This document shows positions 1 through 64,000 of a stretch of 64,000 nucleotides of DNA, in pieces (position 1 is the first letter of the stretch; each line of letters starts with the position of its first letter). The translations under genes and the position numbers were made by a program. A model generated the notes under the pieces. That model did no database searches. It was not told the origin of the DNA and was given only the letters and a program-made list of their open reading frames with translations. The stretch is from Magnetospirillum sp. (GTDB lineage Bacteria > Pseudomonadota > Alphaproteobacteria > CACIAM-22H2), in the NCBI GenBank assembly GCA_027532905.1, contig JAPZUA010000006.1, positions 124,001 through 188,000 on the forward strand, written 5' to 3'.

Positions 1-1
1 G

Positions 2-265
2 GGCGACGCTTTTGCCGCCGGGCGCCAATGGATGCGCTTGGCGCTGGCGGCCGTCGGCGAAGGCACCGTTCTGCACCCCGTTAGCCAAGTGCTGCAGGAA
101 TATCCCGAGATGAACGCGACCTATGGCGAGATCCATCGGGTGTTGGGCGTGGCCCGCCCGCGGCGCATCCAGATGCTGGCGCGCATCGGCTATTTGCCGG
201 CAGGTGCGAATGCGTCGCCGCCGACACCCCGTTGGCCGGTCGAATCGCGTATAATGAGAGCGTGA
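2..265 (+). CDS. Nitroreductase/Acg-family FMN oxidoreductase, C-terminal part
   Basis: Open reading continues from the left edge, so only about the last 87 residues are present and the start lies outside the window. The visible part has the pattern GRQWMRLALAA, then HPVSQVLQEYPEM, then QMLARIGY and a closing PVES. I recognise this as the tail of nitroreductase-like (Acg family) flavoproteins, where this region packs around the FMN site and forms the dimer. The stop codon TGA (263-265) overlaps the GTG start of the MarR gene, so the two are probably translationally coupled and the regulator may control this oxidoreductase. The family call comes from pattern recall only. Confidence 0.6.
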   Translation, partial: GDAFAAGRQWMRLALAAVGEGTVLHPVSQVLQEYPEMNATYGEIHRVLGVARPRRIQMLARIGYLPAGANASPPTPRWPVESRIMRA

Positions 266-789
266 GAAAACAAACAAAACGCTCCGAAAAACCGGCCGGC
301 CCCAGCGCGTTCCCCCGCCCCGAGGCGCCACGCGAAGACCCACCGCTGTTCGCGCTGCTGAACGAGATCGGCATCATCGAACAGCTGATGCGCAACCGCT
401 TTGAGGCGGCGCGCCCGGCCGGTTTGCGTTTGGCGCATTTCATCCTGCTCAACCATCTCGCGCGCACCGGCGACGGCAAAAACCCCGTGTCGATCGCGCG
501 CGCCTTGCAGCTGGCTAAGGGGGCGATCACCAACACGCTGCACCGGCTCGAGGAGCGCGGTCTTGTCTCGGTGCTGCCCGATCCGGCGGACGCGCGCGGC
601 AAGCGCGTGTGGCTCACGCAAGAAGGGCGCGATGCGCGCGACGCGGTGGTGGTCGAGATCGGCAAAAGCTTCGCCGACGTGGCGCAAGCCATGCCGCCCG
701 CGCGCTGCCAGGCGGTGCTGCCCGATCTGCAGCATCTGCGACGCCATCTCGACCGCTTCCGCAAGCCGGGCGGACCGCAAGAGACTTGA
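262..789 (+). CDS. MarR-family transcriptional regulator
   Basis: A 175-residue protein with the winged-helix MarR fold. Helices around residues 30-60 probably form the dimer interface. The recognition region PVSIARALQLAKGAITNTL is followed by LEERGLV and a wing containing DPADARGKRVWLT, the conserved D-x-R-x-K/R beta-hairpin of MarR proteins. I prefer the GTG at 262 because it forms a GTGA overlap with the preceding stop; an in-frame TTG at 232 would add ten poorly conserved residues inside the upstream gene. Such regulators usually repress a neighbouring gene and release DNA on binding a small phenolic or oxidant, but the ligand cannot be read from the sequence. The N-terminal 30 residues are basic and proline-rich and probably disordered. 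Confidence 0.85.
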   Translation: MRKQTKRSEKPAGPSAFPRPEAPREDPPLFALLNEIGIIEQLMRNRFEAARPAGLRLAHFILLNHLARTGDGKNPVSIARALQLAKGAITNTLHRLEERGLVSVLPDPADARGKRVWLTQEGRDARDAVVVEIGKSFADVAQAMPPARCQAVLPDLQHLRRHLDRFRKPGGPQET

Positions 790-881
790 AAAGTTATTAG
801 GAATATGTATTTATAGACGCAGTGCCATTTGCGGCATGCGCTGTTTGAAAAGTGAAGATCGCAACGGCCCGATCGGGCTAT

Positions 882-899
882 GTCGCCGATTTCGGCGAC
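882..899. repeat. Inverted repeat in the intergenic region 790-990
   Basis: An 8-bp perfect stem (GTCGCCGA / TCGGCGAC) with a 2-base loop lies between the convergent marR and ybaK-like genes, next to a second short palindrome, GCCCGATCGGGC, at about 866-877. No T-run follows on the plus strand, so it is a weak terminator candidate. The rest of 790-990 is AT-rich with no credible ORF. Confidence 0.35.
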
Positions 900-990
900 T
901 TTGGAGATTGTGGCTATATTCTTTTTTATCAATAGCTTAAATAGACGACGGTCGCCTATTGTAACCCCTTGTCGCCAGAGGCCGCGTGGC

Positions 991-1494
991 TCAATTCGCC
1001 AGATCGACGAGGGTCGGTACCTGGTGATGCGCAGTCAGGAATTTGATCAGATCGGCGGGGGCGATGCTGGTCGTCGCGTCGTTGGCGAGCGGATGGCAGT
1101 TGAGGCGCTTCTCGCCCATCATCCACTTATCGAGCACCACGCGCACGCGGCGCGCGGTGTCGTTGAGGGGTGCAAACGGCGTCACCGCACCGGGGATCAC
1201 GCCGAGCGTTTCCATGAGCAGCGTGGGATTGCCGAAGGACAGGCGCTTCGAGCCCATCTTGGCGGGCAGGGCTTTCAAATCGATCTGCCGCTCGAACGGG
1301 GCCGAGACGAGCCACAGTTGGTCTTTGGCGTCTTTGAGGAACAGGTTTTTGACGTTCACGCCCGGCGGCAGCGATCCGTGCGCGAGGGTCAGCGCCTCGG
1401 CGACTGTGAAGGCCGGGGCGTGGCGCACAGTCGTCGTCGCAATGCCCATCGCGTCGAGCAAAGCCAGCAGCGTTTCCGGCGTGTGATGCGGCAT
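991..1494 (-). CDS. YbaK/ProX-type prolyl-tRNA editing domain protein
   Basis: A 167-residue single-domain protein of the YbaK/aminoacyl-tRNA deacylase superfamily, closest in feel to the ProXp-ala/PrdX group that hydrolyses Ala-tRNA(Pro). Visible family features are HAPAFTVAEA near the N terminus, VKNLFLKDAKDQLWLV with the conserved lysines of the substrate pocket, and the GxVTPFAPLND motif (here GAVTPFAPLND). Its ATG lies only 6 bp after the dctM stop, so it is the last gene of the TRAP operon. That link is probably positional rather than functional. Acts in the cytosol as a stand-alone trans-editing factor. The exact tRNA substrate cannot be decided from sequence alone. Confidence 0.85.
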   Translation of the reverse strand: MPHHTPETLLALLDAMGIATTTVRHAPAFTVAEALTLAHGSLPPGVNVKNLFLKDAKDQLWLVSAPFERQIDLKALPAKMGSKRLSFGNPTLLMETLGVIPGAVTPFAPLNDTARRVRVVLDKWMMGEKRLNCHPLANDATTSIAPADLIKFLTAHHQVPTLVDLAN

Positions 1495-1500
1495 CCGGCC

Positions 1501-2766
1501 CTAGTTGTAGACGAGGTCTCGCAGCGTGAGCGAGATCGCCGGCACATAGGTGATCAGCATCAGGCACACGAAGATCACCGAAATGAAGACCAGCAGATAC
1601 GGGATCATGCGATGGATGCCGACCTTGGCGACTTGGGCGGCCGCGAAAAGATTCACGCCGAAGGGCGGCGTGATCATGCCGAGCGCGAGGTTCACGACCA
1701 TGATCGTGCCGAAATGCACGGGGTCGATGCCGAATTGCTGGGCGGGGGCCGCAAGGATCGGGGCCAGCACGATGATCGAGGCCGAGGTTTCGACGAACAT
1801 GCCGACCACGAACAAGAAGAGGTTCACGCCGAGCAGATAGAGATTGCCGGTGTCGAACGCGTCGACGAGCCAGGCGGCGATCGCGTCGGGCACGCCCTGG
1901 CGATTGAGGAGCCAGCTGAACAGGCCCGCCACCGCGATGATGAACATGATCGAGGCCGACGACAGCACCGACTTCGCGAACACGCCGTAGAGTTGGGCGG
2001 GCTTGATCTCCTTGTAGACGAACAGGCCCACGACCAGCGCGTAGACCACGGCCACGACCGAGGCCTCCGTCGGCGTGAAGATGCCGCCATAGATGCCGCC
2101 CAAGATCACGACCGGCATCATCAGCGCCCACAGGGCCTGGCGCGTGGCGGGCCAGAATTTGAGGCGGCCTTCGCCGTCGTGTTTGCCCCAGCCTTTGATG
2201 CGGCACCACACGAGCACGGTCGCCATCAATGCCGCGCCAATCAGCAGGCCGGGACCGAAGCCCGCGATGAACAGTTCCGGGATCGAGGTTTGCGTGGCGA
2301 CGCCGTAGAGAATCATCGGGATCGACGGCGGGATGATCACGCCGAGTTCGGCGGCCGTGGCCTGCAAGGCGGCCGCGAACGGCACCGGGTAGCCGTGTTT
2401 GACGAGGGCCGGGATCATGATCGCGCCGATCGCGAAGGTGGTGGCGACCGACGAGCCCGAGATCGCGGCGAAGATCATGCAGGTGAGGATGCAGGTGCAG
2501 GCAAGCCCGCCTTGCACGCCGCCGACGATCGATTTGGCGAACTCGACGAGGCGGCGCGAGATCCCGCCCACATCCATGAGATTGCCCGCGAGGATGAAAA
2601 ACGGAATCGCCGCGAGCGGGAAGGAGTCGAGCCGCACATACATTTGCTGGGCGGCCACGAGCAGCGGAAAGCGCGTGTGGAATTCGAGGCCCACAAGGGC
2701 CGAAATGCCGATCGCCACGGCGATGGGCACCGATGCCGCGAACAGCACGCACATTGCGATCATCAT
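1501..2766 (-). CDS. TRAP transporter large permease, DctM type
   Basis: A 421-residue, strongly hydrophobic inner-membrane protein with about a dozen predicted membrane segments. Family hallmarks include the early PFFILAGNLM, ISGSSVATTFAIG, LGVIIPPSIPMILYG, the mid-protein IFTPTEASVVAVVYAL, and the final NLALGMITPPFGVNLF. This subunit forms the Na+-driven translocation path of TRAP transporters. I start at the first of two tandem ATGs (2764-2766); longer versions would run into the DctQ gene. The DctQ stop is 8 bp upstream. The substrate, usually a carboxylate or sugar acid, is set by the DctP protein and cannot be inferred here. Confidence 0.93.
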   Translation of the reverse strand: MMIAMCVLFAASVPIAVAIGISALVGLEFHTRFPLLVAAQQMYVRLDSFPLAAIPFFILAGNLMDVGGISRRLVEFAKSIVGGVQGGLACTCILTCMIFAAISGSSVATTFAIGAIMIPALVKHGYPVPFAAALQATAAELGVIIPPSIPMILYGVATQTSIPELFIAGFGPGLLIGAALMATVLVWCRIKGWGKHDGEGRLKFWPATRQALWALMMPVVILGGIYGGIFTPTEASVVAVVYALVVGLFVYKEIKPAQLYGVFAKSVLSSASIMFIIAVAGLFSWLLNRQGVPDAIAAWLVDAFDTGNLYLLGVNLFLFVVGMFVETSASIIVLAPILAAPAQQFGIDPVHFGTIMVVNLALGMITPPFGVNLFAAAQVAKVGIHRMIPYLLVFISVIFVCLMLITYVPAISLTLRDLVYN

Positions 2767-2774
2767 CGCGGAGG

Positions 2775-3281
2775 TCAAACGGCGTTCTCCAGCTCTTCGT
2801 TGCGGCGGGCGGGATCGAAATAATGGGCGAGCACGCCCACGACGCTGAAGGCCGAGCCGATCGGAATCGCGGCGTAGCCCCAGGCGATCGAAATGTCGAG
2901 GCCGGCGAGATTCTGGCGCGCCACGCGCTCGGCCATCGCCCAGCCGTACCAGATCAAAACGCCGAGCAGCACGAGCGAGGCTGCGAGCGCCACTGTCTCG
3001 AGCGTGCGGCGCACCGCCCCTCGCGTAAGGCGGTGGGCAAGGTCGATCGACACGAGCGCACCGTGCCGGAAGCAGCCCGCGAGCCCGAGGAACGTCATCC
3101 AGATCAGCGAAACGCGCACGAGCGCTTCGGACCACGTCGCAGGCTCGTGCAGCACGAAACGGCTGAACACCTGCCAGAAGCCTGCCGAAGTCGCCACGAC
3201 AAGGGCTGCCACGGCAAGCGCCATGGCAGCCCCGGTCGTGTAGCGGTCGAGTGCCAGAAGCCCGTTTGAGATCGGCTTCAA
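2775..3281 (-). CDS. TRAP transporter small permease, DctQ type
   Basis: A 168-residue membrane protein with four hydrophobic segments. The segment with FVLHEPATWSEALVRVSLIWMTFLG carries the W-S/T-E-x-L/A pattern typical of DctQ. I place the start at TTG 3281, ten bases after the DctP stop and preceded by GGAAG. The same frame stays open up to 3401, but that stretch overlaps DctP and has low-complexity shadow sequence. DctQ pairs with DctM in the membrane. The order DctP-DctQ-DctM with small gaps shows one operon. A non-ATG start is inferred from length and context. Confidence 0.85.
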   Translation of the reverse strand: MKPISNGLLALDRYTTGAAMALAVAALVVATSAGFWQVFSRFVLHEPATWSEALVRVSLIWMTFLGLAGCFRHGALVSIDLAHRLTRGAVRRTLETVALAASLVLLGVLIWYGWAMAERVARQNLAGLDISIAWGYAAIPIGSAFSVVGVLAHYFDPARRNEELENAV

Positions 3282-3291
3282 GCTTCCGGCC

Positions 3292-4254
3292 TTAGTTCGC
3301 GCGCCAGTTGCGGATGCGCTCGATGTTCGCAGCGCCGAACTCGCGGCCCCAGCCTTCCATGGCCGGCTGCAAGGCGGCCTGGAAGCCCGACATGTCGACA
3401 CCCGTCGACACGGTCATGCCGCGGCGGCGCAGTTCGTCCACGCCCGATTCCTCGTCGGCCGAAACGCGCGCACGGTTCGCGGCCTGGGCCGCCTTCGCCG
3501 CTTCGCGGAACACGGCTTTGTCCGCGTCGTTGAGGCGGTTCCACACGGCGGGCGAAACGATCAGCACGGCCGGCGAATAGACGTGGCGCGTGAGCGAGAG
3601 GAACTTCTGCACCTGGTTGAGGTTGTTGGCCACGATCACGGGGATCGGGTTTTCCTGGCCGTCGACCGTGCCCTGCTGCAGGGCGGGAACCAGTTCCGAG
3701 AAGGCCATGGGTGTGGGCAGCGAGCCCAGCGTGCGGAAGGCCTGCATATGGACCTGGTTTTCCATCGTGCGGATCTTCATGCCCTTGATGTCGTCGGGCT
3801 TCGAAACTTCGCGCCGGCTGTTGGTGAGATTGCGGAAGCCGTTTTCGAGCCACGCAAGGCCGACCAGATTGGCGGCCGGGAAGCGGCCCAGCACGTCCTG
3901 GCCGACCTGGCTGTCGAGCACGCCGCGCGCATGCGCGTAGTCGCGGAACAGGAAGGGGATGTCGAAGATTTTCGACTCGGGCACGAAATTGCCGACCGGG
4001 CCCGTTGAAGTCACGGTCACGTCGCCGGTGCCGATCTGCAGCGCTTCGATGTTCTCGCGCTCATTGTCCGAGCGCTGGATGTTGAAGCGGATGCGGTTGT
4101 TGGTGCGCTTTTCGATCTCTTCCTTGAAGGCGACCGCACCCGCACCGTAGTGCGAATTCACGGGCAGCGGATGCGTGATCGTGAATTGCTGCGCGGCAAC
4201 GGGGAAGGCCAAAGCGCTCAGAGCGGCAATGGCCGTAAGGCGTGCAAGAAACAT
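3292..4254 (-). CDS. TRAP transporter periplasmic substrate-binding protein, DctP family
   Basis: A 320-residue secreted binding protein. The first 22 residues form a clear signal peptide (MFLARLTAIAALSALAFPVAA, cleavage before QQF). Typical DctP motifs follow: SKIFDIPFLFRDYAHA, GLAWLENGFRNLTNSRR, DDIKGMKIRTMEN, the size-sensing PMAFSELVPALQQGTVDGQENP, and the late AVLIVSPAVWNRL. The arginine of KIRTMEN is the family residue that salt-bridges the substrate carboxylate, so an organic acid is likely. The start at 4254 has a GGGAGAG ribosome-binding site; an upstream in-frame ATG at 4329 would destroy the signal peptide. First gene of the dctPQM-ybaK operon. Confidence 0.92.
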   Translation of the reverse strand: MFLARLTAIAALSALAFPVAAQQFTITHPLPVNSHYGAGAVAFKEEIEKRTNNRIRFNIQRSDNERENIEALQIGTGDVTVTSTGPVGNFVPESKIFDIPFLFRDYAHARGVLDSQVGQDVLGRFPAANLVGLAWLENGFRNLTNSRREVSKPDDIKGMKIRTMENQVHMQAFRTLGSLPTPMAFSELVPALQQGTVDGQENPIPVIVANNLNQVQKFLSLTRHVYSPAVLIVSPAVWNRLNDADKAVFREAAKAAQAANRARVSADEESGVDELRRRGMTVSTGVDMSGFQAALQPAMEGWGREFGAANIERIRNWRAN

Positions 4255-4360
4255 GGGGGGCTCTCCCTTGAGGATCTGTCGGGCCCTCGCGACGGTCTGT
4301 CGCTGGCGCCCTTGTTCAGAAAGCCACACTAGATCGGGAAGCCTTCGAACCTCAAGGGCC

Positions 4361-5605
4361 TCAATTGAGCTTGCGAATGCCGGTAAGGTCCATGCCTTCG
4401 GTCGTCGCGTCGACGAAGCTCGCGCGCGTGATGTCGGCCCCGCGCAGCACGGCCCCGGTCAGGTTCGCCTTGTCGAACTTGGCGTGGCTCAGGATCGCGT
4501 TGCTGAGATTGGCCGGAAATTTGCGGCCCGAGGAATTGCCGGCCGCATCTTTGAGATCGACCGGCGTGAGGCGGGCTTGCGTAAGGTCGGCGCGCCGCAG
4601 CACGGCCCCGGTCAGCACGGCTCCGGCGAGGTCGGCAAGCGTGAGGTTGGCGTCGGTGAGGTTCGCCTGTACGAGGCTCGTGAGGCGCATGAGGGCGCGC
4701 GAAAGATCGCTGCGCGCAAGATTGGCGCGGTTCAGCGAGGCGGCGCTGAGATCGAGGCCGCGCAGATCCATGCCGCTCAGATCGCGGTCGTCGAGCACGG
4801 CGCGCTGGCCTTGCGCGCCGCTCGTCGTGATCCAGGTTTTGTGCTGCGCCAGCACCGTGCGCACGTCGATCTGCGGGGCGGGCGGCACCAGCGGCGGCTC
4901 GAAATTGGCCCCCTCGAGATTGGCGGTCTTGAGATCGAGCCCGTCGAGGACCACGCCGCGCATGCGGGCACCCCGGAGATCGCAGCCGTTGAGCACGGCA
5001 CCTTGCAACTTGGCGCCGTCGAGGATCGCGTCTTTGAGTTTGGCTCCCTCGAGATTGGCGCCCGTAAGGTCGGCGTTGGACAGAACGGAAGCGCCCATCT
5101 CGGCGTCGGCGAGTTTGGCGCCGCGCATCGAAGCGCCCGTAAGATCCGCCTTTTCGAGATTGGCGCCCTTGAGTTCGACATTGTCGAGATTGGCGTCGCG
5201 GAAACTCGCCGAACGCTCGGCGTTTCCTTTGCTCGAGCCGTCGGACCATTGCACGGTCTGGCCCGGTCGGAAATCCGCACCGCGCAGATCGGCGTCGCGC
5301 AGCAGAGCGCCGTCGAAGCGGCCGCCGCGCGCATCGACCCGGCGCATGTTGCTGCCGCTCAAGTCGGAGAAGCTGAAATCGGCCGCGAACAGATCGGCCA
5401 TCGACAGGTCGCAATCCTGCATGACTGCGCCGATCAGGTTCGCCCCCGACAGCACGGCTGCCGAAAGGTTGCGCCCGCGTCCGTCGACGGCGCCGAACTC
5501 GTGGTTGCGCTCGTCCATGCGCTTGCCGCCGGGCTTGCCCATCAGGTAGGCGAGGTGCGCCGTCATCGCGGCTTCGAAATCCAATTGCTGGGCGGATTTG
5601 CTCAT
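4361..5605 (-). CDS. Pentapeptide-repeat protein (paralogue 1)
   Basis: A 414-residue protein made of A(D/N)Lxx pentapeptide repeats, expected to fold as a right-handed quadrilateral beta-helix. The repeats come in two blocks (about residues 45-225 and 265-405). Between them is a non-repeat spacer of about 45 residues with V-x-x-x-L-x-x-HKTWITTSGAQGQRAVLDD. The N-terminal 40 residues are also non-repetitive (LDFEAAMTAHLAYL). The same plan, including the spacer motif H-x-x-W-x-x-S-x-G-x-x-G-x-x-AVLD, is seen in the protein at 9140-10468, so they are paralogues. No catalytic or membrane segment is visible. The function is unknown; gyrase protection is one role known for distant relatives and should not be assumed. 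Confidence 0.88.
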   Translation of the reverse strand: MSKSAQQLDFEAAMTAHLAYLMGKPGGKRMDERNHEFGAVDGRGRNLSAAVLSGANLIGAVMQDCDLSMADLFAADFSFSDLSGSNMRRVDARGGRFDGALLRDADLRGADFRPGQTVQWSDGSSKGNAERSASFRDANLDNVELKGANLEKADLTGASMRGAKLADAEMGASVLSNADLTGANLEGAKLKDAILDGAKLQGAVLNGCDLRGARMRGVVLDGLDLKTANLEGANFEPPLVPPAPQIDVRTVLAQHKTWITTSGAQGQRAVLDDRDLSGMDLRGLDLSAASLNRANLARSDLSRALMRLTSLVQANLTDANLTLADLAGAVLTGAVLRRADLTQARLTPVDLKDAAGNSSGRKFPANLSNAILSHAKFDKANLTGAVLRGADITRASFVDATTEGMDLTGIRKLN

Positions 5606-5670
5606 TGTCTAAACAGACTACAATTAGCGCATCTGCCCGACCAGTAAATTTTGCGGACTGCTAGAAATGC

Positions 5671-5700
5671 AAAACGGCCCTGGATCGCTCCAGGGCCGTT
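5671..5700 (-). terminator. Rho-independent terminator of glnBA
   Basis: A perfect 12-bp stem (AACGGCCCTGGA / TCCAGGGCCGTT) with a 4-base loop lies 20 bases downstream of the glnA stop, and on the minus strand it runs into TTTT. It ends the glnBA transcript and separates it from the pentapeptide gene, which is transcribed in the same direction. Confidence 0.85.
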
Positions 5701-5720
5701 CGCGACGACGTTAGGGTAAA

Positions 5721-7130
5721 TCAGACCGAGTAGTACATTTCAAACTCGATCGGGTGCGGCGTGTGTTCGAAGGCGTAGACTTCTTCCATCTTGAGCTCGA
5801 TGTAGCTGTCGATGAAGTCGTCCGTGAACACGCCGCCGGCTTTCAGGAAGGCGCGGCCCTTGTCGAGATTCTGCAGTGCTTCGCGAAGCGAACCGCAGAC
5901 CGTCGGCACCTTCTTGAGTTCGTTGGGCGGCAGGTCGTACAGGTTCTTGTCCATGGCTTCGCCGGGATGGATCTTGTTCTTGATCCCGTCGAGGCCCGCC
6001 ATCAGCATCGCGGCGAAGCCGAGATAGGGGTTGGCGGTCGGGTCGGGGAAGCGGACTTCGACGCGCTTGGCCTTCGGGCCGATGCCGAACGGAATGCGGC
6101 ACGAAGCCGAGCGGTTGCGCGCCGAGTAGGCGAGCAGCACGGGCGCTTCGAAGCCCGGGATCAGGCGCTTGTACGAGTTCGTCGACGCGTTCGTGAACGC
6201 GTTGATCGCCTTGGCGTGCTTGATGATGCCGCCGATGTAGAACAGCGCCGTTTCCGAAAGATCGGCGTAGCCGTTGCCGGCGAAGAGCGGCTTGCCCTTC
6301 TTCCAGATCGACTGGTGCACGTGCATGCCCGAACCGTTGTCGCCCTTGATGGGCTTCGGCATGAAGGTGGCCGTCTTGCCGTACTGCTGGGCCACGTTGT
6401 GGACGACGTACTTGTAGATCTGGCAGCCGTCGGCGGCCTTCACCATCGTCGTGAACTTGGCGCCGAGCTCGTGCTGCGAGGGCGCCACTTCATGGTGGTG
6501 CTTCTCGATGTCGAGGCCCATGTCCTTCATGATCGTGAGCATCTCGGCGCGCAGATCCGCACCCTGGTCGACCGGCGGAACCGGGAAATAGCCGCCCTTG
6601 ATGCGCGGACGATGCGCAAGGTTGCCGTCCGGATAGACCTTGTCGGTCACGTACGGACCTTCTTCGGAGTCGATTTCGACCGAGGTCTTGTTCATCGACA
6701 CTTTGAAGCGCACGTCGTCGAACACGAAGAATTCGATTTCGGGGCCGAAATACGCCGTGTCGCCGATGCCGGTTTCCTTGACGTAGGCTTCGGCCTTCTT
6801 GGCGATGCCGCGCGGATCGCGGTTGTAGGGCTGGCCCGTGCCCGGCTCGTAGATGTCGCACATGATCGTCATCGACGGCTGGGCCGCGAACGGATCCATC
6901 ACGGCCGAGGTCGGGTCGAGCATCAGCGTCATGTCGGATTCGTTGATGGCCTTCCAGCCCGCGATCGACGAACCGTCGAACATGAGGCCTTCGGTGAAGG
7001 TCTCTTCGGTGATCGTCTCGACCGCATGGGCGAGGTGCTGCATCTTGCCGCGCGGATCGGTGAAGCGCAGATCGACGTACTTGCAGCCGTTTTCCTTGAT
7101 CTTCTTGAGGACGGTCTTGGGATCCGACAT
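5721..7130 (-). CDS. glnA: Glutamine synthetase, type I
   Basis: A 469-residue protein, the standard length of bacterial GSI. It makes glutamine from glutamate, ammonia and ATP as a cytosolic dodecamer. Signatures are [11 protein letters not shown] (start of the beta-grasp domain), [11 protein letters not shown] with metal-binding glutamates, the ATP-site motif [13 protein letters not shown], and NRSASCRIP. The C-terminal [10 protein letters not shown] contains the tyrosine that GlnE adenylylates, so this is the regulated GSI-beta type. I choose ATG 7130 (AAAAAG upstream), which gives the canonical N terminus; a further in-frame ATG at 7157 adds nine residues. It follows glnB by 61 bp. A GlnE gene is present at 27.4-30.3 kb, so the control enzyme is also in the window. 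Confidence 0.98.
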
Positions 7131-7191
7131 AGGCTTTTTCCTGTGGTTGGCCGGCACGACTGGCCGGCAGGTTGAATGGAGAATGGGTTCT

Positions 7192-7680
<489 letters not shown>

Positions 7681-7703
7681 TTATTGTGCATTGTGCGCAA
7701 AAA

Positions 7704-8897
7704 TCAGGCGGATTTGGCGGCCGGATGGGCTGCGAGCGTGGTCCGGATGCGCTGCATGGCCAGGCGGATATTCTCGACCGAATTGGCGTAGGAGAACCGC
7801 AGATAGCCGTCGCCATATTGCCCGAAGGCCGTGCCGGAGAGGACGGCAACGCCCGCCTGTTCGAGCAGCAAGGTTTCGAGCGCGCGGCTCGAATAGCCGG
7901 TCCCCTCGATGTTCGGGAATGCGTAGAACGCCCCGCCCGGCTCGACGCAGCGGAAACCCGGAATCGTGTTGAGCTCGTCCACGATCACGCGGCGGCGTTC
8001 GGCGAAGGCGGCCACCATGGTTGCAACCGCATCCTGCGGCCCGTCGAGGGCGGCAAGGCCGGCAAACTGGGCCGAGGCGTTCACGCAAGAATGGCTGTTG
8101 ATGGCCAGCCGCTCGGCGTGCGCAATCATCGATTTGGGCCACACCGAGTAGCCCAGACGCCAGCCGGTCATCGCATAGGTCTTGGACCAGCCGTCGAGCA
8201 GGATCAGCCGGTCGGCAAGCTCGGGATAGTTCAGAAGCGACACGTGTTCGCGACCGTCGTAGGTCATCTGGCCGTAGATTTCGTCCGACATGATCGCGAC
8301 TTTGGGGAAACGCGCGAGGCCCGCGACAAGCTTGTCGACCTGGTCCTTGGGCGTGACTCCGCCGGTCGGGTTGGCGGGCGAATTGAGGATCACAAGGCGC
8401 GTGCGTTCAGTAAGGCGCGAGAGAATGTCGTCGGCTTCGAAGGCAAAGCCGTTCTTTTCGAGCAAGGGCAGCGGAACGGGCGTGGCGCCCGAGAACTTGA
8501 TCACGCTTTCGTAGATCGGAAAGCCGGGGTTCGGATAGATGATCTCGGCCCCCGGTTCGCCCAGCATCATGATCGCAAAGAACATCGTGACCTTGCCGCC
8601 GGGCACGATCAGCACCTGCTCGGGCGAGACGGTGGCACCCAAGCGCCGATGCAGATCGCGCGTGACCGCTTCGCGCAGCGGCAGGATGCCGTTGGCGGGC
8701 GTGTAGCCGTGATGGCCGTCGCGCAGCGCCTTGATGCCGGCCTCGACGATGTGTTCGGGCGTGCGGAAATCGGGCTGGCCGATGCTCAAGGAAACGATCG
8801 ATTTGCCCTTGGCTTCGAGCGCTTTGGCGCGCGCCAGCACCTCGAACGCAGTCTCGGTGCCAAGGCGGCCCATGCGTTCGGCCAGAATCGGATCCAT
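7704..8897 (-). CDS. Class I/II PLP-dependent aminotransferase (aspartate aminotransferase-like)
   Basis: A 397-residue fold-type I aminotransferase. Visible residues are the YTPANG loop, PNPGFPIYE, the NSPANPTGG motif, SDEIYGQ (PLP-binding Asp and Tyr), the Schiff-base lysine K239 in DGWSKTYAMTGWRLGY, and RFSYANS near the C terminus with the arginine that binds the alpha-carboxylate. Length and motifs match the I-gamma aspartate/prephenate aminotransferase group. The start has GGGAGAA seven bases upstream. It is transcribed in the same direction as glnBA but is separated from glnB by a promoter region, so it is probably its own unit. Substrate preference among Asp, aromatic or branched amino acids is uncertain. 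Confidence 0.88.
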   Translation of the reverse strand: MDPILAERMGRLGTETAFEVLARAKALEAKGKSIVSLSIGQPDFRTPEHIVEAGIKALRDGHHGYTPANGILPLREAVTRDLHRRLGATVSPEQVLIVPGGKVTMFFAIMMLGEPGAEIIYPNPGFPIYESVIKFSGATPVPLPLLEKNGFAFEADDILSRLTERTRLVILNSPANPTGGVTPKDQVDKLVAGLARFPKVAIMSDEIYGQMTYDGREHVSLLNYPELADRLILLDGWSKTYAMTGWRLGYSVWPKSMIAHAERLAINSHSCVNASAQFAGLAALDGPQDAVATMVAAFAERRRVIVDELNTIPGFRCVEPGGAFYAFPNIEGTGYSSRALETLLLEQAGVAVLSGTAFGQYGDGYLRFSYANSVENIRLAMQRIRTTLAAHPAAKSA

Positions 8898-9014
8898 CGA
8901 CGCTTCTCCCGTGTTTTTTTCGAGGCGGCAGGACCTAGCATGCCTGCACTGCCGGAGGCAAACGCCGCGCGCTTGCAGGGCGGCGGCAAGGCGTGTAAAT
9001 ACCCGGCCTGCTGT

Positions 9015-9091
9015 GGCGGCCGTAGCTCAGTTGGTAGAGCACCTGGTTGTGGTCCTGGTTGTCGCGGGTTCGAGCCCCGTCGGTCGCCCCA
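9015..9091 (+). tRNA. tRNA-His (GTG), CCA encoded
   Basis: Full cloverleaf with the extra G(-1) at 9015 that is specific to tRNA-His. The acceptor stem GCGGCCG pairs with CGGTCGC (one G-T), the D arm is GCTC/GAGC, the anticodon loop is TTGTGGT, the T arm is GCGGG/CCCGT, and CCCA closes the molecule. The anticodon stem is CCTGG on both sides, which leaves a T-T mismatch in its middle pair (29-41). Confidence 0.95.
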
Positions 9092-9139
9092 GCCTCCTTT
9101 TTCCGTTGTCCCCGTCGGCTTTGTTTATAATGGGGGGCG

Positions 9140-10468
9140 ATGGCGCCCAAACCGCAGACCTATCCCAAACTCTCCCAGCTCGATCTTTCCAAAGCGATCG
9201 AAGCGCACGGCCGCATGCTGTCCAAGCAGTCGAACGGCAAACGCCTCGCCCTGCCGTTCCACACGCTCGAGCGCCTGAGCTTCGGCGCCAAGCAGCTTGC
9301 CGAGATCGAACTCGTGGGTGCGCGCGTCGCGGAAGCCGATTTTGCCGGCGCCAATCTTGCGCGCGCCAATTTCTTCGGCGCCGATCTCACGCGCGCCAAC
9401 ATGAAGGGCTGCGATCTCACGCGCGCGGACATGCGCGGCGTTTTGCTGCGCGGCGCCAACCTCGAGGGCGCGCAGATGCCGCAGGTCGATCTGCGCGACG
9501 GTTTCCTGATCGTGCCCGATGAAAACGGCGATTTTGATTTCGCGAAGGCCACGCAGCGCGTCGCGAATATTGACGACGCCTCGTTCGCGCGCGCCAACAT
9601 GACGGACGCCAAAATCGCGCGCGCCTTCGGCAGGCGTACCGATCTCACCAATTGCATTCTGCGCAACGCCAATCTCGCAGGAGCCGATTTCTCCTATTCC
9701 GATCTGTCGGGTGTGGTGCTGAGCGGGGCCGATCTCACCGACGCCAACCTTTCGCACTGCCTGCTGCAGGGGGCCGTGCTGGCGGGTGCGCTGCTCCACA
9801 ACACCAATCTCGAGGGGGCCGATCTTACGGCCGCCCAATTCACCAAAAAGGATTTCGAGCGCACCGACGTGTCCAAGGCGATCCTGCCGCGCGCCCTCGA
9901 CACGCTCGATCTGCCGGTGCGCGAAATCGTCGAGCGGCATTTCCTGTGGCTGCAGAGCGGCGGGCAGAAGGGCGTGCAGGCCGTGCTCGACGCGGTCGAT
10001 CTGTCGGGCTTCGACGCACCCGCAGTGAATTTTTCGGCCGCGCGTTTCAAGCGCGCCACGCTGATCGACGCCAATCTCGCAGGGGCGAAATTCCAGATGG
10101 CGGACCTCACGGGCGCCAATCTTGCGGGCGCCAATCTCGCCAATGCCGATCTGCGCGGGGCCACACTCGACCGCTGCATCCTGAACGGTGCGGACCTCTC
10201 GAACGCCGATCTGGGGCCGATGCCGCTGCCGACGACCGCGACAGGGCGCTGGCCCGCGCGCATGCGCGGCGCCCAGCTGCAGCGCGTCGATCTGCGCGGC
10301 GCCAAGCTGGGCGAGGCCGATCTGTCGGAATCGATGTTCCAGCGCGCCGATTTCCGCGACGCCGATCTCAGGGGCGCCAAATTCATCGACACCGACCTTA
10401 CGGGTGCCGATCTGCGCGACGCCCAGATCGACGACGCCGATTTCCGCGGCGCTGTCGGGCGCAAATAG
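9140..10468 (+). CDS. Pentapeptide-repeat protein (paralogue 2)
   Basis: A 442-residue protein with two blocks of A(D/N)LxxA pentapeptide repeats (about residues 50-245 and 290-440). The non-repeat N terminus (QLDLSKAIEAHGRMLSKQ) and the mid-protein spacer containing RHFLWLQSGGQKGVQAVLD correspond to the same parts in the protein at 4361-5605. A further interruption near residue 120 (LIVPDENGDFDFAKAT) breaks the first block. The ATG follows GGGGGG closely. No signal peptide or membrane segment is visible, so a cytosolic beta-helix scaffold is likely. Its partner and role are unknown. The two paralogues sit on either side of glnA-glnB-aminotransferase-tRNA-His on opposite strands. Confidence 0.88.
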   Translation: MAPKPQTYPKLSQLDLSKAIEAHGRMLSKQSNGKRLALPFHTLERLSFGAKQLAEIELVGARVAEADFAGANLARANFFGADLTRANMKGCDLTRADMRGVLLRGANLEGAQMPQVDLRDGFLIVPDENGDFDFAKATQRVANIDDASFARANMTDAKIARAFGRRTDLTNCILRNANLAGADFSYSDLSGVVLSGADLTDANLSHCLLQGAVLAGALLHNTNLEGADLTAAQFTKKDFERTDVSKAILPRALDTLDLPVREIVERHFLWLQSGGQKGVQAVLDAVDLSGFDAPAVNFSAARFKRATLIDANLAGAKFQMADLTGANLAGANLANADLRGATLDRCILNGADLSNADLGPMPLPTTATGRWPARMRGAQLQRVDLRGAKLGEADLSESMFQRADFRDADLRGAKFIDTDLTGADLRDAQIDDADFRGAVGRK

Positions 10469-10485
10469 CGCCAAGCGACGGCACG

Positions 10486-10707
10486 TCAGCGCCCGTGCAA
10501 GGCGGGTGCACTGCGCGAATGGGCATCGACCTTGGTGCCGTCGTCGCGCGTGTAGCTGCGCATATTGACGGGACCGCTGGGTCCCGTATCGCCGGATCGG
10601 GGCTCGGCCTTGCCGGGTCGATGTTCGAAGGATCGGCGGACGGCCTCGAACGCTTCGGCCTGGTGCGGATGGTTGATGTCCCAAACGAATACGTGCACGT
10701 CTGTCAA
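10486..10707 (-). CDS. Small hypothetical protein, 73 residues
   Basis: A short ORF, convergent with the pentapeptide gene and upstream in transcription from nothing obvious. Its N-terminal half (VFVWDINHPHQAEAFEAV) looks structured, the middle is proline- and charge-rich, and the C-terminal SYTRDDGTKVDAHSRSAP resembles the Y-T-R-x-D-G-T-x-V-x-x-H motif seen in small uncharacterised proteobacterial proteins. That motif is the main reason to accept it as real. No function can be assigned. Confidence 0.5.
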   Translation of the reverse strand: MTDVHVFVWDINHPHQAEAFEAVRRSFEHRPGKAEPRSGDTGPSGPVNMRSYTRDDGTKVDAHSRSAPALHGR

Positions 10708-10767
10708 TATCCTTGGGGTGCATCGCTACTCGAAATCATACAGCCAGGTTCGCCTCAGGCTTCCACA

Positions 10768-13314
10768 TTACGCAGCCAGATCGCGCACGATCGTCTCGAA
10801 GGCGCGCGCCATGCGCGCCGCATCGATTGCCGATTTCGCACGCAGACGCGCAGGCTCCTCGCGGCGAAGACGCACGAGTTCGTCCGGTGCAGCGGCAAGC
10901 CGCACGGCTTCGGCGACGAAGCTTTCGTCGCTGGCGTGTGCGAGGCCGGCACGCCCGGTTGCGGCTTCGAGCCACAGGCCGATGCGCCCGAGGCTCGTGT
11001 GGCCGACCGGGCTCAACACCGGCATGCCCAGATGCAGCGCCTCGAACATCGTCGTGCCGCCCGCGACCGGGCAGGTGCCGAGCACGATGTCGATGCGCCG
11101 ATATCCTGCGAGATAGTCCGGCCAGCCGAAATGGTAGCGAATGTCGATGCGGCTTTGGTCAATACCTTCCCGCGCGAACAGGCGGCGGAGCCTTGCGACG
11201 GCGAGCGGCTCGGCCGCCATCTCGTTGCCGAGATAGAGCCGCGCGTTGGGGACAGCGCGCAGCACCTTCGCCCACAGGGCGATGCACGCATCGCTGATTT
11301 TGTAGACGTTCGACAGCGACCCGAAGGTTGGATAGCCGTTTGCAAGCATGGGCGGCTTCCCTGCGTCCGGATATGCAATGCCTTGCGCCGCCCACGCCTC
11401 GGGCTCGAACACGTAGAGATCGCCCGGCAGGCGCGCGAGCCGCCGGCCGAACGTCGCGTCGAGCGCGTGCGGATAGAGCGTGTCGGGGCCGATCGCCGCA
11501 TCGAAACACGGGTCGAGGCTCGGCCCTGTCATGTTGAACCACGTCGCCTGTACGCGGGCGGGCCGCTCGACGACGCAGGCCGGCGAATGCGGTGCGAGCG
11601 ATTCGTCGAGATCGACCAGCAGATCGAGATTCTGCGCGCGCAACGCCGCATTGGCTTGGCGCCAGATGTCGGGCCGGTCGGCGGCGTCGGGCGGCAGCAC
11701 GGCGAGTTCACGCACGGCGATGCTGTCGGGCAAGACGGCGCGCACATGGTCGAGATTGCGGCTGGCGAGCGACAGCAAGGCTACGTCGAGCGGGCCTTGG
11801 GCCAGTTCGCGCAGGAAAGGCAGCATCAGGCTGGTATAGTTGCGATGGCCGAAAAACGCGCTGACGAGGCCGATGCGTGGACGCGCGGACGCGATCGCGG
11901 GCGATTCGAGTGCTGGCAGTGACGGCGTCGGATCGGCCGCAAGCAATTTGCGGATGTTGCGCAAGTTCGCTTCTTTGGCTGCGGCCACGCTGCGATCGTC
12001 GGCATCCATCGCGTAGAGTTCGTGCGCGAGGATCTGGCACGCGACACTCTGCGGCATGTCGCCCTCGAACCGCAGCGTACGCAACAGGCCAAGGGCCGCG
12101 TCCGCATCGCCGATGCGGAACAGCGTGGTCACGGCATGCATGCCGGCCCACAGCATCGCGCGCGCGTCGCTCGCGCGCCGCATCGCTTCTTCGACCGCCG
12201 CAAGGCCGTGTGTGTCGGGTAGGTCGTAGAGTGCGCGCAAAATGTCGGCGAGCAGCTCGCCGTCGTTGGGGGTCGCCGTCAGGATCGCCAGCAGCGTATC
12301 GCGCTGGCTGCGGCGGCTGTGCTTCGGTTTGGCGCGCAAGGCGGTCAGCAGGTCGCGGCGCAGTGCTGCATCGTGCGGTGCGTTCGCGAAGGCCGCCGCC
12401 GCCGGCGCCAAGCGCGGCGTGCTTGGCGCCAGGCGTTCGCGGAAAAAATCGCGCAACGCCTCGTGCGCGGCATTGGGCGCTTCTTGCAGCACGAGATGGC
12501 CCGCCTGCGGCAGACGCAGGAAAAACAGGTCGCCGAGCGCGCACGCCGCGATCTCGGCTTCGTCGGCGGGCGACACCAATGCCGCGGGAGCGCCCAGCGT
12601 ATTGTCGTCGAAGCGCCCGCCCGCGAGGATCAGCACGCTTGCGGAAGCGCCGGCCGCGCGCAGGCGGTCGAGATACGCAGCCGGATCGGCGTCGCGCACG
12701 ATGCCGCTGCCGTCGATGTAGGAATCGAGGAACGGCGTGCGCGGCAAGCCGGCTGCTTGCATGTAGGCGCGTACGCGCAGCTGGGCCGCATAGGTCAAAG
12801 GCGGATCGACGAGGGCGATGCCGCGCACCGCAGCCGTGCCCAGCATCGCCGCCGCTTCGAGTGCGACCGGGCCGCCATAGGATTCGCCGAGCAGCATTAT
12901 GTCGCGACCGCCAAGTTCGGTACCGACGAGATCGACGACATGCCGGGCAAAGCCTTCGATGCTTGCCGACACGGCCGGGCTCGTGCCGTTCATGCCGGGC
13001 ATATCGACGAGCAGCACGTCGAACTCGGCGCACAGGGCAAGCACGGTCGGGAACAGCAGCGAGGATTCGCGGAAGGCCCCCGCAATGCCGACGATCGCGG
13101 GGCGTGTGCGCCCGGCTTCGCTCGTCACCAGAAAGCCGAAGGTCCGCCGCCCGTCGCTCGCGGCCGCGACCGGCTGGATTGCGGCCGGCCCGAACGGCAC
13201 GGGGGCCATGCGGGGGGCGAGCGGGCGCGGCGCGGAAGACCGGGGGGCGGAAGGCGGGAAGGGCGGGGGCTGCAAGCGGCTCCTCTTTCCGTCGCCGCTG
13301 CCTGAGACTCGCAT
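10768..13314 (-). CDS. Alpha/beta-hydrolase fused to a SPINDLY/OGT-like (GT41) glycosyltransferase domain
   Basis: An 848-residue multidomain protein. Residues 15-45 are proline-rich and disordered. Residues about 55-300 form an alpha/beta-hydrolase: nucleophile elbow LLGESYGG with Ser145, candidate acid Asp236/237 in GGRFDDNTL, and His273 in QAGHLVLQ. Residues about 310-480 are alpha-helical, possibly TPR-like. Residues about 490-848 match the SPINDLY/OGT catalytic region: RIGLVSAFFG, FGSLSNVYKISDACIALW, then VLRAVPNARLYLG, and AGGTTMFEALHLGMPVLS, where the UDP-sugar site lies in GT41 enzymes. This suggests O-glycosylation of proteins combined with a hydrolase such as an esterase. The donor and target are unknown. 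The start could be ATG 13314 or ATG 13209; neither has a good ribosome-binding site. Confidence 0.8.
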   Translation of the reverse strand: MRVSGSGDGKRSRLQPPPFPPSAPRSSAPRPLAPRMAPVPFGPAAIQPVAAASDGRRTFGFLVTSEAGRTRPAIVGIAGAFRESSLLFPTVLALCAEFDVLLVDMPGMNGTSPAVSASIEGFARHVVDLVGTELGGRDIMLLGESYGGPVALEAAAMLGTAAVRGIALVDPPLTYAAQLRVRAYMQAAGLPRTPFLDSYIDGSGIVRDADPAAYLDRLRAAGASASVLILAGGRFDDNTLGAPAALVSPADEAEIAACALGDLFFLRLPQAGHLVLQEAPNAAHEALRDFFRERLAPSTPRLAPAAAAFANAPHDAALRRDLLTALRAKPKHSRRSQRDTLLAILTATPNDGELLADILRALYDLPDTHGLAAVEEAMRRASDARAMLWAGMHAVTTLFRIGDADAALGLLRTLRFEGDMPQSVACQILAHELYAMDADDRSVAAAKEANLRNIRKLLAADPTPSLPALESPAIASARPRIGLVSAFFGHRNYTSLMLPFLRELAQGPLDVALLSLASRNLDHVRAVLPDSIAVRELAVLPPDAADRPDIWRQANAALRAQNLDLLVDLDESLAPHSPACVVERPARVQATWFNMTGPSLDPCFDAAIGPDTLYPHALDATFGRRLARLPGDLYVFEPEAWAAQGIAYPDAGKPPMLANGYPTFGSLSNVYKISDACIALWAKVLRAVPNARLYLGNEMAAEPLAVARLRRLFAREGIDQSRIDIRYHFGWPDYLAGYRRIDIVLGTCPVAGGTTMFEALHLGMPVLSPVGHTSLGRIGLWLEAATGRAGLAHASDESFVAEAVRLAAAPDELVRLRREEPARLRAKSAIDAARMARAFETIVRDLAA

Positions 13315-13404
13315 GACGACGGAAAATTATAGAAGCAGTACGACGTAATGGAACGCTTGAAATACTTGCGCGACGCCCCGGCGCTCATACGCTCCGTTTT
13401 GCGA

Positions 13405-14106
13405 TCACGAAACCAGTTTGATCTCGCGCACGAGCTTGTCGCGGATCGCTTCGCGGAAGTCGCGATAGTCGCGTGCGGGGATGCAGAAAGCGCCGGGGCC
13501 GCCGATTACAAACGCGCGGTAGAAGGCTTCGAGGTCCGGCTCCTCGTTGAGGATCGGCAGGCCGTTGATTGCAATGCCGGCGACGAGTGCGTCGGCGCGC
13601 GCCGCGCGCACGTCGCGGCCCGCGTTCGAAGCGCCGTCGCCCGACACGTCGATCACGCGGCGCGCAGGCGCAAATGGGCATGCGTCGAGCGCATCGTGCG
13701 CAAAGTCGATCGCGTCGCCGATCGCGGTGGTACCGCCCACGACAAGGCGCGGGGCACCCTCGAGCTCTTTGGCGAAAGCCTCGAGATCGGCGCTTGTGGC
13801 CAAGCGCCGCCAGTCGAGATTGACGAGATGGGTTTTGGCGTTGGCGAATTCGAAGAAATAGAGGGCGACGGCGCCAAGCCTGCCGCTGCCGATCGCCTCG
13901 GCAAGCGACGGATGGCGCAGGGCCGCCGCGTAGCCCTCCATCTGCAGATAGAATTCGTCCATATCGACCGACGACGAGGAATCGACCGCCAGCACGATTG
14001 CGGCGTCGACCGCATCGCTCTGGGCGGCGAGTTTGTGCGGCACCAGGGCCGAGGCGGCCGCCGCCTGCAGCAGCGTGCGGCGAGCAAGGGGGGATCGTTT
14101 CGACAT
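13405..14106 (-). CDS. DUF1194 (von Willebrand factor A-like) secreted protein
   Basis: A 233-residue protein with an N-terminal export signal of Tat style (SPLARRTLLQAAAASALVPHKLAAQ). The mature part fits the DUF1194 family, a vWA-like fold: VLAVDSSSSVD is a MIDAS-type D-x-S-x-S metal site, followed by a conserved threonine region GGTTAIGDAIDFA and VIDVSGDGASN with the second aspartate. Such proteins bind ligands through a metal ion in the periplasm; no substrate is known for this family. It is divergent from nnr with only 48 bp between the starts, so both promoters must overlap there. Confidence 0.82.
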   Translation of the reverse strand: MSKRSPLARRTLLQAAAASALVPHKLAAQSDAVDAAIVLAVDSSSSVDMDEFYLQMEGYAAALRHPSLAEAIGSGRLGAVALYFFEFANAKTHLVNLDWRRLATSADLEAFAKELEGAPRLVVGGTTAIGDAIDFAHDALDACPFAPARRVIDVSGDGASNAGRDVRAARADALVAGIAINGLPILNEEPDLEAFYRAFVIGGPGAFCIPARDYRDFREAIRDKLVREIKLVS

Positions 14107-14154
14107 GCGCTCTCTCTATTGCCCGTCCAATATGGCATCATTGCGGAGATGGCG

Positions 14155-15687
14155 ATGGAAATTGAGGGGGCGGAAATCGAAGCGCTTTTGACCTGTGCCG
14201 AGATGGCGGCGGCCGACCGCGCCGCGATCGCGTCCGGCATTGCAGGGACGGCGCTCATGGAAGCAGCGGGGGCGGCCGTCGCACGCCATATCGAAGCGCG
14301 CTTCAAGCGCCAGCACACGCTCGTACTTTGCGGGCCCGGCAACAATGGCGGCGACGGGTATGTGGTGGCGCGCCATCTTGCGGCGGCGGGATGGCCCGTG
14401 CATGTGGCCGAATTGTCGCCGCCGCGCGGCGGCAGCGACGCCGAACATATGGCAACACTCTGGACCGGGCCGACCGAAGCGGCCGAGCCTGCGGCACTGG
14501 CGCGCGCGAGCTTGTTCGTCGATGCGCTGTTCGGGGCGGGCCTGTCGCGCCCGCTCGATGGGCGTGCGGCCGAACTCGTTGCGGCTTTGGCGGGGCGCAA
14601 GATCGTGGCCATCGACGTGCCGAGCGGGGTTGCGGGCGACACGGGCGAAGTGCTCGGCGTCGCCGCACCGGCGGCACTCACCGTCACCTTCTTCCGGCGC
14701 AAGCCCGGACACCTGCTTTATCCGGGCCGTGCTTTGTGCGGCGAAACGATCGTCGCCGATATCGGCATGTCGGCAAGCATATTGGACGCGATCGCGCCGA
14801 CAGCATTTCGCAACAGCCCGGCTTTGTGGGCTGGCGCATTTCCCGTTCCGGCTGCTGATTCGAACAAATACACGCGCGGCCAAGTGCTCGTCGTCGGCGG
14901 CGGCGCGATGACGGGGGCGGCGCGGCTCGCCGCACGCGCGGCAGCACGCGTCGGGGCGGGGCTCGTCACGCTCGCAAGCCCGACGCACGCGATCCCGATC
15001 TACGCCGCCGATTTCGCAGCCCTCATCGTACGGCCGATGGACACGTCCGCCGATTTTTTGGGCCTGCTGGCCGATCGACGGCGCAATTGCGTGCTGCTCG
15101 GGCCCGGCAACGGGGCCGACGCGGCGTGCCGTGCACGCGTCGAAGCGGCTCTCGCGGCCGACAAAAGATGCGTGCTCGATGCCGATGCGTTGACCGTGTT
15201 CGCCGAAGCGCCGGCCGCCCTGTTCGCGCGTCTCGCACAAGATGCCGTGCTGACGCCGCATGACGGCGAGTTCAAGCGGCTGTTCCCCGATCTTGCCGGC
15301 AGCCGTTTGGCGCGCGCGCGCGCGGCCGCCAAGCGCGCCAATGCGGTCGTGCTGCTGAAAGGAGCCGACACGGTCGTGGCGCATCCGGATGGGCGTGCGA
15401 GCATCTGCGACACCGCGCCGCCGTTTCTTGCGACAGCCGGGGCCGGCGATGTGCTTGCAGGCCTCGTGGCCGGGCTCATGGCGCAAGGCATGCCGAGTTT
15501 CGAAGCGGCTTCGGCTGCGGTGTTCTTGCACGCCGCGTGTGCGCGTACCGCTGGCCTCGGTCTCGTTGCCGATGACCTCGCTGCATGCCTGCCCCGCGTC
15601 TTGGCTGAGTTGGCGGCGCATACGCATCTTGGTACCGCAAAACCGTCGGCTTCTTTCGATTTTCCGACAGAATCTGACGGCGTTTGA
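14155..15687 (+). CDS. nnr: Bifunctional NAD(P)HX epimerase/dehydratase
   Basis: A 510-residue two-domain repair enzyme for hydrated NADH/NADPH. Residues about 1-210 are the YjeF_N epimerase domain with GPGNNGGDG (60-68) and IDVPSG. Residues about 230-490 are the ribokinase-like ADP/ATP-dependent dehydratase domain, with NKYTRGQVLVVGG, LGPGNG, ADALTVF, the TPHDGEF loop, VLLKGADTVV and ATAGAGDVLAG, where the aspartate is catalytic. I select the ATG at 14155, six bases after GCGGAG; an ATG six bases earlier touches the Shine-Dalgarno sequence. The frame stays open far upstream, but that stretch is the antisense of the DUF1194 gene. Confidence 0.95.
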   Translation: MEIEGAEIEALLTCAEMAAADRAAIASGIAGTALMEAAGAAVARHIEARFKRQHTLVLCGPGNNGGDGYVVARHLAAAGWPVHVAELSPPRGGSDAEHMATLWTGPTEAAEPAALARASLFVDALFGAGLSRPLDGRAAELVAALAGRKIVAIDVPSGVAGDTGEVLGVAAPAALTVTFFRRKPGHLLYPGRALCGETIVADIGMSASILDAIAPTAFRNSPALWAGAFPVPAADSNKYTRGQVLVVGGGAMTGAARLAARAAARVGAGLVTLASPTHAIPIYAADFAALIVRPMDTSADFLGLLADRRRNCVLLGPGNGADAACRARVEAALAADKRCVLDADALTVFAEAPAALFARLAQDAVLTPHDGEFKRLFPDLAGSRLARARAAAKRANAVVLLKGADTVVAHPDGRASICDTAPPFLATAGAGDVLAGLVAGLMAQGMPSFEAASAAVFLHAACARTAGLGLVADDLAACLPRVLAELAAHTHLGTAKPSASFDFPTESDGV

Positions 15688-15774
15688 AGATTCGCTCTTG
15701 TGTGCAACTGCACGCGGCCCCACCTGTACAGCGAGCCTGCGCAGCACGCGCAGGGGCATCGGGAAGGACGAAGC

Positions 15775-15984
15775 TTGGAACATCCGCTTCTCAAAGCTGC
15801 CGAGGCCGTTTTGGGCGACCAGCATGTCGCCTGCCGCGCACTTGCGCGCGCGGTCGGTTCCGACGATGCCGGCGATTGGCGTGCGGCCAAGGAGATTCTG
15901 TCCGATCTGCCCGAGCAGGATTGGAACGAGATCAAGCGCGTCCTGCGCGCCGACGTGGCCGATCCGGCCACCCGCCTGAATTAA
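15775..15984 (+). CDS. Small conserved-looking hypothetical protein, 69 residues
   Basis: A short, acidic, helical protein (EHPLLKAAEAVLG ... DWRAAKEILSDLPEQDW). I place the start at TTG 15775, which is six bases after a strong GGAAGGA; the ORF is open further upstream to 15700 but the added residues are low quality. No family recognised. A 14-bp unit CCGCCTGAATTAAG is repeated in tandem across the stop codon (15972-15999), probably a recent slippage duplication. Confidence 0.6.
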   Translation: MEHPLLKAAEAVLGDQHVACRALARAVGSDDAGDWRAAKEILSDLPEQDWNEIKRVLRADVADPATRLN

Positions 15985-16054
15985 GCCGCCTGAATTAAAG
16001 TCGTCTTCGTAACGCCACTTGCAGGCCGCAAGCCGGCAAGCGACACTGCATCCC

Positions 16055-17494
16055 ATGACCGATGTCCGCACGCCGCAGCGTTTTGTCGCCCGCCTCAAAC
16101 AGGCTTGGCGCGGCCTCTCGACCGGGGCGATGGCCGCCGTCGGCGCCCCGCGCATCGCGAGTCCCGATCTTGTCGATGCCGATCTGCCGCTGTTGCGCGC
16201 GCGCCTGCTCGATTGTCTCGTCGGGCGCGGCGGCGAAGCCAGTGCCCGCGCGCGCGCGGCCGAATTGGGACAGACCTATCTCGGCCTGTCGATCGCGGGC
16301 CGCAAACGCTTCATGCAACTGCTGGCGAGCGACTTCGACATCGACCGTGCGGCCGCCGCCGATGCGGCCGCCCAAGCGCTCAAAGCCTGGCAGAGCGGCG
16401 AGGCCAAAGCCGTGCGCAAGGCCGAAGCCGCGTTGCGCGCCGCCCTCGATCCGCCGCGCGCGCGCCTGCTCGCGCATTTCACGGCGATGGGCGAGGGCGT
16501 CAAATTCCTCGTCGATCGACGCGCCGAATTGACCGAATGGGCCAAGGAAGATCCGGCCTTCGCCGCCCTTGCAAGCGATCTGCACGAGCTGTTTTCGGCC
16601 TGGTTCGATCTGGGTTTCCTCGAATTGCGGCGCATCACCTGGGAGAGCCCGGCGGCCCTCCTCGAGCGCTTGGCCGCCTACGAGGCCGTGCACGCCGTGC
16701 GCGACTGGGCCGATCTCAAAAACCGCCTCGACAGCGATCGGCGCTATTTTGCGTTCTTCCATCCGCGCATGCCGCTCGAGCCGTTGATCTTCGTCGAGGT
16801 GGCGCTGGTGAAGGGGCTCGCGGGCAACGTGCACGATCTGCTCGACGACAAAGCTCCCTTGGGCGACCCCAAAGCCGCCGACACGGCGATCTTCTATTCG
16901 ATCACCAACGCCCAGCGCGGCCTTGCCGGCATCAGCTTCGGCGGCTTCCTCATCAAGCGCGTGGTCGAAACGCTGAAGGCCGAGTTCCCAAATCTCAAAA
17001 CTTTCGCGACTCTGTCGCCGATTCCGGGTTTCCGTAGTTGGCTCGAGGCGCGCATCGCCGAGGGCATGCCGCGCCTGCTGCTGGCCGAAGAGCGCAAGGC
17101 GCTGGCCGCAGCCTTGGCCGAGCCCGGCGAAAAACCGGCATCGGCCAACAAGGGTACGTTGAAGCGCGCCCTCGCCGACGCAAGCTGGATCGACAAGCCC
17201 GCCTTGCGCGCCGCCCTCCAAGCCCCCTTGTCGCGTGCTTGCGCACAGTATCTGCTCGAAACCAAGCGCAGCAACGGCAACGCGCTCGATCCCGTGGCGC
17301 ATTTCCATCTGTCGAACGGGGCGCGCGTCGAACGTTTGAACTGGTGTGCCGACTGTTCGGCCAAGGGCCTCAAACAATCGGCGGGCCTCATGGTCAATTA
17401 TCTCTATCGCCTGTCCGACATCGAAGCCAACCACGAAGCCTACGCAAGCGAGGGCACGGTCGCCGTCGCTTCCGCCGTGCGCGGGCTCCTCTAA
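16055..17494 (+). CDS. Malonyl-CoA decarboxylase
   Basis: A 479-residue protein of the malonyl-CoA decarboxylase family, which releases CO2 from malonyl-CoA to give acetyl-CoA. The N-terminal half is the helical domain (residues about 20-180). The C-terminal half is the GNAT-like catalytic domain with FFHPRMPLEPLIFVEVAL, FYSITNAQRGLAGISFGGFL and FATLSPIPGFRSWL. The closing block VAHFHLSNGARVERLNW carries the catalytic histidine and is followed by SAKGLKQSAGLMVNYLY. In alphaproteobacteria such enzymes work in malonate use or in clearing malonyl-CoA; no matABC genes are adjacent here. A weak site precedes ATG 16055. Confidence 0.93.
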   Translation: MTDVRTPQRFVARLKQAWRGLSTGAMAAVGAPRIASPDLVDADLPLLRARLLDCLVGRGGEASARARAAELGQTYLGLSIAGRKRFMQLLASDFDIDRAAAADAAAQALKAWQSGEAKAVRKAEAALRAALDPPRARLLAHFTAMGEGVKFLVDRRAELTEWAKEDPAFAALASDLHELFSAWFDLGFLELRRITWESPAALLERLAAYEAVHAVRDWADLKNRLDSDRRYFAFFHPRMPLEPLIFVEVALVKGLAGNVHDLLDDKAPLGDPKAADTAIFYSITNAQRGLAGISFGGFLIKRVVETLKAEFPNLKTFATLSPIPGFRSWLEARIAEGMPRLLLAEERKALAAALAEPGEKPASANKGTLKRALADASWIDKPALRAALQAPLSRACAQYLLETKRSNGNALDPVAHFHLSNGARVERLNWCADCSAKGLKQSAGLMVNYLYRLSDIEANHEAYASEGTVAVASAVRGLL

Positions 17495-17501
17495 AGCGCA
17501 A

Positions 17502-18116
17502 ATGCCCATGCCCGCATCGCGTCTGCTTAAAACCATCCGTCTGCTTGCTGTGGGTTTGATCCTGGGGCTCGGCGCTGCATGGGCCGTTCATCTGTGGGCA
17601 CCCAGCGACATAGGGACCCAAGTCACGTCCGCGTCGATCGGCGGCCCGTTCGAACTCGTGGACCAGAACGGCCGCACGCGCACGCAAGCCGATCTGCGCG
17701 GCAAATTCGCGCTGATCTATTTCGGCTTCACCTATTGCCCCGATGCCTGCCCGACAGCCCTCGTGGCGATGGCCGAAGCGCTCGACCAGATCGGCCCGCT
17801 CGCCGCGCGCGTGCAGCCGGTTTTCGTGACCGTCGATCCCGAGCGCGATACGGTCGAGCAGATGGCGGCCTATGTGGCCGCCGTCGACGAGCGGCTGTGG
17901 GGCCTCACCGGCAGTGCCGCCCAAGTAGCGCAAGCGGCCAAGGCCTATCGCGTGTTCTACCGCAAGGCCACACCGCCGGGTGGCGGCGAATATCTCGTCG
18001 ACCACACGTCGCTTGTGTATCTGATGGGCCCCGACGGCACCTATCGCGCGCATTTCACGCACGAAACCACGCCGGAGCGCATGGCCGAGATCCTGCGCAA
18101 AAATCTGGGCGGCTGA
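17502..18116 (+). CDS. SCO1/SenC-type copper chaperone/thioredoxin-like protein
   Basis: A 204-residue membrane-anchored protein. Residues about 9-30 form the N-terminal anchor or uncleaved signal, and the thioredoxin fold follows. The copper-binding CxxxC is Cys79/Cys83 in TYCPDACP and the third ligand is His168 in VDHTSLVYL. Length and motifs are those of Sco proteins that deliver Cu(I) to the CuA site of cytochrome c oxidase in the periplasm. The ATG is 7 bases after the malonyl-CoA decarboxylase stop, so the two are cotranscribed, although a functional link is not evident. A second ATG two codons later is also possible. No cox genes are in the window. Confidence 0.92.
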   Translation: MPMPASRLLKTIRLLAVGLILGLGAAWAVHLWAPSDIGTQVTSASIGGPFELVDQNGRTRTQADLRGKFALIYFGFTYCPDACPTALVAMAEALDQIGPLAARVQPVFVTVDPERDTVEQMAAYVAAVDERLWGLTGSAAQVAQAAKAYRVFYRKATPPGGGEYLVDHTSLVYLMGPDGTYRAHFTHETTPERMAEILRKNLGG

Positions 18117-18172
18117 GCAATACCTTTTACAGATTGTTAATATTTGCGCGCTTACATTGGCGCGTGTTCCCG

Positions 18173-18187
18173 TTTTGCATTGCAAAA
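18173..18187. promoter_or_regulatory. 15-bp palindrome upstream of the chemotaxis receptor
   Basis: TTTTGCA-T-TGCAAAA is a perfect inverted repeat about 42 bp before the receptor start, inside an AT-rich 112-bp gap. It could be an operator; no regulator can be named. Confidence 0.3.
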
Positions 18188-18228
18188 TGCAGAGTCGGCA
18201 ATCTTAAGCCCCCCGCCTGGAGCCTGCT

Positions 18229-19944
18229 GTGAAAAAACTTTCCGCTGCCGCTTTCAATCCGCTGCGCCTGCTGGCGCGCCTTTCCATCGGCACCCGCCTG
18301 TCAATGCTGGCGATCTTGTGTGCGGCCGTGGCACTCGCCGCGACGGTGGCAGCGACGATGCGCGACGCCGACCGCGAGCTGCATCGCCAAGGCCTCAAAC
18401 AGCTCGACGCCAACATGCGCGTCGCGTGGGAGTTTCTCGGGGCAGGGGCTGGCAGCGTCTTTTCGGTCGATGGTGAGCGCCTGCTCTTGGGCGACCGGGC
18501 ACTGAACGGCGACACGGCGGCCGTCGACCGCATCAAGGCGGCTGTTGGCGGCGTGGCAACCGTTTTCTTGGGCGATCTGCGCATTACGACGAACATCCAG
18601 CGCCCCGACGGCACGCGCGCGATCGGCACCAAGCTCGCACCTGGCGCCGTCTACGACACGGTGCTGCGCGACGGCCGGGCCTTCCGCGGCCCCAATATCA
18701 TTCTCGGCCAGCCCTATTTCACGGCCTACGATCCGATCAAAGACGCGTCGGGCAAGACGATCGGCATCCTGTTCGTCGGTATTCCTGAGGCGGATTTCAC
18801 CGCTGCGATCGACCGTATCGTCGAGCTCGCAACGCTGACCGGTGCGGTGGCGCTGGCGCTGACCGGCCTGCTGATCTGGATCGCCGTGCGCGTCTCGTTC
18901 CGCCCGCTCGTGGCAATGGAAAGCGCCATGGCGGAAATCTCGTCCGGAAATTCCAAAGCCGCCATCCCGGGGCTTGGGCGCAGCGACGAGGTCGGGCGCA
19001 TGGCAGCGGCGTTGGCCGTGTTCCGCGACCGCATGGAGGAAAACGCGCGCATCGCTTCCGAGCGTGCGGCACTTGAAGCGCGCACGTCCGAGGAGCGCCG
19101 CGCCCAGCGCGCGGGCCTCGCCGAAGAACTCGACCGTTCGGTGCGCGACGTGATCGCCAGTCTGGCGCGTTCTGCGCACGATCTGTCGGGTACCGCCGCC
19201 GATCTCAACCGCACGGCCGACGGCACGCGGTCGCGCGCGCAAGACGTCGCCAACGCGGCCGGCGAAACCACGCAGAACGTGCAGACGGTCGCGGCGGCGA
19301 CAGAAGAGCTTTCGGCCTCGACGCGCGAAATCGCGCGCCGCGTGGGCGACAGTGCCGCCGCAGCGAGCGCTGCCGTAACCCAGGCCGAAGCGACGAACGC
19401 GACGGTTGCAACGCTTGCCGAAGCGGCCGGCAAAATCGGCGACGTGGTCAAACTCATCAACAACATCGCGGGCCAGACCAATCTTCTGGCCCTCAACGCC
19501 ACGATCGAGGCCGCGCGCGCGGGCGACGCCGGCAAGGGTTTTGCCGTCGTCGCTTCGGAGGTCAAGAATCTCGCCACGCAGACGGCCAAAGCGACCGAAG
19601 ACATCTCGCGTCAGATCGGCGAAATCCAGTCGGCCACGCAGCAGGCCGTCGGCGACATCCGCGCCATCGGCGACGCAATCCGCGCGATCCACGGCACGGC
19701 AGCCGAAATCGCGACGGCGGTCGAGGAGCAGGGGGCCGCGACGGCCGAGATTTCGCGCAACGTGCAGGAAGCCGCGCGCGGCTCGCAGGTCGTTTCGAGT
19801 TCGATCGTGCACGTGACCGATGCGGCCGAGGCGACGGGAACTGCGGTGCAATCGCTTGGCGCCGCCACGCAGACCGTGTCGAGCCAGTCCGACCGCCTCA
19901 AAGCCGAAGTCGAGGAATTCGTCTCGCGCCTGCGCGCGAGCTAG
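18229..19944 (+). CDS. Methyl-accepting chemotaxis protein with a periplasmic Cache-type sensor
   Basis: A 571-residue transmembrane receptor. TM1 spans about residues 22-45. The periplasmic sensor (about 45-200) looks like a Cache_3/Cache_2 module, with [34 protein letters not shown] and [11 protein letters not shown]2 is about 203-225, followed by a HAMP domain. The C-terminal signalling domain contains the hallmark [20 protein letters not shown] hairpin tip region. Such receptors control flagellar rotation through CheW/CheA; the ligand is probably a small organic acid, but this cannot be read from sequence. The start is GTG 18229 (GTGAAAAAA). There are no che genes nearby, so it is an orphan receptor. 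Confidence 0.93.
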
Positions 19945-19967
19945 CGTCCGGCGCTCGCGCGCGAATC

Positions 19968-20297
19968 TTACGTGTAAAGATCGACGCGCGAGCCGCGCGG
20001 CTGCACGGCCAGACGCGACGTATTCGCCTCGAGCGCGTTGGCGGTCGTGTCGTTGGCGGCGGCGGTATCCGTACCGCTGCGCGCCTCGCGGGCGGCTTCG
20101 ACGCGGCCCGTGGCTTGCGGGGCGGACGCGATTTGGGTCTGCTGGGCCGGCGCCGTGCGCTGGGCCGCGACAGCCGAAGCCAGCACCGCTTGCTGCTGCG
20201 GCGTGGGGGTCGTTGGCTGCTGGGAATTGGCGATCTGCGCCTGCAGCGCTACCGAACGGCCGATCCCATAGGTCTGAGCATAAACGCCGAGTTGCAT
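19968..20297 (-). CDS. Hypothetical Gln/Ala/Thr-rich protein, 109 residues
   Basis: A short protein with low-complexity middle (PTTPTPQQQAVLASAVAAQ ... APAQQ) and a more ordered N terminus, MQLGVYAQTYGIGRSVALQAQ, and a C terminus ending RGSRVDLYT. The ATG follows TAAGAG. It is probably disordered in large part. No signal peptide is evident and no family is recognised. It lies convergent to the chemotaxis receptor, and upstream of it on the same strand is the Nudix gene, 27 bp away. Confidence 0.55.
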   Translation of the reverse strand: MQLGVYAQTYGIGRSVALQAQIANSQQPTTPTPQQQAVLASAVAAQRTAPAQQTQIASAPQATGRVEAAREARSGTDTAAANDTTANALEANTSRLAVQPRGSRVDLYT

Positions 20298-20324
20298 ACT
20301 CTTACTATAAGCTTTTCTTGTGGG

Positions 20325-20759
20325 CTAAACAAGGTCCCCGTCCAGGGCGCGCGACCGGCGGGCGATGCGCGCAACCTGATCCAGGAAATCCATTGATTTT
20401 GCTTCGATTTCCGAAAGAGAGACCCATTTGGCTGCCGCCGCATCATCGGCCGCAACGGCCTCGCCCGACACGTAGCGGCAAGCGACCGCCACCAGCACAT
20501 AGTGATGGCCGGGGGCGTCCTGGCTGTCGGGCTTGATCACGTCCACGCAATCGAAGGCGCGGACGGCCGCGGCCACAATACCGGTTTCCTCGGCAAGTTC
20601 GCGCACCGCGGCTTGGGCTGCCGTCTCGCCCCATTCGATCTTGCCGCCGGGGAAGCCCCAGCGCCCCGGATCGGGCGGGTTGGCGCGGCGCACGAGCAGG
20701 AATTTGCCGGCATGTTCGAGAACGGCGATGGCGGCAGGGCGGGGTGTGCGGGTGCTCAA
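20325..20759 (-). CDS. Nudix hydrolase
   Basis: A 144-residue Nudix protein. The Nudix box is complete: G39, E45, R53-E54, E57-E58 and G60 in GGKIEWGETAAQAAVRELAE. These glutamates bind the Mg2+ needed to cleave nucleoside diphosphates linked to another group. The N terminus (TPRPAAIAVLEHAGKFLLVRR) and the FPGGKIE context resemble the ADP-ribose pyrophosphatase or MutT/NudG-like groups, but the substrate is not fixed. The start is a TTG at 20759, with AGAGG upstream, since no ATG gives the complete first strand. Confidence 0.88.
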   Translation of the reverse strand: MSTRTPRPAAIAVLEHAGKFLLVRRANPPDPGRWGFPGGKIEWGETAAQAAVRELAEETGIVAAAVRAFDCVDVIKPDSQDAPGHHYVLVAVACRYVSGEAVAADDAAAAKWVSLSEIEAKSMDFLDQVARIARRSRALDGDLV

Positions 20760-20836
20760 TGTCGCCTCTGGCCTCGAACCGGCGGGATCGCTAAACAGGA
20801 CAGCCCCAATCTAGCCGAAGAACCGGAACGCTGCCT

Positions 20837-21868
20837 ATGACCGAGCCCAAAAACGAGCTGCCGCCGCTGCGCGAATTCACGCTGGGCGCTTACGTAAGTG
20901 GCGTTGCCTTCACGCGCGACGGCGAGATCCTGGCCGCCGCTACCGGAGCCGGGGCCGTGCGCCTGATCGGCGTGATGCAGGAAAGCGATGCGACCGCCCA
21001 GCCGCACAAGGGGGCGATCCTGTCGTTCGCGGCCCACCCGGACGGCGATTCGTTTTTGAGCGGCGGCGACGACGGGCGCATCGTGCGCACGGCGCGCGAC
21101 GGTGCCACGCAGGAGATCGGCCAAGTCAAAGGCCGCTGGATCGAAGTGCTGGCGGCGCACAAATCGGGTGCCTTTGCCGCCGTTGCCGGCAAAGAAGTGC
21201 ATCTGTGGATGCCGGGTGCTTCGGCGCCTGCGATCCTGGGCCCGCATCCGAGTACGGTGGCGGCGCTCGATTTCAGCCCCGACGGCAGCCGCCTCGTGGC
21301 AGCCCACTACAACGGCGTGTCGATTTGGCAGTGCAAGCGCCCGGACGAAAAACCGCGCACGCTCGTTTGGAAGGGCAGCCACATCCAGGTGCGCTATGCG
21401 CCGAATGGAAAATTCTTGGCGACAACGACGCAGGACAACGCGATTCATGTCTGGCGCCTGTCGACGGGCCAGGACATGCAGATGGCGGGCTACCGCGTGA
21501 AAGTGCGCCAGCTCGTGTTCACGGCGAATGCGCGCTGGCTCTTGTCGGATGCGGCCGATTGCTTCGTGGCGTGGGACTTTTCGGGCAAGGGCCCGGAAGG
21601 CCAGCCGCCGCTCGAATTCGGTTTCGGCGACGGGGCGACGATGACGGGCATTGCCGTGCACCCCGACGCGCCCTTCCTGTTGGGCGGCTACGAAAACGGA
21701 GCGATTCGCCTCGGCGATCTCGACGGCAAACGCGAACTCACCTTGCGCCAGCCGAGCGAGACCGCAAAACCGATCCGCAATCTTGCGTTCTCGAGCGACG
21801 GCTGGCACGCCGCCGGCGGGGGCGAAGACGGCGCACTTGCGATGTTCTCGCTGAAGCCGAAGGCGTGA
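20837..21868 (+). CDS. WD40-repeat protein
   Basis: A 343-residue protein predicted to form a seven-bladed beta-propeller. Blades are visible as repeated patterns such as SGVAFTRDGEILAAAT, LSFAAHPDGDSFLSGG, AALDFSPDGSRLVAAHYNGVSIW, VRYAPNGKFLATTTQDNAIHVW and NLAFSSDGWHAAGGGEDGALAMF. No signal peptide is seen, so it is probably cytosolic and a protein-interaction scaffold. Divergent from the Nudix gene (77 bp between starts). Partner proteins cannot be inferred. Confidence 0.88.
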   Translation: MTEPKNELPPLREFTLGAYVSGVAFTRDGEILAAATGAGAVRLIGVMQESDATAQPHKGAILSFAAHPDGDSFLSGGDDGRIVRTARDGATQEIGQVKGRWIEVLAAHKSGAFAAVAGKEVHLWMPGASAPAILGPHPSTVAALDFSPDGSRLVAAHYNGVSIWQCKRPDEKPRTLVWKGSHIQVRYAPNGKFLATTTQDNAIHVWRLSTGQDMQMAGYRVKVRQLVFTANARWLLSDAADCFVAWDFSGKGPEGQPPLEFGFGDGATMTGIAVHPDAPFLLGGYENGAIRLGDLDGKRELTLRQPSETAKPIRNLAFSSDGWHAAGGGEDGALAMFSLKPKA

Positions 21869-21916
21869 GGCGCCGGGGGCATCTCTCCCGACGGCGCACC
21901 CACATCGAGGATCGCT

Positions 21917-22279
21917 TTATTTGACCGCTTCGTCGTCGCGCAACAGGCGAACGAGCATACGGCGAACAAGGTCCTGGCCGCCGAAGAAGATCGCCAGTAT
22001 CCGAATGCGCTTGGCTGCTGGATCGACGTCGAACCAGTAGATGGCGCGATCGATGGTGATATGCCGCACACCCGGTAGAACGTCGTCGCGAAGCGTGCCG
22101 CGCATCGGCGATGCGGCGAGCGTGGCGGCCGCGTGTCGGATCGCCGCAATCCGCAGAGCTGCGTGATCCAAAGCTTGTTCGGCGCTTTCGCCGAACCCGA
22201 CATAGCTTGCGAAAAGATGGTCGAAGATCGCCTCGAAATCGCGCGCGCCGTCGGCCGAAAACTCAATCTTGAACGCCAT
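21917..22279 (-). CDS. parE: ParE-family toxin (RelE/ParE superfamily)
   Basis: A 120-residue toxin of the RelE/ParE fold: FSADGARDFEAIFDHL at the N terminus, the central ESAEQALDHAALRIAAIR helix, and GVRHITIDRAIYWFDVDPAAKRIRILAIFFGGQD with the typical late strand and F-G-G-Q-D ending. ParE toxins poison DNA gyrase. The ATG at 22279 overlaps the last 17 bases of parD, a standard antitoxin-toxin arrangement. The C-terminal tail RRMLVRLLRDDE is slightly longer than usual. Intact by eye. Confidence 0.88.
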   Translation of the reverse strand: MAFKIEFSADGARDFEAIFDHLFASYVGFGESAEQALDHAALRIAAIRHAAATLAASPMRGTLRDDVLPGVRHITIDRAIYWFDVDPAAKRIRILAIFFGGQDLVRRMLVRLLRDDEAVK

Positions 22280-22538
22280 GTTCCCGACGCTTTCTGGCGA
22301 CAAGTCGGGACAGATTTTCGTCCATTTTTTTGCCGGAAACGAATTTGCCCGCACGGCGTCGGGCCAGCAGTTCGGCGAGGGCGGCCCGCTCCATGTCGTC
22401 GGCTTCCATCTGCCGGCGCAGAAGCTCGACGCCCTGCTGCAGAACCGCACTCACGCTCTGAAAGCGACCGGCTTCGACAAGGTGCTTGGCGAAGGAATGC
22501 TGATCGTCGGTCAGCGAAATCGAAGATTTTACGGTCAT
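22263..22538 (-). CDS. parD: ParD-family antitoxin
   Basis: A 91-residue antitoxin with an N-terminal ribbon-helix-helix (VKSSISLTDDQHSFAKHLVEAGRFQSVSAVLQQG) that binds the promoter as a dimer, and a C-terminal region (ALAELLARRRAGKFVS) that neutralises ParE. I choose ATG 22538, seven bases after GAGAG; an ATG two codons upstream abuts that site. A 17-bp perfect palindrome 34 bp upstream is the probable autoregulatory operator. Confidence 0.88.
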   Translation of the reverse strand: MTVKSSISLTDDQHSFAKHLVEAGRFQSVSAVLQQGVELLRRQMEADDMERAALAELLARRRAGKFVSGKKMDENLSRLVARKRREHGVQD

Positions 22539-22571
22539 GGGCATTCTCTCGGGAAAACGCAATAATCAAAA

Positions 22572-22588
22572 GTATTACCCAGTAATAC
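22572..22588. promoter_or_regulatory. Candidate ParD operator
   Basis: GTATTAC-CCA-GTAATAC is a perfect 7+3+7 inverted repeat upstream of parD. Ribbon-helix-helix antitoxins of this family bind such sites and repress their own operon. It lies in an AT-rich promoter region. Confidence 0.55.
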
Positions 22589-22825
22589 CACGTGCAAGCG
22601 CCCGTCCTGCCTTGGTGCAAAAGCACGCTCGAATATTCTTGTTTTGTTCATTTTCTTCTTGTAGTGTATTCGCAAGTTGGAAACACGTTCCAGCGGTGCT
22701 GTTTGAAATTGTGAATGAGGAGTTTGGGCAGCACGGACGCGTCGCAATTTTTTCAGTGCGACTGTCGCATTGCCCGATCTTCGGGTCTCGGAAAATCAAG
22801 CGCTTAGAGACGTGTCTTCAGAAAA
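22589..22825. other. AT-rich intergenic spacer between parD operator and 11-bp array
   Basis: About 240 bases without a credible gene. Base composition is clearly more AT-rich than the surrounding genes. The short ORFs here lack family features and ribosome-binding sites. It separates the ParDE module from the repeat array at 22826-22913. Confidence 0.6.
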
Positions 22826-22913
22826 ATGTCGCGTAAGACGGCCAAAAAGGTTGCGTCTAGGTCGCGTGGATGTCGCGCTTGTGTCGCGTCTATGTCGCGC
22901 AGATGTTGCGCCG
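22826..22913 (-). repeat. 11-bp tandem array A (8 units)
   Basis: Eight consecutive 11-base units, with no gap and no change of phase. On the plus strand most read ATGTCGCG followed by three variable bases (for example at 22826, 22870, 22892); unit 2 (22837-22847) is the most diverged. In the sense of the adjacent gene the core is CGCGACAT. The array begins 7 bases after the stop codon of the dehydrogenase gene. As 11 is not a multiple of 3 it is not a coding repeat. Confidence 0.85.
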
Positions 22914-22920
22914 CGCGGGC

Positions 22921-24282
22921 TTACTCGGCCGCTTTGCTGTTGGGCCGGGCAAACGCCGCTTCCATCTCGCGGCGGATTTTGACCGCATGGTCGGTCGCAT
23001 CGTAGACCACGTCGGCCCAGCCGATCTGCTCGCCCTCGGCGATGTCGCGTTTCAGCGTGACGTGGCTTGCGAGGCCGAGCGGGAGAAAGCCCTTCTCGAG
23101 CGAGCGCGTGGCGGGCACTTGTTTGCCCCACACGCAATAGCCGCCTTCGCCGTCCAGCACTTCGCCGGCTTTGAGCGGGCGTTTGGCCGTCGCGGCGACG
23201 TCCGAATGGAAGGCAAGCGGGGCACCGGTCGGTTCGTTGCGGAGTGCGGCACTTGCGACAGAGATGCCGATCTCGAGGCCGATCATGTGGATCGGCCGGT
23301 AGAGCGCCATATGCTCGCAGGTTTCGTCGGGCAGCATGCAATATTCGGCCGCACAGCGGCGGACGTACTCGTGGTCGGCGGCGACGACCACGTAAGTGCC
23401 CCATTGCAGATGGTTGGGTACGGGCGTCTTGTCGCGATAGAGCGAGGAGACGACTTCGACCGTGCCGGCTTTGTCGAGCACGCCGCCTTTGGCTTTGGGC
23501 TTGCAGATTTTGGCAAGGTCCGGGGCGGGGACGGGCGGGAAGGCGAGACCGTCATCTTGGGCAAGCAGGCCCGTCGCGTTCGACACGGCCGTCATCTCGA
23601 TGCCGGATTTCGAGCCGTCGATGAAGCTGTTGAACATCTTCGGGTTCATGCCGCCTTTGCGGGCCATCTCGTCGGAAAAACCGAAATTCGCCCACACCGT
23701 GTCGGGCGTCGAGCGGTGAAAGTCGGGATGGTAGCGCGTACCTTTGCCGGCCGACACGACCTCGAAGCCGCAGGCCCGCGCCCAATCGACCTGTTCGCAG
23801 ATGAGGGCGGGTTGGTCGCCGTAGGCCAGCGAATAGACCACGCCTTGCGCGCGCGCCTTGGCGGCGAGGAGCGGGCCCGCGACGACGTCGGCTTCGACAT
23901 TGACCATCACGATGTGTTTGCCCGCCGCGATCGCGTTCAAGCAAAAGCGAATGCCTGCACGTGGATCGCCGGTCGCCTCGACAATCACTTCGATGCCGGG
24001 ATGGTCGATCACGGCATCGGCATTGTCGGTGACGAACGTCGTGCCCTTGTCGATCGCTTGGCCGAGCGAAGTTGCGGCCGTCCGCTCTTCCGCCCAGCCG
24101 CAGCTCGCAAGGGCCGCACGCGCGCGCGGCGGCGACAAATCGGCAATGCCCACAATATGGAGACCGACCGTTTTGCGGGCCTGGGCCAGAAACATCGTGC
24201 CGAATTTGCCGGCCCCGATAAGCCCGACGGTCACGGGTTTGCCTGCGGCCGCACGGGCGGCGAGTTTGGCGGCAAGATTCAT
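22921..24282 (-). CDS. NAD(P)-dependent oxidoreductase with C-terminal SAF domain (homoserine dehydrogenase-like)
   Basis: A 453-residue protein. The N-terminal Rossmann domain has VTVGLIGAGKFGTMFLAQ, DHPGIEVIVEATGDP and GKHIVMVNVEADVV, as in homoserine dehydrogenase and the Gfo/Idh group. The middle domain contains GKGTRYHPDFHRSTPDTVW and FIDGSKSGIEMTAVSNATGL. The C-terminal part (residues about 350-430; FHSDVAATAKRPLKAGEVLDGEGG, then LPLGLASHVTLKRDIAEGEQI) is a SAF domain as found in sialic-acid synthase-like and altronate dehydratase-like enzymes. The combination is known in uncharacterised proteins; the substrate is not known, possibly a sugar acid or amino acid. The ATG has GGAGGAA eight bases upstream. 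An 11-bp repeat array follows its stop. Confidence 0.85.
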   Translation of the reverse strand: MNLAAKLAARAAAGKPVTVGLIGAGKFGTMFLAQARKTVGLHIVGIADLSPPRARAALASCGWAEERTAATSLGQAIDKGTTFVTDNADAVIDHPGIEVIVEATGDPRAGIRFCLNAIAAGKHIVMVNVEADVVAGPLLAAKARAQGVVYSLAYGDQPALICEQVDWARACGFEVVSAGKGTRYHPDFHRSTPDTVWANFGFSDEMARKGGMNPKMFNSFIDGSKSGIEMTAVSNATGLLAQDDGLAFPPVPAPDLAKICKPKAKGGVLDKAGTVEVVSSLYRDKTPVPNHLQWGTYVVVAADHEYVRRCAAEYCMLPDETCEHMALYRPIHMIGLEIGISVASAALRNEPTGAPLAFHSDVAATAKRPLKAGEVLDGEGGYCVWGKQVPATRSLEKGFLPLGLASHVTLKRDIAEGEQIGWADVVYDATDHAVKIRREMEAAFARPNSKAAE

Positions 24283-24414
24283 CGGGCGGTTCCTCCGGCT
24301 TGGATCGGCTTTGTCGCAAGGGAAGCACGAAGTCGCCGAGCTTGCAAAGAATCCGGCGAGTTCGTATAGCCCCAAGTGCTTCTCGCTAAAGCCTGTTCGA
24401 ATGGAGTTTCCCAC

Positions 24415-25543
<1,129 letters not shown>

Positions 25544-25577
25544 GCCGGTTGACGACGGCTTCGGCTTGTGGCCACTA

Positions 25578-25592
25578 TGTTATAGTATAACA
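25578..25592. promoter_or_regulatory. Candidate Zur operator
   Basis: TGTTATA-G-TATAACA is a perfect 15-bp palindrome 13 bases before the ATG of the outer-membrane protein. It matches the core of the proteobacterial Zur box (GTTATANTATAAC) and lies where it would overlap the -10 region or transcription start, so binding by zinc-loaded Zur would repress the gene. Confidence 0.7.
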
Positions 25593-25605
25593 AATCGAGC
25601 CGCCC

Positions 25606-26838
25606 ATGCGTTCGAGTGTCCTTGCCGTTGCTGTTTGTGTTGGGGGCCTTCTGGCCGCCGCGTCGCCTGCTTTTGCCCAGCACGCGCATGGCGAGGGGGC
25701 GCATGTCGATGCCGACGTCACGCTCAAGTTGGGCGTTGATCGCAACTATCGCTCCAGCAACGCGCGTTCGGTCTTGACCGACACCTACGGCGAGGCCGAG
25801 GCGGTCGCGAAGCTGTTTTTCAACCGGAACTTCTTCGTGCAGACCAAACTGCATTGGGAGCGGATCAAGTTTCCGACCGAGAGCCGCACCTTCGGCGGCC
25901 ACGGCATGTATATCGAGAATCTTTCGGCCAATCTCGATCTCGATGCCGCAAGGCTCTATGCCGGGAAATTCAATCCCGCCTTTGGGATGGGCTGGGACGA
26001 CGCCAAGCTGCCCGGCTTCTACGCCAACGAATTCGCCAAAGACTACCAGATGAAAGAGGCGATCGGTGCGGGCGGCGGCTACGCGCTCGATCTTGCTGCC
26101 TACGGCAAGCACAAGGTCGACGTCGCCGCTTTCTTCTTCGACAATTCGTTCCTGTCGCGGGCGGCGTTCAACAATCCGGCCTACGGTCCCGGCCAAGGCC
26201 CGCTGTCGACGACGCAGCGCCTGGGCCAGAACCGCCTCGTCTATGGCGGCCCCGGCAACACGAATGCGCCCCAATCGCTCGCCGTCCAGTACGAGCTTGC
26301 CGATCCCGCCAATCTCGAAGGGCTCATGGTTGGGGCGGGCTATCGCTATCTGCGGGCCGGCACCCGCCAGCCTTTGACGCTTGATGCCGGCAACGGCCCG
26401 GTCGCCAGCCGCGACTCGCACGGCTATGTCGCAGGGGCGCGCTACGAGATCGGCCTACCGCTCGACGTGGTCGTGACCCCCTTCGTCGAGTGGGCGCGTT
26501 TCACGGACGTGTTCAACGCCGATCCGAGCTTGGGCAATCAGTTCAAGGATCGCACGTATCTTACGACGGCGGCGATCTTCACTTGGCAGGATTTCACCTT
26601 CGTCGCGAGCCGCATGACGCGCCGGTTCGACGACGCGAACAGCTCAGCCGCGGCCGGCACGTTCTTCAACCAGGAAGACCGGCAGCTTGCCGCCAATCTG
26701 CTCTACAAGGTGCTTGAGGATCTGACCCTAGGTGTGGGCTACCGCAAGACGCGCGCGGTCCCTGCCTTCGGCGACGTGACACGGCAGGCGACCACGCACA
26801 GCTTCGGCGCACAGGCGGTCTATACGCTCGAGTTCTAG
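25606..26838 (+). CDS. Outer-membrane beta-barrel protein, probably zinc-regulated
   Basis: A 410-residue secreted protein. Residues 1-25 are a signal peptide ending AAASPAFA, followed by a histidine-rich mature start, QHAHGEGAH. The remainder alternates hydrophobic and polar residues in many short strands (for example YGEAEAVAKLFFN, LYAGKFNPAFGMGW, GVGYRKTRAV) and ends in F (VYTLEF), the signature for BAM insertion. It has no plug domain, so it is porin-like rather than a TonB receptor. The Zur-type palindrome just upstream and the early His cluster suggest a role in zinc uptake across the outer membrane. That role is inference; no znuABC genes lie in the window. Confidence 0.8.
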   Translation: MRSSVLAVAVCVGGLLAAASPAFAQHAHGEGAHVDADVTLKLGVDRNYRSSNARSVLTDTYGEAEAVAKLFFNRNFFVQTKLHWERIKFPTESRTFGGHGMYIENLSANLDLDAARLYAGKFNPAFGMGWDDAKLPGFYANEFAKDYQMKEAIGAGGGYALDLAAYGKHKVDVAAFFFDNSFLSRAAFNNPAYGPGQGPLSTTQRLGQNRLVYGGPGNTNAPQSLAVQYELADPANLEGLMVGAGYRYLRAGTRQPLTLDAGNGPVASRDSHGYVAGARYEIGLPLDVVVTPFVEWARFTDVFNADPSLGNQFKDRTYLTTAAIFTWQDFTFVASRMTRRFDDANSSAAAGTFFNQEDRQLAANLLYKVLEDLTLGVGYRKTRAVPAFGDVTRQATTHSFGAQAVYTLEF

Positions 26839-26841
26839 ACT

Positions 26842-27366
26842 CTAGAGCGCTTTGACCGCTGCCAGCACCTCTTCAACGTGGCCGGTGACCGAGACCGGGC
26901 GCCACACGTTGCGGATCGTGCCGGTCTTGTCGATCAGATAGGTCGAGCGTTCCATGCCCATGTATTTGCGGCCGTACATGCTCTTCTCGACCCAGGTGTC
27001 GTAGGCGGTCGAGGTCTTGCCGTCCTCGTCGGAGGCGAGATGGAATTTGAGGCCGTATTTGACCGCGAATTTGTCGTGGCTCTTCATCGCATCGCGCGAG
27101 ACGCCGACGATTTCGGCGTCGAGCTTCTTGAACTGCATCAGCATGTCGTTGAAGCCGCAAGCTTGCTTGGTGCAGCCGGGCGTGTCGTCTTTCGGGTAGA
27201 AATAGAGCACGACCGTTTTGCCTTTGAGCTTGGCGAGCGACACATCGCCGCCGCCCACGACCGGCATCGCGAAGGCGGGCGCCTTGCTCCCGACCTTGGG
27301 GCCGCGCGCCGGTGCTTCGGCGGCGGGGGCGGCTTTTTTCGCGGCGGTCTTTTTCTTTGCGGCCAT
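26842..27366 (-). CDS. bcp: Thioredoxin-dependent thiol peroxidase (Bcp/PrxQ)
   Basis: A 174-residue peroxiredoxin. The peroxidatic cysteine is Cys65 in the motif DDTPGCTKQACGF, with the resolving Cys70 five residues later as in PrxQ/Bcp. Later conserved parts are VGVSRD, FHLASDEDGKT and STYLIDKTGTI. The enzyme reduces hydrogen and organic peroxides in the cytosol. It carries a 20-residue Lys/Ala-rich N-terminal extension (AAKKKTAAKKAAPAAEAPA) not found in the minimal enzyme; GAGGAG lies seven bases before the ATG. It follows glnE by 19 bp and may be cotranscribed with it. Confidence 0.95.
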   Translation of the reverse strand: MAAKKKTAAKKAAPAAEAPARGPKVGSKAPAFAMPVVGGGDVSLAKLKGKTVVLYFYPKDDTPGCTKQACGFNDMLMQFKKLDAEIVGVSRDAMKSHDKFAVKYGLKFHLASDEDGKTSTAYDTWVEKSMYGRKYMGMERSTYLIDKTGTIRNVWRPVSVTGHVEEVLAAVKAL

Positions 27367-27385
27367 GGCGGACTCCTCGAGAATA

Positions 27386-30343
27386 TCAAACAGCACCCGG
27401 AAGACGCTTGGCGAGCAAGGCGCGCACGTCTTGGGTGGTTCGAGACAGCTTGGCTTCCAACGCGGAAAAGTCAACCGTGCCTGCGGCCTTCGCGAGCAGC
27501 GTCTTGAGGGCGGCCGGGGCGTTCGCCACGTCGAGATCGTCGTCGAGCGTGAGGCGCAGCACGGCTTGGATTTCGGCATAGAGTGTTTGGGCCGCGTGCA
27601 GCAGATCGGCGTCGGCGGCCGCCAGCAGTTTTTTGCGTTTGAGATTGGCGATCGCGGTCGGCAGATGCGGGTCGACCGCGTCGGGTGCTTTGGCGGCACC
27701 GGCGAGCAGCGCATGCTGGACCAGAAACTCGACATCGACGAGGCCGCCGCGCCAATCCTTGATCTGCCAAACCGTCTCGGCCCGCCGTTCGCCCGCCATG
27801 CGCAGGCGCATGTCGGCGATTTCGGCGGCGAGTTTAGCCGGTGCCGTCTTGCGGTTGCGCGCCGCAGCGATGGCGCCAAGGGCGCGCGCGCCGAGCCCCG
27901 CATCGCCGCACACGAAGCGCGCGCGCGTGAGCGCCATATGCTCCCAGGTCCAGGCTTCGCCCGCGACGTAGTCGGAGAAGCCGCCGATCTCGGAGGCTAG
28001 CGGCCCCTTGGCCCCTTGCGGGCGCAGGCGCAAATCGATTTCGTAGAGGGCACCCTCGGCCGTCGCCACGCTGAGGGCCGAAACAAACCGGCTTGCGAGC
28101 CGTGCGAAATAATGGGACGGCGACAGCGGTTTGACGCCGTCGGATTCTTCGAGTTTGGCCGGATGCGAATAGACGAGAACGAGATCGAGGTCCGACGTCG
28201 CCGTCAACGCGCGGCCGCCGAGTTTGCCCAAGCCGAGGACTACGAAGCTTGCCCCTTTGAGGCGGCCATGCAGACGTGCGAATTCCGCCGCGCAGTCGGC
28301 GAGCAGGCTTGCGAGCGTGCAGTCGGCAAGATCGCTCAAGGCCGCACCGGCGGCCTCGGCGTCGAGTGTGCGCTTGAGCAGCTGAACGCAGATCTGGAAC
28401 TGCAACTCGTGCTGCCAGCGGCGCGCAATGTCGAGCCGGTCCTGGAAGTCGCGGGCTTGGGCGTTGGCTGCCGCCAGGCTCGCGGCCAGCGCGGCCTTGC
28501 CGGGCGGCGGCGAAAAGAAGCCGGGGCTCAAAACCGCATCGAGCAGATGCACGTGGGTGGCGACGGCCTCGGCAAGGCGCGGTGCCGTCCCCATGATCTC
28601 GGCCGCAAGATCGATCAGCGACGGATTGGCCTGGAAAAGCGAGAAGAGCTGCACGCCCGCCGGCAGTTTTTCGAGGAAGCGGTCGAACCGGACGAAGCCC
28701 GCATCGGGCTGCGGCGTGCGCGCGAAGGCTTCGACCATACGGGGGGCTAGTTCGACCAGCAGATCGCGTGCGCGCGGCGTGCGCGTGCAGCGATAGCGCC
28801 CGGCATGCCAGCCGCGCACTGCGTTGGCGATCTTCGCACCCTCGCGATAGCCGAGCGCTTCGAGCGCCGCAAGTGTGGCCGGATCGTCCTCAGGGCCGCC
28901 GAACATGAGGCTTGGGGCCGCATCGCTTGCGGCCGCCGCGTCGGGCTCTTCGAACAGGTTCGAATAGGCGACGGCAACGCTGTCGAGCGTGCGCTTGAGC
29001 CTGTCGGCAAACGCCGCCTCGTCGGCAAACCCCATGAAGATCGACAGCCGCCGCCATTCGGCGTCGGTCGTCGGCAGCTTCTGCGTCTGCTCGTCGTCGA
29101 GCATCTGCAGGCGATGTTCGAGCGTGCGCAGGAAGACGTAGCATTCCGTCATCTCGTCGCGAACCGCGGGCGGGATGCGCCCCGATGCGGCGAGCGCTTC
29201 GAGTGCGGGTACTGTGGCGGGCACGCGAAACGCCGGATCGCGTCCGCCCCACACGAGCTGTTGGGTCTGGGCGAAAAACTCGATCTCGCGAATGCCGCCG
29301 CGGCCGGTCTTGATGTCGTGGCCGTGCAGGGCCACGGTTTCGCCGCCGCGATAGGCCTGGATCTGGCGCTTGATCTGGTGGATGTCGGCAAGGGCCGCGA
29401 AGTCGAGATGCTTGCGCCACACGAAGGGCCGGATCGCGGCGAGGAAGCGAGCCCCGGCAACGGCATCGCCGGCCGCCACGCGGGCTTTGATCATTGCCGC
29501 CCGCTCCCAGTTGAGGCCGATGCTCTCGTAGTAGGTTTCGGCCGCCAAGGTCGAAAGGGCGAGCGGGGTTGCCGCCGGATCCGGGCGCAGCCGCAGATCG
29601 GTGCGGAACACGTAGCCGTCGGCGGTGCGCGCCTCCATGATCTTCACAAGATTGCGCGCGAGCCGCACGAACACGGCCTGCAGCTCGTCCGGGTCCGGGC
29701 CTTTGGCGCGTTCGGCGTCGTAAAGCAGGATGAGATCGATGTCGGACGAGTAGTTGAGCTCGCCCGCCCCGAGCTTGCCCATCGCCAGCACCACAAGGCC
29801 GCTGCCGCTTTCCGGATCCGCCGGATCGGGCAACACAAGCCCGTCGCGACGGGCCGCTTCGCGCAACAGGAAGCGGCAGGCCAAACGCAATGCCGTGTCG
29901 GCGACGGTCGAAATCGCGGCCGTGATCTTGGCCAGGGGCCACACGCCCGCAATGTCGGCCGCCGCGATCGCCAAGGCGGCCTGCTTCTTGAACTGGCGCA
30001 AGCCCGCCATGAGGACGACCATATCGCCCGCATCGGCGAAATCCCGGCGGACAAGATCGCAGGCGGCGGCGAAGGCGACGTCGGGGCCTTTGGCAAACAG
30101 CCGGAGGGCGAATTCCGGATCGCCGAGCACGAGCCCGGCCAGATGCGGCGAGTTGCCGAACAACGCCGAAAAAGCCGTGCGGCCGGGCGGCTTGGCGGCG
30201 AGGGCCAGGGCCGCGCGCTTGGCGGTTTTGTCGGCGATTTCGTCCAAGGCTTCCGGCCAGCGCTCGAAGGCGCGGGCGGCGGCTTCCGCATCGGATGCAA
30301 GCGGCCATTTCGCTGCCGCAAATCCGGGGTACACTGACGCCAT
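27386..30343 (-). CDS. glnE: Bifunctional glutamine synthetase adenylyltransferase/adenylyl-removing enzyme
   Basis: A 985-residue protein, typical length. Two nucleotidyltransferase-type domains are visible: the N-terminal adenylyl-removing half with YSSDIDLILLYD and the C-terminal adenylyltransferase half with TATSDLDLVLVYSHPAK, each carrying the metal-binding D-x-D pair. The linkers IETRGGIRE-like (here IKTGRGGIREIEFFAQ) and WRGGLVDVEFLVQ are the family HD-like motifs. It adds or removes AMP at the conserved tyrosine of GlnA under PII and glutamine control; glnA and glnB are 20 kb away in this window. ATG 30343 gives the usual start; a TTG at 30374 would extend it by 11 residues. Confidence 0.97.
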   Translation of the reverse strand: MASVYPGFAAAKWPLASDAEAAARAFERWPEALDEIADKTAKRAALALAAKPPGRTAFSALFGNSPHLAGLVLGDPEFALRLFAKGPDVAFAAACDLVRRDFADAGDMVVLMAGLRQFKKQAALAIAAADIAGVWPLAKITAAISTVADTALRLACRFLLREAARRDGLVLPDPADPESGSGLVVLAMGKLGAGELNYSSDIDLILLYDAERAKGPDPDELQAVFVRLARNLVKIMEARTADGYVFRTDLRLRPDPAATPLALSTLAAETYYESIGLNWERAAMIKARVAAGDAVAGARFLAAIRPFVWRKHLDFAALADIHQIKRQIQAYRGGETVALHGHDIKTGRGGIREIEFFAQTQQLVWGGRDPAFRVPATVPALEALAASGRIPPAVRDEMTECYVFLRTLEHRLQMLDDEQTQKLPTTDAEWRRLSIFMGFADEAAFADRLKRTLDSVAVAYSNLFEEPDAAAASDAAPSLMFGGPEDDPATLAALEALGYREGAKIANAVRGWHAGRYRCTRTPRARDLLVELAPRMVEAFARTPQPDAGFVRFDRFLEKLPAGVQLFSLFQANPSLIDLAAEIMGTAPRLAEAVATHVHLLDAVLSPGFFSPPPGKAALAASLAAANAQARDFQDRLDIARRWQHELQFQICVQLLKRTLDAEAAGAALSDLADCTLASLLADCAAEFARLHGRLKGASFVVLGLGKLGGRALTATSDLDLVLVYSHPAKLEESDGVKPLSPSHYFARLASRFVSALSVATAEGALYEIDLRLRPQGAKGPLASEIGGFSDYVAGEAWTWEHMALTRARFVCGDAGLGARALGAIAAARNRKTAPAKLAAEIADMRLRMAGERRAETVWQIKDWRGGLVDVEFLVQHALLAGAAKAPDAVDPHLPTAIANLKRKKLLAAADADLLHAAQTLYAEIQAVLRLTLDDDLDVANAPAALKTLLAKAAGTVDFSALEAKLSRTTQDVRALLAKRLPGAV

Positions 30344-30436
30344 GCGGCGAATCCGTTCTGATCTGTGGCGGCGCAAAGCCAGTCTTGCGCCCGGCGATAC
30401 GTTGGCCCGACGTCTGTCGTGGGGTCAAGCCGCACC

Positions 30437-33400
30437 ATGAGCCACCCGATCCGCCTGTTCCTCGAACTGGTCGGCACGCTTGCGGCCTTGCTGCTGATCG
30501 CGACCGGCGTGCTGCTGTGGCGCCTGTCGGTGGGGCCGATCACGGTGCCGTTCGTCACACCCTTGCTGGAAGCGGCCCTGCAGGACAGCACCAGCGGCAT
30601 GTCGATCGACGTGGGCGACACCTCGCTCGACTGGTCGGCCAGCAGCCGCTCGATCCAACTGCGCGTCTTGGATACGCGCGTGCTGGCAAGCGACGGCGCC
30701 GAGATCGTGCACATCCCCGAGGCGTGGCTGTCGCTGTCGATCAACCGGCTGCTGCACGGCGAGATCCAGCCCGAAGCTTTGCGCTTGCAGGGCCTGCGTT
30801 TGAATCTCGTCCGCACCGCCGATGGCCAGCTGCAGCTGAAGGATGCGCCGCCCGCCGCCGATGCCAATGAAGCAGGCGGCGAGGCCGTACCGCCCGAAGG
30901 CGGCAGCCGCTTCGTGACCTTTTTGATCGCCGAACTTGCGGCCCCTGCCGATACGAATCGGCCGCTTGGCCTGCTTGCCGAAGCGGTTTTCGCCGACACC
31001 ACGATCGCGATCGACGATGCGGCAAGCGGCCTGCGCTTCGGCGTCGAAGGCGCCAATCTGGCCCTGCGCCGCTACGGCGGCGGCATCGGCTTGCAGGCCA
31101 CCTTGCCCGCCGTGCTGGGGGCGCAACGGCTGCGCTTCGACGTCGACGCGCTCTACCGCGTTGCCGATTCTGCGATCGCGTTTTCGGTTGCGGCCGGTGC
31201 GATCAATGTGGCGGCCTTGGCCGACCTCGATCCGCGCCTGGCTGCCTTGCGCAACATCGACGCCACCGCCCGGCTCGATCTGCGATCGACGCTGACGCTC
31301 GACGGCACGCTCGGCCCCGTTTCGCTCGCCCTCGACGCCGACGGGCTGCAGCTGCGCGACCGCAGCTGGTTCGCGCAAGCCGTGACGCTCGACCGGGTGG
31401 GTTTGCGGGCGACGTTGGCGGGCGATCTCTCCCGCATCGATCTCGACGATCTCGTGCTGCGCGTCGGGGCGACCGAGATCCACGCGACCGCCGAAATCCC
31501 GTCGCCGTTCCAGCGTGCCCAGCTCGACGCCAAGGTCGATATCGCAGGGCTCACGACCGACGAACTCAAACGCCTGTGGCCGCTTTTTGCGAGCCCCAAT
31601 GCGCGAACCTGGATCGCCGAAAACATCGCGGGCGGGCGCATCCCCTCGGCCAAGGCCGAGCTTTCCTTGCGCGGGCCCACTGCCGACTGGAACAAAGCCG
31701 CCGTCGAGAAACTGCGCTTCGAGTTTTCGGTCGAAGGGGCGGCCGTGACGTTCATCGACGGGCTGCCGCCGGTGCGCGGCGTGGCCGGCAGGGCCACGAT
31801 GGACGCCAAGCGCCTCGAGATGCGCACGAGCGGCGGTGCCATCGGCGCCCTGCAGGTGGGCAACGGCAGCATGACGCTGACCGGCCTCGACCAAGCCTTG
31901 CAATATGCGGCGATCGAGGTGCCGGTTGTCGGCCCCGCACTCGAAGCCCTGCAGCTCGTCGACCGTGCGCCGCTCGGTTTCTTGAAGCGCATCGGCGAGC
32001 AGCCCGAAAGTTTCGGCGGGGCCGCCGACATGCGCATCGTCGCGCGCTTCCCGTTGCTGGCGGCCTTGAAGCTCGACGACATCGCGGTCGTGGCGAGCGG
32101 CCGGGTCGCCAATTTCACGCAGCGCAACGCGATCCTCGGCAACGACATCGAAAACGGCACGCTCACCTTCCGCGTCGATGCCAAGGGCCTCGATATTCGC
32201 GGGCCTGTGCGGCTTGCCGGGGCCGATGCCGAGATCGTCTATCGCCGCGAGTTCGAAGCGACCAACGGCCCGGTCGAAACCGCGACCGCGCGGGCGGCTG
32301 CCGTCTCCACCCGCACCGTCAACCGGCTCGGCTTCGATTTCGCACCTTATGCGGTCGGCCCCGTCGGCCTTGCGATGACCACGCGAGCGTTTCGCGACGG
32401 CAAGCGCGACATCGGCCTCGAGCTCGATCTGGCGGGCGTCGATTTCACCGTCCCCGAAATCGACTGGTCGCGGCCGCCCACATCCGGCACCAAGCTTGCG
32501 ATGAATCTGCGCCTCGAGCGCGACGTTCTGCGCACGATCGAACGGCTCGATCTGGCGGGCGAGGGGCTTGCCGCCAAGGGCCGCATCGAGTTCGAACCGG
32601 ACGGCCGCACGTTCAAAGCCGCCGACCTGCAGCGCCTGCTGCTGGCGGGCCGCATCGATCTCGATACGGCCGCGATCAAGCGCGAGGCGCCCGCGCGCGC
32701 GGGCGGCCTCACGACCAATGCGTTCGAAGGCAAGGGTGCCTTCTTCGATGCCCAGCCCTTTTTGGCCGACAAGACGCCGCCGGTCCCCGGCCGACCGGGG
32801 CTGCGCTTGGGCCTCGACATTGCGCGCGTGTCTCTGGGCGAGGGGCGCGATCTGTTCGGCTTTTCGCTGCACGGCCATCGCGACGACCTGCGGTGGCTGC
32901 AGCTCGAGATCACCGCCAAAACGCCGGCGCGCGTGCGGGCGGTGGCGAACAGCGATCTGGTCGTCTCGATCGTGCCCGGTGCGGACGGGCTTTTGACGCT
33001 GAAAGCCGCCGCCGACGATGCCGGCGCCTTGCTGGCGGCCCTCGACATCACGCCCAACGTCGTCGGCGGCACGCTGCGCATCGACGGCAAAGAGGACCCG
33101 GCCCGCGCCGACCGCGCGATCGTGGGCAAGATCGCGATCGAGGAATTCCGCGTCGTCAATGCGCCGGGTTTCGCGCGGCTCCTGTCGGTGGCTTTGCTCA
33201 CGGGCGTGCTCGACTCTCTGCGCGGCGAAGGAATTGGCTTCCGGCGCCTGGATGCCGACATTGCCTGGGCCGATCCCAAGATCGAGATCAAGGACGGCCG
33301 CATGCATGGGGCCGCACTCGGCATCACCGCGCGCGGCCAGGTCGATCTGGCAGCCGACACGATGGACCTCGAAGGCACGTTGGTGCCCGCCTATGCGGTC

Positions 33401-33661
33401 AACTCGATCCTCGGCAACATTCCGCTGATCGGCCAGCTTTTGGTGGGCGAGCGCGGCTCGGGCGTGTTCGCGGCCAACTACCGTGCCTCGGGGGCGATGG
33501 CCGACGTGCAGACGAGCATCAATCCGCTCTCGACCCTCACGCCCGGCTTCCTGCGCCGCCTGTTCGGCGTGTTCTCGGGCGGCCCCGGCAGCGGTTCCGC
33601 CAACGGCCCCACCGACGGCCCGCCGGTCGATCCCTACATCACCAACGAAAACGTGCGCTGA
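30437..33661 (+). CDS. AsmA/YhdP-family protein (DUF3971 and AsmA-like C-terminal domains)
   Basis: A 1074-residue inner-membrane-anchored protein. One membrane segment lies at residues about 9-30 (ELVGTLAALLLIATGVLLW). The rest is a long series of beta-rich repeats expected in the periplasm, ending in the AsmA-like region with GAALGITARGQVDLAADTMDLEGTLVPAYAVNSIL and an NxxPLIGxLL-type motif (GNIPLIGQLLVG). In E. coli YhdP and TamB of this superfamily are thought to bridge lipids across the periplasm to the outer membrane. It is divergent from glnE with 93 bp between starts. The tail is Gly/Pro/Ser-rich. Confidence 0.9.
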   Translation: MSHPIRLFLELVGTLAALLLIATGVLLWRLSVGPITVPFVTPLLEAALQDSTSGMSIDVGDTSLDWSASSRSIQLRVLDTRVLASDGAEIVHIPEAWLSLSINRLLHGEIQPEALRLQGLRLNLVRTADGQLQLKDAPPAADANEAGGEAVPPEGGSRFVTFLIAELAAPADTNRPLGLLAEAVFADTTIAIDDAASGLRFGVEGANLALRRYGGGIGLQATLPAVLGAQRLRFDVDALYRVADSAIAFSVAAGAINVAALADLDPRLAALRNIDATARLDLRSTLTLDGTLGPVSLALDADGLQLRDRSWFAQAVTLDRVGLRATLAGDLSRIDLDDLVLRVGATEIHATAEIPSPFQRAQLDAKVDIAGLTTDELKRLWPLFASPNARTWIAENIAGGRIPSAKAELSLRGPTADWNKAAVEKLRFEFSVEGAAVTFIDGLPPVRGVAGRATMDAKRLEMRTSGGAIGALQVGNGSMTLTGLDQALQYAAIEVPVVGPALEALQLVDRAPLGFLKRIGEQPESFGGAADMRIVARFPLLAALKLDDIAVVASGRVANFTQRNAILGNDIENGTLTFRVDAKGLDIRGPVRLAGADAEIVYRREFEATNGPVETATARAAAVSTRTVNRLGFDFAPYAVGPVGLAMTTRAFRDGKRDIGLELDLAGVDFTVPEIDWSRPPTSGTKLAMNLRLERDVLRTIERLDLAGEGLAAKGRIEFEPDGRTFKAADLQRLLLAGRIDLDTAAIKREAPARAGGLTTNAFEGKGAFFDAQPFLADKTPPVPGRPGLRLGLDIARVSLGEGRDLFGFSLHGHRDDLRWLQLEITAKTPARVRAVANSDLVVSIVPGADGLLTLKAAADDAGALLAALDITPNVVGGTLRIDGKEDPARADRAIVGKIAIEEFRVVNAPGFARLLSVALLTGVLDSLRGEGIGFRRLDADIAWADPKIEIKDGRMHGAALGITARGQVDLAADTMDLEGTLVPAYAVNSILGNIPLIGQLLVGERGSGVFAANYRASGAMADVQTSINPLSTLTPGFLRRLFGVFSGGPGSGSANGPTDGPPVDPYITNENVR

Positions 33662-33704
33662 CACCTGTTTGGCGCCATCGACCCTGGTACGTTGCTTGAA
33701 AGTT

Positions 33705-33781
33705 CCAAGCGACATCTGCGCGACATTGACGCGGCATCCATGCGCCACTTGCGCGACATAGACGCGACATACGCGCGACAT
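33705..33781 (+). repeat. 11-bp tandem array B (7 units)
   Basis: Seven consecutive 11-base units in strict phase, 43 bases after the stop of the AsmA-like gene. Each unit is three variable bases followed by CGCGACAT or a one- to two-base variant. Perfect cores end at 33726, 33759, 33770 and 33781; the unit 33738-33748 is the most diverged. The last unit runs into a T7 stretch. Relative to the upstream gene the orientation is the same as array A. Confidence 0.85.
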
Positions 33782-34034
33782 TTTTTTAGCCAAGTAATTG
33801 ATAAATAATAATTCAGAAGACGAATCGCACGGGATTTGGTGGACGCTACATTTGCGCCCCGAATTTGAAGTCTCCAGCTGATTGAATCGAGCAATCTTCA
33901 TAAAGGTAATATAGCATATCTAGGTTATAAAAGAAAAATGCTCTGACGGCTGTGATGGATCGTCGTATTGGGAAATCTGCACGCCCCGACAATGTTGGGA
34001 CCGCGTGCAACCGTTGAGGAGCGAGGACGAGACG
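33782..34034. other. AT-rich spacer upstream of the broken higA
   Basis: About 250 bases with strongly raised AT content (for example GATAAATAATAATTC and TAATATAGCATATC). I looked for a HigB toxin gene ahead of higA and saw none: no ORF with RelE-fold motifs in any frame. An ORF on the minus strand covering this area has no family features and is the antisense shadow of higA. Confidence 0.55.
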
Positions 34035-34335
34035 ATGTTGATGCGCGCCGTATATCCGGGCGAAGTTCTCAAGGAGGAGTTGGAAGCGATGGGCGTTTCG
34101 CCGACGGCGCTGGCGCGCCAGATCGCAGTGCCCGCTCAATCGTGTGAGCCAGATCATTGCGGGCACGCGCGCCGTGACAGGGGACACGGCGTTGCGGCTC
34201 GGCCATTGGTTCGGCACCGGTCCGCAGTTCTGGCTCAATCTGCAGCGGGCGTATGAGATCAGCCTTGCGGCGAAAAAGGCGGGGCGCGCTATTGCGCGTT
34301 TGCCGGTTCGGACGGTGGCTTCCAACGCGGCGTAA
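34035..34335 (+). pseudogene. HigA-type antitoxin, frameshifted
   Basis: The two halves of a HigA/VapI-type helix-turn-helix antitoxin are in different frames. The first part reads VYPGEVLKEELEAMGVSPTALARQIAVPA. One extra C at 34137 shifts the frame, and the remainder reads NRVSQIIAGTRAVTGDTALRL ending with FGTGPQFWLNLQ, the typical HigA C terminus. Together they give a normal-length antitoxin (about 100 residues). No toxin partner is found. It is either a real inactivated remnant or a single-base error in the sequence. It lies after an 11-bp array, as ParDE does. Confidence 0.8.
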
Positions 34336-34469
34336 ATCAGCTGCATCATTTGCGATCCCGCAGCCTAAAGAGGCGGCATGCGAATGCGAAGAATTGCGAC
34401 ATAACGTGCTGTAATGCGGCCGTTTGCGGTCGCTTGCATGCGTGCGGTTCGCCGCTTAGCCTTGCGCGG

Positions 34470-35585
34470 ATGAAACTTTTTTCCCGCCGTACCTTGTTGA
34501 CCGCGTCCGCCACGATGCTTGCGGTCCCGTCGCTTGCCGTACCCGTTGGTCTTGCCCTAGTGCCGACCCGTTTTGCCAATCCTTACGAGGTCGCAGCGCT
34601 ACGCGCGCGCAAGGGCAAACCGGGACCCGCCAACGCGCAATGCCCAGCGATGTCGCCGCCGGCGCGCGATCTCGTGGTGCCCGATTTCTATGCCGATCCG
34701 CCGATCTACAGCCGGATCGACCGCGACCGGCTGGAAGCGCGCAACGCGCTGGTGCGGCCGATCGAGGCGATCAGTCGCAACTTAACGTCGAGCGCGGACC
34801 GCTGGGCGCAAAGCGTGCCTGCCGACGCGCGTCACGCGTCTTGTGCAGTCGCGATTCTCGATGCGATGGCTCAGGCGGATTCGACCCTCGGCCAGGTCAA
34901 TATCCAAGGCGGGTTTGAGCGCAAATGGATGTTCTGTGCGCTGGCGTTAGCACATCTAAAGATCGTTTCTGCTGAAGAATACAGCGAAGCCGCGCAAGAC
35001 CGCGTGCGCACCTGGTTCGCGCGCTATCTGCCGCACTTGCGCGAAACCTACGACAAGCCGCCGGGGCGTGGACCTGCCCCTTCGATGCAGCTCAACAACC
35101 ACGCGACCTGGGCTGGGATCTGCGCGATGGCGCTGGCGCTCGCCGTCGGCGACGAAGCGACCTGGCACTGGGGAATTTCGCGCATTCGCCTGACGCTTGA
35201 CCAGGTCGATGCGCAAGGCTTCTTGCCGCTCGAAGTTCTGCGCGGTGCGAAAGCGTTGCACTATCACAGCTTCACGCTGGGGCCGCTGGCGCTGGCGGCG
35301 TTTCTGGCGCGGCCCAACGGCGTCGATCTGGCGGGTGCCGCCGACGGGCCGTTCCACCGCCTCGCCAAGCGGACGCACGATGCCTATGTGGATCCCTCGG
35401 CGTTCGAAGCGCGCACGGGCAAAACGCAGGAGCCTTTCTCCAGGTTCTACGACATGGCATGGGTCGAGATTTACGCGGGCGAATTCGCTAGGCCCGAATT
35501 CGCGGCGGCATTGGGCGACCGACGCCCGCAGTTCCAGTCTTGGCTGGGCGGTGATCTCACGCTCTGGCACGCCAAGGATCGCTAG
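34470..35585 (+). CDS. Exported alginate lyase-like protein (PL5 type)
   Basis: A 371-residue exported protein. The N terminus MKLFSRRTLLTASATMLAVP carries a twin arginine and looks like a Tat or Sec signal. The mature domain fits the polysaccharide lyase family 5 alginate lyases, an alpha/alpha-barrel: VPADARHASCAVAILDA, NIQGGFERKWM, the NNHATW motif at 209-214 with the catalytic-area Asn-His, and EVLRGAKALHYHSF with the family R, H and Y. PL5 enzymes cleave mannuronate bonds by beta-elimination; in alginate makers AlgL clears periplasmic polymer. No other alginate genes are nearby, so it may serve degradation or another uronate polymer. Translation starts at ATG 34470. Convergent with tyrS, 7 bp apart. 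Confidence 0.83.
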   Translation: MKLFSRRTLLTASATMLAVPSLAVPVGLALVPTRFANPYEVAALRARKGKPGPANAQCPAMSPPARDLVVPDFYADPPIYSRIDRDRLEARNALVRPIEAISRNLTSSADRWAQSVPADARHASCAVAILDAMAQADSTLGQVNIQGGFERKWMFCALALAHLKIVSAEEYSEAAQDRVRTWFARYLPHLRETYDKPPGRGPAPSMQLNNHATWAGICAMALALAVGDEATWHWGISRIRLTLDQVDAQGFLPLEVLRGAKALHYHSFTLGPLALAAFLARPNGVDLAGAADGPFHRLAKRTHDAYVDPSAFEARTGKTQEPFSRFYDMAWVEIYAGEFARPEFAAALGDRRPQFQSWLGGDLTLWHAKDR

Positions 35586-35592
35586 GCGCGGC

Positions 35593-36843
35593 TCAGCCGA
35601 GCTTCACCAACGCATGCCGCTTCTTGCCGGCCGTCAGTTTGAGCGTGCCGTCTTGCGACAGCGCGTCTGCCGTCACGCGCAGCGTGTCGTCTTCGACGAT
35701 CGCGTCGTTGAGTTTGGCACCCTTGCCTTGCACGAGGCGGCGGGCTTCGCTTTTCGACGTTGCGAGGTTCGCGCGCACCAATAGGTCCAAGATCGGGATT
35801 CCCGCCGCGAGTTCGGCTTGCGGGACCGCGACCGTCGGCAGGCCTTCGCTTGAGCCACCTTGTTCGAAGGTTTGGCGTGCGGTCTCGGCCGCTTGGGTGG
35901 CCGCGTCGCCGCCGTGGCAGAGTTTCGTCGCTTCGAAGGCCAGGATCTTTTTGGCTTCGTTGATCTCCGCACCGGCAAGCTTTTCGAGTTTCGCGATTTC
36001 CGATAGCGGCAGGTCGGTGAATAGCTTCAGGAAGCGCGTCACGTCGGCGTCTTCGGTGTTGCGCCAGTATTGGTAATATTGGAACGGCGACAGGCGCTCT
36101 TTGTTGAGCCACACCGCCCCGTCGGCGGTCTTGCCCATCTTGCCGCCCGAGGCGGTCGTCAGCAGCGGCGTGGTAAGGCCGAACAGATCGAGGCCCGCCA
36201 TGCGGCGGCCGAGCTCGGCGCCCATCACGATGTTGCCCCACTGGTCCGAGCCGCCCATTTGCAGGGCCACGCCGTAGCGCTTGGCAAGCTCGACGAAGTC
36301 GTAGCTCTGCAGCACCATGTAGTTGAATTCCAGGAACGACAGCGGCTGGTCGCGCTCGAGCCGCGTCTTGACCGAGTCCATCGTCAGCATGCGGTTGACC
36401 GAAAAATGCCGGCCGACGTCGCGCAGCAGCGGGATGTACGCAAGCGTGTCGAGCCATTCGGCATTGTCGGCCGACAGCGCTTGGGTTTCGCCGAAGACGA
36501 GGAACTTGTCGAAGATGCGCCTTATGCCGACGATGTTGGCGGCGATGTCCGCCTCGGTCAGCAATTTGCGCGCGGTGTCTTTGCCCGACGGATCGCCGAT
36601 CTTGGTGGTGCCGCCGCCCATCAGCACCAGCGGGCGATGGCCCGTGCGCTGGAACAGGCGCAGCAGCATGATCTGCACGAGGCTGCCTGCGTGCAGCGAG
36701 TCGGCCGTCGCGTCGAAGCCGATATAGGCGACCTGCGGCGTGCCGCTCGCAAGCCGCGCATCGAGGGCGGCCTCGTCGGTGATCTGGTGCACGAAGCCGC
36801 GGGCCTTGGCCTCGCGCAGGAAGTCGGATTTGGGCTCTGTCAT
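35593..36843 (-). CDS. tyrS: Tyrosyl-tRNA synthetase
   Basis: A 416-residue class I aminoacyl-tRNA synthetase. The HIGH-equivalent is LHAGSLVQ, the tyrosine pocket includes [10 protein letters not shown] and [11 protein letters not shown], and the KMSKS-equivalent is GGKMGKT. The C-terminal 60 residues are an S4 RNA-binding domain ([30 protein letters not shown]). These are features of the TyrRS subgroup with Gly replacing Ser in KMSKS. I start at ATG 36843; an extension to 36876 adds 11 unlikely residues. Lies 74 bp after the alpha/beta-hydrolase gene on the same strand. Confidence 0.97.
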
Positions 36844-36917
36844 GGCGGATGCGGGCTTAGCACGCGCGCGTGCCACCTATAAAGGGGCACGCGTCGCGCT
36901 GTCATTGCGCGAGGCAG

Positions 36918-37814
36918 CTATTTCTTGCCGGGCTTTTTGGCGGCCGGTTTGGTCTTGGCCGGCGCGGGCTTGGCCGGTGCGGGCTTGGCGGGGGCGGCGG
37001 CTTTTGCTGCCGAAGCCTTGGCCGGGGGCGCTTTGGCCTCTGCTTTGGCGTCGGCCTTGGCGGCGGCGGCATTGCGCGCGGTCGTGCGCGCCGAGATTTG
37101 CGTCGGCGGCAGCGGCGAGGGCAGCTTCTTGTCGACCTGCACCGGCGGCGGCGGCGGCGGCGGCGGGGGCGGCGGGATGGGGACGGGCTGGCTCGAATAT
37201 TCGTTCACCATCGTCTCGAGCTTGTCGAGCCGGTCGGTGAAGAAGTGGTTCGCACCCTTGATCACGCGGTAGTCCACGCGGATGTCGCGCTGCTTGGCGA
37301 GCTTGTCGACGAGTTTGACGACCGATTCCTCGGGCACGACTTCGTCTTTGTCGCCCTGCACGATGAGGCCCGACGACGGGCACGGGGCGAGGAACGTGAA
37401 ATCGAACACGTTGGCGGGCGGGGCCACGGCGATGAAACGGTCGATCTCGGGCCGGCGCATCAGCAACTGCATGCCGATCCATGCGCCGAACGAAAAGCCG
37501 GCAACCCAGCAGCTTGCGGCGTTCGGGTTGGTCTGCTGCAGCCAATCCAGCGCCGAGGCGGCGTCCTGCAATTCGCCTTCGCCGCGGCCGTAAACGCCCT
37601 GGCTGCGGCCCACGCCGCGGAAATTGAAGCGCATCGTCGAAAAGCCGCCCTTGAGGAACGCCTGGTTCAACGTATAGACGACCTTGTTGTGCATGGTGCC
37701 GCCATGCTGGGGATGCGGATGCAGCAGCAACGCGATGGGTGCACGCTCGCTCGGCCCCTGGACGAAGCGGCCTTCCAACCGGCCGTCGGCCCCGTTGATA
37801 ATGACGTCGGGCAT
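36918..37814 (-). CDS. Alpha/beta-hydrolase with polyproline and Lys/Ala/Pro-rich tail
   Basis: A 298-residue protein in two parts. Residues 1-215 are a compact alpha/beta-hydrolase: LLLHPHPQHGGTMHNKVV, FNFRGVGRSQG, the nucleophile elbow GFSFGA, and late GANHFFT with the catalytic histidine. This is the subgroup often annotated as DUF or dienelactone hydrolase-like. Residues about 215-298 are unusual: a run of about 14 prolines, then repeats of KAEAKAPPAKA and PAKPAPAKPAPAK, similar to histone H1-like tails and likely able to bind nucleic acid or acidic partners. ATG 37814 has GGAGGAA upstream. It diverges from the isc operon; an IscR-type box at 37835-37859 lies just ahead of its start. Confidence 0.82.
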   Translation of the reverse strand: MPDVIINGADGRLEGRFVQGPSERAPIALLLHPHPQHGGTMHNKVVYTLNQAFLKGGFSTMRFNFRGVGRSQGVYGRGEGELQDAASALDWLQQTNPNAASCWVAGFSFGAWIGMQLLMRRPEIDRFIAVAPPANVFDFTFLAPCPSSGLIVQGDKDEVVPEESVVKLVDKLAKQRDIRVDYRVIKGANHFFTDRLDKLETMVNEYSSQPVPIPPPPPPPPPPPVQVDKKLPSPLPPTQISARTTARNAAAAKADAKAEAKAPPAKASAAKAAAPAKPAPAKPAPAKTKPAAKKPGKK

Positions 37815-37834
37815 CGTTCCTCCAGATACACCGA

Positions 37835-37859
37835 AAACCCGCGTTGGGTAGTCGGGTAT
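37835..37859. promoter_or_regulatory. IscR-type operator, distal
   Basis: A 25-base site whose right half is TAGTCGGGTAT and whose left half begins AAACCCG, in agreement with many fixed positions of the type 1 IscR consensus (ATASYYGACT...AGTCRRSTAT). It is 21 bp upstream of the hydrolase start and about 145 bp upstream of cysE. Confidence 0.55.
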
Positions 37860-37891
37860 ATTCGTGCCGCTTGCGGCGATTGAACAAAAAG

Positions 37892-37916
37892 ATACTTGAT
37901 CGGACTAGTCGGGTAA
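37892..37916. promoter_or_regulatory. IscR-type operator, promoter-proximal
   Basis: A 25-base site with ATACTTGA on the left and TAGTCGGGTAA on the right, matching nearly every constrained position of the type 1 IscR box. It covers the -35 hexamer and spacer of the predicted isc promoter, a classical repression layout. Confidence 0.7.
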
Positions 37917-37924
37917 CCTAAATT
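37896..37924 (+). promoter_or_regulatory. Predicted sigma-70 promoter of the cysE-isc operon
   Basis: -35 TTGATC (37896-37901), spacer of 17 bases, -10 TAAATT (37919-37924). It lies about 80 bp upstream of cysE and is the only good promoter-like pair in the 189-bp gap between the divergent genes. Confidence 0.6.
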
Positions 37925-38003
37925 CTTGAGCAACGGCGTAGGACATTACGGGGCGTCGTAGATGTTCGGCCCCTCTTCAGCCGCAGATTAGGCAGTCAAC
38001 CCG

Positions 38004-38729
38004 ATGGTTTTCAAGGCTATTCGCTCCGACTTGGACGCCGTTCTGGCGCGCGACCCCGCTGCGCGCTCGCGTCTGGAAGTGATTTTGAGCTATCCGGGCT
38101 TCCACGCGGTGCTGCTGCACAGGCTCGCCCATCGCGCTTGGTCGGCCGATTTCAAGCTGCTCGGGCGGCTGATTTCGGGCCTTGCGCGGTTTTTGACCGG
38201 CATCGAGATCCACCCGGCCGCCAAGATCGGGCCGCGCTTTTTCGTCGACCACGGCATGGGTGTGGTAATCGGCGAGACGGCCGAGATCGGCGCCGACGTG
38301 ACCCTCTATCAGGGTGTGACGCTCGGCGGCACGTCGCTCGACCATGGCAAGCGCCATCCCACGCTCGAAGACGGCGTGATTGTGGGGGCCGGTGCCAAGA
38401 TCCTGGGGCCGTTCACGGTCGCCAAGGGTGCCCGCGTGGGCTCCAACGCCGTGGTGCTCGAGGCGGTTCCGGCCGGGGCCACGGTCGTGGGTATTCCGGC
38501 GCGCATGGTCGGCCGGCCGAAGAACGACGATTTTTGCGCCTATGGGGCGACCGGCGAGATCGCCGATCCGGTGGCGCGTGCGCTCGACCGCATGGAAGGC
38601 GAGATGGGTGCTTTGCGCGCGCGCATCGCCGAGCTCGAAGGCCGCGTGGCGGCCCAGCGCGACGAGCTCGATGCGCGGGATCTCGAAGCCGCCCGCTTTG
38701 AATCTTCACCGGCCAAGTTCGATCGATAG
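38004..38729 (+). CDS. cysE: Serine O-acetyltransferase
   Basis: A 241-residue enzyme that makes O-acetylserine from serine and acetyl-CoA, the committed step of cysteine synthesis. After an N-terminal helical region, the left-handed beta-helix of hexapeptide repeats is clear ([57 protein letters not shown]), with the catalytic histidine in DHG and a second in DHGKRHPTL. Beyond residue 185 an extra coiled-coil-like segment ([22 protein letters not shown]) is present, not part of the short canonical SAT. As first gene of the operon it can feed cysteine to the two desulfurases. Confidence 0.95.
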
Positions 38730-38747
38730 ATCCGAGGAATCGCAAGC

Positions 38748-39224
38748 ATGAAACTCAGCACCAAAGGGCGCTATGCGGTGATGGCGATGGTCGATCTGGC
38801 CAATGCCAGCAAGGGCCAGCCCGTTGCCCTTGCCGACATTGCCGAGCGGCAGGAAATCTCGCTGTCCTATCTCGAGCAGCTGTTCGCCAAGCTGCGGCGC
38901 AGCGGGCTCGTGCGCTCGGTGCGCGGGCCCGGCGGGGGCTATCTGCTGGCGCATGCCAGCGAAGCCACGCGCGTTGCCGACATCATCATGGCCGTCGACG
39001 AGCCGATCCGTGCGACGCGCTGCGCTTCGCACTCGCCGGTCGGCTGCCGCGTCGACAAGAGCCGGTGCCTGACCCACGATCTGTGGGAAGAGCTCGGCAA
39101 CCAGATTCACCATTATTTGTCGCGCGTGAGCCTCGCCGACGTGTGCGCACGCCGCGTGGGCGGTACGGCCGGCAATCTGCCGAGCCCTGGGCAAGCTTGC
39201 GGCGAGATGGCTGCCGCCGAATGA
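38748..39224 (+). CDS. iscR: Fe-S cluster-sensing transcriptional regulator IscR (Rrf2 family)
   Basis: A 158-residue winged-helix regulator. The N-terminal MKLSTKGRYAVMAMVDLA, the recognition region ISLSYLEQLFAKL and the wing GPGGGYLL are standard Rrf2 features. The cluster ligands are Cys92, Cys100 and Cys107, with CLTHDLW following, the IscR signature. It most likely represses this operon when loaded with [2Fe-2S] and acts on the boxes upstream of cysE. The gene starts 18 bp after cysE with AGGAA upstream. Its stop overlaps the ATG of the first desulfurase (ATGA). Confidence 0.95.
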   Translation: MKLSTKGRYAVMAMVDLANASKGQPVALADIAERQEISLSYLEQLFAKLRRSGLVRSVRGPGGGYLLAHASEATRVADIIMAVDEPIRATRCASHSPVGCRVDKSRCLTHDLWEELGNQIHHYLSRVSLADVCARRVGGTAGNLPSPGQACGEMAAAE

Positions 39225-40321
39225 CCGTGCCCGTCTATCTCGATTGGAATGCGACCACGCCACTGGTGCTGGAAGCGCAGGCAGCGATGCTCGATGCGTT
39301 TGCCGAGGTCGGCAATCCGTCGTCGGTGCATGCGGCGGGGCGTGCCGCGCGTCGGCGCGTGGAGACTGCGCGCGCCCAGCTCGGCGAAGCGATCAATGCC
39401 GGGCCCGCGCGCATCGTGTTCACGGGCAGCGGCACGGAAGCCAATGCCGCCGCCTTGCACGGTTTCCCGCCTGAGGCGTGCCTTGTGTCGGCGATCGAGC
39501 ATGATTGCGTGTTCGCCCCCCTCAACGGTGCCGCAGCAATCCCAGTCGACCGCGACGGCGTGGTCGATCTTGCCGCTCTCGAAACATTGATCGCGACCAC
39601 GCGTCCGCGCCTCGTGGCGGTGATGCTGGCCAACAACGAAACCGGTGTGGTGCAGCCGATCGCCGAAGTGGCCCGGCTGTGCCGGGCGGCGGGCGTGCGG
39701 CTGCATTGCGATGCGGTGCAGGGCCTTGGCAAGATCGCAGTCGATTTTGCCGCCCTCGGCGTGGATACGCTGGCGCTGTCGGCGCATAAATTGGGCGGCC
39801 CGCAGGGTGTGGGCGCCCTCGTGGTGCGCGACGGTGTGGCGATCAACCCATTGCTGCGCGGCGGCGGCCAAGAGCTTGGCCTGCGCGCGGGCACGCACAA
39901 CGTGGCCGGCATTGCGGGCTTTGGGGCGGCAGCGGCCGCCGCAACGCCGCTCGCCGCCGATCTGCGCGACCGTTTGGAAGCGAATTTGCGCGCAGTTTGG
40001 CCGCACGTGCAAATTCATGGCGCTGGCGCACCGCGTCTGCCGAATACGAGTTCGATCGGCCTTGCCGGGGTGGCCGCCGAGACCCAAGTTATGGCTCTTG
40101 ACCTTGCGGGCTTTGCCGTGTCGGCGGGGGCTGCGTGCTCGTCGGGCAAGGTCAAGACGAGCCGCGTGCTCGCCGCCATGGGGGCCGGCGCCGCCGCCGG
40201 CGACGCCATCCGCGTGTCGCTGGGGCCGACCACGACGCCCGACCATATCGATGCTTTCGCCGCAGCCTGGGTCGCACTTGCAAAGCGCCTCGGCAGCAAG
40301 CAACCGCTACAAGCCGCCTGA
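39221..40321 (+). CDS. Cysteine desulfurase, NifS/IscS-like (first copy)
   Basis: A 366-residue PLP enzyme that removes sulfur from cysteine as a persulfide. PVYLDWNATTP opens the fold, HCDAVQ and the Schiff-base lysine in ALSAHKLGGP bind PLP, and the active cysteine is in the loop VSAGAACSSGK. It differs clearly from the next gene (about 40% similar by eye), so this is an old duplication, common in alphaproteobacteria where both lie in the isc operon. ATG 39221 overlaps the iscR stop. Which scaffold or acceptor each enzyme serves cannot be inferred. Confidence 0.93.
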   Translation: MTVPVYLDWNATTPLVLEAQAAMLDAFAEVGNPSSVHAAGRAARRRVETARAQLGEAINAGPARIVFTGSGTEANAAALHGFPPEACLVSAIEHDCVFAPLNGAAAIPVDRDGVVDLAALETLIATTRPRLVAVMLANNETGVVQPIAEVARLCRAAGVRLHCDAVQGLGKIAVDFAALGVDTLALSAHKLGGPQGVGALVVRDGVAINPLLRGGGQELGLRAGTHNVAGIAGFGAAAAAATPLAADLRDRLEANLRAVWPHVQIHGAGAPRLPNTSSIGLAGVAAETQVMALDLAGFAVSAGAACSSGKVKTSRVLAAMGAGAAAGDAIRVSLGPTTTPDHIDAFAAAWVALAKRLGSKQPLQAA

Positions 40322-40342
40322 CCGAACTGGAGCCAGCGACAC

Positions 40343-41602
40343 ATGAACACCGCCCTAAAGACCGCCGCATCCGACGACCGCGCCAACGCGCCGCGCCGCC
40401 CGGTCTATCTCGACTACCAGGCGACGACGCCGATGGATCCGCGCGTGCTCGAAGCGATGATGCCGTATTTCACCGAGAAATTCGGCAACCCGCACAGCCG
40501 CAACCACGAATACGGCTGGGAAGCCGAAGAGGGCGTTGAAAAAGCGCGCCAGCAGATCGCCGATCTCATCGGCGGCGACGAGCGCGAGATCGTGTTCACG
40601 TCGGGTGCGACCGAGTCGAACAATCTTGCGATCAGCGGTGTCGCGCGCTTCTACAAGGACCAGCGCGACCATATCGTGACCCTCGTGACCGAGCACAAAT
40701 GCGTGCTCGACACGTGCCGCCATCTCGAACAGGAAGGCTTCAAGGTCACGTATCTGCCCGTGCTGCAGAACGGGCTCGTCGATCTCGCGGCGCTCGAAGC
40801 CGCGATCACCGAGCGCACGGTCATCGTCTCGATCATGGCCGCCAACAACGAGATCGGCGTGATTCAGCCGCTCGCCGAAATCGGCGCCTTGTGCCGCAAG
40901 AAGGGTGCCTTCTTCCACACCGACTGCGCGCAGGCCTTCGGCAAGATCCCGCTCGACGTGGAAGCCATGAAGATCGATCTCATGTCGATCTCGGGCCACA
41001 AGATCTACGGGCCCAAGGGGATCGGTGCTTTGTTCGTGCGTCGCCGGCCGCGCGTGCGCCTGCAGGCGATGATCCATGGCGGCGGCCAGGAGCGCGGCAT
41101 GCGCTCAGGCACCCTGCCAACGCCGTTGTGCGTGGGTCTCGGCAAAGCCGCCGAGCTTGCGAAGAACGAAATGGCGGCCGAAGCCACGCGCATGAAAGCG
41201 CTGCGCGACCGTTTCATGGCCACGATCAACGCCAAGCTGCCCGAAGTGTTCCTGAACGGCGATCTCGAAAACCGCCTGCCGAGCAATCTCAACCTCTCCT
41301 TCGCCTATGTCGAAGGCGAGGGGCTGATGATGGGCATCAAGGATCTCTCGGTCTCGTCGGGCTCGGCTTGCACGTCGGCGTCGCTCGAACCCAGCTACGT
41401 GCTGCGGGCCCTTGGCGTGGAAGAGGAGCTGGCGCATACGAGCCTGCGCATCGGCTTCGGGCGTTTCACGACGGAAGCCGAGGTCGACTACGCGGCCGAG
41501 CGCATCATCCAGGCCGTGTCGAAACTGCGTGCCATGAGCCCGCTTTGGGAGATGGCGCAGGACGGCATCGACATCAAATCCATCCAATGGGCAGCGCACT
41601 GA
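40343..41602 (+). CDS. iscS: Cysteine desulfurase IscS (second copy)
   Basis: A 419-residue enzyme matching IscS more closely than the preceding gene: [51 protein letters not shown] with the PLP lysine, and the active-site loop [23 protein letters not shown]. The C-terminal part that docks IscU is present. It supplies sulfur to IscU and, with MnmA at the end of the operon, to tRNA thiolation. It has an extra N-terminal 18 residues. Starts 21 bp after the first desulfurase. Confidence 0.97.
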
Positions 41603-41665
41603 CACGCCCCCGCTGACGTTGGCGCCCGAACCCGCTATAACCCCCTCGAACCAGGAGTCTCCACC

Positions 41666-42046
41666 ATGGCCTACAGCGAAAAACTGATCGATCATTTCGA
41701 AAATCCGCGCAATGTCGGCGCTTTCGACAAGGGCGACGACAGCGTGGGCACGGGCCTTGTGGGCGCCCCCGCCTGCGGCGACGTGATGAAGCTGCAGATC
41801 AAGGTCGGTCCCGACGGCATCATCGAAGACGCCAAGTTCAAGACCTTCGGCTGCGGCTCGGCGATCGCGTCGTCGTCGCTCGTGACCGAATGGGTCAAGG
41901 GCAAGACGGTCGACGAAGCCGCGACGATCAAGAACACCGACATCGCCAAGCATCTCGCTTTGCCGCCGGTGAAAATCCACTGCTCGGTGCTGGCCGAAGA
42001 CGCGATCAAGGCCGCGATCGAGGATTACCGCAAGAAGCACGCCTAA
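41666..42046 (+). CDS. iscU: Fe-S cluster assembly scaffold IscU
   Basis: A 126-residue scaffold on which [2Fe-2S] clusters are built. The three cluster cysteines are Cys37 (PACGDVM, with Asp39), Cys63 (FGCGSAIASSS) and Cys106 (HCS). The LPPVK motif at 99-103, just before KIHCS, is the binding site for HscA. Length and N terminus (MAYSEKLIDHFENPRNVG) are canonical. A GGAG ribosome-binding site precedes the ATG. Confidence 0.98.
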   Translation: MAYSEKLIDHFENPRNVGAFDKGDDSVGTGLVGAPACGDVMKLQIKVGPDGIIEDAKFKTFGCGSAIASSSLVTEWVKGKTVDEAATIKNTDIAKHLALPPVKIHCSVLAEDAIKAAIEDYRKKHA

Positions 42047-42066
42047 AAAGCGAAGGACGTTCCGTC

Positions 42067-42465
42067 ATGAGCGAACCCACCGCCGCCCCCGTTGCTGCCG
42101 CCGCACCGCCCAAGCGCAGCCCCCGCGTGCGCCCGCCGCCGATTACGGTAACCGAGGCGGCGGTGGAACGCGTGCGTGCGTTGCTCGATAAGCGCGGCAA
42201 GCCGTCGTTCGGCGTGCGCGTGGGCGTGCGCACGCGCGGCTGTTCGGGCATGACCTACACGCTCGAATATGCCGACGACAAAGGTCCGGCGGACGAGGTG
42301 GTGGAACCCGCCCAGGACATCAAAATCCTGATCGATCCGAAAGCCTCGATGTTCGTGTTCGGCACCGAGATGGATTTCGTCGAGGAAAAGCTGCAGTCGG
42401 GTTTCGTGTTCCGCAATCCGAACGAAAAAGGCCGCTGCGGCTGCGGCGAAAGCTTCCACATCTAA
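42067..42465 (+). CDS. iscA: A-type Fe-S carrier IscA
   Basis: A 132-residue A-type carrier that passes clusters to target proteins. The three conserved cysteines are Cys59 in RGCSGMTYTLEY and Cys124/Cys126 in RCGCGESF. The first 23 residues are a Pro/Ala-rich extension (TAAPVAAAAPPKRS) missing in the E. coli protein. The gene lies between iscU (20 bp) and hscB (33 bp). Confidence 0.96.
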   Translation: MSEPTAAPVAAAAPPKRSPRVRPPPITVTEAAVERVRALLDKRGKPSFGVRVGVRTRGCSGMTYTLEYADDKGPADEVVEPAQDIKILIDPKASMFVFGTEMDFVEEKLQSGFVFRNPNEKGRCGCGESFHI

Positions 42466-42498
42466 GCCCGCCCGCCGCTTTCCAACGCCGCCCGCAAA

Positions 42499-43161
42499 AT
42501 GCAGATCACGCCGCTCGCACCCGATTCCGATTCTGCCCGGCCAGCTGCCGCCTTTGGCGCGTGCTGGTCGTGCCGCGGACCCGTGGCGGCGGCGGCTTTG
42601 TTCTGCGCCACCTGCAAGGCGATCCAGCCGCCGCAGCCGCTCGACCATTTTGCGCGGCTGGGGCTTAAACCCGGTTTCGACCTGCAAGTGCCGGTGCTCG
42701 ACCAGCTCTATTTTGGCTTCCAGCGCCAATTGCACCCCGATCGTTTCGCCAATGCGGCCCCGCGCGCGCGCCAGATTTCGCAAAGCCAGGCGGTTGCCTT
42801 CAACGACGCCTACGAGACGCTGAAGAGCCCGCTGGCGCGTGCCACGTATCTGCTGGCCTTGCTCGGCCTGCCGATCGACGGCGAAGGCAGCCATACGATC
42901 CGCGACATGGAATTGCTCGACGACCAGCTCGAGCGGCGCGAAAAGCTGCACGAAGCGGCGGACGCCGCCGCTGTCGAAAAACTTGCCGTCGTCGCCCGCA
43001 ACGATGCCGCCGCGTGCTTGGGCGAAATCGCAGCGGCCTTTGCGACCGGCGACTTGGCGGCAGCACGGCTTGCCACGCTGCGCCTCAAATATTTGGACAA
43101 ATTCGCCGACGAGGCGCGCAATCGGCGCGCGTTGCTCGCCCTCAGATCGGAACCGGCCTGA
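42499..43161 (+). CDS. hscB: Fe-S co-chaperone HscB with N-terminal zinc-finger-like motif
   Basis: A 220-residue J-protein that brings IscU to HscA and stimulates its ATPase. The J-domain holds the HPD tripeptide at residues 79-81 (QRQLHPDRF). The C-terminal helical part (YLLALLGLPI ... ELLDDQLERREKL) binds IscU. Ahead of the J-domain is a CxxC-x10-CxxC motif (Cys22, 25, 36, 39), a likely structural zinc site. E. coli HscB lacks it, whereas mitochondrial HSCB has a comparable N-terminal cysteine domain. The TGA overlaps the next ATG as TGATG. Confidence 0.95.
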   Translation: MQITPLAPDSDSARPAAAFGACWSCRGPVAAAALFCATCKAIQPPQPLDHFARLGLKPGFDLQVPVLDQLYFGFQRQLHPDRFANAAPRARQISQSQAVAFNDAYETLKSPLARATYLLALLGLPIDGEGSHTIRDMELLDDQLERREKLHEAADAAAVEKLAVVARNDAAACLGEIAAAFATGDLAAARLATLRLKYLDKFADEARNRRALLALRSEPA

Positions 43162-45023
43162 TGCTGCTGCAGATCTACGAACCCGGCCAGACGCCGCTGC
43201 CGCACGAAAACGAACAGGGGCTCGCGGTCGGCATCGATCTCGGCACCACGAATACGGTCGTGGCCCTGGCGCGCGACCAGAAGGCCGAGATCGTGCGCGA
43301 TGCGCGCGGCTCAGGGCTCGTGCCCTCGGTCGTGGCGTATATCGACGGGGCCGATCCGCTGGTCGGCGAGATGGCGCGCCGCCAGTTGCTCGACCGGCCC
43401 GAAATCGTCGTCTCCTCGATCAAGCGGCTGATGGGGCGCGGCGCAGCCGATTTGGCGCGCTTGGGCGGCCAGCTCCCCTACGAGCTGGGTGCGGCTGCCG
43501 AAGGCGGCATGGCGCGCCTCAAGATCGGCGACCGGCTGCTTACGCCCGTCGAAATCAGCGCGGATATCTTACGTGCGGTCAAAGAACGTGCGGAACTTGC
43601 ACTTGGCCGCAGTGTCGATCGCGCGGTCGTGACGGTGCCCGCCTATTTCGACGATGCGGCGCGCACGGCCACGCGCGATGCGGCCCGCCTTGCAGGGCTT
43701 GAAGTGCTGCGCCTGGTGGCCGAGCCCACGGCGGCAGCCCTTGCCTACGGGCTCGACAGCAAATCCGAGGGCGTTTTTGCTATCTACGACCTTGGCGGCG
43801 GCACATTCGATTTTTCGCTGCTGCGCCTGGAAAAAGGCGTGTTCCAGGTGTTGGCCACGGGCGGCGATGCGGCCCTTGGCGGCGACGATTTCGACCATGC
43901 GGTGGCGGCGAAGTTCTTGGCCGAGCGCGGCGGCGAATTCAGCCGCGACGAGGTCAAGCAAGCGCTGGCGACAGCGCGCCTCGCCAAGGAATGCGTGAGT
44001 TCCCAAGATCCGTGGGAAGGCGAGCTGATGCTCGATGCCGGCGACAGCAGCCACAGCCTTACGCGCGCCGAGCTCGAAAAGCTGATCGAGCCGCTGGTCG
44101 CGCGCACGCTCAAGATCGCGGCGGGCGTGCTCGAAGACGCCGGCGTGAAGCCCGAGGCGATCGACGGCACGGTGCTGGTGGGCGGCTCGACGCGTGTTCC
44201 GTTTGTACGCGCAAAAGTCGAAGAATTTTTCGGGAAAACCCCACTCGCCGACATCAACCCAGACGAGGTCGTGGCGGTCGGTGCGGCGTTGCAGGCCGAA
44301 GCGCTGACCGCGGGCTCGGACACGCTGCTGCTCGACGTGCTGCCGCTGTCGCTCGGGCTCGAAACGATGGGCGGCATCGTCGAGAAGATCGTCGAGCGCA
44401 ACACGCCGATCCCGGTCGCGCGCGGCCAGGATTTCACCACGTACCAGGACGGCCAGACGGCCATGTCGTTCCATGTGGTGCAGGGCGAGCGCGAGATGGC
44501 CGACCAGACGCGCAGCCTCGCACGCTTCGAACTCGACGGCATTCCGCCGATGGTGGCCGGGGCCGCGCGCATCCGCGTGCGCTTTGCCGTCGACGCCGAC
44601 GGGCTCCTGTCGGTCTCGGCTGAGGAATCGACGACCGGCCGCCAGGCGCGCGTCGAAGTGAAGCCGTCCTACGGCCTCACCGAAGACGAGATGGCCGATA
44701 TGTTGCGCGCCTCCATCGACAATGCCGAAGCCGACATGGACCGCCGGTTGCTCACCGAAGCGCGCGTCGAAGCGCGCCGGGCGATCAACGCGCTCGAAGC
44801 AGCACTCGCGGTCGACGCCGATCTCCTGAGCGAGGCCGAGCGCGGCAGCATTGCGGCGGTGCAGGAAACGCTCGAGCGCGCGATGTCGCAAAGCGACCGG
44901 GCTTCCATCCAGGGGGCCGCCGAAGCGCTCGAGCACGGCACCAAGTTTTTCGCCGAACGGCGCATGGATCGCGGCATTCGCAAAGCGCTTGCGGGCCGCA
45001 ACGTCGCCGAAATCGGCGGCTGA
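43161..45023 (+). CDS. hscA: Fe-S assembly Hsp70 chaperone HscA
   Basis: A 620-residue DnaK-type chaperone. The nucleotide-binding domain shows VGIDLGTTNTVVAL, the phosphate loop AIYDLGGGTFDFSLL and VLVGGSTRVPFV. The substrate-binding domain follows from about residue 390 (LLLDVLPLSLGLETMGG) with a helical lid after residue 510. The genes next to it and the LPPVK in IscU show it is the specialised HscA. It acts with HscB to release clusters from IscU. The start is ATG 43161, which overlaps the hscB stop. Confidence 0.97.
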   Translation: MLLQIYEPGQTPLPHENEQGLAVGIDLGTTNTVVALARDQKAEIVRDARGSGLVPSVVAYIDGADPLVGEMARRQLLDRPEIVVSSIKRLMGRGAADLARLGGQLPYELGAAAEGGMARLKIGDRLLTPVEISADILRAVKERAELALGRSVDRAVVTVPAYFDDAARTATRDAARLAGLEVLRLVAEPTAAALAYGLDSKSEGVFAIYDLGGGTFDFSLLRLEKGVFQVLATGGDAALGGDDFDHAVAAKFLAERGGEFSRDEVKQALATARLAKECVSSQDPWEGELMLDAGDSSHSLTRAELEKLIEPLVARTLKIAAGVLEDAGVKPEAIDGTVLVGGSTRVPFVRAKVEEFFGKTPLADINPDEVVAVGAALQAEALTAGSDTLLLDVLPLSLGLETMGGIVEKIVERNTPIPVARGQDFTTYQDGQTAMSFHVVQGEREMADQTRSLARFELDGIPPMVAGAARIRVRFAVDADGLLSVSAEESTTGRQARVEVKPSYGLTEDEMADMLRASIDNAEADMDRRLLTEARVEARRAINALEAALAVDADLLSEAERGSIAAVQETLERAMSQSDRASIQGAAEALEHGTKFFAERRMDRGIRKALAGRNVAEIGG

Positions 45024-45065
45024 CCTTCGAAAACTTCTAACCTCAACATAGAAAGCACGACGACC

Positions 45066-45404
45066 ATGCCGAAGATGACCTTCATCCTGAACGACGGCAC
45101 GCGCAAGGAAGTGGACGCACCCGTGGGCCTGTCCGTGCTCGAGATCGCCCACCGCAACGATGTGCCGCTCGAAGGTGCGTGCGAAGGGTCGCTCGCCTGC
45201 TCGACCTGCCACATCGTCGTCGACAAGGACGATTACGAGCGCCTGCCGGAAGCAAGCGAAGACGAAGAAGACATGCTCGACCTCGCCTTCGGCCTCACGC
45301 ACACGTCGCGCCTGGGCTGCCAGATCACGATCACGGACGAGCTCGACGGGCTCACCGTGGCGCTGCCCACGGCCACGCGCAACATGATGGTCGATAAGGC
45401 CTAA
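45066..45404 (+). CDS. fdx: [2Fe-2S] ferredoxin of the isc operon
   Basis: A 112-residue adrenodoxin-type ferredoxin. Cluster ligands are Cys39, Cys45, Cys48 in [13 protein letters not shown] and Cys85 in RLGCQI. The acidic segment [20 protein letters not shown] between them is the usual partner-binding surface. It supplies electrons for cluster assembly on IscU. AGAAAG stands before the ATG. Confidence 0.97.
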
Positions 45405-45417
45405 AGGACCTGCCCCG

Positions 45418-45618
45418 ATGAAGCTGCGCTGGACCGACGTCGCCGACATTGCGATCGATCTCGAGGAGGCGCATCCGGAGGCCGACGTCGAGAATCTGCG
45501 CTTCACCGATCTGTGGAAATGGGTGCAAGCGCTGCCGAACTTCGCGGACGATCCGAACAAATCGAACGAGAAGATTCTCGAAGCGATCCAGATGGCGTGG
45601 CTCAAGGAACGCGAATGA
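45418..45618 (+). CDS. iscX: Fe-S assembly protein IscX
   Basis: A 66-residue acidic protein, normal length. LRWTDVADIAIDLEEAHP, the FTDLWKWVQALPNF block and KILEAIQMAWLKER are all family motifs. IscX binds iron and IscS and tunes its activity. Starts 13 bp after fdx; its TGA overlaps the ATG of tenA. Confidence 0.96.
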   Translation: MKLRWTDVADIAIDLEEAHPEADVENLRFTDLWKWVQALPNFADDPNKSNEKILEAIQMAWLKERE

Positions 45619-46307
45619 CGCGTTCTCCCGCGTTCTTATCTTTATGGCATGAAGGTGGGCTGTTCGCGCGGCTGCGCAACGCGTGCATGCCCGCCTGGCA
45701 GGCCTATGTTGGGCACGATTTCGTGCGGCAATTGGGGGCGGGCACGCTGCCCAAACAGGCGTTCCAGCATTATCTGAAGCAGGATTACCTGTTCTTGATC
45801 CATTACGCGCGCGCTTGGGCGCTGGCCACGGCCAAGGCTTCGAGCCTCGCCGAAATGCGCAGCGCCAACGCCTCGGTCAAAGCGATCCTCGATATCGAGA
45901 TGGGCCTGCACGTGGCGTTCTGCCGCGATTGGGGCATCGACGAAGCGGCGCTCGAAGCGACGCAAGAAGGCGAAGCCACGCTCGGCTACACGCGCTACGT
46001 TTTGGCGCGCGGGCTCGACGGCGATCTTTTGGACCTTGTCGTCGCATTGAGCCCCTGCGCGCTCGGCTATGCCGAGATCGGCCGCACGCTGGCCGCGCAG
46101 GCGACGGCGGAAAATCCGTATGCGGCGTGGATCGCGATGTATGCGGGCGACGAATTTTTCGGCGTCGCACGCGGTGTGGCTGACGAGGTGGATCGGCTTG
46201 GGCAGACGCGCGGCGGTGCTGCGCGTTTCGACGATCTTGCAAAAACCTTCGCGCAAGCCTGCCGCCTCGAGGCCGATTTCTGGCGCCAGGGATTGTCGGC
46301 TGCATGA
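45615..46307 (+). CDS. tenA: TenA/thiaminase II family protein
   Basis: A 230-residue helical protein of the TenA/THI-4 family. The nucleophile is Cys148 in [16 protein letters not shown], and family residues [12 protein letters not shown] and YAGDEFFGV are present. TenA-type enzymes hydrolyse amino-HMP, a thiamine breakdown product, in pyrimidine salvage. The position in the isc operon, linked by ATGA overlaps to iscX and mnmA, is the interesting point: it suggests expression with sulfur and Fe-S metabolism, though the reaction itself needs no sulfur. A role other than thiamine salvage is possible. Confidence 0.9.
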
Positions 46308-47425
46308 GCGACACGGCGAACATCGCAGCGCAGGATATCGATCTTGCTCCCGGTGCACGCGTCGTCGTGGCGATGTCGGGCGGTGTCGACTCCTCGGTCG
46401 TCGCGGCCTTGCTCAAAGAGCAGGGCTACGACGTGGTCGGCGTCACGCTGCAGCTCTACGACCAGGGCGAGATGGCGAAGAAGAAGGGCGCTTGCTGTGC
46501 GGGCCAGGACATCTACGACGCGCGCAACGTCGCCGACCGCATCGGCATTGCGCACTACGTGCTCGACTACGAGAGCCGCTTCAAAGACGCTGTGATTGAG
46601 GATTTCGCCGACAGCTACGCGCGCGGCGAAACGCCCGTCCCGTGCGTGCAGTGCAATCGCACGGTCAAGTTCCGCGACCTGCTGTCGGTCGCGCGCGATC
46701 TCGGCGCTTCGGCCCTTGCCACCGGGCACTATGCGCGGCGGCTTGCGACGCCCAAGGGTGCCGAATTGCACGTGGCGGCCGATCCGTCGCGCGACCAAAG
46801 CTATTTTCTTTTCGCGACGACGCAAGAGCAGCTCGATTTCCTGCGCTTTCCGCTGGGCGGATTGCCGAAGAGCGCCGTGCGCGCGGCAGCCGAGCGGCTT
46901 GCCTTGCCGGTGGCAAGCAAGCCCGACAGCCAGGACATCTGCTTCGTGCCCGGCGGCAACTATCGCGAGATCGTCGCACGGTTGCGCCCCGAAGCCGCAC
47001 GGCCCGGCGACATCGTGGACCAGGCCGGCACCGTGCTCGGCCGCCACGACGGCACGATCGGCTTCACGGTCGGCCAGCGTCGCGGCCTCAACATCGGTGC
47101 TCGCGATGCGGCGGCCGAACCGCTTTACGTGCTCGCGGTTGATGCGCAAGCCGCACGCGTGACGGTGGGGCCGCACGCCGCCTTGGCGCGCCGCGACATT
47201 GCACTTGCGCGCGCCAATTGGCTGGGCGGGCAAGTTTCAGAAGGGGCAGCGCTCGCCAAGATCCGTTCGACCACGGCGCCGAAGCCCGCGAAATTCGCGC
47301 GCGGGCCCGACGAAACGGCCCTGGTCACGCTTGACGATCCCGAATTTGGGGTTGCGGCCGGACAGGCGTGCGTCCTCTACGACGGCAGCCGCGTGCTTGG
47401 CGGCGGCTGGATTTCGCGCGGCTAG
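46304..47425 (+). CDS. mnmA: tRNA-specific 2-thiouridylase
   Basis: A 373-residue ATP-dependent enzyme that converts U34 of tRNA-Lys, -Glu and -Gln to 2-thiouridine. The PP-loop is SGGVDSS at residues 25-31. The two catalytic cysteines are in [12 protein letters not shown] and [11 protein letters not shown], and the tRNA-binding domain has [13 protein letters not shown] and a C-terminal barrel. Sulfur normally comes from IscS, here in the same operon. It overlaps the tenA stop. Last gene of the 12-gene operon. Confidence 0.97.
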
Positions 47426-47591
47426 AACTCGCCGGCCGATAGTCGATCGGAGATTTTCGATACGTCGATGCGCGCGGTCCGAAGGCGCTCGCCGAGGGCT
47501 TGCGCGAGACCAAGCGCGACTGCGGCCGCGGCTTGTTTTCGCTGCGCGTGCGGTTATGGAAAGCCGCCCGGACGGGCTTGCGTCGGGCGCC

Positions 47592-47620
47592 TTGACAGGC
47601 CCCGCGACTGGCCTTAAACC
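47592..47620 (+). promoter_or_regulatory. Promoter of tRNA-Met
   Basis: TTGACA (47592-47597) and TAAACC (47615-47620) are separated by 17 bases, about 12 bases before the mature tRNA. The gap 47426-47591 holds no gene I can support. Confidence 0.6.
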
Positions 47621-47631
47621 GACCGCTCTTT

Positions 47632-47706
47632 GGCGGCGTAGCTCAGTGGTAGAGCAGGGGAATCATAATCCCTTGGTCGGGGGTTCAAATCCCTCCGCCG
47701 CTACCA
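47632..47706 (+). tRNA. tRNA-Met (CAT), CCA encoded
   Basis: Cloverleaf with acceptor GGCGGCG/CGCCGCT (G1-U72 wobble), D arm GCTC/GAGC, anticodon loop ATCATAA with CAT, T arm GGGGG/CCCTC, and ACCA at the end. Overall sequence fits elongator tRNA-Met; a lysidine-type tRNA-Ile2 cannot be wholly excluded. An integrase gene lies 295 bp after it. Confidence 0.93.
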
Positions 47707-47712
47707 ATTTCC

Positions 47713-47746
47713 CTATTTGGGGTCGGTTTTTCGGGCCGCCAAATAG
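47713..47746. repeat. Inverted repeat downstream of tRNA-Met
   Basis: CTATTTGG and CCAAATAG form an 8-bp perfect stem with an 18-base loop just after the tRNA. It could end the tRNA transcript or act as an integrase arm site. The rest of 47747-48001 is AT-richer than average and has no supportable gene. Confidence 0.4.
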
Positions 47747-48001
47747 AATCATACAATCCACTGAAAACAAATCGTTTTTCGAGCGCTGAGGCAGCAGGTT
47801 TCAGCGGCAGTGTAGGAACCTGGTCAGTTTGGCGGTTGGAGTGGGGCTGGATTAATAATCCTATTTTCCCGCGAAAACCCTCAAATTCTTCCTCGCATTT
47901 TCCTCGCACGAGGCTTTTTTCAAGGGATCTTTGGGAACCAGAACCCGTCGTCGGCATTCGCATTTCTCTCAACCGGAAACGCGAAGGAGGGCTGTGGCCC
48001 C

Positions 48002-49243
48002 ATGGCGATGATCTACAAAGTCCGTTGGAAACGGAAATCGGGCGAAATCTCGCAGCGCTGGTGCGTGGAGTGGACCAACGAAAAGCGCGAAAAGCGGCGC
48101 AAACTGTTCGCCAGCGCGCTGGACGCCAAACGCCATCGCCGATCGATCGAAAACGGCGGCGCTCCGTTTGAGGAGACCCAGATAACCTTTGCAAAAGCGG
48201 CCGACGATTTCATCGAAAGCCGTCGCAATCTGGGTCGCGAGCGCAGCACTTACGACATGTACGAGCGCCAAGTTCGAATGCATCTGGGGCCCTTGATCGG
48301 CGGACGCGATGTCCGCTCGTTGCGTCGTTCGGACTTTGTGAAGTTGCAGGAGGATCTGGTTGCCAAACTCAGTCGAAGTCTTGCACGTTCCGTCTTCATG
48401 ACCGCCAAGTCGGTCATGGCGCATGTGGTTCGGCGCGAGTGGCGCGAGGGCGACCCTGCCACCGGCCTGCGGTTCGATCTGTCGTCCCGCGAAAAGGCGC
48501 GGATCGATGCGCCGCGCAAGTCGGACATTCAAGCGCTTCTCGATGCACTCGGCGGAAGCGAGATTGCGGCCGGAGCACCACCCACCCGCGGCTATGTCTT
48601 TGTCCGCGTGGCATTGGGTTCGGGCCTTCGGGCTTCCGAACTGCGTGGGCTTCGCGTAACCGATGTCGATCTCGTCGCGATTCCGCCAACTGTGACGGTC
48701 GCGCAACGCGCAGATCAATGGTGTCAAATCGGCCCGCCAAAGTCGCGAAACGGGCGGCGGACGGTGCCGATCGGGCCGGACCTCGCCATGCTGCTTCGCC
48801 GCTGGATCCCGCTGCGCAGCGTCGTAGCGTCGCCCCTGTTGTTTCCGGCCGAAAGCGGCCGTCCGATGGACATGTCCAACTTTCATATCCGCGTTTGGCG
48901 ACCGGCGATGCGAAAGGCCGGTCTTGAGGATAGCGCAACGGGAAACGCGCGATGGACCTTCCATTTTCTGCGCCACATTTACGCGAGCCAACTGATCGAG
49001 ATGAAGCTTAATCCCAAGCAAATCCAGATGCGCTTGGGTCATGGCTCCGTCCAAATGACCTTGGACACCTATGGGCACTTGTGGCGCGACACAGACAAGG
49101 AGATTCTTGAAGTTGCCGAGTTTGAACGCCGTATGCTGGGCATCAGCACGACACTGATACTGCCCGAGCCGCCAGTATCGGCGTTGTCCGTCAGCGACAA
49201 CAGCGGTTCAGTCGTTAAGTCCGGGGAGGGGAGCAATGATTGA
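48002..49243 (+). CDS. Tyrosine recombinase (phage/island integrase)
   Basis: A 413-residue integrase with an SAM-like core-binding domain (residues about 60-160; ITFAKAADDFIESRRNLG) and a catalytic domain. Catalytic residues visible are the first Arg in ALGSGLRASELRGL, HFLRHIYAS (H-x-x-R-H), LGHGSVQMTLDTYGHL with the late His and the nucleophile Tyr. The frame is intact. GAAGGAGG lies about ten bases before the ATG. Its position after tRNA-Met, in the same direction, is the standard layout for islands integrated at a tRNA 3' end. Substantial divergence of codon use from the core genes is apparent. Confidence 0.93.
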   Translation: MAMIYKVRWKRKSGEISQRWCVEWTNEKREKRRKLFASALDAKRHRRSIENGGAPFEETQITFAKAADDFIESRRNLGRERSTYDMYERQVRMHLGPLIGGRDVRSLRRSDFVKLQEDLVAKLSRSLARSVFMTAKSVMAHVVRREWREGDPATGLRFDLSSREKARIDAPRKSDIQALLDALGGSEIAAGAPPTRGYVFVRVALGSGLRASELRGLRVTDVDLVAIPPTVTVAQRADQWCQIGPPKSRNGRRTVPIGPDLAMLLRRWIPLRSVVASPLLFPAESGRPMDMSNFHIRVWRPAMRKAGLEDSATGNARWTFHFLRHIYASQLIEMKLNPKQIQMRLGHGSVQMTLDTYGHLWRDTDKEILEVAEFERRMLGISTTLILPEPPVSALSVSDNSGSVVKSGEGSND

Positions 49244-49305
49244 GCTCCACTTTCCGAGCGAAGGCCCTGCCTACGACATGGTCAAGAGAGCTGGCTCGGT
49301 TTGTT
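49236..49305 (+). pseudogene. 5' part of a small gene cut by the IS3 element
   Basis: An ORF starting at ATG 49236 overlaps the integrase stop and has a strong GGGGAGGGG ribosome-binding site. It reads MIELHFPSEGPAYDMVKRAG and then runs into the left end of the insertion sequence. A likely continuation lies at 50545-50719. No family recognised. Confidence 0.45.
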
Positions 49306-49347
49306 TGAACAGTTTTCCGGGTTTTATAAGTGGCGCCTCTGCCGGGT

Positions 49348-50175
49348 TTAGGCCGCCGCGAGAAGCGGCTGCCGTTTGAAGTACGCCCGATCCAGCGTTT
49401 GCCGGTCAAGGCTCGAGTGCGGACGCCGCGCCTTGTAGAACGCGATGTACCGCCCGAGCGACGCGCGGACCTCGCTCACCGTGTCGTAGGCGCGCAGATA
49501 GACCTCCTCGTATTTGATCGTCCGCCACAGCCGCTTGACGAATACGTTGTCGCGCCAGGCGCCCTTGCCGTCCATGCTGATCGCGATCTTCCGGCTACTG
49601 AGCGCGCCGGTGAATGCAGCACCAGTGAACTGGCTGCCCTGGTCGGTGTTGAAGATATCCGGCTTGCCGAACCGCGCCAGCGCTTCTTCGAGCGCTTCGA
49701 CGCAGAACGCCGCCTCCATCGTGATCGACAGCCTCCACGCCAGCACACGGCGGCTGAACCAGTCGACCACCGCCGCCAGATACACGAAGCCTCGCGCCAT
49801 CGGGATGTAGGTGATGTCCATCGCCCAGACTTGGTCAGGCGGCGTCACTGCCAACTTGCGCAGCAGATACGGATAGATCCGATGCCCCGGTGCCGGTCTC
49901 AACGTACTCGGGCGGCGATACAGCGCTTCGATCCCCATGCGCTTCATCAGGGTGGCGACGTGCAGGCGTCCGACAGCAATCCCCTCGGCAGCAAGCAGGT
50001 CGCGCAGCATTCGGCTGCCCGCAAAAGGGAACTCCAGATGCAGCGCGTCGATCCGGCGCATCAGCACCAGGTCGGGTACTGAGACCGGCCGTGGCAGGTA
50101 GTAGACGCTGCCCCGGCTGATACCCAGTGCTGCCGCCTGACGGGCGATCGGCAGATCGTGCGAACGGTCGATCAT
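49348..50175 (-). CDS. IS3-family transposase OrfB (DDE integrase)
   Basis: A 275-residue transposase catalytic protein. The DDE residues lie in WAMDITYIPM (first D), FNTDQGSQFTG (second D) and the late KYEEVYLRAY (E), and the end RRPHSSLDRQTLDRAY is typical. The start at ATG 50175 overlaps the orfA stop as ATGA. In IS3 elements OrfAB is normally made by -1 frameshifting, and the frame is open upstream, so a fusion product is also possible. Intact by eye. Confidence 0.92.
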   Translation of the reverse strand: MIDRSHDLPIARQAAALGISRGSVYYLPRPVSVPDLVLMRRIDALHLEFPFAGSRMLRDLLAAEGIAVGRLHVATLMKRMGIEALYRRPSTLRPAPGHRIYPYLLRKLAVTPPDQVWAMDITYIPMARGFVYLAAVVDWFSRRVLAWRLSITMEAAFCVEALEEALARFGKPDIFNTDQGSQFTGAAFTGALSSRKIAISMDGKGAWRDNVFVKRLWRTIKYEEVYLRAYDTVSEVRASLGRYIAFYKARRPHSSLDRQTLDRAYFKRQPLLAAA

Positions 50176-50477
50176 CGTCTTGCGCTCAGCAGGCCGGCTT
50201 TGCCGAGCGCACCTTCCAAAAAATCGTTCTCGAGCGTCAGCTCGCCGATCTTCGCGTGCAGAGACTTCACGTCGATCGCCGGCTCCGGCCGCGCCGCACG
50301 CCCGTCGAACACGGCAGACGCGCTTTCCAGAAGCTGCGCCTTCCACTGCGCGATCTGATTCGGGTGCACGTCGAAATGCTGCGCCAGCTCCGCCAGTGTC
50401 AGTTCGCCTTTAACTGTCGCCAGTGCCACCTTCGCCTTGAATGCCGGTGTGTGATTCAGGCGCGCTCGTCTGCTCAT
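50172..50477 (-). CDS. IS3-family transposase OrfA (helix-turn-helix)
   Basis: A 101-residue DNA-binding protein. KAKVALATVKGELTLAELAQ and HPNQIAQWKAQLLE form the helix-turn-helix of the transposase_8 family, followed by a leucine-zipper-like region (LHAKIGELTLENDFLEGAL). GGAGAAGAAG lies before the ATG. Confidence 0.93.
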   Translation of the reverse strand: MSRRARLNHTPAFKAKVALATVKGELTLAELAQHFDVHPNQIAQWKAQLLESASAVFDGRAARPEPAIDVKSLHAKIGELTLENDFLEGALGKAGLLSARR

Positions 50478-50544
50478 CTTCTTCTCCTGTCATGCGGCCA
50501 TCCTGGCCGCCGTCAGGCAGAAACGCCACTTATCCCGCTGTGCA

Positions 50545-50719
50545 GATTTTCCGAGCCAGCTCTTTCGCACCTTCTATTGTCGACGCACTTGCCAAATGGG
50601 CTAATGAAACGAAAGGCAACAGACGCAAGCTGATGCAGGGCAGTCTACCAAAAATTCTCACTAAAGAGGTGATTGAGAATAGAAAGACTGACTTTGACCG
50701 TTGCGCATCTCAACCCTGA
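50545..50719 (+). pseudogene. 3' part of the gene cut by the IS3 element
   Basis: After the right end of the IS an open frame reads IFRASSFAPSIVDALAKWAN and ends with NRKTDFDRCASQP and TGA. It has lower GC than the core and no start of its own. Together with 49236-49305 it would give a protein of about 80 residues. Without a clear target-site duplication I cannot prove the joint. Confidence 0.4.
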
Positions 50720-51125
50720 GCCCCCCGTCGGTGGCGATCCACAATCTTCCCTGCGCCCTCCGTCGGCCGCCACCACTATAGTCAACATGGGCTGACTCTT
50801 AAATCTCTGACCTTGCCGATCAAATACTTCGGAGCCAATAGTGCCCAGCTTCACCCGCTACGGCACGCCAGCGCTTGTTAAAACAGGCACTATTCACGAG
50901 ACACGATTTTGAAGCGAGTGCTCGGTTGGCTTGACTGTGGGTCCGCCGAACCTGACGCATTTTATACTATCCGATCGCGTCAAAACTATTGTCGACAGTT
51001 TTCGTGCTAACTGGACTGTTTCCTGAAAACAAACCGAATTATGGGCAGCGCCTACCAGCTCACCTAGCTGGAACCAGAGTACGTTCGACAATGCAACAGA
51101 TAGGTTCGGTTTGGTGTACCCGCGC
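50720..51125. other. Intergenic region with one copy of a 40-bp repeat
   Basis: No supportable gene in about 400 bases. The region is mixed in composition, with a GC-rich start and AT-rich middle. It includes the direct repeat at 50834-50873. Short ORFs on both strands show no family features. Confidence 0.55.
50834..50873. repeat. 40-bp direct repeat, left copy
   Basis: Starts GCCAATAGTGCCCAGCTTC and ends GGCACGCCAGCG. It matches the copy at 61375-61414 at 39 of 40 positions (A versus G at 50853/61394). The flanking bases are unrelated. Confidence 0.85.
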
Positions 51126-52031
51126 TTAGGCGGCTTCCTGCGCCACTGCTTGAGCGCAGATCCAGTCGTGAAACTGCGCAGCCGCTGGGCTGAGCTTCCG
51201 GCCCTTCTGCCGAACGAGGTAGTAAGCGTACTCGGTCCGCTTCTCCTTCGAGAGCGGCGAGGCCAGCGTCCCTTGGCGCAGTTCTTCTTTGATAAACGAC
51301 TGGATGAAGAGCGACACACCGACCGCATTCAAGGTAGCGCTGAGTTGGAAATGCCGGTCGCTCATCATCAAGCCGCGACTTCCGATCGTCTCCGCATCGG
51401 GCACGCCAACCGCCGCCAACCATTGCCGCCACATATTGTGATCATCGACATGCAGGAGCGTGTGATTCTTGAGATCGGCTGCGTCGCGCAGCGGTGTTTT
51501 CTTTAGAAGCTCGGGGCTGCATGCGGCGATCAGCGGCGCTTCGAGCAGGCGACGGGACTCCAGATGCGGCCATGCGCCCGCTCCCCATTGCACGGCGACG
51601 TCGGCGACTTCCGATGGATCCGACGCGGCCGAAAAAGTGTCGTTTTCGTGGCTGAAAGAGAGCTCGATCTTCGGATACTTGCTCCAGAAATCGGCCAAGC
51701 GGGGTGCTAGCCACCGGCTGGCGAACATCGGCAACACCGCCACCCGTACCACGGCGCGCGCCGGTACGTTCGCGACCGTCGCAAGCCCCGTCTTGATCGC
51801 GCGAAGCCCTTCGCGCACGAAGGGCACGAGCTTTTGCCCCGCTTCGGTCAGTCGCACGCCGCGCGCGGTTCGTTCGAATAGCTTGGCGCCGATATCTGTC
51901 TCCAGAATTTCGATGTGATAGCTGATCGCGCTTTGCGCAATTTTGAGCTCGGCCGCCGCTCGCGTGAGATTCCCCGCGCGTGCGACCGCATCGAAAACTT
52001 GAATGGCTTTGAGATGGGCGATTCGCGGCAT
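51126..52031 (-). CDS. LysR-family regulator, GcvA-like
   Basis: A 301-residue regulator. The N-terminal winged HTH is typical (LKAIQVFDAVARAGNLTRAA, AQSAISYHIEILE). The effector-binding domain follows from about residue 90 (AVVRVAVLPMFASRWLAPRL), with DVAVQWGAGAWPHLESRRLL as in the GcvA/AmpR group. It is divergent from the LIV-type transporter operon, with 208 bp between them, so it probably controls that operon. The effector could be the transported acid or its CoA ester. The gap holds ATC-TAAAATTTC-GAT and other short dyads suitable for LysR binding. Confidence 0.9.
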   Translation of the reverse strand: MPRIAHLKAIQVFDAVARAGNLTRAAAELKIAQSAISYHIEILETDIGAKLFERTARGVRLTEAGQKLVPFVREGLRAIKTGLATVANVPARAVVRVAVLPMFASRWLAPRLADFWSKYPKIELSFSHENDTFSAASDPSEVADVAVQWGAGAWPHLESRRLLEAPLIAACSPELLKKTPLRDAADLKNHTLLHVDDHNMWRQWLAAVGVPDAETIGSRGLMMSDRHFQLSATLNAVGVSLFIQSFIKEELRQGTLASPLSKEKRTEYAYYLVRQKGRKLSPAAAQFHDWICAQAVAQEAA

Positions 52032-52239
52032 TAGAGCCTCTGATTGCCTAATCTTACGCCCAGCGCCCGGCTTGTCATCTAAAATTTCGATGATACGGCG
52101 AAAGAATGAATTTCAGCGCGCCATGTACCCTGACCTAAACTTCGATCAATTGGCGACCGTTCCGCGCTTGCGGAATTGAGATCGCCGTTCTGACGGGGAT
52201 GGAAACCGGTGACAAAGCTTCGCCGATCGATCCGTAATA

Positions 52240-53028
52240 ATGTTGGCCATGTCTAAGGCCGCCACGTCACCTGCGCTGTCGCTTCGCGGGGTGTCGAAGC
52301 ATTTCGGTGGCGTGCGCGCCGTCGATGATCTTTCCTTCACGTTGGCGCCTAACGAGATTCTTGGTCTGATCGGCCCCAACGGTTCGGGCAAATCTACGAC
52401 CGTCAACTTGATAGCTGGTGTGTTTCCGCTTACGGCTGGTTCGGTTTACCTCGAAGGGCACGCGATCGAAGCGATCCCCGAGCACGGGCGGCCACCGCTC
52501 GGTCTCGCACGCACTTTCCAGACTGCATCATTGTTTCCCGGCTTCACTGCGATCGAACAGATGCTCGTCGGCGGCCATGTCTGCACGCGCGAGCGAGGGG
52601 TGGGGGCTCTGTTCGGCAGCCGGGCCGCCAAAGCCGAGGAAGCCGCGCGGATAGACGCAGCAAAGGAACTGCTCGCATTTGTCGGGCTCGGCGGCCAGGA
52701 GCGTACGCCAATCGAAAGCCTTTCGTCGGCGCAGCAACGATTGCTGATGATCGGCTCGGCGCTCGCGTCAGATCCGCGCGTGCTGTTGCTCGACGAACCC
52801 GCCGCCGGCATGGTCGCGGCCGAGCGCCGCGCGCTCGGCGACCTCATTCTGGCAATCAAGGCACGCGGGATCTCGGTGATGGTGATCGAACATCACATGG
52901 CGCTGATCATGAAGGTCTGCGACCGGATCGTCGTGCTGAACTTTGGCCAGAAGATCGCGGAGGGCACGCCCGAAGCCATCCGCAACGATCCCAAGGTGAT
53001 CGACGCCTATCTGGGGGCTTCGCACTGA
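52240..53028 (+). CDS. LIV-type ABC transporter ATP-binding protein (LivG-like)
   Basis: A 262-residue ATPase of the branched-chain amino acid uptake family. Walker A is GPNGSGKST, Walker B VLLLDEPAAGM and the switch histidine is in VIEHHM. The signature motif is LSSAQQR instead of the usual LSYGQQR. GLARTFQTASLF is characteristic of LivG. It is cytosolic and pairs with LivF on the permeases. ATG 52240 or 52249 may be used. Its stop overlaps the next start as TGATG. Confidence 0.93.
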   Translation: MLAMSKAATSPALSLRGVSKHFGGVRAVDDLSFTLAPNEILGLIGPNGSGKSTTVNLIAGVFPLTAGSVYLEGHAIEAIPEHGRPPLGLARTFQTASLFPGFTAIEQMLVGGHVCTRERGVGALFGSRAAKAEEAARIDAAKELLAFVGLGGQERTPIESLSSAQQRLLMIGSALASDPRVLLLDEPAAGMVAAERRALGDLILAIKARGISVMVIEHHMALIMKVCDRIVVLNFGQKIAEGTPEAIRNDPKVIDAYLGASH

Positions 53029-53729
53029 TGCTCACGGTCGAGTCCTTGCGCGCCGGCTACGGGACCATCGAGGTGCTGCACGGCGTCTCGTTCGAAGTCA
53101 ACGCGGGCGAATGCGTTGCGCTGATCGGCGCCAATGGTTCTGGAAAGACGTCGACGCTCAAGGCGATCTGCGGGCTTCTGCCCGTGCGCGCCGGCCAGGT
53201 GACGTTCGAGGGTGCGCGCATCGATGGAATGCCGGGGCACACGATCGTCAAGCGCGGCATCGCGATGTGCCCTGAAGGCCGCCAGGTTTTTCCAGAAATG
53301 ACCGTCGTCGAGAATTTAAGGATCGGCGCCTATGCGCGCAAGGATTCGAAGCAGGAATCCGACATCGCAGCGATGCAGGATCTCTTCCCCATCCTGCGCG
53401 AACGCGCGCAACAGGACGCCGGCAAGCTGTCGGGCGGCGAGCAGGAGATGCTGGCGATCGCGCGTGCGCTGATGGCGCGGCCGAAACTGTGCATCTTCGA
53501 CGAACCTTCGCTGGGACTAGCACCGAAGATCGTCGCCGAGGTCGAAGCGACCATCGCGCGGATCAAGGCACAAGGTATGACCACACTGCTGGTCGAGCAA
53601 AACTCCGCCATGGCGCTGCGCCTGGCCGATCGCGTTTATCTCTACGAATCCGGCGAGATCGTGCTGACCGGCACAAGCGCCCAGCTCCGAGACGATCCCG
53701 CCATTGCCAAAGCCTATCTGGGCGAATGA
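53028..53729 (+). CDS. LIV-type ABC transporter ATP-binding protein (LivF-like)
   Basis: A 233-residue ATPase. Walker A GANGSGKTS, signature LSGGEQEML, Walker B LCIFDEPSLGLAP and LLVEQNSAMAL match LivF. VKRGIAMCPEGRQVFPEMTV is the LivF-specific stretch. It overlaps livG by one base. Confidence 0.94.
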   Translation: MLTVESLRAGYGTIEVLHGVSFEVNAGECVALIGANGSGKTSTLKAICGLLPVRAGQVTFEGARIDGMPGHTIVKRGIAMCPEGRQVFPEMTVVENLRIGAYARKDSKQESDIAAMQDLFPILRERAQQDAGKLSGGEQEMLAIARALMARPKLCIFDEPSLGLAPKIVAEVEATIARIKAQGMTTLLVEQNSAMALRLADRVYLYESGEIVLTGTSAQLRDDPAIAKAYLGE

Positions 53730-53775
53730 AACGCCGAATGAACGCGCCAACCAAGACAACCCGAGGAGACCAACC

Positions 53776-54996
53776 ATGAAAATGCTTCGAAGCTTGTCCG
53801 TCGCCGCCTTCGCGGCCGGGGCCATTCTTGCGGCGACCGCCCCCGCGGTCGCGCAGCGCGAACTCGTAATCGGCGTCAACGATGCGCTGACCGGCCCCGG
53901 CGCGGTCTACGGACTGCCCCAAGCCAATTCGGTCCAGATGGCGGCGCGCGAAATCAATGCCGCCGGCGGCATCCGGGTCGGCACGACCGTCTACAATCTG
54001 CGCGTCGTACAGTACGACGACAAGGCGAACCCCACGGAAGCGACCAACAGTGTGCGCCGTTTGCTCGACCGTGACGGCGCCAAGTTCCTGCTCGGCTTCT
54101 GCTGCTCGGGCCCAACCAGCGCTGTCGCCTCATTCATCGGCCGCGAGGACGCGGTCATGCTCGTGGGTAACGCCGCCGAGCGCGCGATCACGACGCAAGG
54201 CATCCAAAATCTGTTCCGCACCCGCCCGCCGGCCGACTATACCGGCGCCGCCGCAGGCCGCTTCGTCGCCGCCCAAGGCCCACGCCGAATCGCGGTGATC
54301 GGCTCGCTCGAGGTCGGATTCTACGTGCAGTATCTCGACGCGTTCGAGAAGGAGTTCGCCAAGAGCGGCGGCACCATTGTTGCCAAGGAAAGCTTCGGTC
54401 TGCGCGACCGCGACATGACCCCGCAACTCACCAAAATCCGCGCGCTCAATCCCGACGCGATCCTGGTGATCGGCTATGTTGAGCCGGCCGCCTTCGTCTA
54501 TCGCCAGTCGGTAGAACTGGGCTTGAATGTGCGGCGATACGGTTTCACCAGTGGCAGCGAGGATCAGTTCCTGCGCGTGGCGACATCTCAGCAGATGGAG
54601 GGCGTATGGGATTTGCGTCCGACCGAGTTGACGATGGAATCGGCAAGCCCTGCTGGTGTCCGCTACGAAGCCAATTACCGCGCCGCATTCGGCGCGACGC
54701 CGGCTCCAAGCTCGCCCTATGCCTACGATCAAGTCTACGTGCTCAAGCACGCGCTCGAGCGCGCAGGCACCGTGACCGACACCAAGCGCGTAGCCGAAGT
54801 GATCCGCACGGCGCCGATCCCGCCCGAAGCGGTGATGCGCTACCTTCCGGTTGGCGGCCGCATGTTCGACGAGAACGGCCAGGCCTACACGACAAACGCC
54901 GCCTTCCAATGGCGCAACGGCCGTTGGGTGTTCGTCGAAGATCTGCCGTCCGATCCGGCCGACTATTCGCGCTTCCTGCGCGGGCTTAGGCAGTAG
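53776..54996 (+). CDS. LIV-type ABC transporter substrate-binding protein
   Basis: A 406-residue periplasmic binding protein. Residues 1-26 are a signal peptide (MLRSLSVAAFAAGAILAAT ... VAQ). The mature part has the type I binding-protein fold, with IGVNDALTGPGAVYGLP, AAREINAAGGIRVG, VVQYDDKANPTEATNSV and GFCCSGPTSAVASFIG. Members of this family bind branched amino acids, amides, or aromatic and aliphatic carboxylates. The adjacent acyl-CoA genes favour a carboxylic acid here. The binding-site residues are not diagnostic. The ATG has GAGGAGA upstream. Confidence 0.9.
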   Translation: MKMLRSLSVAAFAAGAILAATAPAVAQRELVIGVNDALTGPGAVYGLPQANSVQMAAREINAAGGIRVGTTVYNLRVVQYDDKANPTEATNSVRRLLDRDGAKFLLGFCCSGPTSAVASFIGREDAVMLVGNAAERAITTQGIQNLFRTRPPADYTGAAAGRFVAAQGPRRIAVIGSLEVGFYVQYLDAFEKEFAKSGGTIVAKESFGLRDRDMTPQLTKIRALNPDAILVIGYVEPAAFVYRQSVELGLNVRRYGFTSGSEDQFLRVATSQQMEGVWDLRPTELTMESASPAGVRYEANYRAAFGATPAPSSPYAYDQVYVLKHALERAGTVTDTKRVAEVIRTAPIPPEAVMRYLPVGGRMFDENGQAYTTNAAFQWRNGRWVFVEDLPSDPADYSRFLRGLRQ

Positions 54997-55051
54997 GGGC
55001 GAAGGGCGGGAGCGGCCTCGGGGCCGCCCCCGTCCCAATTCGGAGCGCTAG

Positions 55052-55912
55052 ATGGTCGAAATACTCCAGCAGATTCTGAACGGCCTGACGATCGGTGGGG
55101 TCTATGTGCTGATTGCACTCGGCCTGACGATCGTCTTCGGAATTCTGCATATTTCGCACTTCGCTCACGGCTCGATCTCGATGTTCGGCGGCTATTTCGT
55201 CTTCTTCCTGGTGACCGAGCGAGGGCTGCCGCTGGCCCTCGCTTGTCTTGCGGCAATGGCGGCCGGTTTCGTGCTCGGTGTTTTGGTCGAGCGGCTCGCC
55301 TATCGGCCGGTGCGCGACGACAACCCGATCAACGCGTTCATCGTGGCACTCGGTCTCACGATGTTCGCCGAGGGCGCCAATCTGCGCTTGTTCGGTGCGG
55401 ACCAGATCGTGATCCCGACTGGTCTGCAGTCGGTTTTCCGACTTGGCGCGCTGACGCTAACGGAGCTTCGTCTTTATGTCATCCTTGTCACGGTCGCGCT
55501 GATCGTGGCGATGACGTTGTATATCCAGCGCAGCAAGACGGGCTATGCGATCCGTGCGCTGGCGCAGAACCGCAATGCGGCGATCCTGATGGGTGTCGAC
55601 GTTTCGCGGATCACGATGCTGGTCTTCGCGATGTCTTCGATGCTGGGCGTGGCCGCCGCGATCATGATCGGCGCACTTTTCGCGATCGCCCCCGGTGTGG
55701 GCGAGGGGCTCGCCATCAAGGGCTTCTCGGTACTGATCCTGGGTGGGCTCGGCTCGATCCCCGGCGCCATCGTCGGCGGGCTCATCCTGGGCGTGACCGA
55801 AGCGCTGGCCGCTGGGTTCATTTCCTCCGCCTACAAGGACGTCATCGCGTTCCTGGTGATGATCGTCGTGCTGTTGGTACGACCGCAAGGGCTTATGGGG
55901 AAGCGCTCATGA
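55052..55912 (+). CDS. LIV-type ABC transporter permease (LivH-like)
   Basis: A 286-residue inner-membrane protein with about eight hydrophobic segments. Family motifs are LTIGGVYVLIALGLTIVFGI at the N terminus, AQNRNAAILMGVDVSRI (the EAA-like ATPase contact) and KGFSVLILGGLGSIPGAIVGG. Its stop overlaps the next ATG as ATGA. Confidence 0.94.
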   Translation: MVEILQQILNGLTIGGVYVLIALGLTIVFGILHISHFAHGSISMFGGYFVFFLVTERGLPLALACLAAMAAGFVLGVLVERLAYRPVRDDNPINAFIVALGLTMFAEGANLRLFGADQIVIPTGLQSVFRLGALTLTELRLYVILVTVALIVAMTLYIQRSKTGYAIRALAQNRNAAILMGVDVSRITMLVFAMSSMLGVAAAIMIGALFAIAPGVGEGLAIKGFSVLILGGLGSIPGAIVGGLILGVTEALAAGFISSAYKDVIAFLVMIVVLLVRPQGLMGKRS

Positions 55913-56874
55913 AGGGCCCGCTCGCTTTTCTCGCGGTCGCGGCAATGCTCGCTTTGGCGATCGTCGCGCCGCAGTACATCACGGTCAAATACTACGTGCA
56001 GCTCATCTTGCTGGCGCTGATCTGGACCATCATGGCGCATGGGCAGAACATCATCCAAGGCATGACCGGCTACGTGTCGATCACCCAAGCCGGTTTGATG
56101 GGTGTGGGCGCCTACGCGTCGACCTTACTAAGTATCCGACTCGGCTGGCCCGTCTGGGCGAGCATGGCGGTTGCACCCTTCATCACCGCGTTGTTTTCGA
56201 TCCTCGTCGGCTATCCCAGTTTGCGCGTGAAGGGCCACTACTTTGCGATCGTCACGCTCGCTTTCAATATGGTCATCTTCACCGTGCTGTTGAATTTCAC
56301 GACGCTGACGCGCGGTGAAGCGGGGATTCCGAACATCAAGCGGCCCGAGAGCCTTTTCGGCCTCGTCGATTTCGACGATCGCGTCGCTTACTACTATCTC
56401 GTTCTTGCCGTCGCAGTTGTGATGACCCTTCTGACGTGGCTATTGATGCGTTCGTCGATAGGCCGCATCTTGCGCGCTATCCGCCAGAACGAGAACCTGG
56501 CCTCGGCCTGCGGCGTTGCCGTTTGGAGGTACAAGCTGTTCGCGTTCGTCGCGAGCGCGTTCTATGCGGGCGCCGCTGGCGCCCTATATGCGCACTACAT
56601 CGGCTTCATCAATCCCGAAACCTTCGGCGTGGCCCAATCACTCGACGCGATCCTTGCGGTGATTCTCGGCGGCACGGGCACGCTGTTTGGTCCCGTGCTG
56701 GGCGCTTTCGCCGTGGTCTTCCTGCCCGAGTATTTGCGTATCGCCGATAGTTTCCGGCTCATCGTCTATGGACTGCTGCTCGTGGTGGCGACAATCTTCA
56801 TGCCGCGCGGCGCATTACATGTGTTCGAACGGGCGTGGGATTTCGCCGTGCGTCGACTCGGCGGGACGAAATGA
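55909..56874 (+). CDS. LIV-type ABC transporter permease (LivM-like)
   Basis: A 321-residue membrane permease with nine or so hydrophobic segments. GMTGYVSITQAGLMGVGAY, ILRAIRQNENLASACGVAVW and LGGTGTLFGPVLGAF are the LivM hallmarks. It pairs with the LivH-like subunit. The stop overlaps the acyl-CoA dehydrogenase start (ATGA). Confidence 0.94.
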   Translation: MKGPLAFLAVAAMLALAIVAPQYITVKYYVQLILLALIWTIMAHGQNIIQGMTGYVSITQAGLMGVGAYASTLLSIRLGWPVWASMAVAPFITALFSILVGYPSLRVKGHYFAIVTLAFNMVIFTVLLNFTTLTRGEAGIPNIKRPESLFGLVDFDDRVAYYYLVLAVAVVMTLLTWLLMRSSIGRILRAIRQNENLASACGVAVWRYKLFAFVASAFYAGAAGALYAHYIGFINPETFGVAQSLDAILAVILGGTGTLFGPVLGAFAVVFLPEYLRIADSFRLIVYGLLLVVATIFMPRGALHVFERAWDFAVRRLGGTK

Positions 56875-57998
56875 ACCCCGCGACGCTCCTCGCGGCGGCG
56901 CGCCGCTTTGCGGACGAAGCAATCGCGCCTCATGCCCAAGCTTGGGAGACGCACGGCGGCCTACCCGAGAATTTCTTTGCGTCCGCCGCCAGTGCGGGCT
57001 TACTCGGTATCGAGGTTCCCGTCTCCTTCGGAGGTGCAGGGCTCGGTTTCGCCATTAAGGCGGAGATCTGCGCGATCCTCGCAGGCGCGGATTTCGGCGC
57101 GGCGATGGCGCTAATCAACTCCCAAAATGTGGCCAAGAAAATCGCGGGCTCGGCCACCGCCGACATTGCCGCTGTCTACGTTGCCGATCTGGTGCGGGGC
57201 GTGCGTGTCGGCTGCACGGCGCTGTCCGAACCGCAAGCGGGTTCCGACTTCGCCGCCATCGCGATGCGTGCGGTCGCTTGCGAAGGCGGCTGGCACCTGA
57301 GTGGAAGTAAAGCTTGGATCACCAACGCGACGCACGCCGATACCATCGTCGTCTACGCGCAAACCAAGTCGCAAGGTGACGTTAATGGGATCGGCGCGTT
57401 CCTGGTTGATGCGCGGTGCGAGGGGTTCGTACGCGGACCCGATGCGGGCTCAATCGGCTTGCATTCATGTGGTTCCGGCGGGTTTCGCCTCGATAACTAT
57501 TTTGTTCCTGCGAACGCCATGCTGGATGCGCCGGGTGCCGCATTTAAATCCATCCTCGTTGAGATCAATGGCGCGCGGGTTTACGTCGCCTCAATGTGCT
57601 GCGGGATGGTCGATGCCGCCCTTCGTCTCGCGGCCGACTGGGGCCAGCGCCGCACGGCATTTGGTAAGAAGCTGTATGGACACCAAAGCTGGCGCTTGGC
57701 GCTGGCCGAGGCGGCGACCGATCTTGCGGGCGTGCGCGCCCTCGTGCGCTCGGCGGCTACAGCCCTCGATGCAGGTGCGGATATCCAACTCGAAGCCGCG
57801 CAATCCAAGATTCTAGCTGTGAGGATGGCTCAATCGCGTATCCCAGAACTCATACATGCAATGGGGGCCGAAGGATTGAAGACGTGCCACCCGCTCGGCC
57901 GCCATTTGATCGGCGCGCAGTTTGCAGGACTTGTCGACGGCTCGACCGAGATGCTGCTCGAGCGGGTCGCAAAATTCACTACGAAGGGTTCGAGTTAA
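56871..57998 (+). CDS. Acyl-CoA dehydrogenase family protein
   Basis: A 375-residue flavoprotein of the acyl-CoA dehydrogenase fold: the N-terminal helical domain (FADEAIAPHAQAWE), the middle beta domain with CTALSEPQAGSDFAAIAMRA and GSKAWITNATHADTIVVYA, and the C-terminal helical domain with RRTAFGKKLYGHQSW. The end GLVDGSTEMLLERVAKF corresponds to the Y-E/D-G-T stretch that holds FAD and often the catalytic glutamate; here it is V-D-G-S-T-E, so the base is not certain. It probably introduces a 2,3-double bond in a CoA thioester. Overlaps livM and the next gene. Confidence 0.88.
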   Translation: MNPATLLAAARRFADEAIAPHAQAWETHGGLPENFFASAASAGLLGIEVPVSFGGAGLGFAIKAEICAILAGADFGAAMALINSQNVAKKIAGSATADIAAVYVADLVRGVRVGCTALSEPQAGSDFAAIAMRAVACEGGWHLSGSKAWITNATHADTIVVYAQTKSQGDVNGIGAFLVDARCEGFVRGPDAGSIGLHSCGSGGFRLDNYFVPANAMLDAPGAAFKSILVEINGARVYVASMCCGMVDAALRLAADWGQRRTAFGKKLYGHQSWRLALAEAATDLAGVRALVRSAATALDAGADIQLEAAQSKILAVRMAQSRIPELIHAMGAEGLKTCHPLGRHLIGAQFAGLVDGSTEMLLERVAKFTTKGSS

Positions 57999-59023
57999 TG
58001 GACGATATGCAGGTCTTCCAGCTTCAAGGCGACTGGGGTTTCGATAATCTGACGCTCGCGCGTCGCCCAGTTCCCACGCCGGGGCGCGGGGAAGTTTTGG
58101 TGCGAATGAAAGCTGCGTCGCTGAATTTCCGCGATCTGGTGGTGCTTGATCGCGGCTATGGCCGCTCCACCGGTGAGTTGCCACTGATCCCGGTTTCCGA
58201 TGGTGCCGGCGAAGTCGCGGCGATCGGCCCGGGTGTCGCGCGCGTCAAAATCGGCGATCGGGTTTGTCCGACTTTCTTCCAGTCTTGGATCGGTGGCGAC
58301 GCGCGGCCCGAAAGCTTCGCCAAGTCCTTGGGTGCGCCACTCGACGGCACGATGGCCGAATTCATGCTGCTTTCGGAAGAAGGCGTGGTTCGCCTACCGC
58401 CGGAATTGAGTTTCGCCGAAGCGGCCACGCTGCCTTGTGCGGCACTCACCGCCTGGAGCGCACTCGTCACGCTCGGCCACATCAAGGCCGGCGATAAGAT
58501 CTTGGTGCAGGGGACGGGCGGTGTGGCGCAATTCGCCCTCGCTTTCGCCAAGATCCATGGCGCGCATGTCACGGTCATTTCTTCGTCGGACGACAAGCTC
58601 GTTCGCATGCGGGCGGCCGGTGCCGACGCGACGATCAACTACATCACGCACGAAGACTGGGCGAAGGCCGCGCGTGACATCGTCGCCGACCGCGGTGGCT
58701 TCGACAACATCGTCGAGTTGGGCGGCGAGAAAACGCTTCCTTTGTCGCTGCGTTGCGTGCGTCCGGGCGGAACGATCTCGGTCATCGGCGTACTGTCGGG
58801 TCTCTCGTTGAACGCGTCGCTAGGGCCCATCGTCGCGCGCCAGATCAAGCTTCAGGGAGTCACCGTCGGCAACCGGGATTCCTTCGAGCGCATGCTGGCC
58901 GCGATCGCGCAACACGGGATCAAGCCCGTTCTCGATCGTCGTTTTGCCTTCGTGGATTTGAAGGCGGCGCTCGCCCATCTCAAGTCCGGACGGCAGTTCG
59001 GCAAGATTTGGATTGAGCATTGA
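57998..59023 (+). CDS. MDR-superfamily NAD(P)H oxidoreductase (zinc-independent)
   Basis: A 341-residue medium-chain dehydrogenase/reductase: N-terminal GroES-like domain (PVPTPGRGEVLVRMKAASLNFRD) and a Rossmann domain with the nucleotide motif GTGGVAQFALAFA. The catalytic zinc cysteine and the structural four-cysteine lobe of alcohol dehydrogenases are missing, so it is a quinone reductase or enoyl reductase-like enzyme. The TAATG overlap couples it to the dehydrogenase before it. In this cluster it may reduce an enoyl-CoA or a quinone-type intermediate. Confidence 0.87.
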   Translation: MDDMQVFQLQGDWGFDNLTLARRPVPTPGRGEVLVRMKAASLNFRDLVVLDRGYGRSTGELPLIPVSDGAGEVAAIGPGVARVKIGDRVCPTFFQSWIGGDARPESFAKSLGAPLDGTMAEFMLLSEEGVVRLPPELSFAEAATLPCAALTAWSALVTLGHIKAGDKILVQGTGGVAQFALAFAKIHGAHVTVISSSDDKLVRMRAAGADATINYITHEDWAKAARDIVADRGGFDNIVELGGEKTLPLSLRCVRPGGTISVIGVLSGLSLNASLGPIVARQIKLQGVTVGNRDSFERMLAAIAQHGIKPVLDRRFAFVDLKAALAHLKSGRQFGKIWIEH

Positions 59024-59025
59024 GC

Positions 59026-60570
59026 ATGCTGTACCCGACCCAGTTCGCGACGCCCCATCCCGACAAGATCGCCTATCGCATGGTCCGGAGTGGCGAATCG
59101 GTCACGTTCCGTGAACTCGACGAGCGCTCGAATCGTGCCGCACAGCTTTTTCGAGCCTGCGGCGTTGGGCGTGGCGACCACATTCTCGTTCTGATGGAGA
59201 ATAACCGGCAGTTTTTGGAGGTGTGTTTCGGTGCTGACCGGGCCGGCATCTACTACACGGCCGTCAGTACGCACCTCGTCGCCGACGAGGTCGCCTACAT
59301 CCTGCGCGATTGCGGTGCCAAGTTGGTGGTTACGTCGCGTTCGCAAGTCGCATTGATGGAGCTGCTGCGCGCCCGGCTGCCCGACATTGCATTCTGGTTC
59401 ATGATCGGTGCCGATCGGCCGGGTTTTGCGGACTGGGACGATGCCGTGTCCGCCCAGCCTGCCACGCCCGTCGCGGACGAGTGGCAAGGGCTCGACATGC
59501 TTTATTCCTCCGGTACGACTGGCCGGCCGAAGGGAATAAAATGGCCTTTGCCGGAACGGCCGCCGGGCGGCCGTACGATGCTCGTCGACCTCCTTTCGCG
59601 GCTGTTCGAGTATCGCGCGGACACGCGCTATCTCTCGCCCGCGCCGCTCTACCATGCAGCACCCATGCGCCATTCGATGACCGTCATCAAGCAAGGCGGA
59701 ACGGTCTTCGTGATGGAGAAGTTCGACGCCGAGGAGGCGCTGGCCACCATCGAGCGCGAGCGGATCACCCATAGCCAATGGGTACCGACCATGTTCGTTC
59801 GAATGCTGAAATTGTCGCTCGAACAGCGTGCGCGTTACGATATGTCTTCGATACGCATGGCGATCCATGCAGCTGCTCCTTGCCCGATCGATGTCAAAGA
59901 GCGGATGATCGCCTGGTGGGGACCGATTTTGCACGAATACTACGCGGGCACCGAAAACAATGGATTCTGCGCAATCGACACACAAGAGTGGCTCGCTCAT
60001 AAAGGGTCGGTCGGTCGGGCGGTGCAAGGCGAGTTGCGCATCTGCGACGAGCATGGCGTGGAGTTGCCGATCGGCGAGGAAGGCGAAGTCTATTTCGCCA
60101 ACGGCCCGCAATTCGTGTATCACAACGACCCAGCCAAGACCGCCGCTAGCCGCAACGCCAAAGGCTGGACGACGCTGGGCGACATTGGTCGCCTCGACGC
60201 GGACGGATACCTCTATCTCGTGGACAGAAAGTCGTTCCTAATTATTTCGGGCGGCGTGAACATCTATCCGCAAGAGATCGAAGACACGATCCTGAGCCAT
60301 CCCAAAGTCGCCGACGTGGCGGTGATCGGCGTTCCGAACGAAGATTTCGGCGAAGAAGTGAAGGCGGTCGTGCAGCCGCTCGATATGGTCAATGCGGGGC
60401 CCGCGCTCGCGGAGGAGATCATCGCGTACTGCAAGGCCCGAATCGCCGCCTACAAATGCCCCCGCTCCGTGGATTTCAGAGCTGTTTTGCCTCGGCATCC
60501 CACGGGCAAACTCTTCAAGCGTCAGCTAAAGCAACAATACTGGCCGGTAGTAGTTGATGCGCGCCTTTGA
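59026..60570 (+). CDS. AMP-dependent acyl-CoA synthetase/ligase
   Basis: A 514-residue ANL-family enzyme that activates a carboxylic acid to its CoA ester. The phosphate loop is YSSGTTGRPKGIKWP, the adenine site HEYYAGTEN, then GWTTLGDIGRLDADGYLYLVDR, and the C-terminal lysine motif PTGKLFKRQL. The acid pocket cannot be read. As the last gene of the LIV-type operon it fits a route of uptake, CoA activation and dehydrogenation. I use ATG 59026; a TTG at 59020 overlapping the previous stop is also possible. Confidence 0.92.
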   Translation: MLYPTQFATPHPDKIAYRMVRSGESVTFRELDERSNRAAQLFRACGVGRGDHILVLMENNRQFLEVCFGADRAGIYYTAVSTHLVADEVAYILRDCGAKLVVTSRSQVALMELLRARLPDIAFWFMIGADRPGFADWDDAVSAQPATPVADEWQGLDMLYSSGTTGRPKGIKWPLPERPPGGRTMLVDLLSRLFEYRADTRYLSPAPLYHAAPMRHSMTVIKQGGTVFVMEKFDAEEALATIERERITHSQWVPTMFVRMLKLSLEQRARYDMSSIRMAIHAAAPCPIDVKERMIAWWGPILHEYYAGTENNGFCAIDTQEWLAHKGSVGRAVQGELRICDEHGVELPIGEEGEVYFANGPQFVYHNDPAKTAASRNAKGWTTLGDIGRLDADGYLYLVDRKSFLIISGGVNIYPQEIEDTILSHPKVADVAVIGVPNEDFGEEVKAVVQPLDMVNAGPALAEEIIAYCKARIAAYKCPRSVDFRAVLPRHPTGKLFKRQLKQQYWPVVVDARL

Positions 60571-60848
60571 GCGGGGCTCCGTCAAGCTTGACCAATTTTG
60601 GGAAGCCGTAGGGGGATCGAACTTCGGGCTATGGGAAACCAGTTCGTTGGGTCGGTGCCGCTAAACGACCGCCGAGATTTCGAAATGAAAGGTGAGGGTA
60701 GACGTTGCTTTTGAAGGGCCTTCGATGCCCTTGGTTCCAACCGAATTCCTTTTGTTGTCGGGAAAAATGGAAACTGAAATTGAAAACATTTAATACTTAA
60801 GGAACTGGGGGACTGGAGGCGCGAGACATTGTCTCGCGGGGTTAGAAA
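60571..60848. other. Intergenic region, no gene seen
   Basis: About 280 bases after the ligase gene with no supportable ORF. It contains a 12-bp palindrome GTCAAGCTTGAC near 60589 and an AT-rich stretch near 60760-60800. A 7-bp hairpin GCGAGAC/GTCTCGC sits at 60821-60837, just before the terminator. Confidence 0.5.
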
Positions 60849-60881
60849 CCCGCCGCCGGGAAACCGGCTGGCGGGCTTTTT
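60849..60881 (+). terminator. Strong Rho-independent terminator
   Basis: CCCGCCGCCGG pairs with CCGGC-T-GGCGGG (one bulged T) around a GAAA tetraloop and runs into CTTTTT. It is preceded by a second hairpin at 60821-60837. It may end the LIV-type operon or be the 3' end of a small RNA. Confidence 0.75.
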
Positions 60882-60943
60882 CCATATTCAAAAGAAGCAC
60901 GCGCTGCCGGATGCCTCGAATGGCGGCGATGTCGGACGCGGGA

Positions 60944-61141
60944 TTATGCCGCGGTGACTGCTGCGGCAATCTGCTCAGCGAAATCCAGCAAGGCAGCATC
61001 GCCGCCGCCGATCATGGCCAGTTGGAGTCCCGTCGGCAGGCCGGCCGCAGTCGAACCATTGGGCAGGCTGATCGCGCACAGCTCCAAGAGGTTTGCCGCG
61101 CGCGTATAGCGCGACATCGGAATCTGCGTGTCGCCGCAACG
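60944..61141 (-). pseudogene. Amidase, C-terminal fragment
   Basis: A stretch on the minus strand reads IPMSRYTRAANLLELCAISL, PNGSTAAGLPTGLQLAM and a final ALLDFAEQI, which fits the end of amidase-signature enzymes such as AtzF or GatA-like proteins. Nothing of the Ser-Ser-Lys catalytic core is present. Similarity ends near 61141, where an unrelated fragment begins on the other strand. Confidence 0.7.
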
Positions 61142-61288
61142 GTGTACGAGGAAATCGCTATCATGCAGCGTGGCGAGATCGTGGAGCAGGGTTCGACGGC
61201 GGAAATCTTTGCCTCGCCGGCGCACTCTTATACGCGCAGCCTGTTAGACTCGGTGCCCGGCCGCAAATGGATCAGCGGCCTCGGGTGA
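61142..61288 (+). pseudogene. Oligopeptide ABC transporter ATPase, C-terminal fragment
   Basis: On the plus strand the frame reads EEIAIMQRGEIVEQGSTAEI, FASPAHSYTRSLLDSVPG and RKWISGLG. This is the end of a DppD/DppF-type ATPase (D-loop, H-region and oligopeptide-transporter C-terminal motif), without Walker A or B. It begins exactly where the amidase fragment on the opposite strand stops. Confidence 0.7.
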
Positions 61289-61607
61289 CAGCTGCCGAGG
61301 GCGGTCGACTGTGGAGGCCAAGTGGCGCTTGGCAAAGCCCTGAATCTCACCAAACATTCGCTAAAATGTGTCTCGCCAATAGTGCCCAGCTTCGCCCGCT
61401 ACGGCACGCCAGCGGCCATGAAAGTGAGAACCTGCGGTTCCCAGCCCATTCGTCAAATCTCTCCTTTAACGGCGGCCCCAAAACATCCCGGTTGTTTGGA
61501 CGACGGACACCTGCTGATCGCCAACCCGCTTGGCTCTCACGTTGCGAAGCCGCAACAGTCGAGACGGCCGTCTACGCCGCCGCCGCGATATACCCAGGGC
61601 CATCAGT
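61289..61607. other. Intergenic region with right copy of the 40-bp repeat
   Basis: About 320 bases without a supportable gene, between the ABC ATPase fragment and the end of the peptide transporter ATPase gene. It holds the direct repeat at 61375-61414. Confidence 0.5.
61375..61414. repeat. 40-bp direct repeat, right copy
   Basis: Same orientation and 39 of 40 identical positions as 50834-50873. The two copies enclose about 10.5 kb containing the LysR gene, the LIV-type operon and two gene fragments. Confidence 0.85.
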
Positions 61608-63008
61608 TTACATACGCAGAACTTGATCCGCGATGCTATGCGCGAGATCCTGATCGTGGGTGACCATCAGCATGGCGAGGCCCCGCTCGGCAACGCTATC
61701 GCGCAGCAGTTCCATCACCTCACGCTGCGTAACGGGATCGAGGCGGGAAGTGGCCTCGTCGGCAAACAAGAAAACGGGATCGACCATCAGCGCGCGTGCA
61801 AGGGCGATGCGCTGCAACTCACCGCCGGAGACCTGGCTGGGTAGACGAACCAACAGGCCCGGGTCGATGCGCATACGCGCCAGCAGGGTTTTGGCAACCT
61901 CGGCATCGAGACGGTGGCGATGGGCGACGTCGTCGAGTGCCGCACCGAGCGTCGCGCTTGGGGCAAAGGCAGCCACGGGGTCCTGCCATATTTTCTGGAA
62001 GCGATGTGGTGCAGCCTTTGCGCGCGACACACGGCCGCCGTCCGGATCGATCAGTCCCAAAAGCATGTTGCCGAGCGTGGTCTTGCCGCAGCCACTGGGA
62101 CCGGTGGCGGCGGCGATCCGGCCCACCCTGATCCGCAGATCGAGACCGTCGAAAAGGACGCACCCGCCCAGGCACTTGGTGAGGTCGGCGGCGACCAGGA
62201 CGTCTTCGCCCTCATCAATCCCGCTGGCAGCGCGCGCAGCCGGCGGCCAACGCGCGGGATCGGCCGCCAGTAGCCTGCGCGTGTAGGAATGCTGCGGGGC
62301 CGACAGCACAGTCGCCGTCGCGCCGCGTTCGACGATTTCGGCCTCCAGCATCACCAGCATGTTGCCGCCCAGACGTTCGGCGAGCCCGATGTCGTGGGTG
62401 ATGACCATTACGGCCGCGCCGGCATCGGCTTGCGCGCGGAGCAGGGCTGCGACGTCCTCGCGGCGGTCCGCATCGAGGCCCTTGGTGGGTTCGTCGGCAA
62501 TCAGGATCGGCGTGCCGCCAGCTTCTGTAGCGGCCAACGCCACGCGTTGCGCCATGCCGCCCGACAGTCGGAAAGGCAAGCGCCGTTCGACTCCGCCTAG
62601 CCCAAGACGCCGCAGCGCCGCTAAGGCCTGGGACCTCGCCTCCTGCCACTTGGAGCCGCGCACGAGGGCGTGAACCTCGGCCACTTGCGCGTCGGCGCGC
62701 ATTAGCGGATTCAGCGCAATCCAGGGCTCTTGCGGCAGCATGCCGATCCGGCGGCCCCAGAGCGCCCGACGCGCGTAACCATTCAGCTCGCTCACCTCTT
62801 CGCCCATCAAGCGCACTCGGCCACGACAGGTGAGGTCGGCAGGCAAATTGCCCATAACGGCCTGTGCCAGCAGTGACTTGCCCGAGCCGCTCTCGCCCAA
62901 AACGATGATGATCGATCCTGAATCAAGGCTGAAACTGGCATCGCGAACGAGCCGACGGCCGTCGCGCGTCATGACATCAAGATCGTCGACGACTAAAGCA
63001 GCCGTCAC
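61608..63008 (-). CDS. Peptide/nickel-type ABC transporter, two ATPase domains fused
   Basis: A 466-residue protein with two ABC domains. The first (residues about 1-245) has Walker A GESGSGKSL, signature LSGGMAQRV and Walker B ILIADEPTKGLD. The second (about 265-466) has GPSGCGKTT, VSGGELQRI and VFLFADEATSRLD. This is a DppD-DppF fusion, as in many alphaproteobacteria, though shorter than usual, with a trimmed second domain that ends soon after the H-loop (MVTHDQDLAHSIADQVLRM). Start is GTG at 63006-63008, overlapping the stop of the permease gene. Last gene of the transporter operon. Confidence 0.9.
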   Translation of the reverse strand: MTAALVVDDLDVMTRDGRRLVRDASFSLDSGSIIIVLGESGSGKSLLAQAVMGNLPADLTCRGRVRLMGEEVSELNGYARRALWGRRIGMLPQEPWIALNPLMRADAQVAEVHALVRGSKWQEARSQALAALRRLGLGGVERRLPFRLSGGMAQRVALAATEAGGTPILIADEPTKGLDADRREDVAALLRAQADAGAAVMVITHDIGLAERLGGNMLVMLEAEIVERGATATVLSAPQHSYTRRLLAADPARWPPAARAASGIDEGEDVLVAADLTKCLGGCVLFDGLDLRIRVGRIAAATGPSGCGKTTLGNMLLGLIDPDGGRVSRAKAAPHRFQKIWQDPVAAFAPSATLGAALDDVAHRHRLDAEVAKTLLARMRIDPGLLVRLPSQVSGGELQRIALARALMVDPVFLFADEATSRLDPVTQREVMELLRDSVAERGLAMLMVTHDQDLAHSIADQVLRM

Positions 63009-63823
63009 TTCCCGTCTTCAGCAGCGGAAAGCTGCAGCCCCAATACGGTGATGAACAGGCATAAGGCAGGCATAAGGACCTGCAGCGGCGCTTCGTCATG
63101 GTAGGGAAGCAACTCCGTCATCATGCTTCCCCACTCCGGCGTCGGCGGACGCATGCCAACGCCCACAAAACTGAGCGTCGAAATGGCAACAATCACTGTC
63201 GCGAAGCCAAAGGCCATCAGCGTGGCGAGCGCCGGCCAGAGCTCCGGCAGCAAATGGCGGCGCGCGATATGCGTGGCCGAGAAGCCAAAGAGCCTTGCGG
63301 CCTCAACGTCGGGTGCTGCAAGCCGTCGGCTGACCACGGTCCGAACCAGCCGGAAGTATTCGACCCACAACGCCAGCGCGAGGCCGAGGAACAATGGCCA
63401 CCAGGCGCCTGGCGCGAACGCCGCGATGATGAGCACGAGTAGCAGCCCAGGCAGCGCCATAACAGCGTCGCAGAGACCCGAAAGCAGGCGATCCGTGAAG
63501 CCGCCGAACCAGGCGGCCGCAAGGCCGAGAAAGACCCCCGGAACAGCGGCAGTCAGCACTGTCGCCAGTCCGAAGCCCAGCGACAGTCGCGCCGCATGGG
63601 CGAGCCGCGCCGCCATGCTGCGGCCCAAGTGATCCGCACCCAGCGTGTAGCTGTCGCCTGGCGGGCTGAGCGCGGCGCGCAGGTCCTGCTTCAGCGGATC
63701 GACACCGATAAGCCAGGGACCGACGACAGCGAAGCAGGCCATGGCGGTAAGTATCGCAAGGCCGACGAAGCGGCGGCGAGGAAAACGGCGCGGCGCGCTG
63801 TGGATGAAATCGGTCACGGTCAT
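63005..63823 (-). CDS. Peptide ABC transporter permease, DppC-like
   Basis: A 272-residue membrane permease with about five to six hydrophobic segments. The N-terminal DPLKQDLRAALSPPGDSYTLG, then ADHLGRSMAARLAHAARLSL, and the EAA loop region ARLFGFSATHIARRHLLPEL are DppC/OppC features. ATGA overlap with the DppB gene before it and GTGA overlap with the ATPase after it show one operon. Confidence 0.92.
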   Translation of the reverse strand: MTVTDFIHSAPRRFPRRRFVGLAILTAMACFAVVGPWLIGVDPLKQDLRAALSPPGDSYTLGADHLGRSMAARLAHAARLSLGFGLATVLTAAVPGVFLGLAAAWFGGFTDRLLSGLCDAVMALPGLLLVLIIAAFAPGAWWPLFLGLALALWVEYFRLVRTVVSRRLAAPDVEAARLFGFSATHIARRHLLPELWPALATLMAFGFATVIVAISTLSFVGVGMRPPTPEWGSMMTELLPYHDEAPLQVLMPALCLFITVLGLQLSAAEDGK

Positions 63824-64000
63824 GCGCGGCCTGCGCCGCGCGGATCGAGCCCATGACAGACAGCATCGACCACAGCGTTGAGTGCCACAAACGTCAAACC
63901 CATGGCCAGCGCCGTGCCCTGCACCATGGGAATGTCGCGAGAAAGGACCGCATGCACGAGCGCGTGACCGATGCCTGGCCAGGCGAAAAGCGACTCGATC
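63820..64000 (-). CDS. Peptide ABC transporter permease, DppB-like, C-terminal part
   Basis: Only the last 60 codons are inside the window; the start lies beyond the right edge. The frame reads ESLFAWPGIGHALVHAVLSR, then DIPMVQGTALAMGLTFVALN, then DAVCHGLDPRGAGRA and TGA. The E-x-x-F-x-x-P-G-x-G motif and the closing D-P-R are the DppB/OppB C terminus. Its stop overlaps the dppC start. Confidence 0.9.
   Translation of the reverse strand, partial: IESLFAWPGIGHALVHAVLSRDIPMVQGTALAMGLTFVALNAVVDAVCHGLDPRGAGRA

Follow-up and report, generated by a model that had tools for sequence, protein, structure and literature searches.

The window analysed here, a 64,000-nucleotide stretch of Magnetospirillum sp. 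DNA, contains a run of 11-bp direct repeats (22826-22913) beside the end of a dehydrogenase gene, and the locus raises the question of what such a run is for. The array is 88 bp long and consists of eight 11-bp registers, seven of them recognisable units, starting on the + strand at 22826, 22837, 22848, 22859, 22870, 22881, 22892 and 22903. A core near ATGTCGCG is kept in seven of the eight registers; the second (22837, GACGGCCA) is degenerate, with the 11-bp phase retained across it. The original prediction of a phased array with a core in all eight units thus stands for the unbroken phase and for seven of the cores, but not for the unit at 22837. The TRF scores of the repeat are weak (39 and 46). 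When up to one mismatch is allowed, the own genome has 38 pairs of cores spaced 11 bp apart, versus 0 for the reversed control pattern, and a chance origin was rejected on these counts; at two mismatches or fewer, there are 63 two-core matches, scattered single matches included, versus 1 in the control. Recent slippage was likewise rejected because the unit spacers differ and because other species carry arrays at the same loci with the phase retained. The pattern therefore shows neither the random frequency nor the restriction to a single strain that had been named beforehand as counting against it, since arrays are present in four species. A coding repeat is also ruled out, as predicted: 11 is not a multiple of 3, and the array is intergenic according to gene calls made with a purpose-made codon-usage caller.

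The array does not stand alone. In the reading direction of the dehydrogenase gene, the arrays are followed by a conserved tail whose reverse complement, GCTGTTTGAnAnnGTGAA, is the rrn boxA. The whole element covers about 275 bases, with the 11-bp repeats occupying one end. Its order on the + strand is promoter-like site, hairpin, boxA, IHF-like site, array and convergent gene stop:

22639..22667, + strand: promoter-like site TTGTTT-N17-TAGTGT, read from the sequence
22676..22694, + strand: hairpin (boxB-like) directly 5′ of boxA, a terminator-like stem-loop in the scan
22698..22715, + strand: boxA, rrn-type antitermination signal GCTGTTTGAAATTGTGAA, a motif also present in rRNA operons
22794..22806, + strand: IHF-like site AATCAAGCGCTTA, matching 9/9 scored positions of WATCAANNNNTTR
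22826..22913, + strand: class B array, eight 11-bp registers with seven recognisable units ATGTCGCGNNN
22921..24282, − strand: convergent gene (DRL_cat/SAF-type dehydrogenase), whose stop lies 7 nt after the array

The original interpretation is therefore partly supported. It had considered the array by itself. The larger element of which the array forms the distal end runs on the opposite strand and belongs to a genome-wide family of two classes; the linked helix-turn-helix (HTH) protein family that tracks these elements was not part of that interpretation.

Sixty-one genomes were scanned with the two-core pattern (at most one mismatch), and 21 gave any match. Many matches were obtained only in G000, the own genome (38), G002 (28), G003 (30) and G004 (at least 62), the others having three or fewer; in G005, the two-core pattern matched three times with one mismatch and the three-core pattern not at all. 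We studied 56 array loci from these four species of one genus: 13 from G000 (two in the window), 14 from G002, 11 from G003 and, among the matches listed, 18 from G004. G003:C188, at a contig end, and some G004 places were left out of these class B loci, and L137 is counted in the 56 with a score too low for a real array. A wider contig search for the class B array returned 33 stretches, of which 20 come from three MAG records of this genus; most of the other 13 are simple tandem duplications whose spacers are identical or almost so. The spacers vary among the four units of L039; in its relative L058 they are equal. Runs of 3 to 5 units also occur in six viral stretches, in some of them with spacers that vary. 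The second array of the window is the following:

33708..33784, − strand: class B array of seven units, without boxA
33791..33803, − strand: its IHF-like site, TATCAATTACTTG on that strand, 9/9

The class B consensus is RYGTYGCRY followed by two free bases (358 units with at least 5/8 core matches). G3, G6 and C7 are 98-99% fixed across these units, although the removal of units with fewer than 5/8 core matches from the logo and the per-position counts inflates core conservation there. Among 271 intervals between neighbouring cores, 172 equal 11, 40 equal 22 and 10 equal 33; 327 cores (at least 7/8) lie on the array strand and 31 on the opposite strand. Comparison of 187 unit pairs between species (12 loci, same filter) revealed differences in 1% for G3, 7% for T4, 0% for G6 and 1% for C7, versus 37% for position 10 and 48% for position 11. 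At positions 5, 8 and 9 nearly all changes are transitions (43:0, 32:4 and 50:1, transition:transversion), and at positions 10 and 11 the ratio is about 1:1. Over nine locus groups, with compared copies left unfiltered, identity is 0.97 for boxA, 0.85 for array cores and 0.64 for array spacers; it is 0.76 for the IHF-like site, 0.78 for the hairpin and 0.73 for both the promoter region and the body. Identity is 0.67 on the upstream side and 0.79 beyond the array, a stretch mostly occupied by the convergent gene. The ortholog groups were set by hand from gene size, distance and sequence, and G004 members were used in part. Ortholog array alignments are in phase in 32/32 cases, a partly trivial result, as periodic arrays align best at multiples of 11. 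By eye, a variant unit near NNGKCGCAtcg stands third from the distal end in many arrays and is followed by about two good units.

The conserved motif in the leader of the element is that known as boxA; its position in rRNA operons was computed here. It is located 5′ of 16S in G021 (L088) and between tRNA and 23S in G001 (L093), and the rRNA spacer of the own genome carries, between tRNA and 23S (L164), the same motif as the elements. The element boxA thus matches the organism's own rRNA boxA, as for an rrn-type antiterminator. With at most one mismatch it precedes 44 of the 56 arrays, versus about five mismatches in shuffles. Leader features were scored over 84 elements (the 88 found minus four rRNA-operon boxA sites). 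The 34 nt 5′ of boxA fold below shuffles in 76 of them, and in 62 a distance of 25-40 nt separates boxA from the end of the best −10 of a sigma-70-like hexamer pair, versus 21% in mononucleotide shuffles. In the window itself, the terminator-like scan found 2 stem-loops versus a shuffle mean of 1.8, the 22676..22694 hairpin among them, and a stricter promoter scan did not report the promoter-like site at 22639..22667. An Rfam scan gave only two tRNAs in the window, and nothing near gathering score in nine element-bearing loci. About 80 bp separate the promoter-like site from the start of a divergently oriented ParDE-like toxin-antitoxin pair (21917-22562, − strand); ParD scores slightly below the Pfam cut-off, and the toxin, which has no Pfam match, was named by eye.

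Between boxA and the array comes a match to the IHF consensus, WATCAANNNNTTR. A score of at least 8/9 was obtained in 40 of the 56 array loci, compared to 5.4% in dinucleotide shuffles, and a score of 9/9 in 20, compared to 0.4%. The match also keeps a fixed place: the best one lies exactly 22 bp 5′ of the first unit in 31 of the 56 loci. In 18 of the other 25 it is found at −10, −11, −32, −33, −42, −43, −44, −53 or −54, near whole 10.5-bp turns from −22, with the proviso that array starts were set in 11-bp steps, which places the −11, −33 and −44 spacings partly in phase by construction. The remaining seven are at −23 (three), −36, −46, −49 and +1; some off-−22 sites score 7 or less, and related loci are counted more than once in these figures. 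Of the 11 arrays without boxA, 6 have a score of at least 8. Spacing near helical turns points to DNA geometry rather than RNA. Four HU/IHF family matches were found in G000.

Most arrays are directed towards the end of a gene. A convergent gene follows 45 of the 56, with its stop at most 80 nt away in 44, in agreement with the gene-3′-end placement proposed originally. The downstream gene is co-directional at 11 arrays (leuA, galU and others). On the upstream side, 29 arrays have a co-directional gene and 20 have one in the opposite direction; for 7 no upstream gene was seen. Array neighbours in G000 include rpoD, rpoH, a PhoR-like kinase, a HIT protein, leuA and galU, with names assigned from sequence; Pfam was applied to galU, the dehydrogenase, the HTH protein and the ParDE-like pair only. 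The adjacency of the dehydrogenase gene noted at the outset is real, its stop lying just beyond the array, but it has no special role, as other arrays face other genes.

The same leader is also found in front of a second module. Sixteen further tails in G000 lead this class A module, and the 15 that were aligned share an ungapped 53-bp core with GGTTACC/GCGAC sites, of the pattern AATAGGTTACC...GCGAC...GTCGCC...IHF-like, in which inverted GCGAC/GTCGC pairs are present. The window has a class A element of its own (L079), which was left out of the 15-sequence alignment because its start had been set wrongly:

840..856, + strand: boxA of the class A element
928..980, + strand: 53-bp class A core with IHF-like stretch (32.6 bits); a convergent gene ends at 991

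In L099 and L100 (G007 and G008), the sequence after boxA suggests a third site type, GTTGAC/GTCAAC. An IHF-like site lies beside this type in L100. In L089, L091 and L105 (G006, G008), a CCCGGGC-type inverted repeat (such as GTCATGCCCGGGCTTGACCCGGGCAT) between boxA and core resembles an inserted small repeat.

A candidate protein was found at the arrays themselves. In G000, a 178-aa HTH gene (HTH-B, C5:207484-208017) is followed, 22 nt beyond its stop codon, by the boxA-less array L037, and G002, G003 and G004 likewise have a boxA-less class B array behind this gene, the gap being 22-30 nt. The IHF-like scores at the HTH-B locus are weak in G000, G002, G003 and G004 (6, 8, 6 and 7 of 9, respectively). 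In Pfam, the protein matches HTH_7 and HTH_23 above cut-off, HTH domains only; NCBIfam adds a sub-threshold IS630-transposase HTH match. The gene of a second paralogue (HTH-A) lies just 5′ of a mtnP-like gene, named by eye, in six genomes, and the 53-bp core is found inside the 3′ coding end of the HTH-A gene in 6 of 7 genomes. A 53-bp matrix was trained on the 15 class A elements, the HTH-A genes being outside the training set. Over 1.85 million positions (fetched loci and window), it exceeds 12 bits solely at elements and at HTH-A gene 3′ ends (L206 48.8, L207 47.4, L209 47.2, L205 38.1, L208 34.6 and L203 26.4 bits); the HTH-A gene of G007 (L204) has no core above 12 bits. Each of the two HTH gene types is thus accompanied at its end by a site type of its own.

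The family was also followed across 23 genomes of the order (E up to 0.001). Two copies are present in G000, G002, G003 and G004, which have both element classes, one in G006, G007 and G008, which lack the B array, and none in the 16 others. The boxA pattern has 27 matches in G000 (one being the rRNA spacer), 31 in G002, 28 in G003 and 30 in G004; there are 6 in G006, 7 in G007, 7 in G008, one each in G001, G005 and G021, and none in 13 others. Those of G001 and G021 are the rRNA operon sites, and the surroundings in G005 are the same as in G001. The 16 HTH-less genomes thus have at most one boxA match each, and HTH presence coincides exactly with dispersed elements. This phyletic match alone is weak because the element-bearing species may form one clade. 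The 178-aa HTH protein is the likely partner of the arrays; the strongest evidence for this is linkage, in the form of the site type that stands at the end of each HTH gene type. Across the class, a search for boxA and IHF at set spacing matched 7 of 385 genomes; since this method recovers only 1 own-genome element, the negative says little.

A more distant recurrence was found when 142 genomes of the class were searched with a profile of six proteins: at E up to 1e-8 there were matches in four, namely G000, G002, G066 (1) and G117 (5 paralogues). A G117 motif, TGTTTCANNACGTTTCAYRC, occurs 15 times with at most 3 mismatches versus 1 in the control, a descriptive count, as the motif was picked after viewing the 3′ end of one paralogue gene. 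Three places are inside the 3′ coding ends of paralogue genes (3 of 5; C2:504261, C2:147297 and C1:276600), and nine are in five dispersed loci, with three more at 3 mismatches in L229, L232 and L233 that may be unrelated. A boxA-like site (3 mismatches) lies 130-141 nt upstream in three of the five dispersed loci, a match that 0/100 shuffles of each reach; none was found in the other two, and the two motif-bearing loci checked for IHF (L216, L217) gave no match. Recurrence with another motif in this distant genome suggests a wider unannotated family. Two repeat arrangements were also seen in G117. In L224 (C3:478253-478490), a unit of about 109 bp that includes the motif is present in three copies arranged head to tail. 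In L212, a 167-nt sequence is repeated with 96% identity at 2247-2626, at the HTH gene end and directly behind it.

The element is thus a set of modules of regular order and spacing, conserved at the same loci and linked to an HTH family. We propose, with a probability of about 45%, that the array is a tandem operator within a dispersed DNA element and that it forms a polar nucleoprotein barrier stopping or insulating transcription at the end of a unit. HTH-B proteins would occupy adjacent 11-bp units in tandem, all on one face of the DNA, a mode of binding already foreseen for this array and one that its form fits. The HTH-A paralogue would bind the 53-bp core, and IHF would bend the DNA just 5′ of the sites. 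In the usual case the unit would be a short boxA-modified, presumably Rho-resistant non-coding transcript directed towards the convergent gene; at two loci it would be the HTH gene itself. The polar barrier would then halt either the boxA-modified polymerase or the transcript of the HTH gene, in the latter case adding negative control of the HTH gene or of the mtnP-like gene behind it. We favour a barrier because the units face the oncoming polymerase in a fixed orientation, because the arrays precede convergent gene ends and because the HTH gene replaces the boxA unit in front of the same module. The order, orientation and rrn identity of boxA are consistent with it, as are the position-specific constraint in the units, the IHF-like site at −22 or mostly near helical turns from it, its retention in boxA-less arrays, the phyletic match with physical linkage of the HTH genes and the recurrence in G117. 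However, a barrier makes less sense at the 11 arrays with a co-directional downstream gene, and it leaves unexplained why an antiterminated transcript is made. The weak IHF-like site at the HTH-B locus itself and the L204 gene without a core also speak against it, as do the spacings partly in phase by construction, the non-independence of related loci and a phyletic match that would count for little within one clade. Moreover, a pure DNA reading has no need of the RNA-fold signal seen between boxA and array (mean z −1.5, 14/39 below −2).

This fold signal would be accounted for if the element acted as RNA, the AUGUCGCG units of the boxA transcript being bound by an RNA-binding protein or Rho, or paired with RNA. 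The nearly transition-only variation of positions 5, 8 and 9, as G-U-tolerant pairing allows, and a UC dinucleotide every 11 nt in most units would suit such a function. We nevertheless consider it improbable, as boxA-less arrays exist and 6 of 11 keep the IHF-like site, the IHF-array distances mostly match helical turns, the array is not C-rich (C 0.28, G 0.34) and the class A core can sit inside coding sequence. A folded RNA signal in the array is not favoured either: mean fold z is −0.6 in boxA sense and −0.7 in gene sense, with 11 and 3 of 56, respectively, below −2, in line with the earlier claim that this is not a hairpin array. Tens of sites over several contigs, stable in position across species and next to genes in which no common theme was seen, could instead be chromosome-organising sites like those of MatP/matS and SlmA. 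The HTH protein and IHF would then mark or bridge about 30 loci, for which gene ends and boxA transcripts would merely be convenient. This is unlikely, although less so than an RNA function, since it would account neither for the promoter-hairpin-boxA leader nor for a site at the 3′ end of the gene that encodes the protein. A site in this latter place is found in phage packaging, and in lambda cosB repeats occur together with IHF. A domesticated packaging system, possibly gene-transfer-agent-like, with the HTH protein derived from a small terminase and pac/cos-like clusters with IHF, would place the site inside the protein's own gene, as in P22, where pac lies inside the TerS gene (available text of PMC9611059). 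Six of seven HTH-A genes and three of five G117 paralogue genes would show this arrangement if their proteins bind the site clusters within them; the class B array lies after the stop. The HTH protein has weak small-terminase family matches (E 0.04 to 0.5) and weak fold matches to small terminases. However, all these matches are insignificant and the single-sequence structure model behind the fold matches, which serve as leads only, is poor (mean pLDDT 61, pTM 0.27), a search of viral contigs sensitive to close relatives confirmed no HTH relative, and chromosomal location in tens of copies with a boxA leader is foreign to phage TerS-pac. With boxA unexplained, we rank this origin slightly behind chromosome organisation, among the unlikely ones.

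Other known systems share part of the design. REP/RAYT repeats and the IHF-binding BIME/RIP elements also combine dispersed intergenic repeats, a repeat-carrying cognate gene and IHF at gene ends. On this logic the HTH gene with its 3′ site would be an autonomous member, and the boxA elements non-autonomous ones, of a remnant or slow mobile element, for which several site types could also be cited. Yet different species share many of the loci, with units under constraint, class B repeats are direct rather than palindromic and follow an rrn-type leader, and Pfam shows HTH domains and neither a transposase nor the HuH domain of RAYT, the IS630 match being sub-threshold; a mobile origin has, in our estimate, as little chance as the RNA function. 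The PHO box, made of two 11-nt direct repeat units (available text of PMC4415409), raises the least probable of these readings, an operator bound head to tail by an OmpR/PhoB-type response regulator. PhoB/PhoP operators are likewise tandem 11-nt units of conserved and less conserved bases. However, most arrays lie at gene 3′ ends rather than 5′ of starts or upstream of a regulated promoter, an IHF-like site is present and the linked protein is of the HTH_7/HTH_23 type; the element thus fits response-regulator operators in period only. In the CRISPR leader a promoter, boxA and an IHF site precede the repeats, the same order as here. The period of 11 bp, the 3-base spacers and the many small arrays of about 7 units differ. 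The lack of any Cas1 match in the own genome (95.68% complete; the control was positive in 9 of 14 genomes) and the geometry (8-9 bp cores, 2-3 variable bases, no unique spacers of about 30 nt) rule out CRISPR, as had been anticipated. The Beggiatoaceae TAACTGA repeats are also short intergenic direct repeats in many sets per genome; they lie mostly just 5′ of start codons, and the abstract of PMC4679880 mentions neither boxA nor an IHF site, both present here.

The leader resembles the rrn boxB-boxA module of the Nus factor complex, with which it shares the hairpin followed by a boxA matching the organism's own rRNA spacer, and the promoter-like site before them. Unlike that module, it occurs in many non-ribosomal copies, and each copy stands in front of a short untranslated unit closed by operator-like repeats. 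For gammaproteobacteria, a survey counted 0-7 putative boxA sites before genes per genome, non-coding RNAs not being considered (available text of PMC5725501). A single dispersed element here joins an rrn antitermination signal, an IHF-like site and tandem operators, with a candidate protein at hand. How a cell would stop a Rho-resistant polymerase outside rRNA operons thereby becomes testable, as does the reason for a spread of boxA to tens of loci. It is possible, if rather doubtful, that the barrier reading extends to a new regulatory class, in which small HTH proteins with their own site types form IHF-bent tandem complexes as programmed barriers that end boxA units and their own genes. 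Such a class would be a bacterial counterpart of protein-bound rRNA transcription terminators; one genus would have perhaps three of its site types, and a distant family a fourth. A search of the open literature, which took in few subscription papers and was made without the genus name, returned no description of the element. Elsewhere in the window, 15/30-bp tandem repeats at 10263-10452 appear by eye to be of the pentapeptide-repeat kind.
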